Assembly: GCF_000730285.1 (NCBI RefSeq)
Contig: NZ_CP007174.1
Coordinates: forward strand, 124,001 to 188,000
DNA length: 64,000 nt
From: Candidatus Nitrososphaera evergladensis SR1
Lineage (GTDB): Archaea > Thermoproteota > Nitrososphaeria > Nitrososphaerales > Nitrososphaeraceae
Direction: 5' to 3'
How positions within the stretch are numbered: position 1 is the stretch's first letter; the number at the start of each line of letters is the position of its first letter. Position numbers and translations under genes: made by a program. The notes beneath the pieces were generated by a model that did not search any database, had not been told where the DNA came from, and saw nothing but the letters and a program-made list of their open reading frames with translations. Positions 1 to 64,000 of the stretch are shown here, piece after piece.

Positions 1-1
1 G

Positions 2-679
2 GTGCAGCCTGCCCTTTGGCTGCTTATTTTCGGCGTGACTTTTAACAGCCTCCGAGCTCTGCAGACAGCCGGCGACTTTTCCTACATCCAGTTTATCACG
101 CCGGGAATCCTGGCGCAGTCAGTTCTGTTCATAGCAATTTTTTACGGCATCACCGTCGTCTGGGAGCGCGATGTGGGGATCTTTACCAGGCTCTTGTCTA
201 CGCCGTCGCCAAGGGCGTCCATAGTTCTGGGCAAAGCCCTTGCCGCTGGCTTGAGGGGGCTTTTCCAGGCAGCAATGATATTTGTACTGGCTCTTTTAAT
301 CGGAGTCGAGATAAGGCTTGACCCTGTTGACGTCATCGGAGTTTTTGCCATAGTGGTATTGTTTGCCATGTGCTTTTCCAGCCTGTCGATGTTGCTTGCC
401 TCGTACATGAAGACTCGCGACAGGATGATGGGGATAGGCCAAGCGCTGACCATGCCTCTTTTCTTTGCAAGCAACGCCATCTATCCGATTGCTCTGATGC
501 CTGTGTGGCTCCAGTACGTGTCGCTGGCAAACCCGCTGAGTTATGTTGTGGATGCGCTCAGGGCAATGCTAATCACCGGTAACTATGCAAACTTGCCAGT
601 TGATATTGCCGTGGTGCTTTTTGCTACGGTCGCATTTGTAGCGCTTGCCTCTGTGTCAATAAAGAGGCTGCTGGAATAA
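2..679 (+). CDS. ABC-2 type transporter permease, 5' truncated
   Basis: Membrane subunit of an ABC exporter of the DrrB/ABC-2 type, which would pair with a separate ATPase to export a lipid, drug or polysaccharide. The 225 visible residues hold about five hydrophobic segments and the ABC-2 signature stretch NAIYPIALMPVWLQ followed by NPLSYVVDALR near residues 158-187, which is typical of the family. The visible part begins with QPALWLLIFG, which in relatives follows an N-terminal helix of 20-30 residues, so the true start lies before the window. The ATPase gene is expected upstream and is not visible. The substrate cannot be told. Confidence 0.88.
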   Translation: MQPALWLLIFGVTFNSLRALQTAGDFSYIQFITPGILAQSVLFIAIFYGITVVWERDVGIFTRLLSTPSPRASIVLGKALAAGLRGLFQAAMIFVLALLIGVEIRLDPVDVIGVFAIVVLFAMCFSSLSMLLASYMKTRDRMMGIGQALTMPLFFASNAIYPIALMPVWLQYVSLANPLSYVVDALRAMLITGNYANLPVDIAVVLFATVAFVALASVSIKRLLE

Positions 680-816
680 AAAGAGGGCGACTCATTCTAA
701 CCTCTGATGTTCTGGCATACGTGGGAAAGTGCCACAGCGCCGCTGCCTGATGCGCTTTGATATAATGATGATGCATCAAGTCTTTTAAAATATGGTGTTG
801 GTGATATTTTTGGTAT

Positions 817-945
817 ATGTCTTCGGATGTCCCGCGTTGCAAGGAATGTGGGATGGTGTTTGATACTGTAGAATCGCTGGAAGAGCACGTAAAAAATGAA
901 AAGCAAGAAGTTGCAGAACGCCACAAAGGGATCGATGACGGATAG
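817..945 (+). CDS. Mini zinc-finger protein, 42 aa
   Basis: A 42-residue ORF, ATG to TAG, with CKECG at residues 8-12 and histidines at 24 and 36 in a charged helix. This is a loose C2H2-like pattern; the second half (LEEHVKNEKQ) resembles the helix of archaeal C2H2 fingers such as the one at 33885-34187. Probable nucleic-acid or protein binding, not demonstrated. An AT-rich stretch (ttttaaaata at 783-792) lies 25-35 bases upstream and could be the TATA box of a leaderless transcript. The spacing of the last histidine is longer than in classical fingers. Confidence 0.5.
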   Translation: MSSDVPRCKECGMVFDTVESLEEHVKNEKQEVAERHKGIDDG

Positions 946-1424
946 CGCAAGGCTTCTTTCTGCTATTCCTTTTTGAAGCCCGCTATTTGGAAAAATACAC
1001 CGCCTATTCTTCTCTAGGTGTGCATATATGTAATCACGGTAAGGATTTGGAATGAATGTACGTGTATATGCTCTTGCAAGAAATTTAGAGATGTAGTGTG
1101 AGAATAATTGCGCCAAGGCAGGCAGGTATTGTTATTATTCTGATGACGACGATACCTATGAGAGGCGCCACAAGGACACACGACTACTGGAGCAACAGGT
1201 GCCACACACACATATATGCACCTTGTCAAGATCGGGAAAGGAACTGTTGGTATCGTCGTCATCATCTTTGTTCGCCATCCCATCATAGTTAGCCTGCCCC
1301 GGCGTCATCTCCTTTCCGACTTGCTTTAAAGTCGTTGCGGAGCTATTTTACGCGGCATCGGTACAGGAAAATATATTCGGTACATGAGTTTGCCGTGACA
1401 ACAGTATGTGCGTGTATATCTGGC
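946..1424. other. Gene-poor stretch with a structured inverted repeat
   Basis: No convincing gene is visible on either strand. The only clear structure is the 15-bp inverted repeat listed at 1142-1263. Confidence 0.5.
1142..1263. repeat. 122-nt element closed by a 15-bp perfect inverted repeat
   Basis: Arms 1142-1156 (gatgacgacgatacc) and 1249-1263 are perfect reverse complements. The 92-base interior can form a further hairpin between aggtgc and gcacct. This could be a small structured RNA or a palindromic mobile remnant. No transposase is nearby and no protein is encoded. Confidence 0.55.
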
Positions 1425-1610
1425 TCATCCCCTCTTTTCATTTTCGTTTTGGTCCTTCTTCTTTTTTTCATTAGTGTTATATTTCAGATCTATCGGGGGA
1501 TTCTCGTTTCCTTGGCGCGGCATCTCGTTTAGCTGACCTTGATTGGGACTCTTTTGGTTCTCTTGTCGCTTGCGCTCACCTGATTTCTTCTCCGCATTTT
1601 CATTTGACAC
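1425..1610 (-). CDS. Small hydrophilic protein with NExPRQGN motif, 61 aa
   Basis: Reading from a GTG at 1610 gives 61 residues, extremely rich in Lys, Glu, Asn and Gln with no hydrophobic core, so probably intrinsically disordered. Residues 28-34 read NEMPRQGN, which matches NEYPRQGN in the protein at 25881-26129; this shared motif in two otherwise divergent proteins is the main reason to believe the gene. An AT-rich ctattttatt lies 25-35 bases before the GTG, compatible with a leaderless start. An ATG further upstream in the same frame adds a less plausible N-terminus. Function unknown; possibly a stress-related hydrophilin. Confidence 0.45.
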   Translation of the reverse strand: MSNENAEKKSGERKRQENQKSPNQGQLNEMPRQGNENPPIDLKYNTNEKKKKDQNENEKRG

Positions 1611-2260
1611 ACTACTAATTGTATGTGAAATTGCAATAAAATAGTTAAGCGCAATTGGCAGCGCCATATGATGATGGCGTGTGCGCGGCTGAATCAAAAG
1701 CCGCCAAAGTTTCTAATTTGGCAGATCGTCCAAAGCTTCTGTAACTTGATGAAATTGCACGAATTTTTCGTGTCTTCTATTGGTTTAAGCATATACGTAT
1801 TACGTCTGTGTCTTCTCGACAGGCTGGCAAAAATAAAAGGGACAGTAGAGTGTCCTGCGTGTCCTTCGGTAATTGCAAAGTGCATCAATTATTGCAATGT
1901 ACCCTTAATCGTTATAACATATTGACACGGTCATGCTGGTGAGTAGCTCATTACTCACCTTACCCTTCGACGAAGATGAGGATCAGGGTCTGGCTGGAGC
2001 GGAGAGTGTTCATGGCAACTCCAGTCTCCTGATCTCCTGATTTGCATTTTGGACGTATATGTTCTCTGCTGTTTGGCGCTGCCAAAGGTCATTGTCAACT
2101 CATTAGGGGTAAAAAGAACAGTGGCATAGTCAGGTAGCGACTTTTAGTAGAAAAGTTCTAAAATAAAAAAAGGACGGGCCGTCTAGAGACGAAGAGGACA
2201 CAAATCCAAATGATAGTTTAATTATTACAGCGACCATCATTGAATTTGCGATAGCTGCTG
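1611..2260. other. Intergenic region with no recognised gene
   Basis: I see no supported coding sequence here. It holds a short hairpin (1938-1959) and the AT-rich promoter region of the histidine kinase that follows. Confidence 0.5.
1938..1959. repeat. 8-bp perfect hairpin
   Basis: ggtgagta (1938-1945) and tactcacc (1952-1959) pair perfectly around a 6-base loop. Role unknown. Confidence 0.45.
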
Positions 2261-4141
2261 ATGCTGCAGAAAAAGAGCTTGCTCCTAATAGTATTGATTG
2301 CAGCAGGAGCAACATCTCTGTCAATCGCGTCTTACCAGTACCACGATTCCACAAGCAACAGGATAACCAGCCTGGCCAAGAGGGATATACACGATAACGC
2401 AATCATCGAGGCAAATGCCATTTCACGCGCCCTGTCAACCAAGATAGCAGATGTTGCTGGCAACCTGAGATTGCTGGCCAATGCGCCAAGCGTACAAAAC
2501 GGCGATGTAACCGGCCAGCAGCTGTTTGATTCTTCTCAGACTATTACATCGGACCTTACAGATGGATACTACTGGATTGACAGGGATGGCAAAATCGTAA
2601 CATACAGCGAAATTAACACCGGCAAATTTCCAGATTACCGCGGAGACGATCTCAGCTTTAGGGAATACTACAAAGTGCCCAAGCAAACGCTAAAACCCTT
2701 TATAAGTACGGTGATCGATTCTCGAGACGGAGTTCTGAGGCTCTACCTGTCCCATCCTATAGTTGACCTTAAGGGCAACTTTAGCGGCGTCGTAGTTGCA
2801 GCCATCAGTACAAAAAATGCGGGTGATTTTGTGCAAAGCCAGCTGCTCCCACAGTACAGAAGCACAGTGGGTTTAATGGATCGTGACGGACTAATCTTGT
2901 ATAGTAACAACCAAACGCTTATTGGCATTCATTACGATGACGCTATGTTCCAATCCGTTGTACCTGATCCGATAAAAGCGCAATTCAATTCTTTTCTAGA
3001 GAGGTCAAAGATCAATACGTCTGAAGTTGAGGATATCTCGTATGGACCAAACACTGTCACCATTGCATCAAAGGCGGTATTGATTAACGGCGAGCACTCA
3101 TGGACAGCGTACATTGTTTATCCCCACGTCCTGACCGACGAAACTGCGTCCTTGCTAAATCAACAGAGTACCTTTAACATCGTAATAATTGTTGCAATAG
3201 GAATAGCCGCAATTCTCACTGCGGCGATGGTTTTGACATGGAACAAGCGGCTTGAAATGGTAGTAGAGAAAAAAACTGTGGAATTAAAGCATGCAGCCGA
3301 TTCGCTCGCCCGGGTTAATGAACAATTGAGGGAGCGTGACAAAATGCAAACAGAATTTATCAACATTGCCGCGCACGAACTAAGGACGCCAATACAGCCA
3401 GTTCTTGGAGTGATTGAGCTTCTAAAACAAAGCGCCGCCGGCAAGGCCAAGACGGAGATCACCGATAGGCAACTGGCAATAATGGACAGAAACGCCAGGC
3501 GGCTTCAAAAGCTGTCTTCTGAGATTTTGGACGCCACGAGGATTGAAGCAGGCACGCTCAGGCTGGACATGGAAGTGATGGACATCAATGAAAATATAAG
3601 AAATGCAATTGCAGATACTAAAAGTTGGATTCCTGACGATCAGAAGAAATCATTACAAATACGATTCAGGCCTGTTGCCATAGACGAATTTGGCTATCCT
3701 ATCCCGCTGCTTGTCAAGGCCGACAAACTCAGGATATTTCAGGTAATTTCAAACCTCCTCAGAAATGCAATCAAGTTCTCAGCCGAGGAAGGCGGCAGCA
3801 AAGGGGTCATTATTACAGTTACAACCGACAAGAGAGATGGTGATGATGGTAATAATGATGACAATAACAGCGACGGAGGTGGCAATGGGGGCGGCGGCTA
3901 TGCAATAGTGTCAGTCAAAGACTGCGGAGCAGGGATAAGCGCGGAGGTGCTTCCAAGGCTGTTTACCAAGTTCTCAACGGACAGGGAAAGGGGAGGCACG
4001 GGCCTTGGCCTTTTCATTGCAAAAAACATCGTTGAAGCTCACGGGGGAAGGATATGGGCGGAGAACAATAATAGTTCTGAGGATGGCAAAAGGGGAGCGA
4101 CTTTTTCTTTCATGTTGCCGCTTGCTGCTGCAAAGCCTTAA
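2261..4141 (+). CDS. Membrane sensor histidine kinase with extracellular Cache domain
   Basis: 626-residue sensor kinase. A first transmembrane helix (residues 5-24) and a second (about 300-325) bracket an extracellular region whose YYWIDRDGKIVTYS and GLMDRDGLILYSN stretches look like a double Cache ligand-binding domain. A coiled segment leads to the dimerization domain with phospho-accepting His372 in FINIAAHELRTPIQP, then an ATPase domain with N box (NLLRNAIKFS), G1 (DCGAGIS) and G2 (GTGLGLFIAK). An Asp/Asn/Gly-rich insertion sits inside the ATPase domain before the G1 box. There is no receiver domain, so it must signal to a separate regulator; none is directly adjacent, though a lone receiver protein lies at 5203-5610. 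The ligand is unknown; Cache domains often sense small organic molecules. Confidence 0.9.
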   Translation: MLQKKSLLLIVLIAAGATSLSIASYQYHDSTSNRITSLAKRDIHDNAIIEANAISRALSTKIADVAGNLRLLANAPSVQNGDVTGQQLFDSSQTITSDLTDGYYWIDRDGKIVTYSEINTGKFPDYRGDDLSFREYYKVPKQTLKPFISTVIDSRDGVLRLYLSHPIVDLKGNFSGVVVAAISTKNAGDFVQSQLLPQYRSTVGLMDRDGLILYSNNQTLIGIHYDDAMFQSVVPDPIKAQFNSFLERSKINTSEVEDISYGPNTVTIASKAVLINGEHSWTAYIVYPHVLTDETASLLNQQSTFNIVIIVAIGIAAILTAAMVLTWNKRLEMVVEKKTVELKHAADSLARVNEQLRERDKMQTEFINIAAHELRTPIQPVLGVIELLKQSAAGKAKTEITDRQLAIMDRNARRLQKLSSEILDATRIEAGTLRLDMEVMDINENIRNAIADTKSWIPDDQKKSLQIRFRPVAIDEFGYPIPLLVKADKLRIFQVISNLLRNAIKFSAEEGGSKGVIITVTTDKRDGDDGNNDDNNSDGGGNGGGGYAIVSVKDCGAGISAEVLPRLFTKFSTDRERGGTGLGLFIAKNIVEAHGGRIWAENNNSSEDGKRGATFSFMLPLAAAKP

Positions 4142-4305
4142 GTTGTTATTATATAGTTTTGAGAGCACTTTGGATTAAATCCTACATATGTTGTTGTAGA
4201 GATGTTCTGCCTTCTCTGCAGGCCTTTCTTTTATGCTGCCTTCAGCCATAGTAGTATGTGATGGTGATTGTGTAATATCTACAACAATAGCAGTAGAGGC
4301 TGCTG

Positions 4306-4500
4306 CTATTTGTTCTTCTTGTTCGAGTTTGGATGATAATCTGCCAAAGCCTCTTCTATGGACCAGGGTTGCCATTGTCCTATTCTCCTGCAATTTATGC
4401 ATAGTTTCCTCTGCATGTACTTTTCAAATGATTGTCCTGGCCGAAGCTTGGCGAGATCCTTTTCTCCACAAATGCTACACTTGATGAATCTATACTCCAC
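4306..4500 (-). CDS. Small zinc-ribbon protein, 64 aa
   Basis: 64 residues with CSIC at 8-11 and CINC at 34-37, a spacing fitting one zinc ribbon, and a basic C-terminus (NSNKKNK). The start is an ATG at 4500. It lies convergent to the histidine kinase. Such mini zinc ribbons are numerous in this window; function unknown, nucleic-acid or protein binding is inferred from the fold only. Confidence 0.6.
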   Translation of the reverse strand: MEYRFIKCSICGEKDLAKLRPGQSFEKYMQRKLCINCRRIGQWQPWSIEEALADYHPNSNKKNK

Positions 4501-4653
4501 AGCCTCACTTTCTGATTGTCTGATATATACGAGAAAATGCTACACTTGTTTGAACAGCTTGGCCGGTAACATCAAAAAATCACAGAATATTGACTTATAA
4601 CTGTCTCTACTAATCTTATTAGCGGGAAATGAGATAGTAAAGTGAGGCTGGAC

Positions 4654-4734
4654 ATCCCGCGCCCTCTCTCGTTCCATCCTCTGCTGTGGTTTCGGACATA
4701 CACGCCGTCGTCTCTTTCTTGCGAGAGCGCGGAT
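4654..4734. repeat. Imperfect GC-rich inverted repeat (CCCGCGC type)
   Basis: atcccgcgccctctctcg near 4654-4671 pairs imperfectly with gcgagagcgcggat near 4721-4734 (atcc/ggat, gcg/cgc, ctctcg/cgagag). The stem begins with the same cccgcgc found in the hairpins at 6742, 6916 and 7126. Confidence 0.4.
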
Positions 4735-4794
4735 ACCTTTTTTCTTCTTGTGATATATTTTCGTCAACTCGTCTCAAGATCCGGATTGTCACCA

Positions 4795-4812
4795 CTGTAG
4801 TGGTAACCATTG
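4795..4812. repeat. Short palindromic hairpin
   Basis: accact-gt-agtggt is a near-continuous palindrome within about 4795-4812. It lies before the small gene on the minus strand and may be a terminator or chance. Confidence 0.3.
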
Positions 4813-4859
4813 GCCTTGATGAACCGTAAAAATGATATTGCGACAAAACTGGTTAGCTT

Positions 4860-5057
4860 TTAGTTTAGAGAAGGATCATATTCTGCAGTTGGCAGACACT
4901 TGTCACAATAGCGGCGTAGCACAATGTAGTTGCCGACGTCGAAATGAGCTTCGTTGGTGGCATACGCTCCGCACGCGTTGCAGTATGGCAAACCCCTCCC
5001 CGGTTCTGCTTTCAATGGCTTGATCTGAAATGGCTTTTGCATACTGTCAGGAAGCAA
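4860..5057 (-). CDS. Mini zinc ribbon of the PYCxxC/RYCxKC family, 65 aa
   Basis: 65 residues with GRGLPYCNACG and RRYCDKCLP, two CxxC knuckles about 25 residues apart joined by a segment containing ATNEAHFDV. The protein at 5838-6047 is a clear paralogue (GRGLPYCHTCGEYAT, EAYFDV, QRYCEKCL), and two shorter relatives form a tandem pair at 27691-28066. The family is probably a zinc-binding domain for nucleic-acid or protein contact; no enzymatic residues are seen. It and its paralogue bracket a response regulator, all on the same strand, which suggests a linked regulatory role. Confidence 0.7.
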   Translation of the reverse strand: MLPDSMQKPFQIKPLKAEPGRGLPYCNACGAYATNEAHFDVGNYIVLRRYCDKCLPTAEYDPSLN

Positions 5058-5202
5058 TTGAGGAGTTTTATATAACTTTTAGTTGCAAAATACACAGGTA
5101 AATTGAAGTGTATAGCCAAACACACATACAAAAAAATCAATTCGCCTGTTTTGCCTATTGCAAAATTTCAAGACGGCACGTTGGATTTTATCTTGAGACA
5201 AA

Positions 5203-5610
5203 CTATGCTTTGGCTTGATCAAAGCTTGTAGAGTGAATCTTGGGCTCAAACAGCTTCATCAATAACCTTGTCAGATCCTCAAGTTCAAACGGCTTTTGCA
5301 GGACCTCAATTTTCTCTATCCCGGAAAAGTCGGTAAGCTCCTTGCTAAAAGCTGTTATCATGATTATTGTCTGTCCAGAATGTCTGGCGAGGATCTCCTT
5401 GGCAACATCCCGACCATTCATCTTTGGCATCCTGTAATCTAGAATCACTACGTCGAAAGGTTTGTTCTGATGGTCAGAAAGCATGTAATGATGTAGACAC
5501 TCTTCCCCATCGCGAGCAGTTGTAACTTCGTTTCCCTCGCCTTCAAGGAACACTCTGTACATGAGAAGGATGTTTGGTTCGTCTTCGGCCACAAGTATCC
5601 GCAAGGCCAC
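5203..5610 (-). CDS. Receiver-only response regulator, 135 aa
   Basis: Single CheY-like receiver domain with no output domain. Acidic pocket AEDEPN at 9-14, phospho-acceptor Asp58 in VVILDYRMPKMNG, the Thr/Ser switch in IIMITAFS, and Lys106 in LQKPFE, so all catalytic receiver residues are present. It probably relays or titrates phosphate from sensor kinases such as those at 2261-4141 or 35689-38016, or contacts another protein. It lies between two paralogous mini zinc ribbons on the same strand (gaps of about 145 and 230 bases). Confidence 0.88.
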   Translation of the reverse strand: MALRILVAEDEPNILLMYRVFLEGEGNEVTTARDGEECLHHYMLSDHQNKPFDVVILDYRMPKMNGRDVAKEILARHSGQTIIMITAFSKELTDFSGIEKIEVLQKPFELEDLTRLLMKLFEPKIHSTSFDQAKA

Positions 5611-5837
5611 TGGACAATAACGCGAGTCGCTTAAAAAGACTATGCTTTATACGCAAAATCTCTAGTCGTTTGACGATTCTGCCTTGGAGTGATTCACAGC
5701 GGGGCCGTAATGACACTTGCCGGGCATACGCACACATGGGTGTCAAGTCAATAAATACGCACGGCAAGCAAATGTTTGGTCACAAAAGGCTAACAAGGTT
5801 CCTTTCAAAATATGTGCATTACTAAAAGAAGTGCGTA

Positions 5838-6047
5838 CTAGATGTCATACTCTCCAGCCAGCAAGCATTTTTCGCAGTACCTCTGCACCACGACATAGTT
5901 TTGCACATCGAAATACGCCTCTGAGGTGGCGTATTCCCCGCACGTATGACAATAAGGAAGTCCCCTGCCGGCTCTCCATTGCAACTTTTTTATCTCAATT
6001 GGCTTAATTTGCATCCGAGCAATAAACTCCGTGGATTGATATAACAT
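5838..6047 (-). CDS. Mini zinc ribbon of the PYCxxC/RYCxKC family, 69 aa
   Basis: Paralogue of the protein at 4860-5057. Knuckle one is YCHTC, knuckle two is YCEKC, separated by ATSEAYFDVQNYVVV. The N-terminus differs and is hydrophobic-basic. All four cysteines are retained. Likely a small zinc-binding adaptor; function unknown. Start ATG at 6047. Confidence 0.7.
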   Translation of the reverse strand: MLYQSTEFIARMQIKPIEIKKLQWRAGRGLPYCHTCGEYATSEAYFDVQNYVVVQRYCEKCLLAGEYDI

Positions 6048-6189
6048 TGATCGAATCGGTCACTAGGGTGTAACCTGATAGGATTTTTACAGGCCGACTC
6101 TCTGTTGCTTCATATTTTCATTAATAGCTAGCAGGGAAATGTGGCTCTCGCCCAAAAGCCTTTTCAATTATTTATCTAATTTTCAGAGT

Positions 6190-6636
6190 ATGGCCCTTGG
6201 TGAAAAGCTATTTGAGGAAATCGGACAAGCAGCAGGTTTCAGGATAACAAAAACCCATCCAGTTGAAGGGACTACGATGGAGGTCAGCTTCACGTCGGAT
6301 CTCAAGGGAGTTGGCAAGTTCCCAAGTGGCAAGAATATGGGTTCGGGTGTAGTCATTCAGTATCCCCATGGTGTAGTCGATGGAAGTTATCAAGGCATAT
6401 TGAAAACAACAGATGGCGAACAGGTATTTTGGTGGGCCCATGAGAAAGGAAAAGTTGTGGCGGCAGAGAGGAATGGCGGCGGAAGCAGCGGTGACAAGAT
6501 AAAAAGCCTAATCATAGTCAGCGCGTTTACAAATTCGCAAAAACTGTCATGGATTAACAATCTGATTATGGCTCTAGAAGCCGAACGTGATCTGGTTAGC
6601 CATCACTCCAAGACAGTCGCATATGAATGGAAATGA
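6190..6636 (+). CDS. Conserved-looking hypothetical protein, 148 aa
   Basis: Soluble mixed alpha/beta protein without signal peptide or membrane segment. I prefer the ATG at 6190 (MALGEKLFEEIGQAAG) over one 17 codons earlier, because the protein then begins with a plausible amphipathic helix. A central stretch (YPHGVVDGSYQGILKTTDGEQVFWWAHEKGK) looks like several beta strands and a Gly/Ser loop follows. I do not recognise the family. Codon use looks like a normal gene. Confidence 0.6.
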   Translation: MALGEKLFEEIGQAAGFRITKTHPVEGTTMEVSFTSDLKGVGKFPSGKNMGSGVVIQYPHGVVDGSYQGILKTTDGEQVFWWAHEKGKVVAAERNGGGSSGDKIKSLIIVSAFTNSQKLSWINNLIMALEAERDLVSHHSKTVAYEWK

Positions 6637-6741
6637 TGATGCAGATCACAGCCATGAAGTCGCGTGGATTAAATGCGGTCAGAGTTTCAAGTATCTGCAC
6701 TCTCCCCCTGTTATTCTTCAAGCTTGATGAAAAAACTATGG

Positions 6742-6795
6742 ATACCCGCGCCACGCAATCAGATGATGTCAAGTCTAACAGAGTAGCGCGGGTAT
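6742..6795. repeat. Perfect 10-bp hairpin element (CCCGCGC type)
   Basis: atacccgcgc (6742-6751) pairs with gcgcgggtat (6786-6795) around a 34-base AT-richer loop. Confidence 0.6.
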
Positions 6796-6915
6796 TATGA
6801 ACACTGCTGACGTCGTATGCTGTTTCCAAGCCATCTGTTAATATTGACACCGCATCAGCGTTCCTGCCAATTGTTCTGTTCGTTTGTTATACAAGAGTGA
6901 AGAAGAATGCGTACG

Positions 6916-6984
6916 CCCGCGCCCCTCATTAAAGACGGGCACCTGTACGTCATAGGCAGAGAGGCGTGTGAGGGAGGGCGCGGG
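6916..6984. repeat. GC-rich hairpin element (CCCGCGC type)
   Basis: cccgcgccc near 6916-6924 pairs with gggcgcggg near 6975-6983; the flanking ctc/gag extends the stem with a one-base bulge. Confidence 0.55.
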
Positions 6985-7125
6985 TGGAAGCGTGCCCATC
7001 TACGCGAGCTATTCGATGGGCGTGAATAGTGTAAATAAAATCTCAGAGTAGGCAGAACTCGTAACACCTCCCTGTTCGCTTGAGCTCGAACGTCTCTCAG
7101 TTAGCTGGAGAGTAGGTAAAGAGTA

Positions 7126-7183
7126 TGCCCGCGCTCCTTACCTGTTATGTACTTGGAATCAACATGGCCCAGGAGCGCGGGCA
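7126..7183. repeat. Perfect 13-bp hairpin element (CCCGCGC type)
   Basis: tgcccgcgctcct (7126-7138) and aggagcgcgggca (7171-7183) are exact reverse complements with a 32-base loop. Same stem core as the hairpins 200-400 bp upstream. Confidence 0.65.
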
Positions 7184-7365
7184 CGATGAACGCAGGTCCA
7201 GATCAACTTTGCCCCGCTCAATGCGTTAATAACACTATTGTAAGAGTAATACGAAATATACTTCTATAAGAAATATGTGCGTAACTCGCCATATTAGAGA
7301 GAGGTATGCTGCTTAGAGTGATTCATTATGATTCAGACACGAAAACAAGTCCGGTATGACAGATA

Positions 7366-7470
7366 TTGAGGACAAAGTTAAAGCAAGCTGTGGCAAACAA
7401 GATTGCAGATGCCCCTAATGACCTGAAGGCTGAATATCAAAAGGGAACAGTAAAGGAATCGACGCAGTAG
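7366..7470 (+). CDS. Possible 34-aa protein
   Basis: A TTG-started ORF of 34 residues (TKLKQAVANKIADAP ... KGTVKEST) reads like a short amphipathic helix followed by a charged tail. No motif is recognised; supported only by its amino-acid composition. Confidence 0.2.
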   Translation: MRTKLKQAVANKIADAPNDLKAEYQKGTVKESTQ

Positions 7471-7540
7471 AGCAAGTGACTGTCTTTACTTTTTCAATTT
7501 TTATCCTTATCATCCTGTCATTTTCGAAATAAAATATGTG

Positions 7541-7600
7541 CCCGCGTGCCCACTGCCGTGAACTTCGAATGTCACACCATGACAAGGACACGCAGGCTGC
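7541..7600. repeat. Imperfect hairpin (CCCGCG type)
   Basis: gcccgcgtgcc near 7542 pairs with ggacacgcaggc near 7589-7600 with two mismatches; the start resembles the neighbouring CCCGCGC hairpins. Confidence 0.35.
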
Positions 7601-7947
7601 AAGATGCGTCTGAGTGTAAAATCTATGAAGGCCAAAACGTAATAACGTCTCTGCAGTCTTACGCTAGAGTCCGAGCTTGTGATTTTCTTATATGCCGCTA
7701 CTTGTCAAGCTCGAACACGTCTGCTTGGTATAGGCACTATTACTCTCTCCTTGCAAATGGCCGGCCATTTGCCCTCGCAGATGCTCTCCGCTTGATTCTT
7801 TCAGCAAGTGACACCTCTGCTGGTTGACGAATGTGCACTGCAATAATTCTATGAAATTTTATAATTATCGCTCTATGTACTCCGAGTCTTTTTATTGGAT
7901 TGAATTGACTTTATATACTAAGATTCGTCTAATCCCGAAAACATGAC

Positions 7948-8010
7948 GAGGCCAGGAAAGCCTGACTGGGGTTCACGTGGTGGTGGACATTATTTCAGGA
8001 CCCTGGCCTC
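7948..8010. repeat. Perfect 9-bp hairpin element
   Basis: gaggccagg (7948-7956) pairs with cctggcctc (8002-8010), loop 45 bases. Confidence 0.5.
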
Positions 8011-8125
8011 AATTTTTCAACTATCGTATTTTTCCAAGAAAATCGATTTCTGTGCAAAACGCCTCAGGTTGTATTGGGGGTTGTGTTCTGTGCAATTTGA
8101 AAGTGCTCCCGACCAGGATTCGCTC

Positions 8126-8290
8126 TTACTTTGATACCTTACAAAACTCAACTATAGGATCCTTAAAGTCTGCGTTTCCGCGATTACCCGACGTTTGATC
8201 AGGTCCGCACATGACGGTGGGAAAAATGTAAAAGGCAAAGAGTAAGACTATTACAAGCAAACTTCCTATTACTACCATTGCGCCAAGCAT
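8126..8290 (-). CDS. Small single-pass membrane protein, 54 aa
   Basis: 54 residues: an N-terminal transmembrane helix (about residues 3-25, VVIGSLLVIVLLFAFYIFP) followed by a polar tail with two cysteines (VMCGPDQTSG ... EFCKVSK). Start ATG at 8290; a TTG three codons earlier is possible. The composition is that of a real membrane peptide, with the tail likely outside the cell. No family recognised. Confidence 0.5.
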   Translation of the reverse strand: MLGAMVVIGSLLVIVLLFAFYIFPTVMCGPDQTSGNRGNADFKDPIVEFCKVSK

Positions 8291-8476
8291 GGGTTTCAAA
8301 TGCTGAATCCTATTGCCTGATGCGATATTTCATTCTGTCGGAATAATAACACAAGAGGTTTTTATTATACAGCAAAGCTTGACAAAAATTATGAGGACGA
8401 ATGAACGGACGGACAGACAAAATGCTGTTCTTGTCCTGCGACAAGATTTTTTGTCCGTTTCCGAATCGAAGCGTAA

Positions 8477-8641
8477 CTAGCCTTCATCGCCAACTATCAC
8501 GGCATCCTTAATGAATTGCAGCAATTCGTCGTGACCTTCCAGTCTGTAATAGTTTTTCAAATGGATGATAGTATCATCATCGACAATGACGTACTGTTCT
8601 TTTCTCTCATTTAGCTTTTCAAATTCATTTGCTCTGTTCAT
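8477..8641 (-). CDS. Conserved 54-aa acidic protein, paralogue 1
   Basis: 54 residues starting MNRANEFEKLNERK, with IVDDDTIIHLKNYYRLEGHDELLQFIKDAVIV. A near-identical paralogue lies at 28696-28860 (same length, about two thirds identical by eye, differences mostly conservative and at codon third positions), which proves the reading frame. Predicted as short beta strand plus helices; no cysteine or catalytic residue stands out. Function unknown. Confidence 0.75.
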   Translation of the reverse strand: MNRANEFEKLNERKEQYVIVDDDTIIHLKNYYRLEGHDELLQFIKDAVIVGDEG

Positions 8642-9008
8642 ACATAGTTTTGGTTTTTATCCTAAAAATGACTTTCCTTAAACGTCAATGCATTGAAAGA
8701 AATGAATTTGTCATTTTATGAGCTTGAGGACTTTTATCTCGGGTTTTGCGACTAATTCGCAGAGATAGAGAAGAGTAGATTGGAATAATATTGCAAGCAG
8801 CTAGGTACAATGCAATAGTTCTTCTTGTTTGTCATTTCCTAGCGTATGAATGAAAAACTGTGCCAAAGTAAGTCTTGCTTGCTTGCAATTGCCATACGCA
8901 ATCTGAAAAAAATGACGAGTGTATTCTGGCCCTTTTCTACTTCTTCTGTCATAAAGATCGGCTTGGAAAAAATCATTCTGATGATGACACTGATTGTTGT
9001 TCTTAATG

Positions 9009-9061
9009 GCCCTGCTCCCCTCGACCATGACTAGACGAGAAAAACTGGCGAGGGGCAGGGC
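9009..9061. repeat. Hairpin element (GGCCCTG type)
   Basis: gccctgctcccctcg near 9009-9023 pairs with cgaggggcagggc (9049-9061) with a two-base bulge; loop 25 bases. Confidence 0.5.
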
Positions 9062-9189
9062 TCCGCAACAGAGATTCTGTAAATATCAGTACAAAATCGA
9101 AGTATAAGAGAGCAAGGGAACAGTGTTACGCAAATACGTATGTTCTATCCTTTTGCTTTCCTAGCTATCATTAAAAAGTACACGGTGGC

Positions 9190-9234
9190 CCTGTCTCCCG
9201 AGAATGGTGCAACGACGTGGGGACAGGAGACAGG
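9190..9234. repeat. Hairpin element (CCTGTCTCC type)
   Basis: cctgtctcc (9190-9198) pairs with ggagacagg (9226-9234). Read on the minus strand the element matches the one at 44175-44226, sharing ggtcctgtctcctg and an internal ttgcaccat, so the two are copies. Confidence 0.55.
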
Positions 9235-9325
9235 ACCAAGTATGGTCGTTGTTTCTGCGTCTTGGCGTTCACAATTGTAGTATAAAAAACTCGACTAACT
9301 CAGTTAACGTAGCTTCAAGTTCCTG

Positions 9326-9643
9326 CTAGTCTGTTTTAGCACTATCGCTTCTTTTGATAATAGAAATGGCAGTTTCATGACCTTTCTTGTCTCTTGCGCG
9401 AAGCAGTATATGCCAGATTTGTTCATAGCTATTAAGAAACAGCATTCCCTTCTTGGTAGTGCAGTAAAGTCTCTCTTTTGGCCTATGCTCTATCATTTCT
9501 GTCTCAATGAGCATTTCTAGATATCCGTTTAATTGTTCCATCGAGGTGCGAGACTCGTACTTTATTCTGGTTTTCAGTTGCCCATTTTGAGCAGCTTTAA
9601 GAATGGCTGCAGCTATGTCGACATTGCTTCTGTATTTCCTCAT
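9326..9643 (-). CDS. Winged-helix transcriptional regulator (COG3432-like)
   Basis: 105 residues from the second ATG (9643), giving the usual start MRKYRSNVDIAAAILKAA for this archaeal family. The order helix - helix-turn-helix (residues 24-50, EQLNGYLEMLIETEMI) - beta wing (LYCTTKKGMLFLNSY) matches the predicted winged-helix regulators common in Nitrososphaerota. Likely binds DNA as a dimer; target unknown. A related protein is at 30101-30361. Confidence 0.75.
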   Translation of the reverse strand: MRKYRSNVDIAAAILKAAQNGQLKTRIKYESRTSMEQLNGYLEMLIETEMIEHRPKERLYCTTKKGMLFLNSYEQIWHILLRARDKKGHETAISIIKRSDSAKTD

Positions 9644-9761
9644 AATTGTGTTCCCTGCCCCTGCTTTCCTCAAAACCTATTCTTCGTGCACAAGATGCTC
9701 TTGCCGCGGAAGAAGCTTTGAGGCCAAATTGCAAATTTGAATAATCTGATTACATATAAAA

Positions 9762-9962
9762 TCATTCGTCAAGTATCATTACCTTCCTTGCGCACTTTTC
9801 ATGATAGTACTTTGTATTCTTGCTGCTGCTCTTGCTGATTATTATGTCACCAAAGTTAATTGTCTGTCTGCATTTTTGACATGCGCCTTTGTACCTGTAG
9901 AGGTTGATGGAGAACGCCTTGTTGTATGCTCTGCTATGAGGTACTATCGTGTAGGCCGTCAT
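9762..9962 (-). CDS. Small treble-clef/LIM-like zinc protein, 66 aa
   Basis: Residues 28-58 read CQKC...INFGDIIISKSS...KYYHEKC: a CxxC ... HxxC zinc site in which I/DIIISK lies between, as in PARP-type or LIM-like half sites. The protein at 52229-52468 has the same layout (CNYCGKLISLGDAYFYHS ... KYHWDC), so both belong to one family. Probably binds nucleic acid or protein; function unknown. Confidence 0.65.
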   Translation of the reverse strand: MTAYTIVPHSRAYNKAFSINLYRYKGACQKCRQTINFGDIIISKSSSKNTKYYHEKCARKVMILDE

Positions 9963-10124
9963 GTTGTATACTCCTCTCTTGCAAAGCAGGCTTGTTTTTG
10001 ATGCACGTTAACTGGTCATTCATAGCAACAGCTAGCCAATAACTGAAATATCATATAATCACCTCCGCCATTTTTCATGTAGGCAACATAGGTGAGTGGT
10101 TCAATTCTAGATCAAGTAGGTCAA

Positions 10125-10385
10125 CCGGTGGCCCTGTCTTCCTATAAGCGGCATCTTTACCTTTGATGCCGTGTCATACGAAAAGAGGCGGCTTGCTGAA
10201 GGCCGTCAGTCACACTCGCTATCGCTTGCTGATGCTTTTGCCGCCTCGACGGCCAGAATCCTGCTGCGATCGACTTTGGTTACTGGGCATGTAACCCAAC
10301 CGTTAAGCGAGTAGCACTCAGGGCTAGACAAAAGAGAATCTTGGAAATTTCCCATCAGTCCGCTTTTCACGCGAAGAGCTGTTCC
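10125..10385. ncRNA. Candidate structured RNA with pseudoknot
   Basis: Within a 430-bp gap several complementary segments line up: hairpin 10149-10155/10165-10171 (cggcatc/gatgccg); stem A gaggcggc 10185-10192 with gccgcctc 10240-10247; stem B ggccgtc 10201-10207 with gacggcc 10248-10254, interleaved with A and stacked directly on it, which is an H-type pseudoknot; hairpin ggttac/gtaacc near 10277-10295; and tcttggaa/ttccaaga near 10339-10387. No ORF explains the conservation of pairing. Strand is uncertain because the pairing is symmetric. Confidence 0.4.
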
Positions 10386-10391
10386 AAGATT

Positions 10392-11147
10392 TCACGGTGC
10401 ACGTGTCGCGTTTCTAACCGCAACACATAGTTCTTTCATCCCAAACGGCTTTTGAAGCAGGTTTTCGCGAGTCACCCGACGCAGATGGTTCTTCATTTTC
10501 TCGTCGAGTTGATACGCGGACATTGGCATTATCTTGGCATCAGGATTGATACGAAGAAGTTCTTCAGCCAGGCGCAGACCGTCCATACCATGCATACGGA
10601 TATCCGTCAGCACCAAGACATGATTGTGATGGTAGTAGTCCCTCTTTTCCTCCTTCTCATTATTATTATCATAGGCGGACTTGAAGTGCTCCAGTGCCTT
10701 GACGGGGTCATTAAAGGTCTGAACTTTGTTGTATCCACACGCAATCAGCGATTTCTCAATGCCGCTTAGAATATCCTTGTCGTCATCGACAATCATGATG
10801 ATCGTCCCGACCTGTGAGCCTGCCGTTGTTGTTGCTGCTACGAACTTGGCGAAATCTCCCTTCTTTGAATATGATGTTGTAACTGCATCATCGAGGCCAA
10901 GTTCGCTTTTTGTTCGTTCGCAGATCTTTGCAAGAATTTCCCCGCCTGTCCTGCTCCCGAGTATTCCAATAAATGCGAGCTCAAACAGCTCTGGCCTTTG
11001 CATTATAGCTGCATGGACGCTCATTTCCCCGCCTAGATAATCCTCTGAAATTTTTTCGATGAACGCATCAAATACCCGAGGGCCAAAGACTGATTCTATC
11101 GTCGACAAGATTGTCTCTGCCAATCTGTAAGAATCTATGTTTTGCAT
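10392..11147 (-). CDS. Response regulator with N-terminal NitrOD5-like domain
   Basis: 251 residues. Residues 1-88 are all-helical and follow the pattern of the Nitrososphaera output domain NitrOD5 (…VFDAFIEKI…PELFELAFIGILGSRTGGEILAKI…), also seen at 45226-45501, 45603-45866 and 26920-27174. Residues 115-247 are a receiver: IVDDDKD pocket, phospho-acceptor Asp182 in VLTDIRMHGMDG, switch Ser in IMPMSAYQ, and Lys in LQKPFG. The order (output first, receiver last) is reversed relative to most regulators. A charged insertion (NNNEKEEKRDYYHH) precedes the Asp. No DNA-binding domain is obvious, so it may act by protein contact. Confidence 0.8.
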   Translation of the reverse strand: MQNIDSYRLAETILSTIESVFGPRVFDAFIEKISEDYLGGEMSVHAAIMQRPELFELAFIGILGSRTGGEILAKICERTKSELGLDDAVTTSYSKKGDFAKFVAATTTAGSQVGTIIMIVDDDKDILSGIEKSLIACGYNKVQTFNDPVKALEHFKSAYDNNNEKEEKRDYYHHNHVLVLTDIRMHGMDGLRLAEELLRINPDAKIMPMSAYQLDEKMKNHLRRVTRENLLQKPFGMKELCVAVRNATRAP

Positions 11148-11203
11148 AGAACTTTGCTCTAAAGCAAGAGCAGTATGGCCTTATATGTAAATATTATTGG
11201 GCG

Positions 11204-11695
11204 GTGTCTGCATGGATGCCATTGTCTATGCAGATCGAGGAATCACTTATCCAGAAATATTATCTGGCTGAAAGATGTTTTGTGCGACCTGAAGTCCGAA
11301 TCTCTAACTATGTACTAAAGTGGAATGAAATCTCTTACGGCATTCCCAAGAGAGAAGTTTCAGAGTTGAAGGCGTTCCTGAAAGAGATTCTCCCGTATAT
11401 TTCGGGCGCCTTTTTCAAGGCTGCTGGCCAGATTTCCAAAACGATAGAGGAAGAAGTAGGTGATGCCAGGCAAGTGCGCAAAATCCATGATTCGTTTTTG
11501 CCAGAATTGCAGATATCGTCCAGAAGGGTGGATCACGAATACGTTCTACAGATGAGGGAGGATGGTGCCACAGTAATTAGCAGGAATGAGACAGTGACCA
11601 CAAGCTCAGGCGACGGTCACGATAGGTCGAGCAGCAGAATAATGGCAAACCTCTCTATCAATTCTATTCTGGGTGAACTCGTTTTCATTCGGTAA
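11204..11695 (+). CDS. Hypothetical protein, about 160 aa
   Basis: Soluble, mixed charge, no signal peptide or motif recognised. The first possible start is GTG 11204; ATG 11216 or 11228 are alternatives. It is divergent from the NitrOD5-receiver gene with only about 55 bases between them, which suggests a shared promoter region. Residues 50-75 form a likely helix with Lys/Glu; the C-terminus is Ser/Thr-rich before a final beta-like stretch (SINSILGELVFI). Confidence 0.55.
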   Translation: MSAWMPLSMQIEESLIQKYYLAERCFVRPEVRISNYVLKWNEISYGIPKREVSELKAFLKEILPYISGAFFKAAGQISKTIEEEVGDARQVRKIHDSFLPELQISSRRVDHEYVLQMREDGATVISRNETVTTSSGDGHDRSSSRIMANLSINSILGELVFIR

Positions 11696-11855
11696 GAAAG
11701 GCCAGCTGCTGTGCTCCATGTCCAGATTCTGACGGCCCCATTACATCCGGCGTGCGTACAGATAAGGGCCGCTCAGTTCAGAAACATTTGCGTCATGATT
11801 GCCATAGCGCCTTTATAATATATTATTAGGGTAGAACGACGGATATATACTTGCA

Positions 11856-12830
11856 TTGGCCGGCGGCTCCAAGAAAGCGATTTACGCCGCATTGTTTGGA
11901 AACCTTGGAATAGCCATAGCCAAACTCATCGCCGCGATATTTACTGGTAGCACGGCAATGTGGGCTGAAACCTATCATTCTTTCTCTGACACGTTTAACC
12001 AGATACTGCTACTCGTCGGAATAAGGACTAGTGCCAAGGCCGCCACGGAGCGTCATCCGTTTGGCTACGGTAAAGAGCAGTTCTTTTGGTCCTTTCTAGT
12101 CGCCACGATGCTTTTTGGAATTTCCGGCGTGCTCTCATTGGAGCAGGGCGCCACCTCGCTGTTGGTTGCGCCCCATCACATCCAAAACGTCAGCGTCAGC
12201 TACATAATCCTGGCAATATCCGCAGCATTTGAAGGAAATGCGTTGAGAGTCGCATTCGTGGTGTTCAAGCAAGCGATTGAAGCAAGGGGCGAAAAGGTCA
12301 GTCTTCGTACCCTTTACAACGAGTTTAGAGAAAGCAAGGACCCTTCCATCCTGACAGTCATGGTCGAGGACTCTGCCGCCCTTCTTGGGATTACCATTGC
12401 AGCAGTAGGGATATTTCTTTCAGAAGCGACCGGCAACACCATCTATGATGCCGTCAGCTCGCTTGCCATAGGTGTCATCCTGATGGTCTTTGCTTCCTTC
12501 TTGGCAAAGGAGAACAAGGCCCTTCTGATAGGTGAGGCCATATCAAGGAAGGAGTGGAAGAGAATAGTCGATTCTGTGTTGCAGATTCGCGAGGTCAACA
12601 GGGTAGTTTCCCTGAGGACGATGCACTTTGCTCCCCAGGACGTGCTAGTTGCAATGGAAGTCAACCTGAAGGATGGCTTGGACACGGACAAAATAGAGTT
12701 GGTGATAGACAAGATTGAAAAGCAAGTAAAAGTGACTATCCCTTACATCAACCCCTCAAAAATCTATGTCGAGTTAGAACAGGATAGTTGTCCGACCGAC
12801 TTCAAAAGAAAGCCAGAAAAGGGAAAATGA
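11856..12830 (+). CDS. Cation diffusion facilitator (CDF) metal transporter
   Basis: 324-residue CDF family protein exporting Zn2+ or a similar divalent metal in exchange for protons at the cytoplasmic membrane. Six hydrophobic segments; metal site residues HxxxD in AETYHSFSDTFNQ (residues 38-50) and ExxxS/D equivalent in TVMVEDSAALLG; C-terminal cytoplasmic dimer domain from about residue 220. The transmembrane HSFSD / EDSAA combination is the form seen in the family branch with TM5 Glu/Asp. The start is TTG 11856 (no ATG near); the upstream AT-rich block ttataatatattatt at 11814-11828 is about 30 bases before, in line with a leaderless transcript. The metal cannot be fixed from sequence. 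Confidence 0.88.
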   Translation: MAGGSKKAIYAALFGNLGIAIAKLIAAIFTGSTAMWAETYHSFSDTFNQILLLVGIRTSAKAATERHPFGYGKEQFFWSFLVATMLFGISGVLSLEQGATSLLVAPHHIQNVSVSYIILAISAAFEGNALRVAFVVFKQAIEARGEKVSLRTLYNEFRESKDPSILTVMVEDSAALLGITIAAVGIFLSEATGNTIYDAVSSLAIGVILMVFASFLAKENKALLIGEAISRKEWKRIVDSVLQIREVNRVVSLRTMHFAPQDVLVAMEVNLKDGLDTDKIELVIDKIEKQVKVTIPYINPSKIYVELEQDSCPTDFKRKPEKGK

Positions 12831-12939
12831 TTGTATGGTAAAAAATAGGGACTTTGATAAAAACTGGCATGGAAACACAGAGTCGTCCGCTTGAGGTTCT
12901 AACTTTATATTTCAAGATGGCAGAAGTTATAATTGCAAG

Positions 12940-13083
12940 TTGAAGTGCGCGTGTTGCGGCGGAGAAATGACGGTCGACCAAGAGCTTGAAAACACAATAA
13001 TTTACAAATGCTCAGAATGTGGTTTGAGCAATTCCATTCTAAAAGACAATCATTCCAGTACTACCGCTGTAGACAGGGCGTAG
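12940..13083 (+). CDS. Mini zinc ribbon, 47 aa
   Basis: From TTG 12940: KCACCGGEM ... YKCSECGLSNS, a four-cysteine zinc ribbon of 47 residues. The TATA-like actttatattt at 12902-12912 is about 28-35 bases upstream of the TTG, fitting a leaderless start. Ends with a polar Ser/Thr tail. Likely a single zinc-binding knuckle pair; function unknown. Confidence 0.6.
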   Translation: MKCACCGGEMTVDQELENTIIYKCSECGLSNSILKDNHSSTTAVDRA

Positions 13084-13167
13084 GTAATATTATTGCCAAC
13101 AGTTTGCACTTTACAAGACGCTAAAATAATGATATAAGAGAAAAAGGAAAAGGAAAAAGAAAAGACT

Positions 13168-13323
13168 CTAGGCCACAACCTTTAGTCTAACCTTTTGTTT
13201 TCGACTTGTCATACGATGTGTACGGACTTTTCTGCCGCACTCTGGGCAATAGACAATTCCTAACGGCCGCCGCTCTTGACATGTGCTGCAAAATGTGTTG
13301 GTAATGTAGATTGAATTTGCCAT
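13168..13323 (-). CDS. Mini zinc ribbon with basic tail, 51 aa
   Basis: MANSIYITNTFCSTCQERRP then YCPECGRKVRTH and a strongly basic tail (RMTSRKQKVRLKVVA). Four cysteines in two CxxC pairs 10 residues apart. Basic tail suggests nucleic-acid contact. ATG start at 13323, convergent with the zinc ribbon at 12940. Confidence 0.65.
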   Translation of the reverse strand: MANSIYITNTFCSTCQERRPLGIVYCPECGRKVRTHRMTSRKQKVRLKVVA

Positions 13324-13598
13324 CTGTCTCCCCCGCTCTCCCTCCCCGGTTCTTCTGTATTCCTTATACTATCATTTATCTAATATAGTGGCCGGATTCT
13401 TGACGTTAGTACCAAAGTGGCAATTTTTGGATATCAAATAGAGGGTTGTTCTATCTATGTTGCAGTTCGCATATTCTCCCTGGGACAATGGAAATAAAAT
13501 AGAGCAGATATGGACATTACATTAACTAGTTACAATTTCTTCATATAGACCAAAAATGGAGACAGCTTAAATCAATTCTTGATGAATAATGCAATGCT

Positions 13599-13937
13599 TT
13601 GACAAAAAGAGAGTACAAAGCCTCCATGTCACTAGCCAGGCGAATGTTTTTGGGCATTGCTCTTGCATCAGCTGTAATAATTATTATGCCGACAGCAGTG
13701 TTCTCTGCTGCGGCCGAAAATGTCGACGATAACAACAAGATGACAGCCACCATGTACATCGATGGGAGCAGCGATTGCTGGAAATGGGTTCGTTATCCCC
13801 ATGGCTTTGGTGAATGGCAGCAGTTCAAAACATTTTCGCCTTGTGAAAGCTATGAATGCCATTTGCCAAGATACGAACTTGATGAAGTCTGTCACAACGT
13901 ATTGGGAGAGAAGAGGATGAAAGCAACAACAGGATAA
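13599..13937 (+). CDS. Small secreted protein with four cysteines
   Basis: 112 residues from TTG 13599, or 103 from ATG 13626. A signal peptide (RRMFLGIALASAVIIIMPTAVFSAAA) is followed by a short mature domain with CWKW, PCESYEC and EVC, so probably one or two disulphides outside the cell. Not recognised. The TTG start gives two extra basic residues before the hydrophobic segment; either start is usable. Confidence 0.6.
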   Translation: MTKREYKASMSLARRMFLGIALASAVIIIMPTAVFSAAAENVDDNNKMTATMYIDGSSDCWKWVRYPHGFGEWQQFKTFSPCESYECHLPRYELDEVCHNVLGEKRMKATTG

Positions 13938-14061
13938 AATAATAGTAACAATGTCGTAATGAAATGAAAGAGAAGTTCGCCCGCTGGCAGGCATTCATAG
14001 ACCGGGTTGATGTGCGTGTGCTTCTTCATAACTCGTTTATGCAATGCTGCGTAAAAAACAG

Positions 14062-14094
14062 CATCGAACATCTGCGCCACACACATGTTCGATG
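14062..14094. repeat. Perfect 10-bp hairpin
   Basis: catcgaacat (14062-14071) pairs with atgttcgatg (14085-14094), loop 13 bases. Confidence 0.6.
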
Positions 14095-14098
14095 TTTA

Positions 14099-14136
14099 CC
14101 CACTTGTCCCCGCTCGCATCCAGAGTGGGCGGGGTC
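14099..14136. repeat. Overlapping inverted repeats, possible pseudoknot
   Basis: cccact / agtggg and ccccgc / gcgggg are interleaved (A-B-A'-B') just after the previous hairpin, with A' and B' abutting, the same topology as at 10185-10254. Either pairing alone is also possible. Confidence 0.35.
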
Positions 14137-14346
14137 AATTATCCGCAAAAATCTTTCAAATTTCACATTTAAGGAACGTGTAGCTGGCCTGCAAAACTGT
14201 TTCTGAATAACTGTATGCGTCTATAGTACGAATCCATAATATCTTGGCAATATAGCGCCTGCAGCGGTTGCGGCAAAGCAATATGAGAGAATTATCCACA
14301 AACGGAATAAAAAATAACCTAGAACATCATATTTTTATATGATGTG

Positions 14347-14970
14347 ATGCTGAGGGTGGTGATGAAAACCACGCTAGTTATAACGAGCCTCGTCATTCTT
14401 GCAGGATTTGCTACTGCAATTGTAGCAGTCCCAATGATGATGACGACGGCAGCGTATGCACAACAATCGCAACAGCAACAAGTACCGGGTTACAACTACT
14501 TTTACCCAGTACCGCCGATGAACGGCACAACGCCTCAGCCTCCTGCAGATAACGGTACATCAACAACTCCTCCACCAGAGGACAACGGGACAACAACAAT
14601 GCCTCCGCCCGAAGACAACAACACCTCACCGCTTCCGCCGCCGGGTAACAACACCCAGAGCGATGAATCCAGTATATTCATCAGCGCCCATAATATTCAC
14701 TCGGCAGAAATCGGCGATGGCATAATCGGAGTACGCGTTCTTCCTCCAACTCCTGGCTTTGAGTGGGATGGCGACATTATCTGGCAGGCAACAGGCAATG
14801 TAACTCTCATCGCAATCCAGAGCGACGGAACGACCACGGTTTCTCAAGAAGCGACTGCAAGTGCGTTGCACTTTACCGCCGCGGCGCTAGAGTTTCAGAG
14901 CGTAACAGGTGAGCCAGTCGACGTGACGTACAGTGTACAGGCGCACCTTCAGGCCGTGCCTGCACCTTAG
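14347..14970 (+). CDS. Secreted Pro/Thr-rich protein
   Basis: About 207 residues. Signal peptide (MKTTLVITSLVILAGFATAIVAVP ... AYAQ), then a low-complexity spacer in which PPPEDNGTTT-like units repeat about four times (residues 50-103; Pro, Asn, Thr, Gly), then a globular beta-rich domain (110-208). The spacer contains several N-x-S/T sequons and is a likely glycosylated stalk. The ATG at 14347 or 14362 is preferred over GTG 14344; a TATA-like tatttttatatg lies immediately upstream. Surface or S-layer-associated role is an inference. Confidence 0.7.
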   Translation: MLRVVMKTTLVITSLVILAGFATAIVAVPMMMTTAAYAQQSQQQQVPGYNYFYPVPPMNGTTPQPPADNGTSTTPPPEDNGTTTMPPPEDNNTSPLPPPGNNTQSDESSIFISAHNIHSAEIGDGIIGVRVLPPTPGFEWDGDIIWQATGNVTLIAIQSDGTTTVSQEATASALHFTAAALEFQSVTGEPVDVTYSVQAHLQAVPAP

Positions 14971-15073
14971 GTAGATAGATGCAAAGAGAGAAAGTATGTG
15001 TGTGTATCTGTATGCGAGAGTGAGTAAGAGTATTTTTTTTCTCTCTCCTCCTCTTCATTCCTTGACCTGTCTT

Positions 15074-15205
15074 CTTGTCTAGCGCTTTTGACTACGGTCC
15101 AGATTCCAAACGCATGTTTGTGGTATTTTTGCGGTTGAGGCACATGCTATCGTCGGCGCAAATACTAGCCTGACCGTGCTATGTTCATTCGATGGGTTAT
15201 GCTGC
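15074..15205. ncRNA. Duplicated RNA-like element, copy A
   Basis: Shares with copy B (50536-50660) a 5' block CTTGT..AGCGCTTTTGA and, about 95 bases later, a 3' block CTGACCGTGCT..GTTCATTCGA.GGT, with weaker similarity between. In this copy tagc...acggtc (5') can pair with gaccgtgcta (3'), closing a long stem. A short ORF on the minus strand in copy B is broken by a stop here, so the shared sequence is not protein-coding. Orientation unknown. Confidence 0.5.
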
Positions 15206-15265
15206 AATAGGTTGAAAAACTTGACTATGTAACAGGATTCTAATTCTAATAACTGAGCGTCAAAA

Positions 15266-15315
15266 ACTCTGCTCGCATACATTCTCAAAGAACAGAGATT
15301 GAATGCGAGCAGAGT
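15266..15315. repeat. Perfect 13-bp hairpin element
   Basis: actctgctcgcat (15266-15278) and atgcgagcagagt (15303-15315) are exact reverse complements, loop 24 bases. Confidence 0.65.
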
Positions 15316-15585
15316 AATTGGACTCATTGGGCATGTATATGAGTCACGTTTGATTTCTATTGCGTCAGCTTCCAAACATGACTGCGAAAAAATCGCAGCA
15401 TTGTGATAAAAAAGCATTACCTACAAAAGTTACCTAATGCTTGTTGGACATGCCTGCCAAAATTATTTTTATTGCGCAACATCTCCTGCGCATTACACAC
15501 ACACTCTCTCTCTCCCAACTGTGCCGATACGCAATTTGCAAGCCGGCTAATAGTTGTGGCACTTTGAGGATTGGATGATGTGCCT

Positions 15586-16281
15586 CTATCGTGCAGGAAG
15601 CTCTTCATGCATAATAGGAGAAGAAGGTGCCGCCGCCACGCTTGCTATAGTAGTAGCGGTGGCAGTATTGTTATTGCTGCCAATGATTCCGCTTTCCCAC
15701 TTCCACAATGTTATGGTAGCCACCTTTGAATCCGGGTTTTCCTCATGTACTCCAGCCACCGTCATGCCGTTAAATGGTGCAAGCGTGCCGGTCGCATTGC
15801 TGTCAAATGCTGCTATTACTATCCCCTTTCCTTGCAGGGTGGCAGGATCGTACCGGATGATTTCATAAAATGTGATGGCCGTAGTATCGCCATCCTCTTC
15901 AGAATGGATGTGCTCTCTTCCGTAAGCAAAGACAGTCTCTCTTCCGGTGATAATTCCGTAACCTGTATTGGTCATGTTGATAGTCTCCCCGGTGTCCAGG
16001 ACCGTCATCGTACCATTTCCAATGAAATCCACCCTTGTGTGCGTCTGGTTTATTATGCTCACACCGGTGGATGTTGCGTTTTCTTCCCAGATTGGTTGTG
16101 ATGAAAATTGTAACCCTGATGACGATGATGATAATGGTACATTAGCCCTGTCGCTGCTGTTTTCCCCTTGTGCAACAGCAGCGATCGGTGCGGGGCCAAT
16201 TAAAACAAAAACAATAGCGGCTAGCAGAGTTATTGATGCCAAAAAAGATTTTGTTTGTTCTGTATTGCAAGCGCGTGACAT
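15586..16281 (-). CDS. Secreted protein of unknown function
   Basis: 231 residues from ATG 16281, chosen over an ATG 46 codons earlier because the TATA-like sequence ttaattataaaaag lies about 25 bases before it and a signal peptide (SFLASITLLAAIVFVLIGPAPIAAVAQ) then starts near the N-terminus. The mature part has many N-x-T sequons and an all-beta look: DFIGNGTMTVLDTGETINMTNTG ... TLQGKGIVIAAFDSNATGTLAPFNGMTVAGVHE. The repeated G-x-G strand pattern and the closing W-K-W resemble a lipocalin- or dirigent-like barrel, but I cannot name the family. Confidence 0.65.
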   Translation of the reverse strand: MSRACNTEQTKSFLASITLLAAIVFVLIGPAPIAAVAQGENSSDRANVPLSSSSSGLQFSSQPIWEENATSTGVSIINQTHTRVDFIGNGTMTVLDTGETINMTNTGYGIITGRETVFAYGREHIHSEEDGDTTAITFYEIIRYDPATLQGKGIVIAAFDSNATGTLAPFNGMTVAGVHEENPDSKVATITLWKWESGIIGSNNNTATATTIASVAAAPSSPIMHEELPAR

Positions 16282-16690
16282 TGTAAGACATGATCTTCTT
16301 TTTATAATTAAAGACTTACAGAAATATCTGCTCGGCGGACGCCCTTGACACACACACACAGCTTGAGGCCTGTTTCTCTTCTTATTCTCTGCATTCATAA
16401 AAGAAGGCTCTTTTTGCATTAGGGATGCTTGTTAGCATATTTGTAATAGTGGTTGACTTGCCGTAAAATGACTATGTAATGTTGTTACTATGAAGGATTT
16501 CGCTCTAGTAATTTTTCGGGTGTGTTCTTTCCCTCCATCCCTCTATAGAGCGCCTAGATTTTGCGGCGCCCTGACTTTTGACATCATTGTCAATCTGATA
16601 ATTTCATATGCAATTCATCTAACTTGGATCCGAATTGAAAATAATTCGAAAAGAAACGAGAAGGTGGACTTTTCTCGTATATAGAAAGCC

Positions 16691-19261
16691 ATGGGACTTT
16701 GTTATGTGAAAATCTCACCTTCATTGTCTTCCAGAACTTACAGTTCCAACCGAAGTGGCGGCAATGATATATCCAGACTGCGGCGCACAAACTTTTTTTC
16801 TCCTTCTTCTAAAACGGCCACTACTACTACTTCCCTGGCTGCAATGGCAGCCTCGTTCTTGCTCGTATTGGGCGCAATCTCTACACCATTGTCTGCCCAA
16901 GCTGCTACAATCCCCGGTGCGTGCAACTGTGTAATCTTTAGGCTTGATGATATTCAGGATTTCTGGCTTAACACCGTTCAGGTTGCGCTTATGGATCACT
17001 TTATCGAAAAAAGCGAGAAACTTACGGTTGGAACAATAATGAACTTTATTGGAAACGACCCTTCGGTGGTGGACAAGGTGAGGGCAGGACTGGATTCAGG
17101 AACATTCGAGCTTGCAAGCCATGCGTGGAACCACGTTGACTATAGGACCTTGACTCCTCAGGAACAACATGATACGCTGCAGCAGGCCAATCAAAAGATG
17201 ACCTCGCTTTGGGGAAGCAGTGCAGTGGTGTTCATTCCCCCATACAATGCCTATAATGACGACACTCTTGCCGCGCTTCAGGCACTGAAAATGAAGGTAA
17301 TAAGCGCAGAATTTGACCAAGAACTTCCGACCATCTACGACCCCGACAACCCTAACAGCAAAGACAACAAAGTCTACAAGGCGATACCTGGCTCTAATAT
17401 TTCAGACTCGCATGGCATCTATCATCTTCCGCAAGTGATAGGATTCTACACCTATGATTCCGAACCCCCGACAAAGACAGCGATGAATACATTGACCAGT
17501 CGCATCGATTCGACAATATCTTCATACGGATACGCGGTTGTTACGTTGCATCCCCAAGACTTTGCTGTAAAGGATTCAAGCCAGAATCCAACAAACCAGA
17601 TCTCAAGCAGCGAACTAGCAGATCTGGACACTCTCATCAAAAACATTCAATCAAAAGGGTATGCGATAAGGACGTATTCGCAGGCGATAGGCGATGATAA
17701 TAATGGCAGTGGTGGTGGCTCCCCTTCATCTCCGCCACCGTCTTCGGAACCGCCTGCTGCTGATGATGATACTGACAAGACTGCTCCCCAGATAACCGCC
17801 CCGGCAGATATCGTAAAGGAAGCTACAGGCGTTCTTACGCCAGTTTCACTACCATCGCCGTCTGTGCACGACGACAAGGATCCATCTCCGCATGTCACCA
17901 ATGACGCGCCCGGTGGAGGGTCTGAGTCCGGAGACGGTGCTAATGGTTTCCCCGTTGGGACGACCACCGTCAAGTGGAACGTGACTGATGCCTCAGGCAA
18001 CTCCAATTCTACAACGCAAAAGGTTACCATAACCGATACAACACCTCCTTCGACTCCAAAGCCGCTGTCGCCAAAAGACGCTTCCAAAATTGCAAACGGC
18101 GGAGCATTAAGGTTTGAATGGACAGAAGCAACCGACCTGGCCTCGCCTGCAGTAAGGTATGATTTGGTGGTTGCAGACAACCCTGACTTTAAAAATCCTG
18201 CCGTTATATCGCAAACAGGACTTGAAGCACCAACGTACAACATCCCTCCTCCTAGCGGCTCAGAGCCTTTAGCCAATGGGACGTACTATTGGAAGGTCAG
18301 AGCATCGGATTCATACGGGAACCAGAGTCCTTACAGCGAGGTGAGCACGTTTATCGTCAACAGTAACAGTAGTGATAGTAGCAACAATGGCAGCAGCAAC
18401 GGCAACAACAATAATGGTGGAAGTACCAGTAACAGTGCCATCGCATTGACCGCCTCGCCTCCGGCTGGCACATACAGTTCCGCGCAGTTAGTCACGCTCT
18501 CAGCCAATGCGTCATCATCATCGTCTGCTACTAACGCTGTTACTATCTATTATACCACCGATGGCTCTGACCCTGCAGCAATGACAGCTGCAGTCAGCGT
18601 CTACTCTGCACCAATACCGATAGCTTCCACAACGACGCTCAAGTTTATTGCACGAGATAGTAGCGCCGGTAACGTCGTCGCCCCTACGGTCGCACAGGAA
18701 TATGTCATCCAGAGTGTCGCAAGTAGTAGTGGTAGCAGCGGCGGCGGTAGTGGTGGGGGAGGCGGCGGTGGCGGCGGAGGCTCCTCTTCTGGCGGCAGTT
18801 TCACTGCCGATGGCCAAGTGTTCACCTATGCGGACTCGCACTTTGCACAACACCCGCTGGACCGGATTCAGCTTGTAACCTTTGGCACGATGAACTTACT
18901 TCAGAACAACATCGTCATGACGTCAGTCAATCCAGGGCAGCCGGTAAACATCTCGGCTACATTCAAAAACTATCAGAACATCCCACAGAGCTACGTCTTC
19001 ATAACCCAGGTTGAAAAGGACGGCATTACTTTTAGCATTGACTGGACAACAGGCACGGTAAACGCTGGACAGACAGAAACGGCTTCGAGGTTTTGGACGC
19101 CTGCAGACAACTATGATTCTGGCAACTATACCGTCAAGGTCTTTGTATGGGACCAGTTGAGCGGGTCTCCTGTCGCGCTGTCCGAAGCAGGAATATCACG
19201 AATATCTGTTGTTGCGCCGGCGTCGGCGCAACAGCAACATAGCGAGCTGCCGCAAATGTGA
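16691..19261 (+). CDS. Large secreted polysaccharide deacetylase with HYR, Fn3-like and chitobiase-type domains
   Basis: Up to 856 residues. A signal/anchor (about 45-72) precedes a NodB-type deacetylase domain (77-320): Asp86-Asp87 in FRLDDIQDFW, the metal His144/His148 in SHAWNHVDY, FIPPYNAYN, and His287 in VTLHPQDF, so all catalytic motifs are present. It would remove acetyl groups from an extracellular amino-sugar polymer. After a Gly/Ser/Pro linker come an HYR-like domain (DKTAPQITAPADIV), a fibronectin-like domain (TPPSTPKPLSPKDAS), a chitobiase C-terminal-like domain (VTIYYTTDGSDP), a poly-Gly linker of 10 Gly, and a final beta domain. The TATA-like tcgtatatag at 16674-16683 suggests a leaderless start at GTG 16706 or later rather than ATG 16691. 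Two paralogues are at 21655 and 48463. Confidence 0.85.
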   Translation: MGLCYVKISPSLSSRTYSSNRSGGNDISRLRRTNFFSPSSKTATTTTSLAAMAASFLLVLGAISTPLSAQAATIPGACNCVIFRLDDIQDFWLNTVQVALMDHFIEKSEKLTVGTIMNFIGNDPSVVDKVRAGLDSGTFELASHAWNHVDYRTLTPQEQHDTLQQANQKMTSLWGSSAVVFIPPYNAYNDDTLAALQALKMKVISAEFDQELPTIYDPDNPNSKDNKVYKAIPGSNISDSHGIYHLPQVIGFYTYDSEPPTKTAMNTLTSRIDSTISSYGYAVVTLHPQDFAVKDSSQNPTNQISSSELADLDTLIKNIQSKGYAIRTYSQAIGDDNNGSGGGSPSSPPPSSEPPAADDDTDKTAPQITAPADIVKEATGVLTPVSLPSPSVHDDKDPSPHVTNDAPGGGSESGDGANGFPVGTTTVKWNVTDASGNSNSTTQKVTITDTTPPSTPKPLSPKDASKIANGGALRFEWTEATDLASPAVRYDLVVADNPDFKNPAVISQTGLEAPTYNIPPPSGSEPLANGTYYWKVRASDSYGNQSPYSEVSTFIVNSNSSDSSNNGSSNGNNNNGGSTSNSAIALTASPPAGTYSSAQLVTLSANASSSSSATNAVTIYYTTDGSDPAAMTAAVSVYSAPIPIASTTTLKFIARDSSAGNVVAPTVAQEYVIQSVASSSGSSGGGSGGGGGGGGGGSSSGGSFTADGQVFTYADSHFAQHPLDRIQLVTFGTMNLLQNNIVMTSVNPGQPVNISATFKNYQNIPQSYVFITQVEKDGITFSIDWTTGTVNAGQTETASRFWTPADNYDSGNYTVKVFVWDQLSGSPVALSEAGISRISVVAPASAQQQHSELPQM

Positions 19262-19392
19262 TAGAGAGAACAACTGTATCGTTGACACTGTGTATTCAGC
19301 CAGAGCAAAAGTCAGATAATTTTTATTGTTATGTGTTTACCTTGTGGGTTTACCAAATCTCTTTAAAATAATGACAGTATAGCTAAAAGAAC

Positions 19393-20319
19393 TTGTTGCC
19401 GCCAACTTGGAAAATCTTCGAAAGTATCACCGAGAAGCTCAGTAGGAGAAGAGGTCTGCTCGTTATTCCTCTTGCCATCGTCGTTTTCACTGTTTCGGTT
19501 CCGCCGACGCTGATGATGAAACCGATTGCGTTTGCAGAGGATTCAGTTGTTAATGTTGCTGTTGCCAGTGATAATAATGATAATAGCTCCGGCAAAAGAA
19601 CCGGTTGGTCAGACATTGAATATATCAATGACGTAAATAACATCACGATGGTAGATTACAAAAACCTCTTTGGCCTGAATATAGGCCAGGTCTACAATCC
19701 TAACTTTGTGAACGATGCTGACTGGTTTCTCAGTCACTTTGAAGATCATGGCGATTATTATCTAGTGCCGTATAACTATGACTGGCACTTTTATTCGCAC
19801 ATATCGGCGCCCTGGTACGGTTGTGAAGCTCAGAGTAAGGCGATGCTTGTGACCGCTAAAGCATACAATGAGACAAGAGATCCTAAATATCTGGAATTTT
19901 CCAAAAAAGTGTTCAACGGCTTTAATTCCACGATCTTGAATCAGGATGGCTGGCTTTTGGGGGTAGCAGCAGAAAACAACAATGCTGCAATACTGAACAG
20001 TCAGCTGTTTTGCGTTGCAAATCTGATGACTTATTACGAATATACTGGGGACGAGCAAGCGCTGACATTATTCAAGAAGGGTGTAGATGTATTGGAGAAA
20101 AACATCGGTAACCTGACAGCAGATTGTGGCACATACTATTCCCTATCTAAAGACAGGTTTGTGCCGCACCAACAGCATCCTGAATACATGAAGATGCTGG
20201 ACAGGCTCTATTCAATGACGGGAAGCGACACGCTGAAAAATACGCTGGACAAATGGCAGCAAGACTATCTAACTTGCGGCAAAGAAGATGACGGAGCCCG
20301 TCAAGAACAAGCCGGCTAG
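19393..20319 (+). CDS. Glucuronyl C5-epimerase-like secreted protein
   Basis: 308 residues: an N-terminal hydrophobic signal/anchor (RGLLVIPLAIVVFTVSVPPTLM), then helices with aromatic signatures NPNFVNDADWFLSHF, YDWHFYSHISAPWYGC and GDEQALTLFKKG, resembling the C-terminal domain of D-glucuronyl C5-epimerases (alpha/alpha toroid). In that family the enzyme converts GlcA to IdoA in an extracellular glycan. It is shorter than animal enzymes, and active-site residues cannot be verified here. The start is TTG 19393 or 19396; tttaaaataat about 30 bases upstream looks like a TATA box. It follows the deacetylase on the same strand by about 130 bases, so both may act on one glycan. Confidence 0.55.
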   Translation: MLPPTWKIFESITEKLSRRRGLLVIPLAIVVFTVSVPPTLMMKPIAFAEDSVVNVAVASDNNDNSSGKRTGWSDIEYINDVNNITMVDYKNLFGLNIGQVYNPNFVNDADWFLSHFEDHGDYYLVPYNYDWHFYSHISAPWYGCEAQSKAMLVTAKAYNETRDPKYLEFSKKVFNGFNSTILNQDGWLLGVAAENNNAAILNSQLFCVANLMTYYEYTGDEQALTLFKKGVDVLEKNIGNLTADCGTYYSLSKDRFVPHQQHPEYMKMLDRLYSMTGSDTLKNTLDKWQQDYLTCGKEDDGARQEQAG

Positions 20320-20502
20320 TCGGTCAAAAAAGTTCCACTCTCGGATGCGTTCTCTATGTCTAAAATAGCGACGGTTATTGGTGATCAGAATGGTCTGGAG
20401 ACAGCGAGGCTACTTCTTTAGGAGATGGCATAGGATTGTACCTGTACACCAACTATCCTGCACAAATAGTATTATTAGAGGAACTTGTGTAGGTTCCAAA
20501 AA

Positions 20503-20643
20503 ATGCGATGTGCCCACTGCGGTATAGAACTCTACAACGACGATGCATGGAACAACTGTATGGATTGCGGCAAGCCAATGTGTTCTAGCTGCCACGCTGC
20601 AGAGATGCTCGCCCATCAGAAAGATCGCCCTGACGATCATTAA
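20503..20643 (+). CDS. Mini zinc protein with three CxxC pairs, 46 aa
   Basis: MRCAHCG, NNCMDCGKP and MCSSCH in 46 residues: six cysteines plus histidines, enough for one ribbon and part of a second site. ATG start at 20503. Upstream of amoC by about 260 bases on the same strand; a functional link is not shown. Confidence 0.6.
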   Translation: MRCAHCGIELYNDDAWNNCMDCGKPMCSSCHAAEMLAHQKDRPDDH

Positions 20644-20857
20644 TGCCGACAGTTTTTCGCTTACAGTCAGAATTTGGGTCATTCCCATGTTGATCATCAA
20701 AAATCAGGTATTTGATAATCTCAATTGACTACCGTAAATGATAATTTTCAATTCTTGAAAATTTTATAAAAAAAATTCTAGTTAGTTGTTGCATTTGTAC
20801 CAAAACATTCGCTTTGCCAAAGATCTAAAGAAATTGCATATATCATTGCAAAGTCGG

Positions 20858-20867
20858 ACTTATATCG
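20858..20867 (+). promoter_or_regulatory. TATA box of the orphan amoC
   Basis: acttatatcg lies 35-44 bases before the amoC ATG; a start of transcription about 25 bases downstream would leave a 5' leader of about 10 bases. A second TATA-like catatatca lies at about 20838-20846. Confidence 0.4.
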
Positions 20868-20901
20868 GCGATTGTCGATCTTCATCATACGTGAAAGAAC
20901 T

Positions 20902-21465
20902 ATGGCGCAGATGCCAGCACTGATACCAAAGGAAGTCGAGGTCCAAAGGCTGAAGAAGATCTACATAATGGTGATATGCCTAGGTTCCATTGCAGCCTCC
21001 GTCGAAGTAGACAACTTCGTCGATGGCTCGCTGCACCAGACATCCATACGTGACTCTGCATTCACGCCAGCACACTGGTGGCTGTACAGCCACTTCGTGG
21101 CTCTCCCTGTCGGCTGGGGTATGGTAGCAATTTACGACAGAAAAGTCCCGGCACTCAGAGGTCCAGGCAACTCGATGAACACTGGTTTGAAGATAACCAT
21201 CCTTGGTTACCTTGCCACGATGTTCACAATCGGTGTCAACGAGATGTGGCACTTCTGGTTCGTAGAAGAGATATTTGCAGTACCCAACCACTGGATGTTC
21301 AACATGGGTGTCGTAGTGGCATTCATGGGAGCCCTTGCGTACGTGGTAAGGGTGTACGCACGTTTGGTAGAACTGGGTGCAGAAATGCCTGCAAGGAACC
21401 CGTATGTAGCAGAGATGTACAAGCTCGCACTGGAAGGCAAGCTGTACAGCAGGTCCATCCCGTAA
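20902..21465 (+). CDS. amoC: Ammonia monooxygenase subunit C (orphan copy)
   Basis: 188 residues from ATG 20902 (MAQMPALIPKEVEVQRLKK), the standard archaeal AmoC start; an in-frame upstream start would add ten atypical residues. Membrane subunit of the copper ammonia monooxygenase that oxidises ammonia to hydroxylamine at the cell membrane. Visible hallmarks: DNFVDGSLHQTSIRDSAFTPAHWW (the conserved Asp/His/His candidate metal site: D-x3-H-x12-H pattern), NEMWHFWFVEEIFAVPNHW and a C-terminus rich in Arg/Tyr. About five membrane helices. No amoA, amoB or amoX is adjacent, so this is an extra stand-alone copy, as Nitrososphaera genomes are known to carry. The coding sequence shows higher GC and cleaner codon use than the neighbours, consistent with high expression. 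Confidence 0.96.
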   Translation: MAQMPALIPKEVEVQRLKKIYIMVICLGSIAASVEVDNFVDGSLHQTSIRDSAFTPAHWWLYSHFVALPVGWGMVAIYDRKVPALRGPGNSMNTGLKITILGYLATMFTIGVNEMWHFWFVEEIFAVPNHWMFNMGVVVAFMGALAYVVRVYARLVELGAEMPARNPYVAEMYKLALEGKLYSRSIP

Positions 21466-21492
21466 AAAAACGAAAAAGAGGATTTCGACTCG

Positions 21493-21555
21493 CTCGACTG
21501 ACTATATCCTCGCTACAAGAGGGAAGGTCATTTTGTAGGGCCTTTCCTGTTTTTT
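21493..21555 (+). terminator. Hairpins and T tract after amoC
   Basis: gaggat/atcctc and gggaagg/cctttcc hairpins are followed by tgttttttattttg. Archaeal terminators are mainly T-rich tracts; the T runs near 21549-21560 are a plausible end of the amoC transcript. Confidence 0.35.
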
Positions 21556-21654
21556 ATTTTGCTAAAAGTCATTCGCATCTGCCTGTCTGTATGCTATTCT
21601 TCAAATCGCCATTGGACAATGAGGGCATCCTCTTCCCAATGCTGCGGAGAATCA

Positions 21655-23328
21655 TCAGGCTTTGCCATTGCCGGTAGTAGTAGCAGCCGTTCCGTTTAGT
21701 GAAACTTGGACCTGAATTGTTCTCCATTGATGGTTCCCGAAAAAGTCTGTGGCTCTTGCGATAATTTCTGTGATCCCGGGGTGCTTTACTGTTACAGATG
21801 CACTCCAGTTTGACCATCCGTCGCCTCCTCCTTCCCCTTCCTGTTTGGCGACCTTGTAGTCAGTGTCGTTAGTCCGAACCTCTATCACCTTGACTCCTGA
21901 CTCATCGTCAAAGGCGGTTCCTTTCACCGGTATGTTTGCGATTGGAGCACTTCCCTTGATTGCAGTCGTATTTGCAGGCGCATCGATAGTGACCGTGGGC
22001 CGGGTTTTATCCGCGACAAGAGCCACTGTCACATACTGGGTTGCATTTGCAGCGTTGCCTGCATCGTCGGCTGCAGTCCAGATCACCTTGGTCGTTCCTC
22101 TCGGGAAGCCCACTGCAGGCGCATTGTTTATCGCCACCGGGTGAGGATCCACGTTGTCAGAAAGGGTTGGGAATCCAAGGTCGACATGAGTTAGAGGAGA
22201 TGAGGAAACAACCGCCTTGTCCATGGGGGCATTTATGCTTGGGGCAACATTGTCTACTATCGGAAATAGAGGAACCTTGGTTGCATCTGAAAATGTTCTT
22301 ATCGTATGGTTATTTTGTTTTATCCAGTCTATCAGGATGCCAAGGTCGTCTATCTCCTTCTGTGAAAGATCTTTCGTTGGACTGTTATCCGCGTTCTTCA
22401 CTGTAAAGTCCTGCGGGTGGAGCGTCACTACCGCATAGCCGTAGCTGGCAATGGTACTGCCAATCTTTTCCTCGATAAGTGCAAGCGGGGTCTTTGTTGG
22501 AATCTCTGAATCATAGGTGTAAAAGCCTACTGCCTGTGGCAAGTGATAAATGCCGTACTGGTCTTTTATGTCATCATCAAGCGAGCCATCACCACCGACA
22601 CCGCTTTCGCTGTTGTTTGCGTCTTGCCCTTTAGGTATTGTAGTGGCAGTTGCTGTCGTCGCCCGGTATATCTTGTTGTCAGGACTGTCAGGCTCGTCTG
22701 GATTGTAAATGCTTTCAATCTCTGTATCAAACTCTGCGCTAATTATCCTCAAGCCGAGCTGATTCATTGCTTTGAGCGTGTCCTCATTGTACGAGTTAAA
22801 CGGCATCACAAGTATCGCGCTCTTTCTGCCAAACAGATCTTGCATCCTTGCGTTAGCCGCTTTGAGCGTGTCGTACTGCTGCCCCAAAGAAAGCTTGCCG
22901 TAGTCAACGTGGTTCCATCCATGAAGCGACATTTCGATGAGGCTTGAATTTTGTTGTGAAAGTGAAGCCTCTCTTAACTTGCTGACCAGCGCGGGGTCGT
23001 TCCCAACCCAGTTCATTATCAGCGCCATATCAAGACTCGCATTCTTTTCGATGAACTTGTCAATGATAGCCGCTTGCACAGGTACAAGCCAGTAATCCTG
23101 TACATCGTCAAGCCGGAATATTACGCAGTTGCACGCTTCTTTAGGACTCGGGGTGTCTACTGATGCTGCCGTTGTTAACTCCTGCGCGGATGCTGTGAGC
23201 GCCATACTTGCAGGGGTAATTAGCAAAAGCACCATCACTGTCGTCATCATCAGAGCAGCGACTGCTTTATGGGTAGCAGGATAAGAGCAAGTTGACATGA
23301 ACTTGAAAGAAATCTTCTTTCTTGTCAT
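21655..23328 (-). CDS. Secreted polysaccharide deacetylase with HYR-type and Ig-like domains
   Basis: 557 residues. Signal peptide or anchor (20-48), then the NodB deacetylase domain with Asp74-Asp75 (FRLDDVQDYW), His136/His140 (SLHGWNHVDY), VMPFNSYNED and VTLHPQDF. It is followed by an HYR domain (VDNVAPSINAPMDKAV ... GFPRGTTKVIWTAADDAGN) and an Ig-like domain with DDESGVKVIEVRTNDTDY. Same architecture and linker wording as the protein at 48463-50151, and shorter than the one at 16691. Would deacetylate a surface polysaccharide. Convergent with amoC. An 8-bp inverted repeat over the expected transcription start (23352-23383) may be an operator. Confidence 0.87.
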   Translation of the reverse strand: MTRKKISFKFMSTCSYPATHKAVAALMMTTVMVLLLITPASMALTASAQELTTAASVDTPSPKEACNCVIFRLDDVQDYWLVPVQAAIIDKFIEKNASLDMALIMNWVGNDPALVSKLREASLSQQNSSLIEMSLHGWNHVDYGKLSLGQQYDTLKAANARMQDLFGRKSAILVMPFNSYNEDTLKAMNQLGLRIISAEFDTEIESIYNPDEPDSPDNKIYRATTATATTIPKGQDANNSESGVGGDGSLDDDIKDQYGIYHLPQAVGFYTYDSEIPTKTPLALIEEKIGSTIASYGYAVVTLHPQDFTVKNADNSPTKDLSQKEIDDLGILIDWIKQNNHTIRTFSDATKVPLFPIVDNVAPSINAPMDKAVVSSSPLTHVDLGFPTLSDNVDPHPVAINNAPAVGFPRGTTKVIWTAADDAGNAANATQYVTVALVADKTRPTVTIDAPANTTAIKGSAPIANIPVKGTAFDDESGVKVIEVRTNDTDYKVAKQEGEGGGDGWSNWSASVTVKHPGITEIIARATDFFGNHQWRTIQVQVSLNGTAATTTGNGKA

Positions 23329-23351
23329 AACGGGACGTCCTCAATAACTAG

Positions 23352-23383
23352 CGTACAATACAATCCATTCTGATCATTGTACG
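23352..23383 (-). promoter_or_regulatory. Operator-like inverted repeat in deacetylase promoter
   Basis: cgtacaat (23352-23359) and attgtacg (23376-23383) form an 8-bp dyad. A TATA-like gatatactta reads on the minus strand about 23386-23396, so the dyad would overlap the transcription start. A repressor site is an inference. Confidence 0.35.
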
Positions 23384-23806
23384 TTTAAGTATATCATAAA
23401 AATGACCAGTCAGAGTTTTGAGCACTTCTTTTTTTGCTGCTATAATCCTGCCAATAGCGAGCACTTTATCCCAGGAACATAAATCGCAAGAGTTAGTCTA
23501 CACATTTCCATCGAGACGGCGTCTGTTGAAAAGTTATGGTGGCAAACCACTACCACAACATCACGTAAAGGTGCGGAATCATTAATCCCGCCTCTGCCAT
23601 TTGTGCCACACATGTGTTATATCAGGATGAAATTTTGGCTTCAACAATAACAACCGTATTTGTTTAAAGGTCGTGCTGTAGCCGCTCTTGCATATGTATT
23701 TTGGTAACAAGTCAAGAAATTTTAATCGCTCGTCAGAAGCAGCGGCTCTCAGGTTATACAACCCATATGTTGATGTACAAAAAAGAAGCAGGCAACAACA
23801 ATAAAA
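23384..23806. other. Intergenic region, nothing recognised
   Basis: About 420 bases between divergent deacetylase and MFS genes. Beyond the promoter elements I see no gene or strong hairpin. Confidence 0.4.
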
Positions 23807-25234
23807 ATGAGTCGAGATTCTTCTACCAGTAATAATCATCGCTTTCCTTATTCCGCCGATGTCTCGGCATCGGTTTCCATCATTATTGCCAGGGTTTTCT
23901 ACGCAGTAAACTGGTTCAATGTGGCAGCGATATTTCCGCTTCTTGTACTTGACTTTGGGCAGCACGATATTGGTCTGCTAGGCTCTATATCTGCGGCTTT
24001 TTTCATAGGAGTGGGGATGTTTCAGGTCCCTGCAGGCATATTTGCCGCCCGGTATTCTCCCCGGTCCATGGCAATATTTGGAATAGGGTTGTCATCTAGT
24101 GTCGCTCTTCTCTACGGCTTTACATCAGAGGCGTCACAGCTGATATGGCTGCGTTTCATTGTGGGAGCAGGCATGGCATTATTTTTCAGTTCTGGAGTTG
24201 TGCTTATCGCAAAGCATGCAGGAGGTACTAAAAAGTCCTCTGGCTTTTCAATTGGCCTTTTGAACTCGGCACACTCGGCTGGCGGAATTATAGGACTTTT
24301 TGGCTGGATCGTCATCGCTCAGATGGTTGGATGGAGGTCAAGCCTTGTATTAAGTGGAGCAATTGGCATCGCAACAGCCTTACCCATGATTATAGCTATT
24401 CCATCATCGGCCCACCGTAGGCCGATATCAAAAAGACCACCACCACCAGCAGCAGATGCTGCTGTCAACAACAACTATTCAGAGAGCAGAGACATTATTT
24501 CGCCATCACCTCCAGAAGCGCAGGCAGGAGGCAACAGATGGCCAGACATCTCCGAGATCTGGGGAACATTGTCAAACCCTTCATTAATTGCGCTCGGTCT
24601 TGTCCTTACAGGGATTCAGGCTTCCTGGGCTCTGTTGCTGACTTTTACCATAGTTTATCTCCAAAGCCTCAATATTCAACTGGAAAGCGCGGGCGTAATC
24701 GCAAGCATGGCATTGATATCTGCCATTGTATCTGCACCTTTGATTGGCGGTTATTACGACAAGAAAGTAAAGGATTCAAGAAAGATTCTGCTGGCCTGCG
24801 GCGTCGGCATAAGCGCTGCCCTTGCGGCAATGTCTATTCAGATCCTGTCAGTCATAATCATCGCCGTCATTGCTCTTGGATTCTTTTCCGGCGGCGCGTT
24901 TACCTTTGCCTATGCCAAAGCGCGCACAATAAGAACAACGGCTCGTGGTAGAGGTCAGGATGAAAGAAACAACAGCGTGAGTTTGCAGCATGAAGAAAGA
25001 AGAGGAGAGGATACAAGCTCCTACTCATCTGCTGACAAAAACAAATCTTCTTACAATAGCAGTGCGCTAAACGTCGCTTGGATAAATGGTCTATCACTTA
25101 TTGGTATATTGTGGATGCCTCTTGTGTTCTCGCTTGCAGTCAAATCCGGAGGGGGATACTCTAATGCCTGGCTCTTGTCCGCCATACTGGCTGCGCTATT
25201 TATGTTCATTCCACTACAAAAGGTGGAAAAATAG
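23807..25234 (+). CDS. Major facilitator superfamily permease
   Basis: 475 residues with 12 predicted membrane helices in two halves. N-terminal half: FNVAAIFPLLVLDFGQ, AGIFAARYSPRSMAIFG (MFS motif A variant), WLRFIVGAGMALFF. A hydrophilic central loop (residues 200-245, Pro/Ala/Ser-rich) separates the halves, and a second unusual hydrophilic insertion of about 40 residues (RTTARGRGQDERNN ... NKSSYNSS) lies late in the second half, with Ser/Asn/Gln-rich content. Substrate unknown; proton-driven transport is the family mode. ATG at 23807 follows an A-rich leader. Confidence 0.85.
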   Translation: MSRDSSTSNNHRFPYSADVSASVSIIIARVFYAVNWFNVAAIFPLLVLDFGQHDIGLLGSISAAFFIGVGMFQVPAGIFAARYSPRSMAIFGIGLSSSVALLYGFTSEASQLIWLRFIVGAGMALFFSSGVVLIAKHAGGTKKSSGFSIGLLNSAHSAGGIIGLFGWIVIAQMVGWRSSLVLSGAIGIATALPMIIAIPSSAHRRPISKRPPPPAADAAVNNNYSESRDIISPSPPEAQAGGNRWPDISEIWGTLSNPSLIALGLVLTGIQASWALLLTFTIVYLQSLNIQLESAGVIASMALISAIVSAPLIGGYYDKKVKDSRKILLACGVGISAALAAMSIQILSVIIIAVIALGFFSGGAFTFAYAKARTIRTTARGRGQDERNNSVSLQHEERRGEDTSSYSSADKNKSSYNSSALNVAWINGLSLIGILWMPLVFSLAVKSGGGYSNAWLLSAILAALFMFIPLQKVEK

Positions 25235-25437
25235 GCAAGTGTGTGTATAGAGCCTCTGATGACGATAAGCAAGAGCGCATAAATGCTAATTATTGATGGA
25301 CCCTGGCTTTGATAACACCGCCAACTGTTGTTATTTTTTGATATTATTGATGTAAAATTGCTTATTCTTGTATATATCGACATAGCTTCTATATTCCAAA
25401 ACGCTACACTTGTATACTATGAGAACGTACAGGGTGT

Positions 25438-25626
25438 ATGATTACACCTAGAGAGATCGATTGCCCTAACTGTGGCAAGCCGAACGAATATTCACTAGGT
25501 TCGTGTCGCAAATGCGGACTACCGAGGGAAGAATTCGACAAGATTGAGCAGAATGAAGAAATCTTTAGTAAACTGGGCGAAAGCCTTGCTGCAAAATCAG
25601 CCGCTCGGCAAGGCATTCTGGCTTAG
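25438..25626 (+). CDS. Small zinc ribbon with acidic helix, 62 aa
   Basis: CPNCGKPNEYSLGSCRKCGLP at residues 9-29 is a compact zinc ribbon, followed by an acidic amphipathic helix (EEFDKIEQNEEIFSKLGESLA). ATG start at 25438. The ribbon resembles the C-terminal zinc motif of archaeal integrase-like proteins, but no recombinase domain is present, so it is either a stand-alone protein or a remnant. Confidence 0.65.
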   Translation: MITPREIDCPNCGKPNEYSLGSCRKCGLPREEFDKIEQNEEIFSKLGESLAAKSAARQGILA

Positions 25627-25723
25627 CCGCATATGCACAGAATCGTGGCGGTTTACTTTTGCGTATAGAAAAAAGCAAAATGAGTGAAGACACAATTAGC
25701 AAAGGTGCATACTACTCCTTGCA

Positions 25724-25807
25724 ATGATTAATGAACATCTCGAGAAGTGCGGAGAACCAGAGTGCCCTGCCAGGACAGCCGTAGAAAAGGCCTTCAAAAA
25801 GTTATGA
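25724..25807 (+). CDS. Possible 27-aa peptide with CGEPECPAR
   Basis: MINEHLEKCGEPECPAR followed by a basic helix (VEKAFKKL). The Cys pair and regular amphipathic pattern make it plausible, but it is very short and unsupported by a paralogue. Confidence 0.25.
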   Translation: MINEHLEKCGEPECPARTAVEKAFKKL

Positions 25808-25880
25808 ATGCATAATTTCTTGCCTTGGTGTATGTGTATATGTCTTAACTATTTTATTCAATCCTGTGCATTTTTCATTC

Positions 25881-26129
25881 ATGTCTGCCGAAGGACACCA
25901 GAACAACGACAACAAAAAACCAGCGCGAAAGCCGAATCTTGGTAAGAACGAAGTAAATGAGTACCCACGCCAAGGCAATCTGGATCCTGAATTAGGTTTG
26001 GTTGGCGAAAAAGGCGTACAAGAGGTTGCTGAAAAGGAAGGAGAAAGAGTGGGAAAAGACATTAAGAAAAGAATCCGGAAGGGCCAAGATGAAGGGGTAA
26101 CTTTCGACCCATCAAGGTCTGACGAATAG
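25881..26129 (+). CDS. Hydrophilic disordered protein with NExPRQGN motif, 82 aa
   Basis: 82 residues, no cysteine, few hydrophobics: NNDNKKPARKPNLGKNEVNEYPRQGN then a Lys/Glu/Gly-rich helix-like part (EKGVQEVAEKEGERVGKDIKKRIRKG). The NEYPRQGN motif matches the small protein at 1425-1610. ATG at 25881 is preferred over one five codons earlier. Composition recalls stress-related hydrophilins; function unknown. Confidence 0.6.
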   Translation: MSAEGHQNNDNKKPARKPNLGKNEVNEYPRQGNLDPELGLVGEKGVQEVAEKEGERVGKDIKKRIRKGQDEGVTFDPSRSDE

Positions 26130-26741
26130 TAGTAGAAGAAGATTCACTTTTTGCCTACTCTGATACCAATCTGGGTCCTAGGTTATGGTGTTCAGACTTG
26201 TATGGCTGGATATCCGTACTGCCGCATGTAGACATCTATTTACGTCGCCTTGAAAACGGGCTTGATATGAGTTGCACTTCCAGACTTGTTGTATGTGTTC
26301 TTCCTAATGCACTCCTTTGGAACTAGAAGGATTAACGAGTTATTGCTATTGTTTGCTGTGTATACTTTACTGTTTTAAGGTTCCTTAAAGACCGATAACA
26401 TGCATTCTAGACATTCATGGTTCCGCCGGAGCGTCTCTGTTAGCGCTTCACGGGCTTTAGTATCCGGCGGAACCATAATCAAGTTTTCTGGAATTCAGCT
26501 AGGCAGGATGTGAAACGCGGAGATTCTCTCTTCAGTCAATATTTTATTAACAATTTGAGTTTAGAGACTGCTGAGGCCAGAGCAATACTCAACACCCATG
26601 CGCGATGGAATCAGATCTCATTCCTTTTGCCTGCTCTGGCACAAGTAACGCTTGTTGTCCTTGATTCGTTTGCTGCGGCAGGCGGGCTGGTCTGCATGAT
26701 TCATAATTTAAAGATAGATTTAAATCTATGCAGCATTAACT
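26130..26741. other. Intergenic region with a strong hairpin
   Basis: No supported gene. Contains the 14-bp perfect hairpin at 26417-26476. Confidence 0.45.
26417..26476. repeat. Perfect 14-bp hairpin element
   Basis: atggttccgccgga (26417-26430) and tccggcggaaccat (26463-26476) are exact reverse complements around a 32-base loop; the longest perfect stem of the dispersed hairpins. Confidence 0.7.
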
Positions 26742-26918
26742 ATGGCTGTGAAAAACCCTGACGTCCGAGCAGTTCTAAGGGATTATGCCAAACTGATGGA
26801 ATTAGGTGTAGACCAAAAGTTTGTCGAAAAACTTGATGCCAATCAGGCCAAAGAGTTGCTAAAGGGGATTCTGTACGTCAGAGCAGTCTGGGAAGATGAT
26901 GAAGGGAAGGTGCAATGA
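26742..26918 (+). CDS. Small helical protein with LLKGIL motif, 58 aa
   Basis: MAVKNPDVRAVLRDYAKLMELGVDQKFVEKLDANQAKELLKGILYVRAVWEDD (in part), two to three amphipathic helices. The protein at 27194-27346 shares the layout LISLGVDAEFARML...ILKGIL, showing a small family. It ends one base before the start of the next gene, so both are probably co-transcribed. Function unknown. Confidence 0.6.
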   Translation: MAVKNPDVRAVLRDYAKLMELGVDQKFVEKLDANQAKELLKGILYVRAVWEDDEGKVQ

Positions 26919-26919
26919 A

Positions 26920-27174
26920 ATGGTTGCTGCCGTACGCAACATGCCCCTAAAGGAATTTCAGCGTCGGCTTACAAAGCTCCTTGGTACAACTACTACGGAA
27001 AGCATAGTCAGGGTACTCGAAAGTAATGGTGTTGTAAAAGATAATGAAGTAGATATCTCTAGGCTTCAAGGTTCATTTGAAAGTCTATTTCAAGATGCAG
27101 GTGTTTTGTTGATAAATGAAATTGTAAAAGAACCCAATGCAGTGCAGGATAACGTCCACAAAACCCAAGATTGA
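26920..27174 (+). CDS. NitrOD5-like helical domain protein, 84 aa
   Basis: Starting at ATG 26920 immediately after the preceding stop (an upstream in-frame ATG at 26896 overlaps the neighbour). All-helical: FQRRLTKLLGTTTTESIVRVLESNGVVKD ... ISRLQGSFESLFQDAGVLLINEIVKE, matching the spacing of the NitrOD5-like proteins at 45226 and 45603 (helix, NG-V, short strand, LEs-LF helix, terminal helix). Stand-alone signalling output or adaptor domain; partner unknown. Confidence 0.6.
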   Translation: MVAAVRNMPLKEFQRRLTKLLGTTTTESIVRVLESNGVVKDNEVDISRLQGSFESLFQDAGVLLINEIVKEPNAVQDNVHKTQD

Positions 27175-27193
27175 AAGAAACCGGACGAATTAG

Positions 27194-27346
27194 CTAACGT
27201 GCTTTTTGTTTGCCGTGTTCAAGTCCTAAAATACCTTTTAAAATTTGGCTTCGCGCAGATGGAGGAAGCATTCTTGCAAATTCTGCATCTACCCCTAAGG
27301 ATATGAGTTTGTCAGTTTCCCTAGTTGCCCTTGCTTTGCTGTTCAT
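27194..27346 (-). CDS. Small helical protein with LKGIL motif, 50 aa
   Basis: From ATG 27346 the protein reads MNSKARATRETDKLISLG and ends GILGLEHGKQKAR; a longer form from 27451 would add a hydrophobic N-terminus of doubtful value. The LISLGVDAEF...ILKGIL pattern is shared with the protein at 26742-26918, and the two genes face each other with the NitrOD5-like gene between them. Confidence 0.5.
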   Translation of the reverse strand: MNSKARATRETDKLISLGVDAEFARMLPPSARSQILKGILGLEHGKQKAR

Positions 27347-27690
27347 CTTGCGCAAATAAGTGACATCCAAGCCAGAATAAAAAGAGTAGCTCTTTTTTCC
27401 GAACAATATTGCTTCAGGCCAAACACATGCTATCAGTATAATAATTACCATGCCTGTGCGAACGATGCTTGTCGAGAAAGAAAATCTGCTAAGAAGGATT
27501 TTGATGAATTACGGGTAAGTATCATTTTTTACAAGTCGCAGTACCGGTCAATCGGCTCACCGGATCTTCCAACCTCTAGCTGAGAATGACAGTTTTACCT
27601 TCTACGTCAAGACATCCCATTCTAAAGTATTCAGATTGTGATATTATCATGATATGTAAAATTATCTAGTAGATTTAACTAGGATTTTCT

Positions 27691-27867
27691 ATGGTGAAGC
27701 CTTATCTTACAAGGCCAGTTCAGGATAAAACTACAAAGTACAAGCCTTACTGTATAAAGTGTTCAATGGTACCGGCAGAAGAAGAAGCATTGTTCAGAAT
27801 TAAAGGCGCAATTATTATAGAGAAGTATTGCTCTGCATGTGTCAAGACTGCTACATACCGTTTGTGA
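27691..27867 (+). CDS. Mini zinc ribbon, tandem copy 1, 58 aa
   Basis: 58 residues: PYCIKCSMVPAEEEALFRIKG followed by EKYCSACVKTATY. Two CxxC pairs with the EALFxIxGA spacer, same family as the proteins at 4860 and 5838. The next gene (27890) is a tandem duplicate that starts with the same MVKP and keeps KIEGAVFVRKYCQKC. ATG at 27691. Zinc binding inferred from the cysteines; role unknown. Confidence 0.72.
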   Translation: MVKPYLTRPVQDKTTKYKPYCIKCSMVPAEEEALFRIKGAIIIEKYCSACVKTATYRL

Positions 27868-27889
27868 TTTTCCAGTGTGAAAATATTGT

Positions 27890-28066
27890 ATGGTAAAGCC
27901 GTTTGCGGTGCGGCCAGCAAAGATTGCGCTTAGGAAAAAGATTACTCATTGTTCGAACTGCAGCGTTGAAGTTGCGACGGTTGAAGCACTGTTCAAGATT
28001 GAAGGTGCAGTTTTTGTCAGAAAGTACTGTCAAAAATGCCTTGCTGACGCTGAATTTGAAAACTAA
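27890..28066 (+). CDS. Mini zinc ribbon, tandem copy 2, 58 aa
   Basis: Same length as its neighbour, 22 bases downstream, starting MVKPFAVRPAKIA. Knuckles HCSNC and YCQKC; spacer EVATVEALFKIEGAVFVRK. The second-site block (YCxKCLxxAEFE) is closer to the 4860/5838 pair than that of copy 1. Tandem duplication is evident from the shared start and spacing. Confidence 0.72.
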   Translation: MVKPFAVRPAKIALRKKITHCSNCSVEVATVEALFKIEGAVFVRKYCQKCLADAEFEN

Positions 28067-28201
28067 TCCTGATATTCATAGGAGCGTCGCAACTTGGCCG
28101 AACTAGACAGGGGTTTAATCTCCTCAGTAGATTATTGCTATCATTAAATGTGCAAAAAGTAGGCATCCTGTTATTATCTTGTAGTGAAAATCTGCAGAAT
28201 A

Positions 28202-28468
28202 TTGACCTATCGTTGCAAGGGGTTATGCGAGCAGTTCAAAGTACAAAGGTCAGCACTAGGTCATTACCAATTGGGGTACAGGCGTTGCCAAACTTGCGAT
28301 ACCTTCATGGCGATTCCAGCAACCTACTGCCCATGCTGCGGCTCAAAATTTAGGCTCAAGCCGCATAACCGTGCGCTAAAGCGGAAACTTAAGGCCATGC
28401 AGAAGCAAAAGGACATTTATGTAACCTGGCGCTTTGTTGAAGATGGTCATGGGTTCAACGCTAATTAA
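28202..28468 (+). CDS. Zinc-ribbon protein of the CKGxC...CPCCG family, 88 aa
   Basis: Starting at TTG 28202 gives YRCKGLC at the N-terminus, aligning with TCKGIC of the paralogue at 52904-53170. Conserved block: YRRCQTCDTFMAIPATYCPCCGSKFRLKPHN then a Lys-rich helix (RALKRKLKAMQKQKD). Two zinc knuckles (C..C and C..C), with an extra Cys pair near the start. Basic helix suggests nucleic-acid binding. A common archaeal ammonia-oxidizer family of unknown function. Confidence 0.72.
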   Translation: MTYRCKGLCEQFKVQRSALGHYQLGYRRCQTCDTFMAIPATYCPCCGSKFRLKPHNRALKRKLKAMQKQKDIYVTWRFVEDGHGFNAN

Positions 28469-28695
28469 CAGCCATATCATCCGCTGTGCTGGATCAATGG
28501 CGCTTTTTGCTCCTTCAGAGCTGGCTCGGTTAAAGGGCGACAAGCAAGTATCAAAAATAGTTATGAACTCATGCTCATGCGTTCAATCCGTGCTAAACTA
28601 ACTAAACACCTTCTCACAGCTAGATCTTGCTCTCCTACTGTCGACGGATTTCGATGTTATGTATCTTTCTAGCGTTACGGCGGACGCTGCTGAGG

Positions 28696-28860
28696 CTATT
28701 CTTCGTCGCCTACTATAACGACATCTTTTATGAACTGCAATAATTCGTCGTGGTCTTCAAGCTTGTAATAATTTTTCAAATTGACAATAGTATCATCGTC
28801 GACGATAAGGTACGTTGCTTTTCTATCGTTCAGCTTTTCAAATTCATTGTTTCTATTCAT
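28696..28860 (-). CDS. Conserved 54-aa acidic protein, paralogue 2
   Basis: 54 residues: MNRNNEFEKLNDRKATYLIVDDDT, LKNYYKLEDHDELLQFIKDVVIVGDEE. Paralogue of 8477-8641, equal length without gaps. The conserved core is IVDDDTI - LKNYY - HDELLQFIKD. Function unknown. Confidence 0.75.
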   Translation of the reverse strand: MNRNNEFEKLNDRKATYLIVDDDTIVNLKNYYKLEDHDELLQFIKDVVIVGDEE

Positions 28861-29181
28861 TTGTAATTTTCGTCTTTATCATAAAAATGACTTTCCACAT
28901 CATGGCGCGCTATATTCGTCAGCGAATCAAAGGTTGCAGCGCTCGCCGCATCTACTATATTACTATTATCATATATTGATACAAGTTCGCAGAACATTGC
29001 ATTTGTCAATCGGCGCAGTCCATACTTGGCTGTCATTTACACTTCCTGCAACTATACTTATCATCAGTGCCGCACCGAGTGCGGTTGCTAGCATTGAAAA
29101 CCTTGGATCTTTTGCGACGAGTCTTGCCCTGACGTGTGACGCGGAGACCGTTCAGTGTAAACAGTTCCCTTCCGTGCCAGC

Positions 29182-29463
29182 TTAACGACCGGCAGGTATG
29201 CGCTTATCCATATGTTCAATGTAAAAGCCCAAAAGGACCATGGCCGCACGAACCTCGTGATCTGATAGATACCGTAGTGCGGAATTGTAGCGGCGCATCA
29301 CATTGCGGCATTCATCAATAGTCTTGAGGGACGTTTGGTGATTTACACTATCAATCATAAAAACGCTAAAGGGCTTGGTAAAAACAATGTCGTTTCCTTG
29401 TTTTTCTGCGACTTCATTGGCAACCAATTTTTCTATTAGACCATTTTCGACCCACGGCGGCAT
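29182..29463 (-). CDS. Small hypothetical protein, 93 aa
   Basis: Helical protein without cysteine clusters or membrane segments: GLIEKLVANEVAEKQGNDIVFTKPFSVFMIDS then Arg-rich helices. The first 45 residues could be a degenerate winged helix (GLIEKL ... DIVFTKPF as wing), a layout frequent in this organism group. Start ATG 29463. Uncertain. Confidence 0.5.
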   Translation of the reverse strand: MPPWVENGLIEKLVANEVAEKQGNDIVFTKPFSVFMIDSVNHQTSLKTIDECRNVMRRYNSALRYLSDHEVRAAMVLLGFYIEHMDKRIPAGR

Positions 29464-29724
29464 ATTTTCCCCTGTCGGTTAGATTTGCAAGCTTTTAACC
29501 TTGGTTTGCATAGATTACCTATCAAAATAACAGATGAATCTTAGGCGCTTGACAAAAACGTAACGCTTGTCTCTAAATTCATTAATATTCAAGTGTTGAC
29601 AGCATCGACAGACTTCTGGGGCCATATCGAGCTACTAATTAAAAAGAGTCATGCACTAATGATCCGGAGATTTATTGCAGTGTAAACGTGCGAGATATAT
29701 GTAGCCATTAGCTATATCTAATCG

Positions 29725-30030
29725 ATGAAACAAATCATACAATCTCTAGACACGCCGGTAGCAACTATTGCTGCGGATGTTTGCGCACAGGATGGACTAG
29801 ATTTCTATTCGCTTGACGCAAGAGCTGTGAGGGGTTTGATTTCGTACTGGTGCTCGACCTGCAGCAGGATATATCCGCTCAGCGATTTGTCGGTTTCACC
29901 AAGAAGAACAAAATGTGGTCACTGCCTAGAGCCAGTGAGGCTTTATTCGAATAGTAATAAGTTTGGCAAGCTGCGACGAAGTGTCTTCTACAAGCTGATT
30001 GATGTAGGTATGATCAAATTGGAGAAGTAG
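29725..30030 (+). CDS. Zinc-ribbon protein, 101 aa
   Basis: Middle segment YWCSTCSRIYPLSDLSVSPRRTKCGHCLEPVRLY is a zinc ribbon with knuckles 17 residues apart; N-terminal 40 residues are helical and acidic, C-terminus is basic (NKFGKLRRSVFYKL). The TATA-like gagatatatg ends about 27 bases before ATG 29725, consistent with a leaderless transcript. Possible nucleic-acid-binding regulator; function unknown. Confidence 0.65.
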   Translation: MKQIIQSLDTPVATIAADVCAQDGLDFYSLDARAVRGLISYWCSTCSRIYPLSDLSVSPRRTKCGHCLEPVRLYSNSNKFGKLRRSVFYKLIDVGMIKLEK

Positions 30031-30100
30031 AAGGCCTTCGGGTACGCCAACCATGATAGGGCAAGTCATTTATACATTATTTTTTTTGCAAAGCCATTGA

Positions 30101-30361
30101 ATGACTATGGACATTATACAAAAAGACAGTCTAGCTCATGCTGAAGGCGATGGTGTGCTAAAGACTACAATCATGTACAACTGCTACGTGTCTATTCCGC
30201 AGCTCAGGAAGTACATGCCACTTCTGCAGGAGCATGGGCTCATAGAATATTCTGAGAAGACTAGATTGTACAGGACAACTGAAAAAGGCAGTCTATATCG
30301 GAAAGCCTACGACGCTGTAGCTGATGCACTCAAACCTAATAACAAAAGAAGTCGACATTGA
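30101..30361 (+). CDS. Winged-helix regulator (COG3432-like), short
   Basis: 86 residues: IIQKDSLAHAEGDGVLKTTIMYNCYVSIPQLRKYMPLLQEHGLIEYSEKTRLYRTTEKGS is the helix-turn-helix plus wing (SEKTRLYRTTEKG) of the archaeal winged-helix family also seen at 9326-9643; the C-terminal helix is the likely dimer part. ATG 30101 with tttatacatt 27-34 bases upstream (leaderless). Target unknown. Confidence 0.75.
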   Translation: MTMDIIQKDSLAHAEGDGVLKTTIMYNCYVSIPQLRKYMPLLQEHGLIEYSEKTRLYRTTEKGSLYRKAYDAVADALKPNNKRSRH

Positions 30362-30426
30362 AGCAGGAAACTGTAACTCAGATCAATAGTATTATGAATA
30401 TAGTCCAGCGGGCCCGTCAAAAATCG

Positions 30427-30879
30427 TTAGCAGACTTCTCTTTTTCTATTATAGAACCTAGTCAGCTTCCCATCCTGCGCCTTCCTTTCCTCATTCTCCG
30501 ATCTCTTTATCTCTTTCAAGAATGCCCTTGCCAGACTTTCCTCAGAGACCCTCACTAGATTTTCCTCAATCCTAATACCTACAATATCATCAGAATGGTT
30601 TTTGAATCTGGCAAATAGATAGGCTGCAAGACTGTCTACCGCAACATCCTTGGAGATATCTAGAACGAAGATCATCTGGCTTCCGGCCTTAGCAGTGTCC
30701 ATCAGCTTGGCACCTTTGTAAACAATTCTGGCGCCCTTCAGAATCTCTTTGGAGTCACCGGTCTTGAATCGAAATGTCTTGCCATCTTTTTCCGCTTTTT
30801 GTCTAAAAGGTCCTTCATTATTTGATGACCTGCGTACCCCTTGGCTCGAATCTTTAGTGTGATAGATGGCAAAGGCCAT
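30427..30879 (-). CDS. Hypothetical protein in operon with MEDS-like gene, 150 aa
   Basis: ATG 30879 is 8 bases after the stop of the upstream MEDS-like gene, so the pair is probably one operon. Soluble, basic, beta-rich centre (FRFKTGDSKEILKGARIVYKGAKLMDTAKAGSQMIFVLDIS), then helices. The segment MIFVLDISKDVAVDSLAAYLFARFKN resembles the DUF-type effector of two-domain regulators, but I do not recognise it. The alternative upstream start overlaps the neighbour in another frame and is unlikely. Confidence 0.6.
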   Translation of the reverse strand: MAFAIYHTKDSSQGVRRSSNNEGPFRQKAEKDGKTFRFKTGDSKEILKGARIVYKGAKLMDTAKAGSQMIFVLDISKDVAVDSLAAYLFARFKNHSDDIVGIRIEENLVRVSEESLARAFLKEIKRSENEERKAQDGKLTRFYNRKREVC

Positions 30880-30887
30880 CTCTCTTT

Positions 30888-31442
30888 TTATGTCATTGCA
30901 ATGGCAGTATGATTTTTTTCCAACATTTTTTTCTCGCCCGCATCCAACACGGATGCCAGATGTGGACATATTAACAAAACCTTCAAACCTCTTCTCTCCC
31001 ACGATTTGAAGCTGTTTTGCAATGACTTCTCAAGTATGCCACATTCTTCAAACTTTTCATTCAGAGAAAGGTGCTCGGCACAATCTACAACGATTATCAC
31101 GAAGTCGTTATCAGAAGATTGCTCAGTCAATATTCGTTCAAGTTTCTCTCTCATTTTACTGGCTCCATGAAAATCGCCGTTCAAAGCATCTTCATAGCAA
31201 TCTCTGATATCCAGAAGAATGAAACATCCTCTCTCACTTTTTCCATCATGACTTGCAGTTATAGTCTGGTATTTTGATGACTGTGCAAAAGTATCGTTGC
31301 TTATTGAAGCAAGCACCGCCGTGTGACCCCGACCTAATGTGTTATGAATGAACTCGCTAATTGTGTACTCTCGCTCTAGTTCACTATCATAAAGTAGAAG
31401 AACATGTCCTGTTTTGTCCAGAGAATCAAGTTCCTGAGACAT
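30888..31442 (-). CDS. MEDS-like sensory domain protein, 184 aa
   Basis: RecA-like fold signature GHVLLLYDSELEREYTISEFIHNTLGRGHTAVLASIS at the N-terminus and a second strand-rich part (VIIVVDCAEHLSLNEKFEECG) fit the MEDS/DcmR sensory domain, a signalling module known from methylotrophs and archaea. ATG 31442 lies about 26 bases after the TATA-like tttataata on the minus strand, so a leaderless start there is favoured over the TTG at 31448. Proposed to sense a metabolite or redox state; ligand unknown. Confidence 0.6.
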   Translation of the reverse strand: MSQELDSLDKTGHVLLLYDSELEREYTISEFIHNTLGRGHTAVLASISNDTFAQSSKYQTITASHDGKSERGCFILLDIRDCYEDALNGDFHGASKMREKLERILTEQSSDNDFVIIVVDCAEHLSLNEKFEECGILEKSLQNSFKSWERRGLKVLLICPHLASVLDAGEKKMLEKNHTAIAMT

Positions 31443-31726
31443 GACCAACTTTTGGGAGTATATTATAAACGAGTTAGCACAAATGTTTTCTAGCTATAGA
31501 GGCCAAATATACTAACTTTCGCAATGGCAACCTAAAGGAGTATGCCAAGCAGACCACTGCACCTTGATCAACAGATAGGACTCGATAATATTAATGACGT
31601 TCTCTGCTATTTTCGTACAATAAGAACTCACATTTACTTCTTTCTCGTGAGGCAGATCTGAGCAAAGTAGTAATGCCTTTTAACTGGATAATTGGTATAG
31701 GCTCCAAGTCATGTGGGGTAATGTAG

Positions 31727-32197
31727 ATGGTGACTAGAGCTCCTAGACGTACTGCTTTTCAGGGAAGGCCAAGGCTTTTGGTGGTTGATGATGAAGAAGA
31801 TATTCTGGATGTAATTGAGGAGATGTTAAAATCAAACAACCCGCCGATACAGGTAGATACTTTTACAGATCCTGAAAGAGCTTTGAAACATTTTAGAGAT
31901 AAGCGTGAGGGCTACTACTCAGTTGTGTTATCAGATGTCAGGATGCCTAGGATGTCAGGCTTTGTCTTTGCAAGAGAGATTAGAAACTTGAGCCACAAAG
32001 TCAAGATAATTATGATGAGTGCTTTTGAAATGAACAAGAACGAATTTGATTCGGTTTGGCCGATGCTCCATATATCTGAATTTGTTTCTAAACCCTTTAC
32101 ACGGGATCAGCTTGTTCGTGCTGTCACAAAATATATGGATATGGGCGATACTTCTGCGACAGCAGGCAAAGACGACGAATCTATGTACCTCAGCTAG
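31727..32197 (+). CDS. Receiver-only response regulator, 156 aa
   Basis: Receiver with VVDDEED pocket, phospho-acceptor Asp70 in VVLSDVRMPRMSG, Ser in IIMMSAFE and Lys in FVSKPFT. No output domain; acidic C-terminal tail. The MEDS-like gene that follows starts 29 bases downstream on the same strand, so the two form a probable sensor/relay unit. ATG 31727. Confidence 0.88.
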   Translation: MVTRAPRRTAFQGRPRLLVVDDEEDILDVIEEMLKSNNPPIQVDTFTDPERALKHFRDKREGYYSVVLSDVRMPRMSGFVFAREIRNLSHKVKIIMMSAFEMNKNEFDSVWPMLHISEFVSKPFTRDQLVRAVTKYMDMGDTSATAGKDDESMYLS

Positions 32198-32226
32198 CAT
32201 CGAGTTCGTACTAATTGTGATGGCTT

Positions 32227-32817
32227 ATGACAAAAAAAATCAATCGTGGTAAACCAATAAGCGGCTCTGCACAAATGATTCTAAAGCAACTAGAAAAAAC
32301 AAAGCACGGAGAGCACAACATCGTCATCTATCCTAGTACATCAGCACTAAACGATGTCATGACAGTGCATTACAAGGAAGCACTAGAAGCAAGAAATGAA
32401 CTTGCACTATTTGTTACGACGTACACTCATCCTGATAAAGTTAGGAAAATTCTAGGACAGTCTGGCCTTGATGTTGCCAAGTACGAAGATGAAGGCTCGC
32501 TTGTGATTTATGATGCTGTCAAGGGTTATCAAAGTACCGAGGGCGTTTATACAGTCATGGCGCTAATAAACATGCTATTTGAAAAAGCAGCCAAGCTCGG
32601 AAAGACTGGCATGTTTGGCATGGCTGATATGGGCTCTTTTTTTGTATACGAAGCTATTGAAAAGCTAATGTCATATGAGCTATCTTTGCCTTCCGTATGG
32701 GATAAGATGAAGCTGCGATCATTTTGCCTGTACCATAGACGGGATTTCTACTCACTACTGCCTGAAGAAAGACAGGCATTGATCGAGCACCATTACAAGT
32801 ACATCAGAGCATACTAA
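32227..32817 (+). CDS. MEDS-like (DcmR) sensory domain protein, 196 aa
   Basis: Core features of the MEDS family: HNIVIYPSTSALNDVMTVHYKEALEARNELALFVTTY, the middle GSLVIYDAVKGYQ, and the closing LRSFCLYHRRDFYSLLPEERQALIEHHYKYI, where the family ends with a Cys-x-x-H-x3-F and HH. Likely a small-molecule sensor that works with the receiver protein just upstream. No DNA-binding part. ATG 32227. Confidence 0.72.
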   Translation: MTKKINRGKPISGSAQMILKQLEKTKHGEHNIVIYPSTSALNDVMTVHYKEALEARNELALFVTTYTHPDKVRKILGQSGLDVAKYEDEGSLVIYDAVKGYQSTEGVYTVMALINMLFEKAAKLGKTGMFGMADMGSFFVYEAIEKLMSYELSLPSVWDKMKLRSFCLYHRRDFYSLLPEERQALIEHHYKYIRAY

Positions 32818-32922
32818 GAAAAACAAGTCTCTACCAATTCCCAACAAACTGCCTCGCTCTCTAGCGATGCGGTCTCTCAGCGTCTCTATAACTTGTATAT
32901 TCTTTCAAGTCCAACTACATTC

Positions 32923-33087
32923 ATGCCTTTAGATGTCGAGCAGAAAACGCTAACGACTTGGATTTTGTTGAGCGTTCTGGTAGCTCTCCTTGTTTTGGCA
33001 ATCACATCGTACCTAAATGCGCCTTTATGGGGACTTGTTTTTGCACCGTTTGTGGCAGGTTTCATAACAATGTGTGTGTCTTTTTGA
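32923..33087 (+). CDS. Small membrane protein, 54 aa
   Basis: MPLDVEQKTLTTW then two hydrophobic helices (ILLSVLVALLVLAI and APLWGLVFAPFVAGFITM). ATG 32923 is favoured because cttgtatattc about 25-35 bases upstream is TATA-like. No recognised family; a hairpin-type inner-membrane peptide. Confidence 0.55.
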   Translation: MPLDVEQKTLTTWILLSVLVALLVLAITSYLNAPLWGLVFAPFVAGFITMCVSF

Positions 33088-33132
33088 TGCGGTCTGGTGG
33101 AGCAAAAGGACAGGTACAGGTACTTGAAAAAA

Positions 33133-33204
33133 CCTCTGCCACTTAAACATCTCTACCCGTGCCGATTGGGAGACACATAATACAAGACGTGACACGGGCA
33201 GAGG
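33133..33204. repeat. 72-nt inverted repeat
   Basis: cctctgcc (33133-33140) pairs with ggcagagg (33197-33204); inside it cccgtg pairs with cacggg. It overlaps the possible start of the next ORF. Confidence 0.45.
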
Positions 33205-33428
33205 ATCTGACAGATCGGCTAGAGAAACTTGTAAAGTCTAGAAAGCAGCAAAGAGATAGAAGAGATAGTACTCTCTCCAAGATCTCTTTTACTTTTATGC
33301 TGCCAAGCCGAGTTCCCATTATGGATGAGCGAGCCAATGAGGAAAAGATGTTGGCTGATGTATCTCGCTACGCCAAAGCCTACAAGGTATCTGGCGAGGA
33401 TCCTTTAGATGCACTGGCCCCTGATTGA
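33159..33428 (+). CDS. Hypothetical charged protein, up to 89 aa
   Basis: Basic-acidic coiled region (DLTDRLEKLVKSRKQQRDRRDSTLSKI) then MDERANEEKMLADVSRYAKAYKVSGEDPLDALAPD. Possible starts are GTG 33159, GTG 33189 or ATG 33297; the overlap with an inverted repeat makes the later GTG attractive. Amino-acid pattern supports coding; family not recognised. Confidence 0.45.
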   Translation: MPIGRHIIQDVTRAEDLTDRLEKLVKSRKQQRDRRDSTLSKISFTFMLPSRVPIMDERANEEKMLADVSRYAKAYKVSGEDPLDALAPD

Positions 33429-33463
33429 CTTGAATTCTTGAAAAATATATGAGGTGCGGCTTA

Positions 33464-33697
33464 TCAGCCGTTCATCTCTTTTTTACACTGGTTATTGGAC
33501 GTTATTAGAGAGCCCCTTAATACGCATTTGTAGTCGTCGCTGCTATCATCGCATTTGTTCTTGTCATCTTCACTGTTGTCGTAGCTCGAGCTTGCAAATG
33601 CAGTAGTCGGCATTATCATTACCAATGATGCAACTGCAAAGCCTAAAACTAGGAACATGGTGGTTAAGAGTTTCTTGTTTCCTGTTAAACTTGACAC
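33464..33697 (-). CDS. Small secreted acidic protein, 77 aa
   Basis: GTG start at 33697; signal peptide (KKLLTTMFLVLGFAVASLVMIMPTTAFA), then a 45-residue Asp/Ser/Lys-rich mature part with three cysteines (NKCDDSSDDYKC ... QC). The TATA-like ttaattttaat on the minus strand is about 25 bases before the start. Family not recognised; signal peptide resembles those of the secreted proteins at 13599 and 50777. Confidence 0.6.
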   Translation of the reverse strand: MSSLTGNKKLLTTMFLVLGFAVASLVMIMPTTAFASSSYDNSEDDKNKCDDSSDDYKCVLRGSLITSNNQCKKEMNG

Positions 33698-33884
33698 CGC
33701 AGTTGGATTAAAATTAATAAATTTATGAGCATTTGTTTTTGATTACCTACAAAATCATGAGAAGAGAGGACCCTGTCTTTTTAATATTGATCAAAATGCC
33801 ATTGAATAAAGCTTAGAAATTACGGCGAGCAGAGCCTGCACTTGCATATCCCATCTGACAATAGCGGATGTGTGTGTGTGCGCG

Positions 33885-34187
33885 TTATTCGAAATTATCG
33901 CTAAATTTCCTCGTCTGTACGTCGACCTCTTCCTGAGGAGTCATGTCCTTAGTTTTTGATTCGTCGTGTCTATGCAGGTTCTTTTCTTCACGCGCCCTAA
34001 CCTTTTTCTCGTGTTCTTCACGTGCGTGATGAAGCCTGTCCTTTTCATGAATGAACTCCTTGCCACATTCATGGCACTTGACAATGGCATGATGATGCAC
34101 TTCTCGGGCATGTTTTATCAGATCATCATAGGTATCTAATTTTGAATCGCATAAGTCGCATTTGTAGGACTTGTGTAGAAAATTCAT
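33885..34187 (-). CDS. Two-finger C2H2 zinc-finger protein, 100 aa
   Basis: Finger one YKCDLCDSKLDTYDDLIKHAREVHHH and finger two VKCHECGKEFIHEKDRLHHAREEH have the C2H2 spacing (C-x2-C-x12-H-x4-5-H). A charged Arg/Glu/Lys tail follows. Archaeal C2H2 proteins are small putative DNA- or RNA-binding regulators; target unknown. ATG 34187. Confidence 0.8.
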   Translation of the reverse strand: MNFLHKSYKCDLCDSKLDTYDDLIKHAREVHHHAIVKCHECGKEFIHEKDRLHHAREEHEKKVRAREEKNLHRHDESKTKDMTPQEEVDVQTRKFSDNFE

Positions 34188-34333
34188 CTCTCTTGACTAG
34201 AGTAGCGTAGCCATTTGATTAAACAGTTTTGAGCATTGTGAGGGCAGTTTTGCCATATATCATTAACACGAATAGGATATAGATTTTGGCTGTGTAAGTG
34301 TTCTTGCAGCGAAAAAAGGATTGATTGACTGAC

Positions 34334-34837
34334 ATGACCACCGCAACAACGATACCGCTTAGGGACAGGTTGGTTGTATTGAGCTGTTGGCTTGGTATTG
34401 CAATTACAATTCGCGTCATCCTGTACAACCTGCACTGGCTTGGAAGCTTGGGAGCAATAGGAATCACTTTTCTAATCATCACCCTTTTTCTAAAAAGTAA
34501 CTATGGCAAAAAGCACGACAAGAGATTCAAACGTGTATTGAGATATTGGTTTTCTAGAAAGTTTCAGTGGGCCAGCCTTGGCTTTCTAATCTTTGCAGTC
34601 TTTATGATAATTTCAATAGATAGAGGGTATGCTCGCTTTGGCGACAACATTGAAGCTTCCATAGAGCCCGGCCTCCATATTGCGGGATTGGACAGATTCG
34701 CATTTCTTGCCGCATATGCTGATCATTCTTCAAATGGTGTGTTTTCCTGGTCATCCTGGATAATCGTCTATGAAGATGCAGAATACCTGATTTTCCTTAT
34801 TCTAGTCAGGAAAGGACTTGTCTTCTCAGAGAGTTAG
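34334..34837 (+). CDS. Membrane protein of unknown function, 167 aa
   Basis: Three to four hydrophobic segments (LVVLSCWLGIAITIRVILY; LGAIGITFLIITLFL; WASLGFLIFAVFMIISI) with basic loops, then a soluble C-terminal part with a final short hydrophobic stretch (LIFLILVRKGLVF). ATG 34334 is preferred to an in-frame TTG three codons earlier. Not recognised. Confidence 0.6.
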   Translation: MTTATTIPLRDRLVVLSCWLGIAITIRVILYNLHWLGSLGAIGITFLIITLFLKSNYGKKHDKRFKRVLRYWFSRKFQWASLGFLIFAVFMIISIDRGYARFGDNIEASIEPGLHIAGLDRFAFLAAYADHSSNGVFSWSSWIIVYEDAEYLIFLILVRKGLVFSES

Positions 34838-35048
34838 GGAAATGATAATGTCCTTGGGAAAATATTTCTCATTGAGACGCCTTCATCGTTAGGAATTTGT
34901 TAATGTGTCGGAAAAGCGGCAGTCATAAAGTAATAGCACTATGAATGCACTACGACGATTGACTATGTTTTTCCAATAGCTTGATAAGATCTTTTTGTGA
35001 CAATAATCTCAACGCTATTGGTGATGCCGTATTGACGGCTGACCCTAA

Positions 35049-35405
35049 ATGTTCGATTTAAAGGAAGGAAGTAAAGGCAAAGAAAAAACAATGGAAAAGA
35101 ACGTCCTCATGAAAAGGGCAAACACCTTGGACGAAGGAGTCGTTGCTTTTGGAGAATGGTTAATGTCAGTTGATAATGATCCAGCTCGGTCAGCTTCCTG
35201 CGGCCCGCTTTCTCTAAAGAAATTTGTAGCAGATGAATACGCAGTCCTCATGGACGCTTCTCTTGGAGAGCAAGTCGTGGTGGAAATTGTTGATGGCATT
35301 CCAGAATGCAAAAAATGCGCCGACCCCGATTGCATGCATATAGGCTTTACAATTTGCGCCTCGCAGATGATGAACAGAAGAAATGGAATGGTAAACTTCA
35401 CTTAG
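35049..35405 (+). CDS. Hypothetical protein with Cys cluster, 118 aa
   Basis: Acidic soluble protein with a C-terminal cluster CKKCADPDCMHIGFTIC (residues about 92-108), a candidate metal site (Cys4 with His). N-terminal half helical (ANTLDEGVVAFGEWLMSVD), central strands (EQVVVEIVDGIPE). ATG 35049. The equally long ORF on the other strand is a shadow of this one, given the ordered Cys pattern here. Family common in this group but function unknown. Confidence 0.65.
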   Translation: MFDLKEGSKGKEKTMEKNVLMKRANTLDEGVVAFGEWLMSVDNDPARSASCGPLSLKKFVADEYAVLMDASLGEQVVVEIVDGIPECKKCADPDCMHIGFTICASQMMNRRNGMVNFT

Positions 35406-35688
35406 GTTTTAATCGCTAGTCATATTCTTGTTGTTACTGTTGCTGCTAGATTTCGTTTTGTAGCCATAGTTGCTGTCGTCGCATTTTTTTGCTTCTGCGG
35501 CGTCAGAACTGATATTAGGGACGCTGGCAGAAAGTAAATTGAGTGGGGAACAGGTTATGTTATTTTACTATCACATCCTCAGGACAGGAAGTTAGGACAA
35601 AGGAGAAGAGAAATTGCATGCATCAAATTAAGATGAATAGCAACTTTGTTCCCTATGTAAAGGAACTGAAGGCAGGCATTAGGTAATC

Positions 35689-38016
35689 TTGTCTACATCA
35701 AATCAGCCAGAAGTAAAAAACAAGGAGACGGCAGCCGCAGCAGCAACAACAGAGATTCTCTACGGCGCCGAAAATGCGGTGGAGAGAGGAATAAAGTTCA
35801 TGTCAAATGTACAAAAACGAATGGATATTACTTTTGATCACAGAGGTCCTTCCATAGTAGTCGAGATACCCTCTTACTGGGACGGATATCTTGACATCAT
35901 AAGAAGAGGGGGAGAAATCAGAGTTGTTACGGAGATCACTTCTGCAAATGTGAACTATTGCAAGCAAATCGCAAAAATTGCCAAGGTCCGCCATTTGAAC
36001 GGGATGATAGGAGGCATCGCGATGAATGAAACAGAGTACATGGCTACCACAACGCTGGAAGAAAGCAGACCCCTGACACAAGTTATTTACAGCAATGTAG
36101 ATGAAGTTGTAAGACAAGGTCGTTGCCTATTTGAAAGCCTCTGGGAAAATGCGATTCCCGCCGAAGACAGGTTAAGGGAAATTGAGGAAGGGGTAGAGCC
36201 GGAAAGGACACGTGTAATGCACGGGTCTGATCAAATCCTCAACTGGACAATGGAATCCTTCTCCAAAATAAGAGAAACCTTTGATAGCTGCATGACTTCT
36301 GACGGCCCTTCAATACTTTTTGAGAATGCAGCTCTAATGAAAGCATACGCCCAACTGAAGGATAGGGGAATAAAGTTAAGGTTCCTCACCGAGATTACCG
36401 CAGACAACCTGCCCTACTGTAAGCAGATTGCAAAAATCGCCGAAGTGCGACACCTTGACAGAGTCAAGGGCACATTTGGCATAGCAGACAAAAGGCAGTA
36501 TGCTGCAAGTGGAATTGCACACAAAGGAGAGGTGCCTTCCAGACTCATTGTGAGCACTGTAAGGGTTTTTGTCGAGCATCAACAGTATTCATTTGATGCT
36601 CTGTGGGAAAAGGCGATGAGCGCAGAGCAGAGGATAGGGCAAATTGAGGAAGGCTTGGAGCCTGAGTATATAAAGACGATAGACAATTCCGAGGTGCAAC
36701 GTATTGTATACGAGTTACTTGATAAGGCCCAGGAGGAGGTACGAATAATTTTTTCAACAGCCAATGCGTTTCGCCGCCAAAAACGGGCGGGAGGCTTGCA
36801 ACATTTAATTGCGATTGCAAAAAAGCGTAGACTAAGGATCAGGCTTCTTGCGCCACTAGACAAGAATATACAAAAAGAATATGAAAGATTTGTAAGAGAA
36901 CTTCCGCCTGCATCACATCATCATCATCATCCTCATAATCAAGACGACAAACAGATTGTTGATATTAGATATATCGAGCCCGGCTGGCACAGCAAAATTT
37001 CTCTCTTGATAGTTGACTCAAGATTCTCTTTGGCCGCTGAATTGAGAGACGATACAAAAGAAACTGTCAATGAGGCCATAGGTCTTGCAACTTTGTCAAA
37101 CAGCAAGGCCACGGTGTCGTCGTACGTTTCGATGTTTGAGAGCATGTGGATGCAAAGTGAACTACATGAAAAGCTTAAAGTACACAGCAAAATGCAGCAT
37201 GAATTCATCAACATTGCAGCCCACGAGCTTCGAACTCCAATTCAGCCGATAATTGGACTGTCCGATGTTCTTTACATCAATACAACGGATGACCGCCAAC
37301 GCGAACTTGTTACCATCATAAATAGAAATGCAAGGAGGTTGAAAACGCTTGCAGAGGATATCCTTGATGTTACCAAGATAGAAAGCCATTCTTTGAAATT
37401 GCAGAAAGAGCATTTCAATCTGAGGGAGTTGGTAGCGGATACCATACAGGATGTCAAGACCTCGCAGGAATACAAGGACAGCAAAGTGCAATTATTTTAC
37501 AAGTCTGGAGGAGATCAAGACGAGGACAGTGATGGTGGTAGTGACGATGATATTGTGGTAGAAGCAGACAAAGAAAAAATAATGCAAGTAATCCGCAATC
37601 TTTTGGACAATGCATTAGAGTTTACAAATGAAGGAGGAGTTGTAAATGTGGAAGTGGCGAAAATGCATACAAATAACGACTATGGCGAAGCCGCTTCCGA
37701 TCTTGCCGCCGTAGTATCCATCAAGGATACAGGCGCTGGAATAGCGCCAGAGATACTCCCCGTAATGTTTGATAAGTTTGTCACAAAGTCTAACAGAGGC
37801 ACTGGTTTGGGGCTGTTTATTTCAAAGGGAATAGTAGAAGCTCATGGCGGCAGGATATGGGGTGAGAACAATTACTATTGTTACAACAGGGGTGACGGTG
37901 GTGGCAGCAAGGAGAAGAAAGGTAAGAAGAAGGGCGCGACTTTTACATTTACTCTGCCATTAAAAAATAAAGACTGTCGGTTCATAAGGCCTTCCGCAAA
38001 AAATATTGCGCTTTAA
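35689..38016 (+). CDS. Sensor histidine kinase with triplicated N-terminal sensory module
   Basis: 775 residues, no membrane helix, so cytoplasmic. Residues about 24-165 and 176-322 are internal duplicates (both contain TEITSANVNYCKQIAKIAKVRHL-like blocks ending in FxxLWExA), and 323-495 is a third, more divergent unit ending SSYVSMFESMWMQ. The fold resembles phospholipase-D-like sensory domains of archaeal kinases, but the HxK motif is missing, so it is probably a non-enzymatic sensor. The kinase core follows: His512 in FINIAAHELRTPIQP, N box NLLDNALEFTNEGG, G1 DTGAGIA, G2 GTGLGLFISK. An unusual run of five His is near residue 406. Start codon TTG 35689. No receiver attached; it may phosphorylate the lone receivers nearby. 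Confidence 0.88.
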   Translation: MSTSNQPEVKNKETAAAAATTEILYGAENAVERGIKFMSNVQKRMDITFDHRGPSIVVEIPSYWDGYLDIIRRGGEIRVVTEITSANVNYCKQIAKIAKVRHLNGMIGGIAMNETEYMATTTLEESRPLTQVIYSNVDEVVRQGRCLFESLWENAIPAEDRLREIEEGVEPERTRVMHGSDQILNWTMESFSKIRETFDSCMTSDGPSILFENAALMKAYAQLKDRGIKLRFLTEITADNLPYCKQIAKIAEVRHLDRVKGTFGIADKRQYAASGIAHKGEVPSRLIVSTVRVFVEHQQYSFDALWEKAMSAEQRIGQIEEGLEPEYIKTIDNSEVQRIVYELLDKAQEEVRIIFSTANAFRRQKRAGGLQHLIAIAKKRRLRIRLLAPLDKNIQKEYERFVRELPPASHHHHHPHNQDDKQIVDIRYIEPGWHSKISLLIVDSRFSLAAELRDDTKETVNEAIGLATLSNSKATVSSYVSMFESMWMQSELHEKLKVHSKMQHEFINIAAHELRTPIQPIIGLSDVLYINTTDDRQRELVTIINRNARRLKTLAEDILDVTKIESHSLKLQKEHFNLRELVADTIQDVKTSQEYKDSKVQLFYKSGGDQDEDSDGGSDDDIVVEADKEKIMQVIRNLLDNALEFTNEGGVVNVEVAKMHTNNDYGEAASDLAAVVSIKDTGAGIAPEILPVMFDKFVTKSNRGTGLGLFISKGIVEAHGGRIWGENNYYCYNRGDGGGSKEKKGKKKGATFTFTLPLKNKDCRFIRPSAKNIAL

Positions 38017-38345
38017 GGGCTGTTGCTTCCCTGTCGGAATAGATACGTCGTGTATATTATTCAATAATACGTCCCTACCTGCCGCACCAAGATGTCAAAA
38101 ACGGTTTGTAGCAGAGAGCAAAAATACAACGTTAGAAAATCAATTCTCCCTTATGCAGCTAGGCTATATATCTGACAGAAGAATCTCATTAGATAAATTC
38201 AGCTAGTAGCTCTAGCTGCATCTTAGAGCTGACTTTTGTACAAGATGTTTTTCACATTACAAACTCATTATACTTCGACAATCGTATAATGTGTCTGGCT
38301 AGAAACGAACGGGGTTTTAGCACCGATGTACATGAGAGCACACCG

Positions 38346-38386
38346 TGCCCCTACCTAGTGAGTTGTACCTTTTGCAGGTAGGGGCA
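38346..38386. repeat. Hairpin element (GCCCCTACC type)
   Basis: tgcccctacct (38346-38356) and aggtaggggca (38376-38386): 11-bp perfect stem, 19-base loop. Confidence 0.65.
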
Positions 38387-38698
38387 ACAATTTACCAAAT
38401 CAAAATCGACAAAACGCGCAAAAACGTATAGAAGATAAACCAGCGCAAAAATCATGTCTTGACTCCACAATTTGGGTCATCGACGAGTAACGAAAATAGA
38501 TCAGTGCAGGCTGCCAAAACGTTATTTGTCGAATCAGTCTTTGACTGTATTATGGCTTGTTTTTAGCAGCAATGCCTAGCTAAGAAATAATGAGTTTTTG
38601 CTTCACTATGATAAATCATACAATATACTTGGGTAATGTGATTTAGAAAATAATAATTACTTACTTTGGTTGTACAATGTTTATCAGGTGCGTTCTAG

Positions 38699-38795
38699 CA
38701 ACCGTGCCTGAGCAAGTCAAGCATAACCCCAAGTGACCGTGTGAAGCCGACCCCTGCCCGCCATCTGATCATAATACCCAGATGGGTAGGGGTCG
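38699..38795. repeat. Array element with CCTGAGC box and long hairpin, copy 1
   Basis: Begins caaccgtgcctgagcaagtc, then ataacccc, then the stem cgacccctgccc (38748-38759) / gggtaggggtcg (38784-38795) that continues as catctg/cagatg: about 17 bp with a 3-base bulge. Same leading box as 39117. Confidence 0.65.
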
Positions 38796-38839
38796 ACCAA
38801 ACTAACCAAGACTTGATTTTGATTTGTGCATTAAAAATT

Positions 38840-38925
38840 GCGCGAGCCAGCGTGATTCTCGTGCCTGAGCAAGTTTTACATCATACCTCAAACTAGCCAC
38901 AACCCCTCGTAACGCCGACTCGCGC
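38840..38925. repeat. Array element GCGCGAGCCAGCG ... CTCGCGC, copy 1
   Basis: Closed by gcgcgag (38840-38846) / ctcgcgc (38919-38925). Its interior shares gagcaagt and gccacaac with copy 2 at 39260-39346, 420 bp downstream. Confidence 0.65.
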
Positions 38926-39116
38926 GAAGTCTAGGCAAGGACGTTTGGTAATAATGTAGTGCTCAGAAAAGTTTGTTCGCGCGGCAAAAATTGGCTTGCC
39001 GTTGTCTGCTTATTTGTAGATAAGTAAGCCACCTTAAGGTAGCAGCTTTACTATCTCGTCAGTAAGCAAGCCTTAAAGGCTACACTATGTTGCTTGTCTA
39101 CTATCAGGCATGAAGG

Positions 39117-39225
39117 CAACCGTGCCTGAGCAAGTCTTCAAACAGCATCATAACCCCAATCTATGTCTGCATACAAGACCCGGCCTCTACTCAGATTGCC
39201 ATGTCTGACTAAGTAGAGGCCGGTC
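39117..39225. repeat. Array element with CCTGAGC box and long hairpin, copy 2
   Basis: Starts with the same caaccgtgcctgagcaagtc box as 38699 (418 bp apart), then ataacccc, then hairpin ggcctctact (39182-39191) / agtagaggcc (39212-39221) with a further caga/tctg inside. Confidence 0.65.
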
Positions 39226-39259
39226 GTCAAATTACAAAGTGTCTTTTATTTTTAGAGAT

Positions 39260-39346
39260 GCGCGAGCCAGCGTTTCATACCCGAGCAAGTCACAACATGA
39301 TACTATACCCCATAAAGCCACAACGCCCGAACATGCTGACTCGCGC
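39260..39346. repeat. Array element GCGCGAGCCAGCG ... CTCGCGC, copy 2
   Basis: gcgcgag (39260-39266) / ctcgcgc (39340-39346), 87 bases; counterpart of 38840-38925. Interior again has gagcaagtc and agccacaac. Confidence 0.65.
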
Positions 39347-39744
39347 AAAACAAGATCGACTGTCACGAGTATTAATGTATGTCTCGTTATTGTAATTGCA
39401 AATGGTTCGACAATGGGCAAAGTTGACACATTTGGTCAAAAAGAGACAAATGTGTTATTTTGCGCCTTATCTATGATGCTAGGCCATTATTTTGATTCTG
39501 TCGTGCTTTATTCGTCGATGTACGAAAACAAGTCGCCGATATTGTCTAAACCAAGTGTGCTACCTAACAGACTAGTCACCGTTTGGGCAGCCAATTTCTC
39601 TAGGTATTTTCATGTCACTTTAGCACGCAGCCATATCGTACAAGAGCACCGATTCGATTGATAGTGCGTCTTTAGCGAAAGTAAGTCATTTTTACTATGA
39701 ACGTGAACTAGTTCTATCGGGCACATACAACGGCCGGTAGTAGT

Positions 39745-39815
39745 GCCTGATAGCCCCAACGTAGAGACGCCGTAACTGCCCCTACCAAATTTGTGCACTT
39801 GGTCCTGGTAGGGGC
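39745..39815. repeat. Array element, divergent last copy
   Basis: tgcctga ... agccccaa ... followed by hairpin gcccctacca (39778-39787) / tggtaggggc (39806-39815), the same stem core as 38346. Confidence 0.5.
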
Positions 39816-40039
39816 CATATAGACAAAACACGTAGTCACTGGCAGGTTACAGTTTGTCAAAATATGTATGACATCGATAAATCACCCGCAACAATGCCTG
39901 GTGCTCGACACCCTGTATCTCGCATTACGAGCTCCGCACATACCCTGAATCGATTACATAATAACCTGAGCTCTTGGCGCGGATATACAACCGCCCTCCC
40001 CCGCCTCTTTAGAAGAGTTATGATTTTGTATTGTGAGAT

Positions 40040-40430
40040 TCAAACATCCGCTTCAGCCATGATTCTTTCAGCATTTCTGATTATGATAGCAGCATCATAA
40101 GGCTTGGCGCAACCGATGCCCAAGTAATGTTCTTGATCAATTGGAACTAGAAATGCCTTCATCTTTTCGTGACTTATGATAATGTGCTCGACCTTTCCGT
40201 ACAGCGGTTCGTTTGTGGATACCTGAGTTAGCATCGTCAATCCTTGAAGATACATCTGTTCAATTCCTCATTACTAGGTAAAGGTACTTCAGCTTTTTTT
40301 GCCTGCGCCACTGGCTCTACTCCTCTGAGTACACTAACAATGAATATCTTGTTGTGCGAATGTATGCTCAAAGTCCAAATCCTCTTCCCTTTTTCTACAT
40401 ACGAGGTTTTAAGTTATACCGATATAGTTC
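40040..40430 (-). pseudogene. Frameshifted DUF6659-like (roadblock-type) protein
   Basis: Minus-strand reading gives the C-terminal half MYLQGLTMLTQVSTNEPLYGKV... in one frame (40040-40255), and upstream, in another frame, VEKGKRIWTLSIHSHNKIFIVSVLRGVEP then PLPSNEELN ending at a stop. Together they match the layout of the intact relative at 44722-45159 (IRFVGLASRNGELVAHLQRRG ... SVLYSITAYENIQRITVPI). The frames meet near 40253-40262, suggesting a one-base indel. No clear start codon is left. Either a pseudogene or a sequencing error. The family is thought to contribute small signalling or scaffold proteins. Confidence 0.45.
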
Positions 40431-40542
40431 ATGGAAACACTATGGACTGAATTTGAGTATCCTTTATCTAAGATGAAATATCGACACAACGCCGAGCGCA
40501 AAAAAGAGAGAGAAGGATTTCTTTTTCTTCCCAATAAGGGCT

Positions 40543-40722
40543 TTAGGCCACGATTGTTGCGGCATTGTTCTCTGGAGCTGCCGCTACCTCTGCTTTCTTT
40601 GATGATGACTGTGATAATGTCTTGTTGTTGTTCTTCTTCTTGCGATATAGTATTATTCTCTTGCCCTTTGCTTTTGCAGCGAGATGTTTTGCTCTGACTC
40701 TCGAATAGACCTTTTGTTGTTG
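40543..40722 (-). other. Basic coding-like stretch without a start codon
   Basis: A 60-codon open frame rich in Lys, Ala, Asn and Ser (KHLAAKAKGKRIILYRKKK, then NNNK and AEVAAAPENN) ends at TAA 40543-40545, but neither ATG, GTG nor TTG lies between the upstream stop and the core. Alternating K/A pattern looks coding; may be a decayed gene or use an unusual start. Confidence 0.25.
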
Positions 40723-40850
40723 TTATTCCTTTTTTCTTATATCATCCAACTATCTGTGCATTCACACTGATATCACATGTAATCAATGCTCCTGCATTGC
40801 TTGCAGAATAAACGTCCTCGCTAAATGCCACACCCGGAAAATTTGTGTTG

Positions 40851-42296
40851 ATGAAGACGACGACGAAGAAATTTCCTATGATGACTCTTGCCGTTGCAGT
40901 AGCGGCATCCATAGCGCTAACAGGAGTTAGTGGATACTTTGTTCTGCAGCCAGGCAATTCCGAAGAAATACTGCAGAATTCTGCACAGGGGAAAGGAACG
41001 GCAGACGACGACACTTCGCGTGGAGATGCGCAGAAAACTGTCGAGTACACGCTAGTAGGAGAAAATACGACGCTTGAAATAGCACCTGGGGTCAGAGTTG
41101 AAGCTTGGACATACAATGGGACGATACCGGGGCCCGTCCTTCGAGCCACAGAAGGGGACAGAGTTGTCCTTCACTTCATAAACAAAACTCCAATGTCTCA
41201 TACAATACATCTTCATGGCGACCATGATGAGAAGGATGATGGAGTCTTTCAGGTGGTCAAACCCGGCGAGACGTACACGTACGACTTTATCGCTGGGCCT
41301 CCCGGAGCGTTGATGTACCATTGCCACGTGATGCCTGTGACGCAGCACATACGTATGGGTCTTTATGGTGCGTTGATAGTCGATCCAAAGGAAGGCCTTT
41401 CGCCAGCCAGGGAATACGTTCTAGTGGCAGGCGAATATGACACCAAGGACCAAGTTACAAACAACCCCGAGTACGTCTTCTTTAACGGCTATGCAGACCA
41501 GTACTGGGATCATCCCTTAGAAGTAAAGACAAACGAGACAGTCAGAGTGTATTACGTAAACATGGGTGCATCACCAGCATACGGCTTCCACATCCACGGC
41601 ACCATCTTTGATGCCTACGCATCAGGAATCTGGGAAAATACGCCTATGAAGGTACAGACATGGGAGGTAGCCGCAGGCAATGGTGCAATATTTGAGGCCA
41701 AGTGGCCTTGGGAGGGAAGATACCTATTCCACCTTCATGGCCTGCCGGAGGAAAAGGGCACAATGGCCTACTTTAACGTCACAAATGCTCCTACAAGCGC
41801 AGTAGACGGCGTAGACATTGCCAAAACAAAATCAATCAACATGATTGGATGGCAGGAAGACCTTGCAAGAAAGCTGCAAAAGCAAGATGCGTCTGGAACG
41901 CCAAGTGTAGATGCATCGTTATCAGAGTCGCCACATGGTGGACATCAGATGATGGATGGGGTTAATGGCAACAATGGCAAGGAGGCAAACAAAAAAGTAG
42001 AAGCCGGCAGCGCTGTGCCAGTGCAAACCAACACGGTGGTCATGCCCAAGGGTGCGGCAGCTGATGACAGCAAGAGCTTTGAACCATCCAGCATTACCGT
42101 AAACGCAGGAACCACTGTAACTTGGAGAAATGACGACAACACGTTCCACATAGTCGCCAGCAAGGCAGAGGGCGTATTTGCATCGGATCTTATCTCGCAA
42201 AAAAAGACATTTGAGCATACATTCGCAGAACAAGGTACCTACGATTACTATTGCTCCCTGCACCCATGGATGACAGGAACTGTGAACGTAAAGTAA
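40851..42296 (+). CDS. nirK: NirK-type two-domain multicopper oxidase with fused cupredoxin
   Basis: About 481 residues from ATG 40851; signal/anchor at 10-32. Two cupredoxin domains form the two-domain multicopper oxidase: type-2/3 ligands in HTIHLHGDH, type-1 ligands in MYHCHVMPVTQHIRMGLYG, second-domain FHIHGTIFD and YLFHLHGLPEEKG. After a His/Met/Asn-rich linker (PHGGHQMMDGVNG) a third, plastocyanin-like domain follows with ligands His, Cys, His, Met in DDNTFHIVAS and YDYYCSLHPWMTG. This matches NirK of archaeal ammonia oxidizers, which reduces nitrite to NO and is implicated in ammonia oxidation; the fused cupredoxin probably feeds electrons. Extracellular face. Followed by a ribbon-helix-helix gene on the same strand. 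Confidence 0.85.
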   Translation: MKTTTKKFPMMTLAVAVAASIALTGVSGYFVLQPGNSEEILQNSAQGKGTADDDTSRGDAQKTVEYTLVGENTTLEIAPGVRVEAWTYNGTIPGPVLRATEGDRVVLHFINKTPMSHTIHLHGDHDEKDDGVFQVVKPGETYTYDFIAGPPGALMYHCHVMPVTQHIRMGLYGALIVDPKEGLSPAREYVLVAGEYDTKDQVTNNPEYVFFNGYADQYWDHPLEVKTNETVRVYYVNMGASPAYGFHIHGTIFDAYASGIWENTPMKVQTWEVAAGNGAIFEAKWPWEGRYLFHLHGLPEEKGTMAYFNVTNAPTSAVDGVDIAKTKSINMIGWQEDLARKLQKQDASGTPSVDASLSESPHGGHQMMDGVNGNNGKEANKKVEAGSAVPVQTNTVVMPKGAAADDSKSFEPSSITVNAGTTVTWRNDDNTFHIVASKAEGVFASDLISQKKTFEHTFAEQGTYDYYCSLHPWMTGTVNVK

Positions 42297-42794
42297 GAAG
42301 GAGGAAAAAATAAGACCGCCGGATTTTTCTTCCCTCTCTTCTATTTCTCGCTCATCTACCTCCACATACACACACCTTCCTCCACTTTTCTTTGACCACT
42401 ATAGACGGCGACCTAACCCACAAACAGACATTTTACATTCTGATTTTCCTATCTTCCCTAGTCTTTCATAATATATGTAAAAAACCACACATCTGCCTGC
42501 CGCGCAATTTTTTTGTGATTCTATTCATTTGCGCATGATTGCTCTGTATTCACAAGTATTATTATCATATTGTCCAGAGAGTCTGGCAGGGGTTGTGTCA
42601 CATCAAAAGATATGCAGCAGCAGCTGCTATTCTTCAGTCAGAAAGGAATGACAAAAACAACATCAACCGAAGCAATAACAAGAAGATCAGTAATAACAAT
42701 AGTAGTAGTAGTAGCAGCAGCAAAACTATTCTTCAGGATACACGGAGCAGAAAAAAAGGAACAGGGGTAGCAGCAGCGACAGCTGCGAGTTACA
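42297..42794. other. Intergenic region between nirK and the RHH gene
   Basis: About 500 bases, low complexity (AAC, AGT/AGC triplet runs at 42660-42725) and poly-A tracts; I see no gene I can support. Confidence 0.4.
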
Positions 42795-43403
42795 ATGGCA
42801 GGAAAAAAAGAAAGACTAGCCGGTAAAAGCAGACCTCTGTTACTGCGCATCCCATCCAACCTGCTAGAGTCCTTGAAAATTGAAGCTGCCAAAGATGATG
42901 CCAGCGTTAACTCGTTCATAACCACGGTCTTGAAAAAGTACATCTCATGGGGTCGTTATCAGGAAAGGCTAGGCTTCATGCCCCTTCACAAGAGCATGGT
43001 AAAGACCATGCTTGAGAAACTTACCCCGGAGGAAATCGAGGAGGTTGGCAAGATGCAGAAAGATCAGACCATAAGGGATTTTTTGCTATTTGAGTCAGGC
43101 TATAACCTAAAGAGCTTCATACAGTGGATTAGGCTGAGATGCAGAGTTCTGGGTTTTGACCTGCGGATCAAGGAAGAGTTCGAGCCAGATTACACCATCT
43201 TTGTCATGATTCATCACGATATGGGAGAGAATTGGTCGCTCTATTACAAGGGCATGTTTTCTGCCGTCTTGCAGGAACTATTGCCGCCGGATGAAAAAGC
43301 CTACGATCAAATAATTTTCGAAACCAACAGGACGTCATTTGCCATGCATATTGTAGGATTGAAAGTAGATGATGATATGAAAGAAATAATGAGCGTTGAT
43401 TGA
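42795..43403 (+). CDS. Ribbon-helix-helix protein with C-terminal domain, 202 aa
   Basis: N-terminal part RPLLLRIPSNLLESLKIEAAKDDASVNSFITTVLKKYI (residues 13-50) is a ribbon-helix-helix DNA-binding domain (strand, helix, S-x-N turn, helix). The remaining 150 residues form a mixed alpha/beta domain (RVLGFDLRIKEEFEPDYTIFVMIHHDMGENWSLYYKG) that may sense a ligand or metal (HH pair). Its position just downstream of nirK makes it a candidate regulator of nitrite or copper metabolism; this is inference only. Confidence 0.7.
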   Translation: MAGKKERLAGKSRPLLLRIPSNLLESLKIEAAKDDASVNSFITTVLKKYISWGRYQERLGFMPLHKSMVKTMLEKLTPEEIEEVGKMQKDQTIRDFLLFESGYNLKSFIQWIRLRCRVLGFDLRIKEEFEPDYTIFVMIHHDMGENWSLYYKGMFSAVLQELLPPDEKAYDQIIFETNRTSFAMHIVGLKVDDDMKEIMSVD

Positions 43404-43543
43404 TACACACATAGTAGAGGACACTCGTGTGTGTGTATAAACACACACGCGCACATTTGCATACAAGACAGAGAGCTTCGCTCAGCAGAGTTGCGCCAAC
43501 AGTATGTATGTAGTTAAAGATGATGTGAGAGAGAGATGACGTT

Positions 43544-43586
43544 GGCTCTGGTCCGAAGGCCTTGCTCTCCACCGGAACACAGAGCC
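43544..43586. repeat. Hairpin element
   Basis: ggctctg (43544-43550) pairs with cagagcc (43580-43586), extended by tccg/cgga with a bulge. Confidence 0.5.
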
Positions 43587-44174
43587 AGGTAAACCCAATT
43601 ACCAGCAGTTAATTTCGTTGTTCACTCTATAAACATCACGTGTACGGACAGTTGCATATGTAATCTGATGATTACAGAGCGCGGAAATACATACACATAT
43701 TCTTCTTAGAGGCAAATCTAGTAGCCAAGTCATTAATTGTTGAACTCAAAGAATACTAAAACAGTTGTGTTAGCAATTCTAGATTATCTTGCTTCCATCA
43801 AGCTGCTGCAGCTCCGTGCACTTCTCTCTTGTGCTGCTCAACGGCCCGATACGTCTCGAATCTTTGGCCGCAAATGCTACAACGCATTCTCTCTCTATGC
43901 TGTCGTTCGGCTATCCAATCGGATATTCTCATTAGAAGCATAGTGATTCCAAACATGTATGTTTTTGCCCTCTTCAAGGTTAGTTATCCCTTCTAGTTCT
44001 AAAATGACTTGCGGTGGCCATGATGCTGCTGGGGAGAGAGCCAAGACTGTATTTTATACCGACATGCAGCAAAATATCTGATGATCCCGTTTTGGGTTCA
44101 ATAACCAAGTTAATCGAATTTTTTTATATCATGATTACAGACACCAAAATGCAGAAAAAAAGACGACCATACTT

Positions 44175-44226
44175 GGTCCTGTCTCCTGCGAGCCCACAAC
44201 ATTGCACCATGAGCCGGGACAGGACC
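44175..44226. repeat. Hairpin element (GGTCCTGTCTCC type)
   Basis: ggtcctgtc (44175-44183) pairs with gacaggacc (44218-44226). It matches the reverse complement of the element at 9190-9234, including attgcaccat in the loop. Confidence 0.55.
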
Positions 44227-44382
44227 ATTGGATTACGGAAATACAGTCACCCGAAAGTTTGCCTCCTTCTTCAACATCTCTGGATGGACGACGAGGTTTC
44301 AAAGGAAAACGACGACCGCCAATGGCGGTGATGGTGGTGTCATAGACCTAACTCCTTTAAATTATTTCTAAAGAGATCCGGT

Positions 44383-44526
44383 ATGAGCGAAGATGTCAGA
44401 AAAGACGAAGAAGCAAAGAAACCCCAGAGTGCACCAGCAGAGCTAAAACAGAATCCTCACGATCCTACAAAAGTAAACAAGAAGGATCTAGAGCATTTGC
44501 AAAATCCTAAAGAAGGGTCTGGCTAG
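44383..44526 (+). CDS. Small hydrophilic protein, 47 aa
   Basis: MSEDVRKDEEAKKPQSAP then LKQNPHDPTKVNKKDLEHLQ and NPKEGSG. Highly charged, Pro/Asn/Lys-rich, no cysteine; resembles the disordered peptides at 1425 and 25881 in composition. ATG 44383. Function unknown. Confidence 0.45.
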   Translation: MSEDVRKDEEAKKPQSAPAELKQNPHDPTKVNKKDLEHLQNPKEGSG

Positions 44527-44721
44527 GCGAGCGAACGGTAAGCTACTAGGCTTTCAAAAAAATAAATGTGTGTCCTTTCTGCCCAAGTCAGAAACATAAA
44601 GAGCGCGTGTGTGAATGCATGATCTTGTTATCTAGTATCGCTTGCATAGGGGTTGGTTGGTTAATTGCTACGATGCGATCTAACTGACCGAAAAAAGTGA
44701 CTAGTATTTTTTCACCGTTGG

Positions 44722-45159
44722 CTAGTACAGACTCTGAGAGTGTCTCAAAGGAGAAATCAATTCTTCAGCTTTATCCAGGATCATCTTGCCTGTATTCCCT
44801 CGTATTTCCACGTCTGCATCGACTGATATCATTAGAATCCCGTCAAGCTCGCTAACTGTGTTATAGATTGGCACGGTAATCCTCTGGATATTCTCGTATG
44901 CAGTGATTGAGTATAGAACACTGCCAAGCTTGCGGGAAAGCGATGACCTGGTAGCCATTCTTATCAAAGACAGGACCACCGAAACCTCCAATTCAGAATT
45001 ATCCAACAATGCAGTCATTCCTCTGCGTTGCAAATGAGCCACCAATTCGCCATTCCTACTTGCCAATCCTACGAATCTGATGCCTTTGTGAGATGCAAGC
45101 AGTGCACGGCAAATGTTCAGAGGCGTAGTCAATGAATAGAATAACCCAGAGAATTCCAT
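44722..45159 (-). CDS. DUF6659-like protein, 145 aa
   Basis: From ATG 45159 (TTG 45195 is an alternative). Pattern typical of the archaeal DUF6659/roadblock-like family: KGIRFVGLASRNGELVAHLQRRGMTALLDNSE, then MATRSSLSRKLGSVLYSITAYENIQRITVPIYNTV, and a final strand ILMISVDADV. No enzymatic residue. Proposed small signalling or scaffold protein. A decayed relative is at 40040-40430. Confidence 0.65.
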   Translation of the reverse strand: MEFSGLFYSLTTPLNICRALLASHKGIRFVGLASRNGELVAHLQRRGMTALLDNSELEVSVVLSLIRMATRSSLSRKLGSVLYSITAYENIQRITVPIYNTVSELDGILMISVDADVEIRGNTGKMILDKAEELISPLRHSQSLY

Positions 45160-45225
45160 ATAATAATTTACTCGATTAATTTTTGATGCTTGCAATTATG
45201 AGCTGACAAATTTACAACTCATCCT

Positions 45226-45501
45226 CTAGGTATCGTGAATACTTGAAAAATACTGTACTTGTATACCAATCTTGATGACTTCGCAAATTTGCCGCGCATT
45301 TTCTCTGCCCAAGAACCGTCGCAATGGTTTTTCGATATCGTCAAGTGAGTAGTAATAGTTGGCGTCAAAGACTAGGCCGTTCGCCTGTAGAATCTTTGCA
45401 ATTACCCTGCTGAATTCTTCGCCCCATAAATCAAGGTCGTCGAGCGCCTTTTGTAGAACGTCGCCGCGAACTGGCTGTGATGAAATCTTTACCTTGTTCA
45501 A
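45226..45501 (-). CDS. NitrOD5-like protein, 91 aa
   Basis: All-helical: VLQKALDDLDLWGEEFSRVIAKILQANGLVFDANYYYSLDDIEKPLRRFLGRENARQICEVIKIG (the longest homology block), equivalent to residues 20-85 of the neighbouring 45603 protein. Fits the NitrOD5 type of output domain described from Nitrososphaera two-component proteins, here on its own. Forms a tandem pair with the next gene (about 100 bases apart). The partner could be a receiver such as the decayed one at 46807. Confidence 0.65.
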   Translation of the reverse strand: MNKVKISSQPVRGDVLQKALDDLDLWGEEFSRVIAKILQANGLVFDANYYYSLDDIEKPLRRFLGRENARQICEVIKIGIQVQYFSSIHDT

Positions 45502-45602
45502 GAACCTGCGAAGACCTATCGCAGATTGTATGCTCTTATGCTTTTCGTATTTTTGATCCTTATAGTTCGAGAGTGTGTGTGCTCTCTTGTAACAATGAGC
45601 AA

Positions 45603-45866
45603 CTATTGGTTCCGTACGCCAACTTCTATCAATTTACTTACGCTCCAAGAGATTTCTTTGCCTAACAATTTCTGCATTCGCCTTTCAACATCATAGAGCG
45701 AATAGTAATGTTCGGCGTCAAAGACAATGCCGTGATATTCTAGTGTTTTAATAATAACCTCACTAAAACGCTCGTTAAAGTAGCCGTTCTTTTCAATCGC
45801 CTTTCGTATGATGTCGCCTCGTACATGCTGCCGCGCTGAAACCTTCGTCTCATACATACAAGCCAA
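45603..45866 (-). CDS. NitrOD5-like protein, 87 aa
   Basis: Paralogue of 45226-45501: DIIRKAIEKNGYFNERFSEVIIKTLEYHGIVFDAEHYYSLYDVERRMQKLLGKE. Both contain the (V/I)FDAxxYYSLxDxE strand and the terminal LGxE helix. First start codon is TTG 45866, ATG at 45857. Tandem duplication of a stand-alone NitrOD5-like domain. Confidence 0.65.
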   Translation of the reverse strand: MACMYETKVSARQHVRGDIIRKAIEKNGYFNERFSEVIIKTLEYHGIVFDAEHYYSLYDVERRMQKLLGKEISWSVSKLIEVGVRNQ

Positions 45867-46045
45867 CCGAAGTCTGCCTATCTTGTAAACTCAAAAGTCT
45901 TGTGCGAGTGAATTACATAGTCTTACTCTAGCAGCGGTTAGACGAATTACCATTTTCGGCGACATTAAATTTTTATGGCAAAAACTAGTATTGCAATTTC
46001 GATTATCTTTGTTTCTATAGGAGTTTTCTATTTTCGTTCTTGCAC

Positions 46046-46216
46046 TCATGAGAACTTGTCTAAGCTTGACTTTTCGCCTGTCAGATGTTGTACTCTGGCT
46101 TCTCCTAGCTCTTTTCTCTGTTCATCTGATAGCCCGGTAGTCAACTGTTTGAATTCAAGTACATTTACTACGGCCTTTGCTTTATCGGTCAGGATAATCA
46201 AATCGCGTACAGCCAT
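46046..46216 (-). CDS. Small helical protein, 56 aa
   Basis: MAVRDLIILTDKAKAVVNVLEFKQLTTG then ELGEARVQHLTGEKSSL. Regular amphipathic helices; no cysteines. ATG 46216 with tttaatcaaaa about 25-30 bases upstream, compatible with leaderless transcription. No family recognised. Confidence 0.45.
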   Translation of the reverse strand: MAVRDLIILTDKAKAVVNVLEFKQLTTGLSDEQRKELGEARVQHLTGEKSSLDKFS

Positions 46217-46241
46217 ACACTAGAAAGGCAATTTTGATTAA

Positions 46242-46310
46242 ACATCCGCGCCCCCGGGGGCTGAGTGAGATGACAGAAGCAGGACTACACTCGAATGGAG
46301 ACGCGGATGT
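46242..46310. repeat. Hairpin element (CCGCG stem)
   Basis: acatccgcg (46242-46250) pairs with cgcggatgt (46302-46310); cccccggggg inside the loop is itself palindromic. Confidence 0.5.
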
Positions 46311-46806
46311 ATGTCGCGTGAGTACTGCTCTATAGCCTCGCATAGTAAATAATCTCTGAGTAGGCAAACCTTAGAAGGTTTTGCTATTCGCCTTATCCTT
46401 AATCCCCTCCTTCTCCCCAAGGTACTAGCTCGCTTATCTGGGGCTGCCCGGAGCTCAGATTTAGTGGCGGTCAAAACAGTAGAAGAAAGAATAGATGGGC
46501 ATTTACGCTTGAATGCCCGCTACATATCAGACAAGTGCAACCCATTATCAAAATGACTGCGGAGACCACAGAAAGAACCATCAAAGCAGCGCCCCACGAC
46601 GTAAATAAACTGCTAATCGAAATCGCACCAAAACAAAAGGTCTTTCGTAATTTGAATCAGGTGTTCACCACCCGACGCTTAACACCTTTTCCACCCCCGA
46701 AGATTGAACAGAACCCTCTCATGTCTCCCTCTCGAACTTATAGCCAAACGGCGTTGTAACCGGATCGCCTTAAATACAACTGTAGTATCATCTGCACTTG
46801 TCGAAC
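46311..46806. other. Intergenic region, nothing firm
   Basis: A small hairpin gggcatt/aatgccc near 46496-46518 and one doubtful ORF (46553-46759, Pro- and Thr-rich) are all I see. Confidence 0.35.
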
Positions 46807-47258
46807 ATGGCTAGAATACTGCTAGTTGACGACGATCGCAATGTTGTTGTTGCCATGCGTACGGCACTTGAATGGCGAGGCTATGTCGAGATATTTTCGA
46901 CCGGCCAGAAATTGCACTTCGGCATTTTTCCGCGAGAAAATACGATATTGCAATCATTGATGCAAAAATGCCAAAAATAAGCGGCTTTGAATTGGTGCGA
47001 CTGATTTACGGCGTAGACAAGAACACAAGAATTATCCTTATGAGCGACTCAGATTTAGAGCGAGAAGAATTTGAAAAATCAGAGATAGCATCGAAGGTCG
47101 ATGCATTCATGAAGAAGCCTCGCGGCATTATGAAGTTGATTAGCCACATTGAGGCGCTACTAAAACACAAGCGGCGAGAACTAGCCGCTTTGGTTGCGTC
47201 GGCAGGAGCATCATTGATGGCACTATCGTTTGAAGTTGTTACTGCAGCGATGCATTGA
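46807..47258 (+). pseudogene. Frameshifted response regulator receiver
   Basis: ATG 46807 opens MARILLVDDDRNVVVAMRTALEWRGYVEIF in one frame (stop at 46980); from about 46900 the adjacent frame continues DRPEIALRHFSARKYDIAIIDAKMPKISGFELVRLI ... FMKKPRG through 47258. The two joined make a full receiver with DDD pocket, phospho-Asp in IIDAKMPKISG, switch MSDS and Lys in MKKPRG. A single missing base near 46893-46900 (gatattttcgacc) restores it. Either a recent pseudogene or a sequencing error. Confidence 0.6.
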
Positions 47259-47995
47259 TAGATCAATCGTGTCTGCCAGATTATCGACTAGTACTCTTTC
47301 TTGCCTGTTATGCCATTGTTTGCAATTTGGCAGTCAGTCAGCCTTATCTCAAAAATCGATCCTATTGCTTCAATCGAGGCGGCTAATGCTCGCAATGCTT
47401 TACGGCCTTTCTTGTTTGAAAGCGGGCTGCTAGAAAAAAAGTAGGTACGAGGGGGTAACTGACTTGGGGCACAGACAGTATACGACTACCACAGAGAAAG
47501 ACAAATAGTGATTTGTCCGTTCAAAACTCAGGTTTGTCCTGCTCATGATATGCGCCTTCTTTTGCGGGGTCAGACACAACTGTAGAATATCATGTAAAAT
47601 TTCAAATTTGGTTCGGTTACTAGTACGCTTTATTGGTGTGTGCGCCACAACTACTACAGTATTACTAATAATCAAGAGTCGCGATCCTTTTTTACCATCT
47701 TTGCTTGTGTCATGATATCGACTAAACCGTACGCACAGTCGTTATGATATCTCGACAAAAACAACAGGCAACCGCGAATGACTACATCTTTGCTGACTAC
47801 AATTTTTGTGGCGACTTCTTCAATTGGCAGTAAGCAAGCGTGTGCAAGTTATCTCTTTTAAGATAATAGTAGAGCTCGAACGCCGACATAGAGTTATGCC
47901 CCTCGCTGCCGCATCTGCGCTTTTGTGCTTGTCTGTTCTTTCCCTGTTTGTATTCCTGCTTAAGCAATACACAAAAGTGATGTGTTACTTCAGAA
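47259..47995. other. Intergenic region, nothing recognised
   Basis: About 740 bases with weak ORFs on both strands but none with a coding pattern I trust. No strong hairpins seen. Confidence 0.35.
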
Positions 47996-48308
47996 ATGGT
48001 ATTGCTGGTAAAAATGTTAGAGGGTGAAACCGTAGTCACTGTCACAAAGAAAGGCTAGGCAACTACTCCAAGGGCTCTTCGGAAAAGGCACCTGATTGGA
48101 AAGAAGGTGCTTGTTATTGTGACACCGAGGAGAGTCCTCACAAAGCCAGTGCAGATATCCTGCCATGGAAAAGGGTTCGCTCAAGGCGTTCTTTGAGGGC
48201 AGGACATCCAGAGAGCCTGTTCAAGAAGCGCGGCTAGAGGAGAAGTCAAAGAAGGAGAAGGTCAGAGAGCGCGGTGGAAAGGCATCGTACCATGAGCATG
48301 AGGTATAG
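47996..48308 (+). pseudogene. AbrB-family regulator with nonsense codon and frameshift
   Basis: Frame one reads MLEGETVVTVTKKG, then TAG (48056-48058), then ATTPRALRKRHLIGKKVLVIVTPRRVLTKPVQIS; after about 48160 the frame changes to MEKGSLKAFFEGRTSREPVQEARLEEKSKKEKVRERGG ending TAG 48308. Joined, these form an AbrB/SpoVT swapped-hairpin domain (VTVTKKGQxTxP... is the family signature; the stop sits exactly where a Gln, codon CAG, is expected) followed by the family's EKGSLKAFFEG tail. One nonsense change plus one indel indicates decay. A short stand-alone 47-aa ORF from 48165 is a remnant. Confidence 0.65.
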
Positions 48309-48377
48309 AGTCGTTCCAAGCACAAGGCCAAGCATAAAAGTACTCATCATCCGCTCTCTGCATTGATGTGCAGCCGT

Positions 48378-48424
48378 GGCCCTGTCATATCCGCTCCTGC
48401 TCTATCAAGAGTGGTAGAGCATAG
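48378..48424. repeat. GTGGCCCTGTC box and small hairpin
   Basis: gtggccctgtc resembles the arm of the 9190 element; gctcta/tagagc pairs near 48400-48421. Incomplete copy. Confidence 0.3.
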
Positions 48425-48462
48425 ATGCTCTTTTTGCCATTTCCCGATATTGATGGTATATC

Positions 48463-50151
48463 TCATTGTTTGCTATCCAATGAAACCTTTACCACGTTTG
48501 TTTCCCATTTCTGGTTGCCAAAAAAGTCCGTGACTCGTGCCTCAACCTCTGTGTCTCCTGAATGCGTAACCAATAGAGTTGCAGTCCAATTTGACCAGCT
48601 GCCTGGAGTCACTTGATTTGCTATCTCGTACTCTGTGTCATTTGTTCGCACCTCTACAACCTTGACTCCAGATTCGTAGTCAAAGGCTGTTCCCCTCACC
48701 TGAATATAGGCGCCCGCGGTACCAGTAGTGGTAGTATTAGTGGAAGGAGGAGGAGAGGAAAGGCTTCCTTTAATTATGGTTCCATTCGTAGGAGCGTCAA
48801 TCGTGCCGATGGGTGCGACAGTGTCATTGGTCGAAGCAACCGTCACATATTGGGTTGCATTTGATGTATTGCCTGCTTTATCTGTGGCAGTCCAAGTGAC
48901 TTTGGTTGTCCCTTGCTCAAACACGAAGAACGAGCCGGCTCCTTTTCCATGTCTTGTGGTGGCATCATTTTTCACAGACGGGCTAGGGTCTGCATTGTCA
49001 GAAACTGTCGGGCTTCCAAGGTCGTCAACCTTGGTTAGCTTGGACGAGGAGACGATTGCCTTGTCAGGAGGTGCCGTGATATCCGGGGGAACATTATCAA
49101 TTATTGGCGGAAGCGGAACGTGGCTTGCCCGTGAAAATGTCTGTATGGAGTAGCCACTGTCCGTTATCCATGTTATCAGGGTGTCAAGGTCCTTAATCTC
49201 GTTCCCTGAGAGTTCCTCTGTTGGGTTGTTGCCTGCATCCTTTACCGTAAAGTCCTGCGGGTGCAGAGTCACCACCGCATAGCCGTAGCTGGCAATTGCG
49301 CTGTCTATCTGGCTTTCAATTTTGGAAAGCGGCGTCTTTGTCGGGGGGTCTGAATCGTACGTGTAAAAGCCAATCACCTGCGGAAGGTGGTACACGCCAA
49401 ACTGGTCCTTGATGATGGTGTCAGAGCCGCCGGCTATTGCCTTGTACACCTTGTTGTCTGGGCTATCCGGCTCGTCCGGGTTGTATATGCTCTCTATCTC
49501 TGAATCAAACTCGGGACTTATGATCTTCAAGCCCAGTTGGTTCATTGCCTTGAGCGTATTTTCATTATACTCGTTGTACGGCGGTACGAAAATGGCGCTC
49601 TTTCTTCCAAACAGGTCCTGCATCTTTTCATTGGCTGCCTTGAGAGTATCGTGTTGCTCTGATAGTGTAAGGTTAGCATAGGATACATGGTTCCAGCCGT
49701 GAAGCGCCGTTTCGATCAAGCCTGTTGCTAGGGCCTGCCTCACCTTGGTGACTATTGCAGGATCGTTTCCAATCGAGTTCATTATCACAGCCAAGTCAAG
49801 CGGTGCATTCTTTTCGATGAACTTATCGATGATGGCAGCTTGAACAGGTTCCAGCCATTCGTCTTGTACGTCATCAAGCCTAAAAATTACACAGCTGCAT
49901 GTCGATGCTGCTGCTTCTTTGTTGCTGCTATTGTTGCCATCCTCTTCCTCCTCACCACCGCCACCGTCATCATCGTGAATTGCCACGCCCGCTATGGCAG
50001 CTGATGCAGGTGCCGCGACCGCCTTCCAGCTGGCAAGAGGCAGCATTAGTGAGATTACCAGTGCCGTAGAGGCGAACACTGCAAGGTTCTTGAGAGAATA
50101 CAGCGAAGACAATGGACCATTCCTTCTATGGCTGTAGTGGCAGTGGTTCAT
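48463..50151 (-). CDS. Secreted polysaccharide deacetylase, third copy
   Basis: 562 residues: signal/anchor (residues 18-50), an Asp/Gly/Glu-rich spacer, NodB domain with Asp93-Asp94 (FRLDDVQDEW), His151/His155 (ALHGWNHVSY), FVPPYNEYNENTL and VTLHPQDF; then HYR-like (VDNVPPDITAPPDKA) and Ig-like (DYESGVKVVEVRTNDTEY) domains. Very close in order and wording to the protein at 21655-23328, so a paralogue. Predicted to deacetylate an exported polysaccharide. Stop is at 48463-48465; start ATG 50151. Upstream lies RNA-like copy B. Confidence 0.87.
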   Translation of the reverse strand: MNHCHYSHRRNGPLSSLYSLKNLAVFASTALVISLMLPLASWKAVAAPASAAIAGVAIHDDDGGGGEEEEDGNNSSNKEAAASTCSCVIFRLDDVQDEWLEPVQAAIIDKFIEKNAPLDLAVIMNSIGNDPAIVTKVRQALATGLIETALHGWNHVSYANLTLSEQHDTLKAANEKMQDLFGRKSAIFVPPYNEYNENTLKAMNQLGLKIISPEFDSEIESIYNPDEPDSPDNKVYKAIAGGSDTIIKDQFGVYHLPQVIGFYTYDSDPPTKTPLSKIESQIDSAIASYGYAVVTLHPQDFTVKDAGNNPTEELSGNEIKDLDTLITWITDSGYSIQTFSRASHVPLPPIIDNVPPDITAPPDKAIVSSSKLTKVDDLGSPTVSDNADPSPSVKNDATTRHGKGAGSFFVFEQGTTKVTWTATDKAGNTSNATQYVTVASTNDTVAPIGTIDAPTNGTIIKGSLSSPPPSTNTTTTGTAGAYIQVRGTAFDYESGVKVVEVRTNDTEYEIANQVTPGSWSNWTATLLVTHSGDTEVEARVTDFFGNQKWETNVVKVSLDSKQ

Positions 50152-50535
50152 TCTCTATCTGAGAAGGATAATGGTAGCGGCAGTGGCAGCAACATTGAAG
50201 ATTATGGAGACTGTAATAACGAAAACGCAATTCAAGCTACGTTGCATGTTGAACGTATATCATTGAAACGTCCAGACTGGAGAAGCTACAACATCGATTG
50301 CATAGCAATAATGGATGTGATGATGAATAAGCCGGTCAGCTCCTATAAATCGTAGTAGCCAAGAGCCAGTTTTCTATATGTCTAAGTCGTATTAGAAAAT
50401 CATATTAAAATTATTATGATCATCATCTAGAGGCGCTCGAAAATGCTCGGTATGTTTTTTCTCTCACCATCTCTCTGTCTATCATGTGTACGGGTGAGAA
50501 GAGCGTGAGAACATTTTTTTCCTCTTGCGTGCACC
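50152..50535. other. Promoter region of deacetylase, nothing else recognised
   Basis: Contains a possible dyad (tctcacc ... ggtgaga near 50461-50502) but no supported gene. Confidence 0.35.
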
Positions 50536-50660
50536 CTTGTAGAGCGCTTTTGATCCCGTTGCAGAGCTCCGAGCGCTTGCGGCATTTCTGGAGCTGGGGC
50601 GCCAGGTTTTTCGACGTATAGGTAGACCTGACCGTGCTGCGTCGTTCATTCGAGGGTCGG
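50536..50660. ncRNA. Duplicated RNA-like element, copy B
   Basis: Counterpart of 15074-15205: identical CTTGT and AGCGCTTTTGA at its start, and CTGACCGTGCT plus GTTCATTCGA.GGT at its end, about 75 bases in between. Lies between a PepSY gene and a deacetylase gene that both read leftward. It may be a small RNA; followed by an A-rich tract (ataaaaaaataaaaaaac). Confidence 0.5.
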
Positions 50661-50776
50661 CGAGAATGATATAAAAAAATAAAAAAACAAAGAGGAGGGC
50701 TGCTGCCTATAGCGAATGTCTCTAGCTAGTCGCTTTCTTTATGTGAGTACCTTCAGCTCTTCGGCATGATGATGCG

Positions 50777-51490
50777 TCAGAAGAGGTCTCCGATGTGTAA
50801 CTCGCCCAGAGGCACAACTTCCGAAGAAATTATGCTTCCTGTGGTTGGGTTCACCCTTGTCTCATGGAGGGTACCGTTGTCAATGTCGGCTACCGTGATT
50901 AAATAGACCAAGGCACCACCTTCTGCCTGTGCAGCAGTCGCAATTGATCCTGCAACCACCATTCCATTCTGGACTTGGTTCTCTGCCACGTCTGCGGCAT
51001 CGATTAGAGTTTTGGTTGCATTGTCAAACCCCGCAGGTAAGCCAAGTGTGTCGACTGGAAACGCTGCAGATTTTGAGAGGATTTTTCCACTTGCCGCATC
51101 AACAAAGACATTAAAGGCATTGCCAGTATCGGTGTCTGCTACAGTGACGTTATAGACCAGGCTTCCCTGCAATATGCCAAAGTGTGCTGCGACAGTTGCT
51201 CCATTTGGTACTTGGTCTTCTGCGGCACTTGCGGCGTCGATCATTGTCGCGTTCAGGTTGTCATTTAGAAAATCCTTTGCTGCTTGCGTGAGACTTATTG
51301 TTCCTGCGGTCTGATTTGCTGTTGTTGTTGCTGCCTGATTTGGCGTGGTAGCGGTGGTCTGCGCAAAGGCAAGCATCGAAGATGGCGCTCCTACAGCAGC
51401 CGTCATTATTACCGATGCGACCGCCAAGCCAACGACCAACAACGAAGGGATCAAGAACATTCTTCTGGTTTTTTCTGTAAGGCTTGACAT
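50777..51490 (-). CDS. Secreted PepSY-domain protein, 237 aa
   Basis: ATG 51490 is preferred over one 44 codons earlier because it leaves a normal signal peptide (RRMFLIPSLLVVGLAVASVIMTAAVGA ... AFAQ) and is preceded by ttaagaatatc at TATA distance. Two PepSY repeats (about residues 70-140 and 150-237): AAEDQVPNGATVAAHFG...LVYNVTVAD...AFNVFVDAASGKIL and DVAENQVQNGMVVAGSI...LVYLITVAD...TRVNPTTGSII. PepSY domains often inhibit peptidases or bind metals; role here unknown. Thr/Asn-rich spacer carries sequons. Confidence 0.78.
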   Translation of the reverse strand: MSSLTEKTRRMFLIPSLLVVGLAVASVIMTAAVGAPSSMLAFAQTTATTPNQAATTTANQTAGTISLTQAAKDFLNDNLNATMIDAASAAEDQVPNGATVAAHFGILQGSLVYNVTVADTDTGNAFNVFVDAASGKILSKSAAFPVDTLGLPAGFDNATKTLIDAADVAENQVQNGMVVAGSIATAAQAEGGALVYLITVADIDNGTLHETRVNPTTGSIISSEVVPLGELHIGDLF

Positions 51491-51989
51491 CTTGAAAAAA
51501 GCCACAGATGATATTCTTAAAGTTTCAGTAGAAATTTCTAGTGACAATTTTGTACTGAATATTCCAGATATTTTTCCGCAAGATCTTGCTCCAAGCTCTG
51601 GCCTGACCAAATTGAAGCGCACAAAATGTTGCTGCTATACTTGTAAGTGTTGCCTGAAGCGCCGCATTATTGGCGCAAGGAAAAGACTTGCTCATAACCA
51701 ATTCAAAAGTATACTGGATGCGGGTACGAGGCTAGATGGCACTGATTATGTTGCTCTCTACTTTTTGCATGCAGCGATATCGCGGCGCCTTGAGCAAACA
51801 AGTCAACCAGCTCTAGTGTAGTATCTCTCCTTTTTTCGGCGGCAGTTACAAGCCGGCACCATTTGCCGGAGATTGCTTGACCTTTGCTCATCCCATTGCA
51901 TGCGGCATCATGTACAGCAGGCGCAGAGCCATGCTCTGTACACCGAGTGTTTTTTCAATTCTGAGTGCAGGATATTACGGTAACAACTA
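51491..51989. other. Intergenic region, little structure
   Basis: A cysteine-rich ORF near 51614-51821 and a small hairpin tgtacag/ctgtaca (51911-51942) are the only items; neither is convincing. Confidence 0.35.
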
Positions 51990-52130
51990 ATGGACGACCA
52001 AAATCGGCACGATTATGACAAAACGACAGATCGGAATAATGTATGTCCTGACTGTCAGATAGATTATCCCACGTTTGCAAAGAAATGCCTAGATATTCAA
52101 GACGTCTGCTTTCTGCTCTGCGATGAATAA
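51990..52130 (+). CDS. Mini Cys protein, 46 aa
   Basis: MDDQNRHDYDKTTDRNNVCPDCQIDY then KKCLDIQDVCFLLCDE: five cysteines, first pair CPDC. Possible zinc ribbon missing its second clear CxxC knuckle, or a decayed one. ATG 51990. Confidence 0.4.
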   Translation: MDDQNRHDYDKTTDRNNVCPDCQIDYPTFAKKCLDIQDVCFLLCDE

Positions 52131-52228
52131 TCATTCTTCTTCTCTTCTGTGCGTCCAAAATAGATAGATTCTGTGCCTTGCACTGTACACATGTAAGTTA
52201 TACACTCTTTCTGTGAAAGAATGCTGTA

Positions 52229-52468
52229 TTGAACTACGAGAACGAACATGACCCATCGATCATTAGGGTAGAGAAAATACGGACGGCAAAACCGAAAATA
52301 ATGGATCTTGTCACCATTAGAAAAATGTGGGGAAGGAGCAACAAGCTACCCATATGCAATTACTGTGGGAAGCTGATCAGTCTTGGAGACGCGTATTTCT
52401 ACCACTCAAGAAGAAAGAAGGCCAGGAAATATCATTGGGATTGTGCCAAGAGAATCAATTTGGTATAG
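52229..52468 (+). CDS. Treble-clef/LIM-like zinc protein, 79 aa
   Basis: TTG 52229 start. Zinc site CNYCGKLISLGDAYFYHS ... KYHWDC (residues about 43-74), same family as 9762-9962 (CQKC ... YHEKC), with a longer, basic N-terminus (MWGRSNK). Likely nucleic-acid or protein binding; function unknown. Confidence 0.65.
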   Translation: MNYENEHDPSIIRVEKIRTAKPKIMDLVTIRKMWGRSNKLPICNYCGKLISLGDAYFYHSRRKKARKYHWDCAKRINLV

Positions 52469-52903
52469 TTATTATCCTCATCGCCATCAACGACAATAAT
52501 CTGCATAACGTGCCATATCCTTGTGTTATGTCATCAAACAGCAGGCAAGTATTTCCGGCTTGTCCTATAGCTCAATGCCTGAACGCCTCGCCCCCCCCCA
52601 CATTGCTTGGGACTTCACCTTTTGTTTGCAGTCGATCATATCGGTATGCGATATATCTTGTAGGCACATACTTTCAGAGTCTTAGGAAATAGCGATATGT
52701 AATGCTCACACTCGCACTCTCCTTCGTCTCTTAAGCTCGGTGGAGAAAGTGAGATTCGACCCCGCGCCCTCATTTCCATATGACAAACTATACTGCTAAC
52801 ATGACAAGCGCATAGAAAACTTCATTCTAGAACGAACCCAGTAAGGTGCTAGCAATTCGTTTATCAATGATGAACACGAGCCATTCGGAGGTACGATTGT
52901 AGT

Positions 52904-53170
52904 TTGACTTGCAAGGGGATATGCATCCGTCACAAGGCTCAAAAGCCGATGGGTGTCGGCAGGTATGAATCTGGACAGAAGCGTTGTCAGATATGTGAAA
53001 TATTTATGCAATGGAATGGACTCTGGTGTCCGTGCTGTGGGTACAGGCTGAGGACAAAGCCAAGGAACTTGAAGTACAAGGCAAAGTTAAGGGAGAAGAG
53101 GACAAAGGGACCTAGTCTCGTTGAAGCGAAAGATGGACCAGAAAATGTGCCAGTTTTGATAAAGCAGTAG
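52904..53170 (+). CDS. Zinc-ribbon protein of the CKGxC...CPCCG family, 88 aa
   Basis: TTG 52904 start gives MTCKGICIRHKAQKP; then GVGRYESGQKRCQICEIFMQWNGLWCPCCGYRLRTKPRNLKYKAKLR. All eight cysteines of the family pattern are kept, and the basic helix is longer than in the copy at 28202. Typical widespread archaeal ammonia-oxidizer zinc protein; function unknown, RNA or DNA binding is suspected. Confidence 0.75.
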   Translation: MTCKGICIRHKAQKPMGVGRYESGQKRCQICEIFMQWNGLWCPCCGYRLRTKPRNLKYKAKLREKRTKGPSLVEAKDGPENVPVLIKQ

Positions 53171-53303
53171 ATTGAGTGTACTGTTTAATAAATGTCGGAT
53201 GACTGCTTAATGAGATAAACTTCTATTCGACGAATTCTTGACAGTACCGCCACAACAATGTCCGTCCACAGTAAAGGCCATCGCGGACATTCTATCTAGC
53301 TAT

Positions 53304-53759
53304 CTACTGCTTTGCCGCTACAATGGTAAGCGTACCTGTCGCGGTTGTTGGAGCAGCTGTCGAGTAGAATGGATATTGTCCTTCTCTCAAGTTAGCTGCC
53401 GTATACTCTGTAAATTGCTTTGGCTGAATCAACCCCGTATCAAACATAGTTCCAGAGGTAGGATCATTGCTTGACTTGCCAGATGTAAAAGATTGAGGCG
53501 AAGTGCTGTTGTTAAGTATCAGTATCTCTTCTCCAATCTTTATCGTGACATTATTTGGTTTGAACACTATATTGCCAGAAGCGTCTGTATCGATAATTAT
53601 CACGGCAGCATTTGGAGACGTATCTACTACTCCTATTCCAGAATCTGCCGGTATACTTTGTGCATTTGCAAGATGCAAACTCGCCGCAAATATTACAACA
53701 AGGGATGATAGTATGGCAATAGGCAGAGAACTAAAGAGAACGAATTTTCTATCCGTCAT
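53304..53759 (-). CDS. Secreted cupredoxin-fold protein without copper ligands
   Basis: 151 residues: signal peptide (LPIAILSSLVVIFAASLHLANAQ), then a plastocyanin-like fold: NIVFKPNNVTIKIGEEILILNNSTSPQSF ... GTMFDTGLIQPKQFTEYTAANLREGQYPFYSTAAPTTATGTLTIV. At the four copper positions (His, Cys, His, Met in the cupredoxin of the nirK protein: FHI, YYCSLHPWM) this protein has Gln, Ser, Ala and Thr. It therefore keeps the scaffold but should not bind copper. Could be a structural or decoy protein, or a ligand-binding cupredoxin relative. ATG 53759. Confidence 0.7.
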   Translation of the reverse strand: MTDRKFVLFSSLPIAILSSLVVIFAASLHLANAQSIPADSGIGVVDTSPNAAVIIIDTDASGNIVFKPNNVTIKIGEEILILNNSTSPQSFTSGKSSNDPTSGTMFDTGLIQPKQFTEYTAANLREGQYPFYSTAAPTTATGTLTIVAAKQ

Positions 53760-54056
53760 CTTATCTGCAACATTTTGATGATTGGATTCTTTAAAGAGTT
53801 ATGATATCTTGATTTTAAGTGCAGGTTCGTGTGCGCATCCAATTCGGTCTACCTTGACATTCCTCGGCACACACACATAAAGAAGGATTCTTTCTCATTT
53901 GCCTCGCCGCTCAAGACGAGATTAGACCGCATATATTTGCGCTTCTGGTTGATGTTTATGCATCTTTCTTTCTTCATAATACTATTGTTTGCCGGGAAGA
54001 ACAGCAATCATGACCAAAAAAATACTCCACCAATATTGGAGATGCCTGCTTTTCCC

Positions 54057-54497
54057 TTACATTATCTCTTTCCGGATTCTTCTATTTTCTATGGCCAAGA
54101 TGACAATGCATAATCCAATAAACGCCAACTGCACCACTTCTGTGGCAATATCTATCGGACCAACACGTGATGCTCTATGGGTAATAGGATTGCCCTGCAT
54201 TCTGGTAATGGCCCATAACGCAATAAAGACAACAGTACCTGCAATGCCTACAGAGTACCACACCCTTCCCCATCGCTTCAGAATAGGAACAATCCAGAAT
54301 ACCTGAACAATCCCTCCAATCAAAAAGAGAGTGATGGTGTTTGTATAGACATTATGCAATATGGCGTTGACTACAAGGGCAAGGTGAATTATTCCTGCCA
54401 AGCCCGTTGTTGATGCAGCTGCTATGTAATAATGGATGTGGCGATGATCTGTTAAATTGCTACGTTTGATATTGTCGCGTTCTGCCTTTCTAGTCAT
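54057..54497 (-). CDS. Four-helix membrane protein, 146 aa
   Basis: Four hydrophobic helices: YYIAAASTTGLAGIIHLALVV, TITLFLIGGIVQVFWIVPIL, WYSVGIAGTVVFIALWAITR, EVVQLAFIGLCIVILAI, with a basic C-terminus (ENRRIRKEIM). Resembles small archaeal four-helix proteins found near copper genes in this group, though no ligand motif is seen apart from two His pairs. Start ATG 54497. Function unknown. Confidence 0.65.
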   Translation of the reverse strand: MTRKAERDNIKRSNLTDHRHIHYYIAAASTTGLAGIIHLALVVNAILHNVYTNTITLFLIGGIVQVFWIVPILKRWGRVWYSVGIAGTVVFIALWAITRMQGNPITHRASRVGPIDIATEVVQLAFIGLCIVILAIENRRIRKEIM

Positions 54498-54721
54498 TTA
54501 CGGCCTATAGGAGTCCGCAGGAATCAACCTTAAGTATTGTGTAGAAATGTCACCTTGAAAAGAACAGTGATTCTCAATCGTAGCTAGCCACAAAATAAGA
54601 GTAATGACAAAACGCGGCAGCTTGGAATAAGAAGAAAGAAAAAAGGCTAGTAGTAGTGGTGGTGGTGCATAAATCATCCTGAAGAGGATGACTAATGATT
54701 ATCTATCTACCTATCTTTCTT

Positions 54722-54994
54722 TTAGATCCCGTCTCCGTCAGGGTCGCCTTGGGCCAAGTCGCCTTCTTCGTCGCTGCTGCTCGTTTGGTTCCCAGACGCT
54801 GTCATGTTGCCGCTGGTTTGGTTCCCGAATGCTGTCAGGTTGTTGCCTTGTGCGGATGCGCTCTGGATGCCGGCTATATGTAGTGGCCCGGCTAGAGTGC
54901 CAAAAATAGCCATAGCCAGAACAGACACCAGCAACAAGGAGCCTCCTGTTAGAAGGATCGTTCGTCTACTGCAGCTTGTTTTTGTTCGAGTCAT
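54722..54994 (-). CDS. Secreted acidic-tail protein, 90 aa
   Basis: From ATG 54994 (an earlier start is in a basic non-signal N-terminus): RRTILLTGGSLLLVSVLAMAIFG signal, then Asn/Thr/Gly-rich sequon region (QTSGNMTASGNQTS), ending with EEGDLAQGDPDGDGI, an acidic tail with Ca-binding DxDxDG-like spacing (DPDGDG). Exported small protein of unknown role. Confidence 0.55.
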   Translation of the reverse strand: MTRTKTSCSRRTILLTGGSLLLVSVLAMAIFGTLAGPLHIAGIQSASAQGNNLTAFGNQTSGNMTASGNQTSSSDEEGDLAQGDPDGDGI

Positions 54995-55473
54995 TATCGA
55001 GCGCCGGTACCTCGCAATATTATTAAAGAGAATATGAGCCAAACGGTTGGGAAGTTCACACACACACGACCACTATTTTCAGGGTCACGAGGAATTTTCA
55101 AGGGCATTTCTACAGAAAAACGAGCAAAAAGGAGAAAGCACGCCTTCCTGCAAAAACGTCGGTACCTCCGCGCAGCACCACCTTGTTGTCCTTTAGCCTG
55201 ATGGAGCAAGCGTACCCTCTTCGCAGTTTCACGTTATTAGGTTCTTCTTTTTCTTCGACTCAAGATGCTCGATGGAGCTGGCAGAGTATATACTAGCTAC
55301 CAAGCTTCAGCGTTTACGACAGACCTGTAGATTTTTGTGTGTAAACAGGGGGATACTATTTTTTACTCATTGTCGATGAACTTGTCCAGACTCGGAGTAC
55401 TCGAGCCTATCTGGATTCGAATCTATACGAAAATGTGACCTAGAATAAAATAACTACTTGCACGTAAAATTGT
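54995..55473. other. Intergenic region, nothing recognised
   Basis: About 480 bases; includes agctaccaagcttcagcgtttacgac, which resembles gctactaagctttacagtttacgac at about 61040-61064, but no gene. Confidence 0.4.
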
Positions 55474-56202
55474 TTATTTTGATGATGACTCGATTTTTTG
55501 TCGCAATTTTGACAGGTTTTTCTTGCAGTCTGATATGAGAGGCTCTATGTTGCGCCTGAGCCCAAACGCCGCGCGTAAAGACTGGATGAATTGCTCCTCC
55601 TCCATCCTTCCGATTATCTCCGTGACCTGCTTTACCAGAATACTCTTTGTCCTCCGCATTGCATGCTTCAGGACTGCAGTCCAGTCCACACCCTCGCTCA
55701 GCATCACAATGTCGCGCATGTCCACGTCCCTTGCAGAGTGCATCTTCATGACCATGAGCAATTCCTTTGTGGGCACTGTAGTGCTGGCAGAATTCTTTGT
55801 GCCCACTACTATAGCTTCTGTCGAATTTTCCTTGATGTATTCATAATTCCACCATGCCTCGGTCTTGCGCGAGGTGATGCCGTTTATGAAAAGATCCACA
55901 GATACACGCATTCCTCCAAAGCTTTTCACATAGATGTCGACCTCGCTATGGTGGGCCTCGTCAAAACCTTTGGCAGACTTTTCCTTCCTGTAGCCTTCCT
56001 TCTTAAGAAGATCTGAAAATTTCATCGCGTCTTTTCTCAAAATGACCATGTCGCAGTCTACCGAAAATCTGTGAATAGACAGCGCGCTGACTGCGTACCC
56101 GCCGATTACGACAAAGAAGCCCTTCGGCAGAGACGACAGGATTCTGATTATCTCCGTCTCTCTGCTTTCTAGGTCGTCACGAAGCATTTTTTGCATCACC
56201 AC
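55474..56202 (-). CDS. AbiEii-like nucleotidyltransferase (type IV toxin candidate)
   Basis: 242 residues. Nucleotidyltransferase fold: GGYAVSALSIHRFSVDCDMVIL (residues 34-55), where GG-x-A and the D-x-D pair (VDCDMV) are the family's nucleotide and metal signatures, then a further Asp strand VSVDLFI. C-terminal helices are Lys/Arg-rich. The nucleotidyltransferase toxin of AbiE (or another toxin-antitoxin type) would modify tRNA or similar. The start overlaps the end of the upstream partner by 7 bases, as in an operon. Some changes around the second Asp site cannot be judged by eye. Confidence 0.7.
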   Translation of the reverse strand: MVMQKMLRDDLESRETEIIRILSSLPKGFFVVIGGYAVSALSIHRFSVDCDMVILRKDAMKFSDLLKKEGYRKEKSAKGFDEAHHSEVDIYVKSFGGMRVSVDLFINGITSRKTEAWWNYEYIKENSTEAIVVGTKNSASTTVPTKELLMVMKMHSARDVDMRDIVMLSEGVDWTAVLKHAMRRTKSILVKQVTEIIGRMEEEQFIQSLRAAFGLRRNIEPLISDCKKNLSKLRQKIESSSK

Positions 56203-56838
56203 GCTGCTACGTTGGTCTTGGTTTCCCTGTACTTTGCCCCCCCAAGCTTCAGGTTATACTCCTCGTCGAGCATTTCAAGCGCTGGCTCGAAAGCATAGAT
56301 GTTGTCCTTGCAAAACTTTATGGTATCGTCGAGAGAGTCTACCCGCAACGATCCGACCTTTTCAGCCCTTATCCTTCCTTTCTCGGGGTAGAGTATGAAG
56401 AACAGCCCGAACAGTGTCTCTCGGGTTCTCGCCGGACAGCACCGACTTCCAGCCCCTTTCTGCAAGCATCTTTCTCCACTCTGGCAGGTCGTCCCTTGCC
56501 ACTCTGACGTGCACGGGATAAAAGCCGAAGAACCTGTCGGTGTTGTACCCGCCGCGGGTCCACGCATAGACGGCGTCCACGTTTGTAAGCGCATATGGCA
56601 GTTTGGCCTTGCGGAGAAAATCGTAGGCCCTACCCGCATCGTATTTCGAGAATACGTATTCGCTTGTGCTCCTGACCCTGTACCTTCCCGTACTGACCCG
56701 CTCGAGCATGCCCTTTCTGGCCATGTCGTGCAGGACTTTGTTTGGGTCGGGACTGTAGAAAGTTCTGGCAAAGTCTCCGCTCGAAAACTCCTTCCTCCAG
56801 TTGCCCAGCACGGCCCACAGCTCGCCATAGGACGACAT
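56196..56838 (-). pseudogene. AbiEi-like antitoxin gene with a frameshift
   Basis: N-terminal part (MSSYGELWAVLGNWRKEFSSGDFARTFYSPDPNKVLHDMARKGMLERVSTGRYRV) is a winged helix with wing, as in AbiEi autoregulators, and is open from ATG 56838 to 56362. At about 56405-56440 the reading must change frame to continue ETLFGLFFILYPEKGRIRAEKVGSLRVDSLDDTIKFCKDNIYAFEPALEMLDEEYNLKLGGAKYRETK up to 56196. The second part has no separate good start. Therefore one indel (real or sequencing). Upstream are two operator-like repeats, 35 bp apart. Confidence 0.55.
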
Positions 56839-56847
56839 ATATGATCA

Positions 56848-56897
56848 TTACTATGGTGGTAAGTTTCTAAATAGATTGTGGATTACTATGATGGTAA
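56848..56897 (-). promoter_or_regulatory. Pair of operator-like repeats upstream of the AbiE-like pair
   Basis: TTACTATGGTGGTAA (56848-56862) and TTACTATGATGGTAA (56883-56897) differ by one base; each is an imperfect TTAC...GTAA dyad. Centres are 35 bp apart. A TATA-like cataTAATATT for the minus strand overlaps or abuts the upstream copy. This is the arrangement expected if the AbiEi-like protein represses its own promoter. Confidence 0.6.
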
Positions 56898-57098
56898 TAT
56901 TATATGATGTTCCACTTTTGACAGAACTTACTAAAGCTCTGTCCGATTGCGGATCATCACAGTGTGCCCTTTCCCAGCTCCTATAAGGAGGGATAATCTA
57001 CCCCTCTGCATCGAATACGATGAGGTTGCGGGCAGTTAGTTCGCAAAATCGATAATACTTACACATAGTACAAGCGTCCGCTTTTTGTACTGCTCTGA

Positions 57099-57587
57099 AT
57101 GCCGATCTATGCAACCGAAAACGAAATTCATTTGATTAAAAGGATGCTAATACAGAGAGATATGACAGAGACTGATGAAATAAGAACTGCCTACAAAACT
57201 CTGCAAGAAAAGTACAGGACATATCTTCCAAAGGTAAAACCCGCGCTCATTGACAGTCTTCTTCAACGCCAAATGGCAGACCCTTCGGATGATCCAATAT
57301 TTATGGTAGAGGTCTTCACCAAGCCCGGCCTTGATCCGCAGAGGGTGCGAAGATACATTATCGAAAAGACAGGAATGAGCCCTGAGATATATGACCATGG
57401 AACGCATTATGTGACAAACCAAAAGCTTAACCTGGAGATCCTCAAGGAGATATCTGACTCTGACGATGTTCTTGAAGTTACCGGTGAGTATACAGGCAGA
57501 ATAGGAGCATATGGCGCATCACATGAACATCGGGAAATTGAAGATACTTCAGGGGCAGCAAGGGGACGTGGTGAACCGCCTTCATAA
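57099..57587 (+). CDS. Hypothetical protein, 162 aa
   Basis: Soluble charged protein. Central segment DPIFMVEVFTKPGLDPQRVRRYIIEKTGMSPEIYDHGTHYVTNQKLNLEILKEISDSDDVLEVTGEYTG has alternating strands and helices, like the small alpha/beta fold seen in several hypothetical families of this group. N-terminus is helical (EIRTAYKTLQEKYRTYLPK). ATG 57099. Not recognised. Confidence 0.6.
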   Translation: MPIYATENEIHLIKRMLIQRDMTETDEIRTAYKTLQEKYRTYLPKVKPALIDSLLQRQMADPSDDPIFMVEVFTKPGLDPQRVRRYIIEKTGMSPEIYDHGTHYVTNQKLNLEILKEISDSDDVLEVTGEYTGRIGAYGASHEHREIEDTSGAARGRGEPPS

Positions 57588-57664
57588 TATGGTGCTAACA
57601 TCGCAGATTACCACACACAGTACACGCATGCTACAAAAAGCGACACAAAGACACAAACACTAAA

Positions 57665-57782
57665 CTAACAGGATAGGCCGGGTGGTTAGGATTGATGGTG
57701 GAGTATTATGATGCCAATCTCGCATACTTCCAGCCATTTTCGCAAAGAACAAGCAATCCGGGTGACCGTCCTATCCTGTTAG
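57665..57782. repeat. 118-nt element with 13-bp perfect inverted repeat ends
   Basis: ctaacaggatagg (57665-57677) and cctatcctgttag (57770-57782) are exact reverse complements. The interior contains ccgggtggttag and gtgaccg but no clear tRNA T-loop. Intergenic between a hypothetical gene and the VapBC pair. Confidence 0.6.
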
Positions 57783-57884
57783 CATAGTTCTACGATTGTC
57801 GTATATATGCCTATACCGGAGTAAGCCTCTGAGTTTGCCGACTTTTTGATCGTGCTCTCTTTTTCCTCTTGACCGGCGTTTTTC

Positions 57885-58352
57885 TCAGATCTGAAAATCC
57901 TTTAGGTGCATAATGCTCATCAGTGGTTTTTCCTTGTTCTCTTTTCTGCTCTTGTTTTTTGTTTTTGCTAGGATTTCATCATCTGCCGAAATCAAAGTGG
58001 CGTCAAAGTGATCTGCCAAGGCAATGTATGCAGCGTCGTAAAAGGTAATAGAATGGTCGCGTGCAATCTTCATTGCGTCCATCGCCATTTCTTGGTTTAA
58101 CTGCATAGACTCTATCTCCATGTCAATAAGATTGCTAATAGCATTCATGGCGTTTTCTGCTTCAGCTATCCATGCCTTGTTCTTCCAGATCGAGTTTCCG
58201 ACTTCGTACACCATCTGAGCTGGAGCCAAAAGGCGTATTTTACCCTGCACAAAGGCGTCTCTGACCTCTATGGCCTTGTCAGTGAGACTTTCGTTGTTGA
58301 ACCATTTTGCCGCAACGCTTGCATCCAAGACGAACCTGTCAGGCTGCTGCAT
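57885..58352 (-). CDS. vapC: VapC-like PIN-domain ribonuclease toxin
   Basis: 155 residues. PIN acidic residues: Asp10 in VLDASVAAKWF, Glu50 in VYEVGNSIW, Asp (~105) in ITFYDAAYIALA and Asp (~124) in LISADDEIL, the metal site of PIN nucleases. The start ATG 58352 overlaps the antitoxin gene end by 14 bases. A type II toxin-antitoxin pair; the RNA target (often tRNA or rRNA) is not known. C-terminal tail is Lys-rich. Confidence 0.85.
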   Translation of the reverse strand: MQQPDRFVLDASVAAKWFNNESLTDKAIEVRDAFVQGKIRLLAPAQMVYEVGNSIWKNKAWIAEAENAMNAISNLIDMEIESMQLNQEMAMDAMKIARDHSITFYDAAYIALADHFDATLISADDEILAKTKNKSRKENKEKPLMSIMHLKDFQI

Positions 58353-58566
58353 CGCGGTCCTCTCTTATTGACTTGGTCGAGTCAAATTCACCATACTTTG
58401 TCCTTTCCCGTATTTTGTCCATCGAATCTGCCGCTTTTTTTCTCTGCAATTCTCGTATCTTGGCTTCAATGGCTGTCCTGATGTACTCTGCCCAGTCGAT
58501 GTCTATCTCCTTCATCTTCTCTCTTGTCTCTTCAGGTAGTCTGACGCTCAGTGGTGCACTTGCCAT
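58339..58566 (-). CDS. vapB: VapB-like ribbon-helix-helix antitoxin
   Basis: 75 residues: SVRLPEETREKMKEIDIDWAEYIRTAIEAKIRELQRKKA is the ribbon-helix-helix DNA-binding half; the acidic-basic tail would neutralise the toxin. Overlapping stop/start with the downstream PIN gene. ATG 58566. Confidence 0.8.
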   Translation of the reverse strand: MASAPLSVRLPEETREKMKEIDIDWAEYIRTAIEAKIRELQRKKAADSMDKIRERTKYGEFDSTKSIREDRDAAA

Positions 58567-58853
58567 ACCTTATGTATTACCATTAGCACATACATAAATG
58601 TAACCGTCATGGTACGAAATTGATGTATTACATATACGTAGTGCAATATCTGTTGTTTGGACACATGCGGCTAAGTATCTGAATTAGCTGCCTTTGCAGC
58701 CTCTGTACTGCTCTGCTCATATGTGTAAGCTATCTTGAGAATGCGTAATTCGTAAGTGGCCTCCCAGCTAGCTGAACGCCGACGGGCAATCTTCTGCCAA
58801 CAAAGTATCATTGTTATGCCCTCTAGTTAGGCGCTTTTGATACCTCAATAGAA

Positions 58854-59549
58854 CTAATAATCTTCAAATTGCCAATTAACTACGAGAAAATTCTCTTTTC
58901 TCCTTAACCCTGCAGACAAGGAAGCAGAGAACCATCGCACTTGGTTGTCTCTGATGGTATCTTTCTTGGATTGCATTGATTTCATATACAGTGTTCTCCC
59001 TTTGTTCCAAGCAATGACTTCCCAGCACCCGCGAAAAGAATTGCCATTGTATCTTGCAATCGATGCCTGCACTTGCTCCTGGTAAGCACTATTCAGGGAA
59101 CTTGATGTGACCTGATCTTTACGAGGCACGTCTTCTCTCCATTCAGAATAATAATAAGGACCACTTTGACGCACAGGATACGCCTTCTGCCAGAATGCCG
59201 ACCATCCGCTCCTGACTGCCATTTTCACTATTGCGAGTTCCGCAAACATCGGCTTTCCCTCATATTCAACCACCGGCTTGCCAGCCATGTCGTCTTTGAT
59301 GGGCTTGCCCTTCCAACGCTTGAATACAATGTTGGTTGCCGGCACGCTGACTTCTAGACCAAGAATTACATGTTCATGATCAGGCTCTAGACCCTTTGGA
59401 AAAAATGGATAAAGCGCGCGGGTAGGGACATCGGTGCTATTCGTAGTAGAACTACTGTTGACAATAACAGGCGCCGCCTGTTGTTGCGAGGACAATGACG
59501 AAGACAATGACAATGATGGTGCATTGCTGCTAACGATTGCATCCTTCAT
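58854..59549 (-). CDS. Hypothetical protein, 231 aa
   Basis: Ser/Thr/Gln-rich N-terminus, then a Trp- and Tyr-rich alpha/beta part (WSAFWQKAYPVRQSGPYYYSEWREDVP; GCWEVIAWNKGRTLYMKS; VRWFSASLSAG; NFLVVNWQFED). No signal peptide or metal motif. Start ATG 59549. Family not recognised; the many Trp suggest carbohydrate or aromatic ligand contact, unproven. Confidence 0.55.
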   Translation of the reverse strand: MKDAIVSSNAPSLSLSSSLSSQQQAAPVIVNSSSTTNSTDVPTRALYPFFPKGLEPDHEHVILGLEVSVPATNIVFKRWKGKPIKDDMAGKPVVEYEGKPMFAELAIVKMAVRSGWSAFWQKAYPVRQSGPYYYSEWREDVPRKDQVTSSSLNSAYQEQVQASIARYNGNSFRGCWEVIAWNKGRTLYMKSMQSKKDTIRDNQVRWFSASLSAGLRRKENFLVVNWQFEDY

Positions 59550-59897
59550 AGGTAAGTAATTCTAGAAGGAGGCTATATAATTTTAATATATGTACCTTAA
59601 ATCAAGATCATCTTTGATGGCGAAGGGCGAGCCTCTTATCTGAAGGGCGCATGCGCAACTATAACTTCCAAGGGTCTGCGATCAAAGCCCCTTCTATCTA
59701 GTGTGAGGTTGACAGGACGTTCTCGGTGGGGCTGTATAACGTGCTTGGTTCCATCACCCTCTGGATTGCATTACGCTCAGCCTTGATACGCTCGCCCGTT
59801 TGGGCATGTACATCCATCCAAGCTAGACATCTCCCGATCCATTTTGACTTGGCATTTGTCAAATCTTCTCATTTCTTCGTCTACCATGCTCCCTGCC
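59550..59897. other. Intergenic region, nothing recognised
   Basis: Some short dyads (gcgcatgcgc near 59648) but no supported gene. Confidence 0.4.
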
Positions 59898-60467
59898 TCA
59901 TCTCACCTTCTTGAATAGGAAGAAGATCCCGCCAACAAGACCTGCGGTAAAAGGTACTGTCACAACCAGGAGTTCTTGCGCCGAAATCACAGAGGTATGC
60001 CTGACATTGACGTCAAAGTCAGCTTCAAGTGGTTTTTTCATGTGCTCCGCATTTCCGTCGTCAAGCCGCATTAGCAACTTTGCAGTATATTGGCTATTAT
60101 TCTGAAACGTATAGGGTATCGAGACGTCGCTAATCTCATAAGTCTTGTAGGGCATCTGATGGACAATTGCACCGGATTTCTTGTCCACGATCTGCAGCGC
60201 CAGATTCACATTGCTCAGACCAGAGTTGTTTTCCTTTATGCTGAAATGTAGGTCTGTCCTGTTGCCTGCGCTTGGAAATTGCGGGATCAGTTGAAAGGAG
60301 ACTAGGTACTTGTTGTCAACTTCTCTTGTTATTCCAAGAACATGAGCATACGCTCTGTTATGAGGCTGCAGGAAGATGGAAGGAGCTGCTGCCATAAATA
60401 CGATGATAGAGGCGATTGTAGTCCTTGCAGCGATCTCTAGCATCTTTTTTTGGAATTGCTTTTTCAT
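59898..60467 (-). CDS. Secreted/anchored beta-domain protein, 189 aa
   Basis: ATG 60467 is preferred over 60623 since the protein then begins MKKQFQKKMLEIAARTTIASIIVFMAAAPSIF, a signal peptide. The mature part has an Ig-like beta pattern (DNKYLVSFQLIPQFPSAGNRTDLHFSIKENNSG ... NLALQIVDKKSGAIVHQMPYKTY) and the C-terminus a single membrane helix (ELLVVTVPFTAGLVGGIFFLF) with KKVR anchor. Similar to YtkA/FixH-type exported domains, but uncertain. Confidence 0.6.
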   Translation of the reverse strand: MKKQFQKKMLEIAARTTIASIIVFMAAAPSIFLQPHNRAYAHVLGITREVDNKYLVSFQLIPQFPSAGNRTDLHFSIKENNSGLSNVNLALQIVDKKSGAIVHQMPYKTYEISDVSIPYTFQNNSQYTAKLLMRLDDGNAEHMKKPLEADFDVNVRHTSVISAQELLVVTVPFTAGLVGGIFFLFKKVR

Positions 60468-61446
60468 GATGAAGAAGAGAGCGGACTGTTGTCGTACATG
60501 TACAAACTCTTCGTCGATGCAGCAGCAGGATAAGTTGATGACAAGGAGCATGAGGAAGATGGCGCCATTAAGAAGAATTCGACCATCGATGTCTTGTAAG
60601 TAGTAGTAGGGTGTGCGTTGCACGATACCTCAGAAGATATGCTAGAGCACCCGGCTGCGCATCTCGGTGAGGATAACATCACCAATTGTTTGAAAGGAGG
60701 CCGCGGACTGCTAGATTTTTTTGCTACTATTATTATTTCCATACTTGCTTTCATTTTATGAACGCCTAAATTGCATTGCTTTAAAGTATTGTGCAGAATG
60801 GAAATAGTTGCAAGTCATATAGCAAAGAGTCGACATTGTTATCCAGTTGATTTGACCAAAACTTTGTACGGTTAAATTCGGATATTCAGTATCTGACACC
60901 TCCTCCAAGACTTTACAACAGTCATTGCCGCTTGCCTAAATCCTCAGCTTCCAATTTAAGGTCGTTTGAGGCAAATTACCGCGATTACTACACTGGCATT
61001 TTTCTTTCTGTCTGGAGTTACACTCGAAGTCGGCATTTTATACAGCCCGCTACTAAGCTTTACAGTTTACGACGGCTTGTCCGGTCTTCGTGCTCGACAA
61101 GGTTTGTATTCGGTTCGCTAACGGCCGGCTGGGAGGGTAAATGTGCGAACGTGTGTATGCATGTGTGTATGCATGTATGTGTGTGTATTGAATAAATGCG
61201 TACTCAAAACATTCGCATTTTCATTAATAAAGCCGCAACTCCCTGCAATTTTTGTATTGCGGGCTGAGGCGCTTGTCGCCGTCAACATATGCCAGTTTGA
61301 CCGCGCAAGGTTCATCAAGTGTAAAACGTTCAAAGTGGTCCCAAGGGTGCTTTTCCACAGAGATCAGTGATTGTACGTTCAATACTAGTCTCTTTCAAGA
61401 GTATAGCTATATCTGCCGCCTCTTTTGTACGGTGCAGAAAGTATCA
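60468..61446. other. 1-kb noncoding region with microsatellite and RNA-like copy C
   Basis: Contains a TG/ATGC microsatellite (61148-61190) and a weak third copy of the duplicated element (61250-61320). No gene is supported. Confidence 0.4.
61250..61320. ncRNA. Possible third copy of the duplicated RNA-like element (partial)
   Basis: Resembles the 3' half of copy A: tttttgtattgcgggctgaggc, then tttgaccgcgc and ggttcatca. The 5' block is absent, and similarity is moderate, so this copy is tentative. Confidence 0.3.
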
Positions 61447-63567
61447 TTATTTTCTAAAGTAGCTAAAGAAAATATACAGTATGGCAATAATTTCAAACCT
61501 GCCGACAATCATATTTGCGGCAAGAATTAGTTTTGAAAATGGGTCCAGGTCGACCGACGTTATTCCTGCGGTCAATCCTGCCGTAGATATTGCAGACACC
61601 GATTCAAACAACGCGTCCTCAAGGCTAGATCCAGTAACAACACTGATAATGTATCCGGTAGCCACCGAGATGGAGATATAGAGGGAGATGACGAGTAGGA
61701 TTTCCCGCACTATTTTCTTGCTTGTTGTGACCTTCACCCTCTTCACAAAGTGCGTTGCTTTTTGACGATCGATCTTCTCTTCTTCCGCATCTATTTGCTT
61801 CTTTTGATTATGTTCTTGCAGTCCCTCAAAAAACTCTGAACTCCTGTACGGATTGGCTGTGGACGAAATAGAAGTTGAAGTAGAAGTAGAGCCTGTTGCT
61901 ATTGGAGGAGATGGTGATGATGCTGTTGTTGTTGTCTTCTCCTTTGCCTTCTTTGCGAGTTCTTGATAGAGTATGACAAACCTGCCGATCTTTATTCCTC
62001 CAGCTGTGGAAAATGCCGTTCCTCCAACAAGCATGAGCAGGATCAAAGACATTTTTGCAACGGGGGAAAGTGATTGGATGTTGAGGTACTGAAAGCCGGT
62101 AGTAGTCGCGCTGCTGAGTACATGAAATGCAGCACTATAGATGTCGACGACAACATCGCCACTGCTGCTCCTTCTATTGCTACTATCACTTCCTTCTGCT
62201 GTTGCTGTCGCCACCCCTGCTGGGTCGATGGTGTTGTCAAGGCCTCCGGCCAATACATAGAATATGGGAATTGATGCTGCCATTACGAGGAAAAAGACTG
62301 CTACTTCCAGACTTATCGTCCTTCTCTCCCGCAGTCCTGACTTGGCGGCAAAGATATAGTAATGAAACGCAAAAGGTAGAGCCGAGAGGATCATTCCCAC
62401 CGCCACAAAAGTCATCCTTTCCGGGTGTAACGGGCTTATCAAGTCCGTATCAGGGAGAAACCCGCCGCCTGTAATTGAGCTAAATACAAGTGCGGTGGCG
62501 TTCAGGACATCTGTTTGGCCAACAAATACCATTGCAAGGACAAGGATTATGGTGTAGGCAGTAAAGATCACGACGATGGTGATCAAGAGCTCCTTTACCC
62601 TTAGCATGCCGCCTCCAAGGACACTCTTCATGGCATTCAATTTTCTTTCGGGAAAGAATATGATCATTACCAGGTACATGAAGCTCAGGCCTCCGACCCA
62701 CTGAGTATACGAATGGTAAAAGTCAAGGCTCTTTGGTAGGTCTTGGGGATTGCTAATGATGGAAAGGCCGGTGGTGGTAAAGCCGGACGCACTTTCAAAG
62801 AAGCTGTTCACGAACAGCGAAGAAAGAGACATCTCGTCACTCGGCCTAAATGGATCAAGGTAGATGTATGGTATCGAGCCGAACAAGCTCAGCAAAAGAA
62901 AACCGCTTACAATGAATATCGATGCCTGTTTTAGGTTCATCGGACCCTTCTCGCCGATGTGCGTCAAAAAGAACCCTGCAAACGAAAGTCCGATGACTGC
63001 AAAGAGGATGCCTGTCGCACTCGTACTCTCGCCCAGGGCGGCTCCTATAAACGCTGGAACTACAAGCAGCACCCCTGAAAATTGTAGGAGAATTCCTAGG
63101 TTGCCAAGAATGGGCTTGTATTTTTCTGTAAACATACCGCTCCTGTAATGGCTAAAAGTCTTCTCAAGGACCGATGTCCTTACAGCATTTGCCAGGGCTA
63201 CCTGGGTAACTATGCCAAGTACCTCTGAACCATCGGCAACAACGGGGAGCCGCTTCACCTGGTTTATGCGCATAAGCTGCAAGGCCTGCCTTATTGTGCC
63301 TCTTGGAGAGATGGTGACAAGCGGCTTTGACATTATGGCCTTGAGAAAGACTTGGTCGGAATCCTCGCCTTTCATCACCACCTGGTCGAGGATGTCGCTG
63401 TCAGTGACAATGCCTGCGGGCCGGCCATTTTTAGATACAATAATTGTTTCTGCATTCTGGGAGTTCATCTGCCGGACGGCGCTTGCAACATTTGTATTTT
63501 CATCAAGAACTACATACAGCCGGTTCATGTACGAAGTGATCGGTCTTTCTAGTACATCATTCTGCAT
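61447..63567 (-). CDS. CBS-domain/TrkH potassium transporter fusion
   Basis: 706 residues. An N-terminal pair of CBS domains (residues about 8-65 and 72-130, ETIIVSKNGRPAGIVTDSDIL and KRLPVVADGSEVLGIVTQ) precedes a TrkH/KtrB-type channel with four pore loops: FTTTGLSII, TGGGFLPD, TTTGFQYL and STAGLTAGI; glycines at these positions define the K+ filter. About eight to ten membrane helices with an extra hydrophilic loop (EKTTTTASSPSPPIATGS ... RQKATHFVKRVK). CBS domains bind adenosine nucleotides and probably gate K+ uptake. In bacteria the regulation is by a separate protein; here it is fused. ATG 63567. Confidence 0.85.
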   Translation of the reverse strand: MQNDVLERPITSYMNRLYVVLDENTNVASAVRQMNSQNAETIIVSKNGRPAGIVTDSDILDQVVMKGEDSDQVFLKAIMSKPLVTISPRGTIRQALQLMRINQVKRLPVVADGSEVLGIVTQVALANAVRTSVLEKTFSHYRSGMFTEKYKPILGNLGILLQFSGVLLVVPAFIGAALGESTSATGILFAVIGLSFAGFFLTHIGEKGPMNLKQASIFIVSGFLLLSLFGSIPYIYLDPFRPSDEMSLSSLFVNSFFESASGFTTTGLSIISNPQDLPKSLDFYHSYTQWVGGLSFMYLVMIIFFPERKLNAMKSVLGGGMLRVKELLITIVVIFTAYTIILVLAMVFVGQTDVLNATALVFSSITGGGFLPDTDLISPLHPERMTFVAVGMILSALPFAFHYYIFAAKSGLRERRTISLEVAVFFLVMAASIPIFYVLAGGLDNTIDPAGVATATAEGSDSSNRRSSSGDVVVDIYSAAFHVLSSATTTGFQYLNIQSLSPVAKMSLILLMLVGGTAFSTAGGIKIGRFVILYQELAKKAKEKTTTTASSPSPPIATGSTSTSTSISSTANPYRSSEFFEGLQEHNQKKQIDAEEEKIDRQKATHFVKRVKVTTSKKIVREILLVISLYISISVATGYIISVVTGSSLEDALFESVSAISTAGLTAGITSVDLDPFSKLILAANMIVGRFEIIAILYIFFSYFRK

Positions 63568-63687
63568 AGAACCTAACTAACTTGGATTAGTTGACACTTT
63601 GCGTGACTAATAACCATTATCATATGAAAGATACAGGAAACGGAGAAAACCCACACCGTTTTACGGGTGGATGGGTGAATTCTTGTT

Positions 63688-64000
63688 TCATTTTGATTCT
63701 GGGACGGAACCACGTACGGCCCAAACTTGGCCATGCAGCGTAAATGGAGTTGTTTCATCTTGGAGCCCCAACCGTTCCCTCAAATCTTCGCGCAGCGTCA
63801 TCAGAGATCTGTCTTTCCCAATCCGCCTTACATACGCGCCAGCAGGACCTTGGCCAAGAAGAAAGGGGTCCCAATAGTCCGGAAAAGATTTGAAATTCAT
63901 CTTAACTTCCAGTGGATGTTCAGAGATATCGTAAAGTCCAGCAGACCTCCATAGTGCAGAGAGCTCACCCTCATGGCATAGCGGCATCTTCCTTTCGTCG
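63688..64000 (-). CDS. Methyltransferase, C-terminal part, 5' end outside window
   Basis: The reading frame is open to the right edge; 103 codons are inside, 99 from the ATG at 63987. The sequence AGLYDISEHPLEVKMNFKSFPDYWDPFLLGQGPAGAYVRRI... is the usual C-terminal part of SAM-dependent methyltransferases of the Methyltransf_11 type (the F-x-D-Y-W-x-P-F-L motif). The SAM-binding domain lies outside the window. Substrate unknown. Confidence 0.6.
   Translation of the reverse strand, partial: DERKMPLCHEGELSALWRSAGLYDISEHPLEVKMNFKSFPDYWDPFLLGQGPAGAYVRRIGKDRSLMTLREDLRERLGLQDETTPFTLHGQVWAVRGSVPESK

Follow-up and report, generated by a model that had tools for sequence, protein, structure and literature searches.

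A candidate small RNA family in a noncoding array of Candidatus Nitrososphaera evergladensis

What kind of element occupies the gap, poor in genes, that separates a histidine kinase gene (35689-38016) from a multicopper oxidase gene (40845-42296) in Candidatus Nitrososphaera evergladensis? The genome of this archaeon, published as a single 2.95-Mb contig (PMC4084955), comprises one contig of 2,954,373 bases, of which a stretch of 64,000 nucleotides was analyzed (the window, C1:124001-188000; plain positions below refer to it). A sequence-only reading of the gap had described alternating structured elements with a 419-bp tandem duplication and suggested tandem small RNAs, a new repeat family, or a replication or recombination locus. 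The last of these found no support, as the elements are scattered over the chromosome. At 38-39 kb the GC skew changes only locally, at the point where a plus-strand gene ends.

Layout of the array

Between positions 38680 and 39816 the window carries three copies of an element, here called A (A1, A2, and A3), and two copies of a companion, B (B1 and B2); these, their parts, the orphan stem, and the TATA-like boxes described below are on the plus strand. In element A, a first hairpin of the type TCAGGCAYG/CRYGCCTGA leads into GCAAGT, which is unpaired and present in most copies; next come a linker of the CATA(A)CCCC type and a long G+C hairpin, the sequence of which varies from copy to copy. 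In A1, hairpin 1 (TCAGGTGCG/CGTGCCTGA) spans 38684..38711, the unpaired linker with GCAAGTC and CATAACCCC spans 38712..38747, and hairpin 2 (CGACCCCTGCCC/GGGTAGGGGTCG) spans 38748..38795, the same place that it takes in other copies. The corresponding parts of A2 are hairpin 1 (TCAGGCATG/CGTGCCTGA; 39104..39129), a linker with the same two motifs (39130..39177), and hairpin 2, an inverted repeat (CCGGCCTCTACT/AGTAGAGGCCGG; 39178..39225). Both linkers are conserved among copies. A3 begins with hairpin 1 (TCGGGCAC/GTGCCTGA), after which TAGCCCCAACG stands in place of GCAAGT (39717..39750), and ends with hairpin 2 (GCCCCTACC/GGTAGGGGC; 39778..39815). B1 (38837..38929) and B2 (39257..39350) are imperfect palindromes with TGCGCGAGCCAGC/GCCGACTCGCGC and TGCGCGAGCCAGC/GCTGACTCGCGCA, respectively.

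Every hairpin named in the sequence-only reading is present, as are the GCAACCGTGCCTGAGCAAGTC repeats at 38698 and 39116, with diverged copies at 38855 and 39280, and the 15-nt TGCGCGAGCCAGCGT repeats, which lie 420 bp apart. Several boundaries have to be redrawn, however. The first element had been drawn too short, as it misses the 5′ arm of its hairpin, the start of which is at 38684 in one copy and at 39104 in the other. The hairpin at 39778 is present, but it is hairpin 2 of A3, whereas the one reported at 38346 is an orphan GCCCCTACC/GGTAGGGGC stem (38345..38386) with no recognizable hairpin 1 in front, perhaps a remnant. Relative to shuffled sequences, the predicted folds are clearly more stable in four of six cases (z -3.95 for the A1 unit, -5.20 for A2, -4.52, and -4.68 for the orphan), but not for B1 (z -1.79) or for the hairpin at 39778 (z -1.59). 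The contiguous tandem duplication does not hold: homology between the two 419/420-bp units is limited to A-B composites of ~255 nt, and the ~160-nt spacers between them align with a score of 22.5 against a shuffled maximum of 35.5. Since the spacers thus align no better than shuffled sequence, the array contains two copies of the composite rather than one contiguous 419-bp repeat. An assembly error is an unlikely source of the array, given that the copies differ among themselves and that the family recurs in a second genome.

Copies, compensatory changes, and conservation of place

Further places with element A were collected by a BLAST search of the genome against itself and by reading the matches, which revealed the common anatomy. 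A first full-length alignment misplaced hairpin 2, and a covariance model (R1) was therefore built on hairpin 1 and GCAAGT alone. With a threshold of E<=0.001, R1 matches 13 copies here (ten with E below 1e-7; A1, E=1.9e-9 at C1:162681-162718; A2, E=3.5e-10) and five in a relative of 2,527,938 bases (G015), which we take to be, probably, N. viennensis. At this threshold the remaining 68 of the 70 genomes of the taxonomic family that were searched gave no match. Borderline R1 matches elsewhere in the genus lacked the rest of the element in those read by eye. Collection by hand, which includes weaker and second units, raised the number to 25, with 18 in this genome and seven in G015. In a relaxed scan for hairpin 1 over 1.2 Mb of this genome, seven of the nine places found were already family members, which argues against a large hidden reserve of copies.

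An exact-core scan of GTDB species genomes, outside which this genome and very near ones may fall, returned four unrelated bacterial matches. Rfam 15 at the curated threshold matched only tRNAs and has no family for the elements; known RNA families, tRNA and tmRNA included, account for neither the repeats nor the hairpins. A plasmid or viral carrier was rejected as well, the searches giving either no match or chance matches unlike the element.

To examine base pairing, the 5′ arm of hairpin 1 was defined in all 25 units as nine bases counted from TCAG, and its 3′ arm as the nine bases up to and including the conserved CTGA. Two-sided, compensatory changes are found at five of the nine pairs (15 cells). 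One of 500 shuffles reaches this much covariation and no slid control does; because the copies are related, these controls overstate significance. Hairpin 2 shows compensatory changes between the orthologues at 1984 kb in this genome and 897 kb in G015. When the fold of one orthologue is projected strictly on the other, the hairpin 1 stem is preserved almost whole, while many pairs elsewhere are broken, in part through insertions and deletions. Moreover, wobble pairs are more frequent than A.C mismatches in hairpin 1 (11:2, P 0.022) and in hairpin 2 (12:5, P 0.14), an excess expected for RNA of this strand. The total folding energy shows no strand preference.

Element B behaves differently from what had been proposed for it. 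Its stem, thought to be maintained despite sequence differences, is nearly invariant: among six sequences, no pair of the outer stem has changed in both partners (all of 500 shuffles score as high), and several changes break pairs. B is always found downstream of an A. A second covariance model, R2, of which B1 (E=3.1e-18) and B2 (E=5.1e-17) are building members, recovers B only where it had already been collected, together with weak matches, each of which is downstream of an A unit or represents the reverse strand of a known B. We therefore describe B as a conserved imperfect palindrome and make no claim that it is a structured RNA. B accompanies A and would be a 3′ extension of some A RNAs or else a palindrome in its own right.

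Four loci are syntenic in the two genomes (this genome/G015): 1455/370 kb, 1984/897 kb (both with a second unit ~215 nt downstream), 2003/919 kb, and a cluster beside a tRNA-Arg gene at 1705/573 kb. In G015, copies lie at C1 370663, 574051 (minus strand), 897519, and 919128. The second units of the two genomes (L149 ~5340-5450; L146 ~5730-5830) carry a TCAGG hairpin, show a C-G to U-A exchange in its stem, and have GAACGTC where the first unit has GAGCAAGT; a similar second unit is present at 1741 kb. A3 has a counterpart in G015 that matches at 76% over 213 nt (75.6%; L145 5182-5390), with a two-sided change between them in hairpin 1. For the window array, the nearest counterpart is part of the G015 tRNA-Arg cluster; the downstream oxidase gene, in contrast, has its G015 relative at another place, 1633 kb, which indicates that pieces have moved.

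The G015 cluster itself (L145 5319-5561 and 4706-4824) is pieced together from noncoding stretches and decayed coding ones, whose matches in this genome lie far apart from one another. One such piece is found in the window at 25397-25636, a 78% DNA match to L145 5319-5561; it overlaps a 62-aa zinc-ribbon-like frame (25438-25626) with a Pfam match only below the cut-off, and the frame looks degraded in G015. In addition, the end of the tRNA-Arg (GCG) gene of G015 and the adjoining stretch (L145 4496-4625) recur in this genome (L151 1028-1103 and 5285-5351), where the recurring end lies ~4.2 kb from the tRNA gene, as an integrated element would leave it.

A promoter-like signal and the nature of element A

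In archaea, a TATA box at -31 to -25 places the transcription start at the position to which these numbers refer. Counted from the TCAG of hairpin 1, the upstream sequences of the copies show a peak of A+T in this range, 82% relative to an average of 66%. None of 10,000 permutations gave a peak as high, neither for all copies nor for the copies of this genome alone, and the peak persists in the 14 copies with dissimilar upstream sequence (P 0.009). The gene starts of this genome have a broad rise in A+T in the same range. The peak is a putative TATA box, as expected of an archaeal promoter, with a predicted start at the foot of hairpin 1. In A1 the TATA-like stretch, read from the sequence, is ATAATAATTA (38650..38659); in A2 it is CTTAAAG (39072..39078), within an upstream stretch that also precedes copies at 1705 kb and in G015. 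T-rich stretches lie 3′ of several second hairpins, as archaeal terminators would. A scan for sigma-70 promoters is not applicable to archaea.

The dispersed copies, the compensatory changes, the orthologous positions, and the TATA-like signal at a fixed distance support the suggestions of tandem small RNAs and of a new repeat family as far as element A is concerned. We consider it likely that element A is a small RNA gene with its own predicted promoter. In this model, RNA polymerase would begin at the base of hairpin 1, a little less than 30 nt past the TATA-like box, and would produce an RNA of ~80-130 nt. Its 5′ hairpin would be followed by an exposed linker, made up of GCAAGU and, in most cases, a stretch of the CAUA(A)CCCC type, and the G+C hairpin on the 3′ side might protect the RNA end. 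The linker is the most conserved unpaired part and, for this reason, likely forms a binding surface for RNA or protein. Duplication, some of it within a tRNA-linked island, would have given rise to the copies, of which several would have been kept in place since the two Nitrososphaera species parted.

Against this model stand the absence of a strand preference in folding energy, the pairs broken in the strict projection, and the negative start-codon test described below. The occurrence of some copies among remnants of integrated elements also counts against it and leads to the rival that we weigh first. Element A could be nonautonomous mobile DNA, MITE-like or a fragment of integrated elements, in which case a transposase or recombinase would recognize the hairpins at the DNA level and leave the copies as footprints. 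Dispersed, palindromic elements fit this idea, as do the gathering of scattered pieces in the G015 tRNA-Arg cluster and the displaced partial copy of the tRNA-Arg end in L151. However, the copies are few and strongly diverged, several are at orthologous places, and neither the A+T peak at a fixed distance nor the excess of wobble pairs on one strand would be expected; furthermore, we noticed no terminal repeats accompanied by target duplications. In a comparison with empty sites, the flanks of genome-specific copies aligned too loosely with G015 to place exact sites. On balance, we regard a mobile-DNA origin of these features as unlikely.

The small RNA model also has a narrower form, in which A is a trans-acting antisense RNA that uses its C-rich linker on G-rich translation starts, as bacterial C-rich sRNAs do. 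The C-rich unpaired motif between stable stems resembles that of Xanthomonas sX13 (PMC3771888). At 337 start regions, however, complementarity was no higher than in upstream or internal regions, in a test that covered 1.2 Mb with roughly chosen starts and that a few true targets would escape. This form seems rather improbable to us. A role of the hairpins as cis-acting elements in the leaders or 3′ regions of neighboring genes is very unlikely: genes for HTH_45 regulators are found close to units in several locations, and an AsnC-type regulator lies ~0.3 kb downstream of the 1455-kb copy and of its orthologue, but the neighbors vary between copies and a unit can be convergent to the regulator gene (L151 7230-7396). 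The 2.95-Mb genome has ~40 HTH_45 winged-helix genes; those within a few hundred bases of A units (L150 5454-5855; L151 5375-5695 and 7396-7809; L148 4769-5164) are more numerous than this total would lead one to expect, but their orientation is not constant.

Collectively, the small RNA model describes what is probably a new family, confined to two species as far as sampled, ordinary in kind and new in identity. A bolder version, to which we give little credence, is a lineage-specific, recently expanded family in which a common protein would bind the GCAAGU linker and hairpin 2 would confer the identity of each copy, making it a new class of archaeal regulatory RNA. Our literature searches returned no publication that deals with small regulatory RNAs in these soil ammonia oxidizers, and PMC7785015 makes no mention of small or noncoding RNA. 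A conserved core with several paralogues per genome offers a concrete, testable entry into RNA regulation in soil ammonia-oxidizing archaea and, if G015 is N. viennensis, the family has a cultivated host.

Comparison with known systems

The arrangement of imperfect palindromes in an array recalls integron attC arrays; unlike these, the window copies have no cassette genes between them, the elements are dispersed, and A carries a promoter-like signal. With MITE and REP-like palindromic elements, A shares being short, dispersed, noncoding, palindromic, and partly located in islands, but it differs from them in its few copies, orthologous retention, and promoter-like signal, and we noticed no terminal repeats with target duplications around it. 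Archaeal H/ACA and C/D guide RNAs are likewise short, structured, noncoding, and intergenic, whereas A has no Rfam match, no C/C′ box by eye, and no recognized H/ACA layout. The C-rich trans-acting sRNAs, of which Xanthomonas sX13 (PMC3771888) is an example and to which the S. aureus RNAIII type belongs, are bacterial; element A is archaeal, has many paralogues per genome, and carries its C-rich motif in the linker and not in loops, with no start-codon targets seen. What element A has in common with these sRNAs is its design, that of a small, stem-rich molecule with C-rich unpaired motifs.
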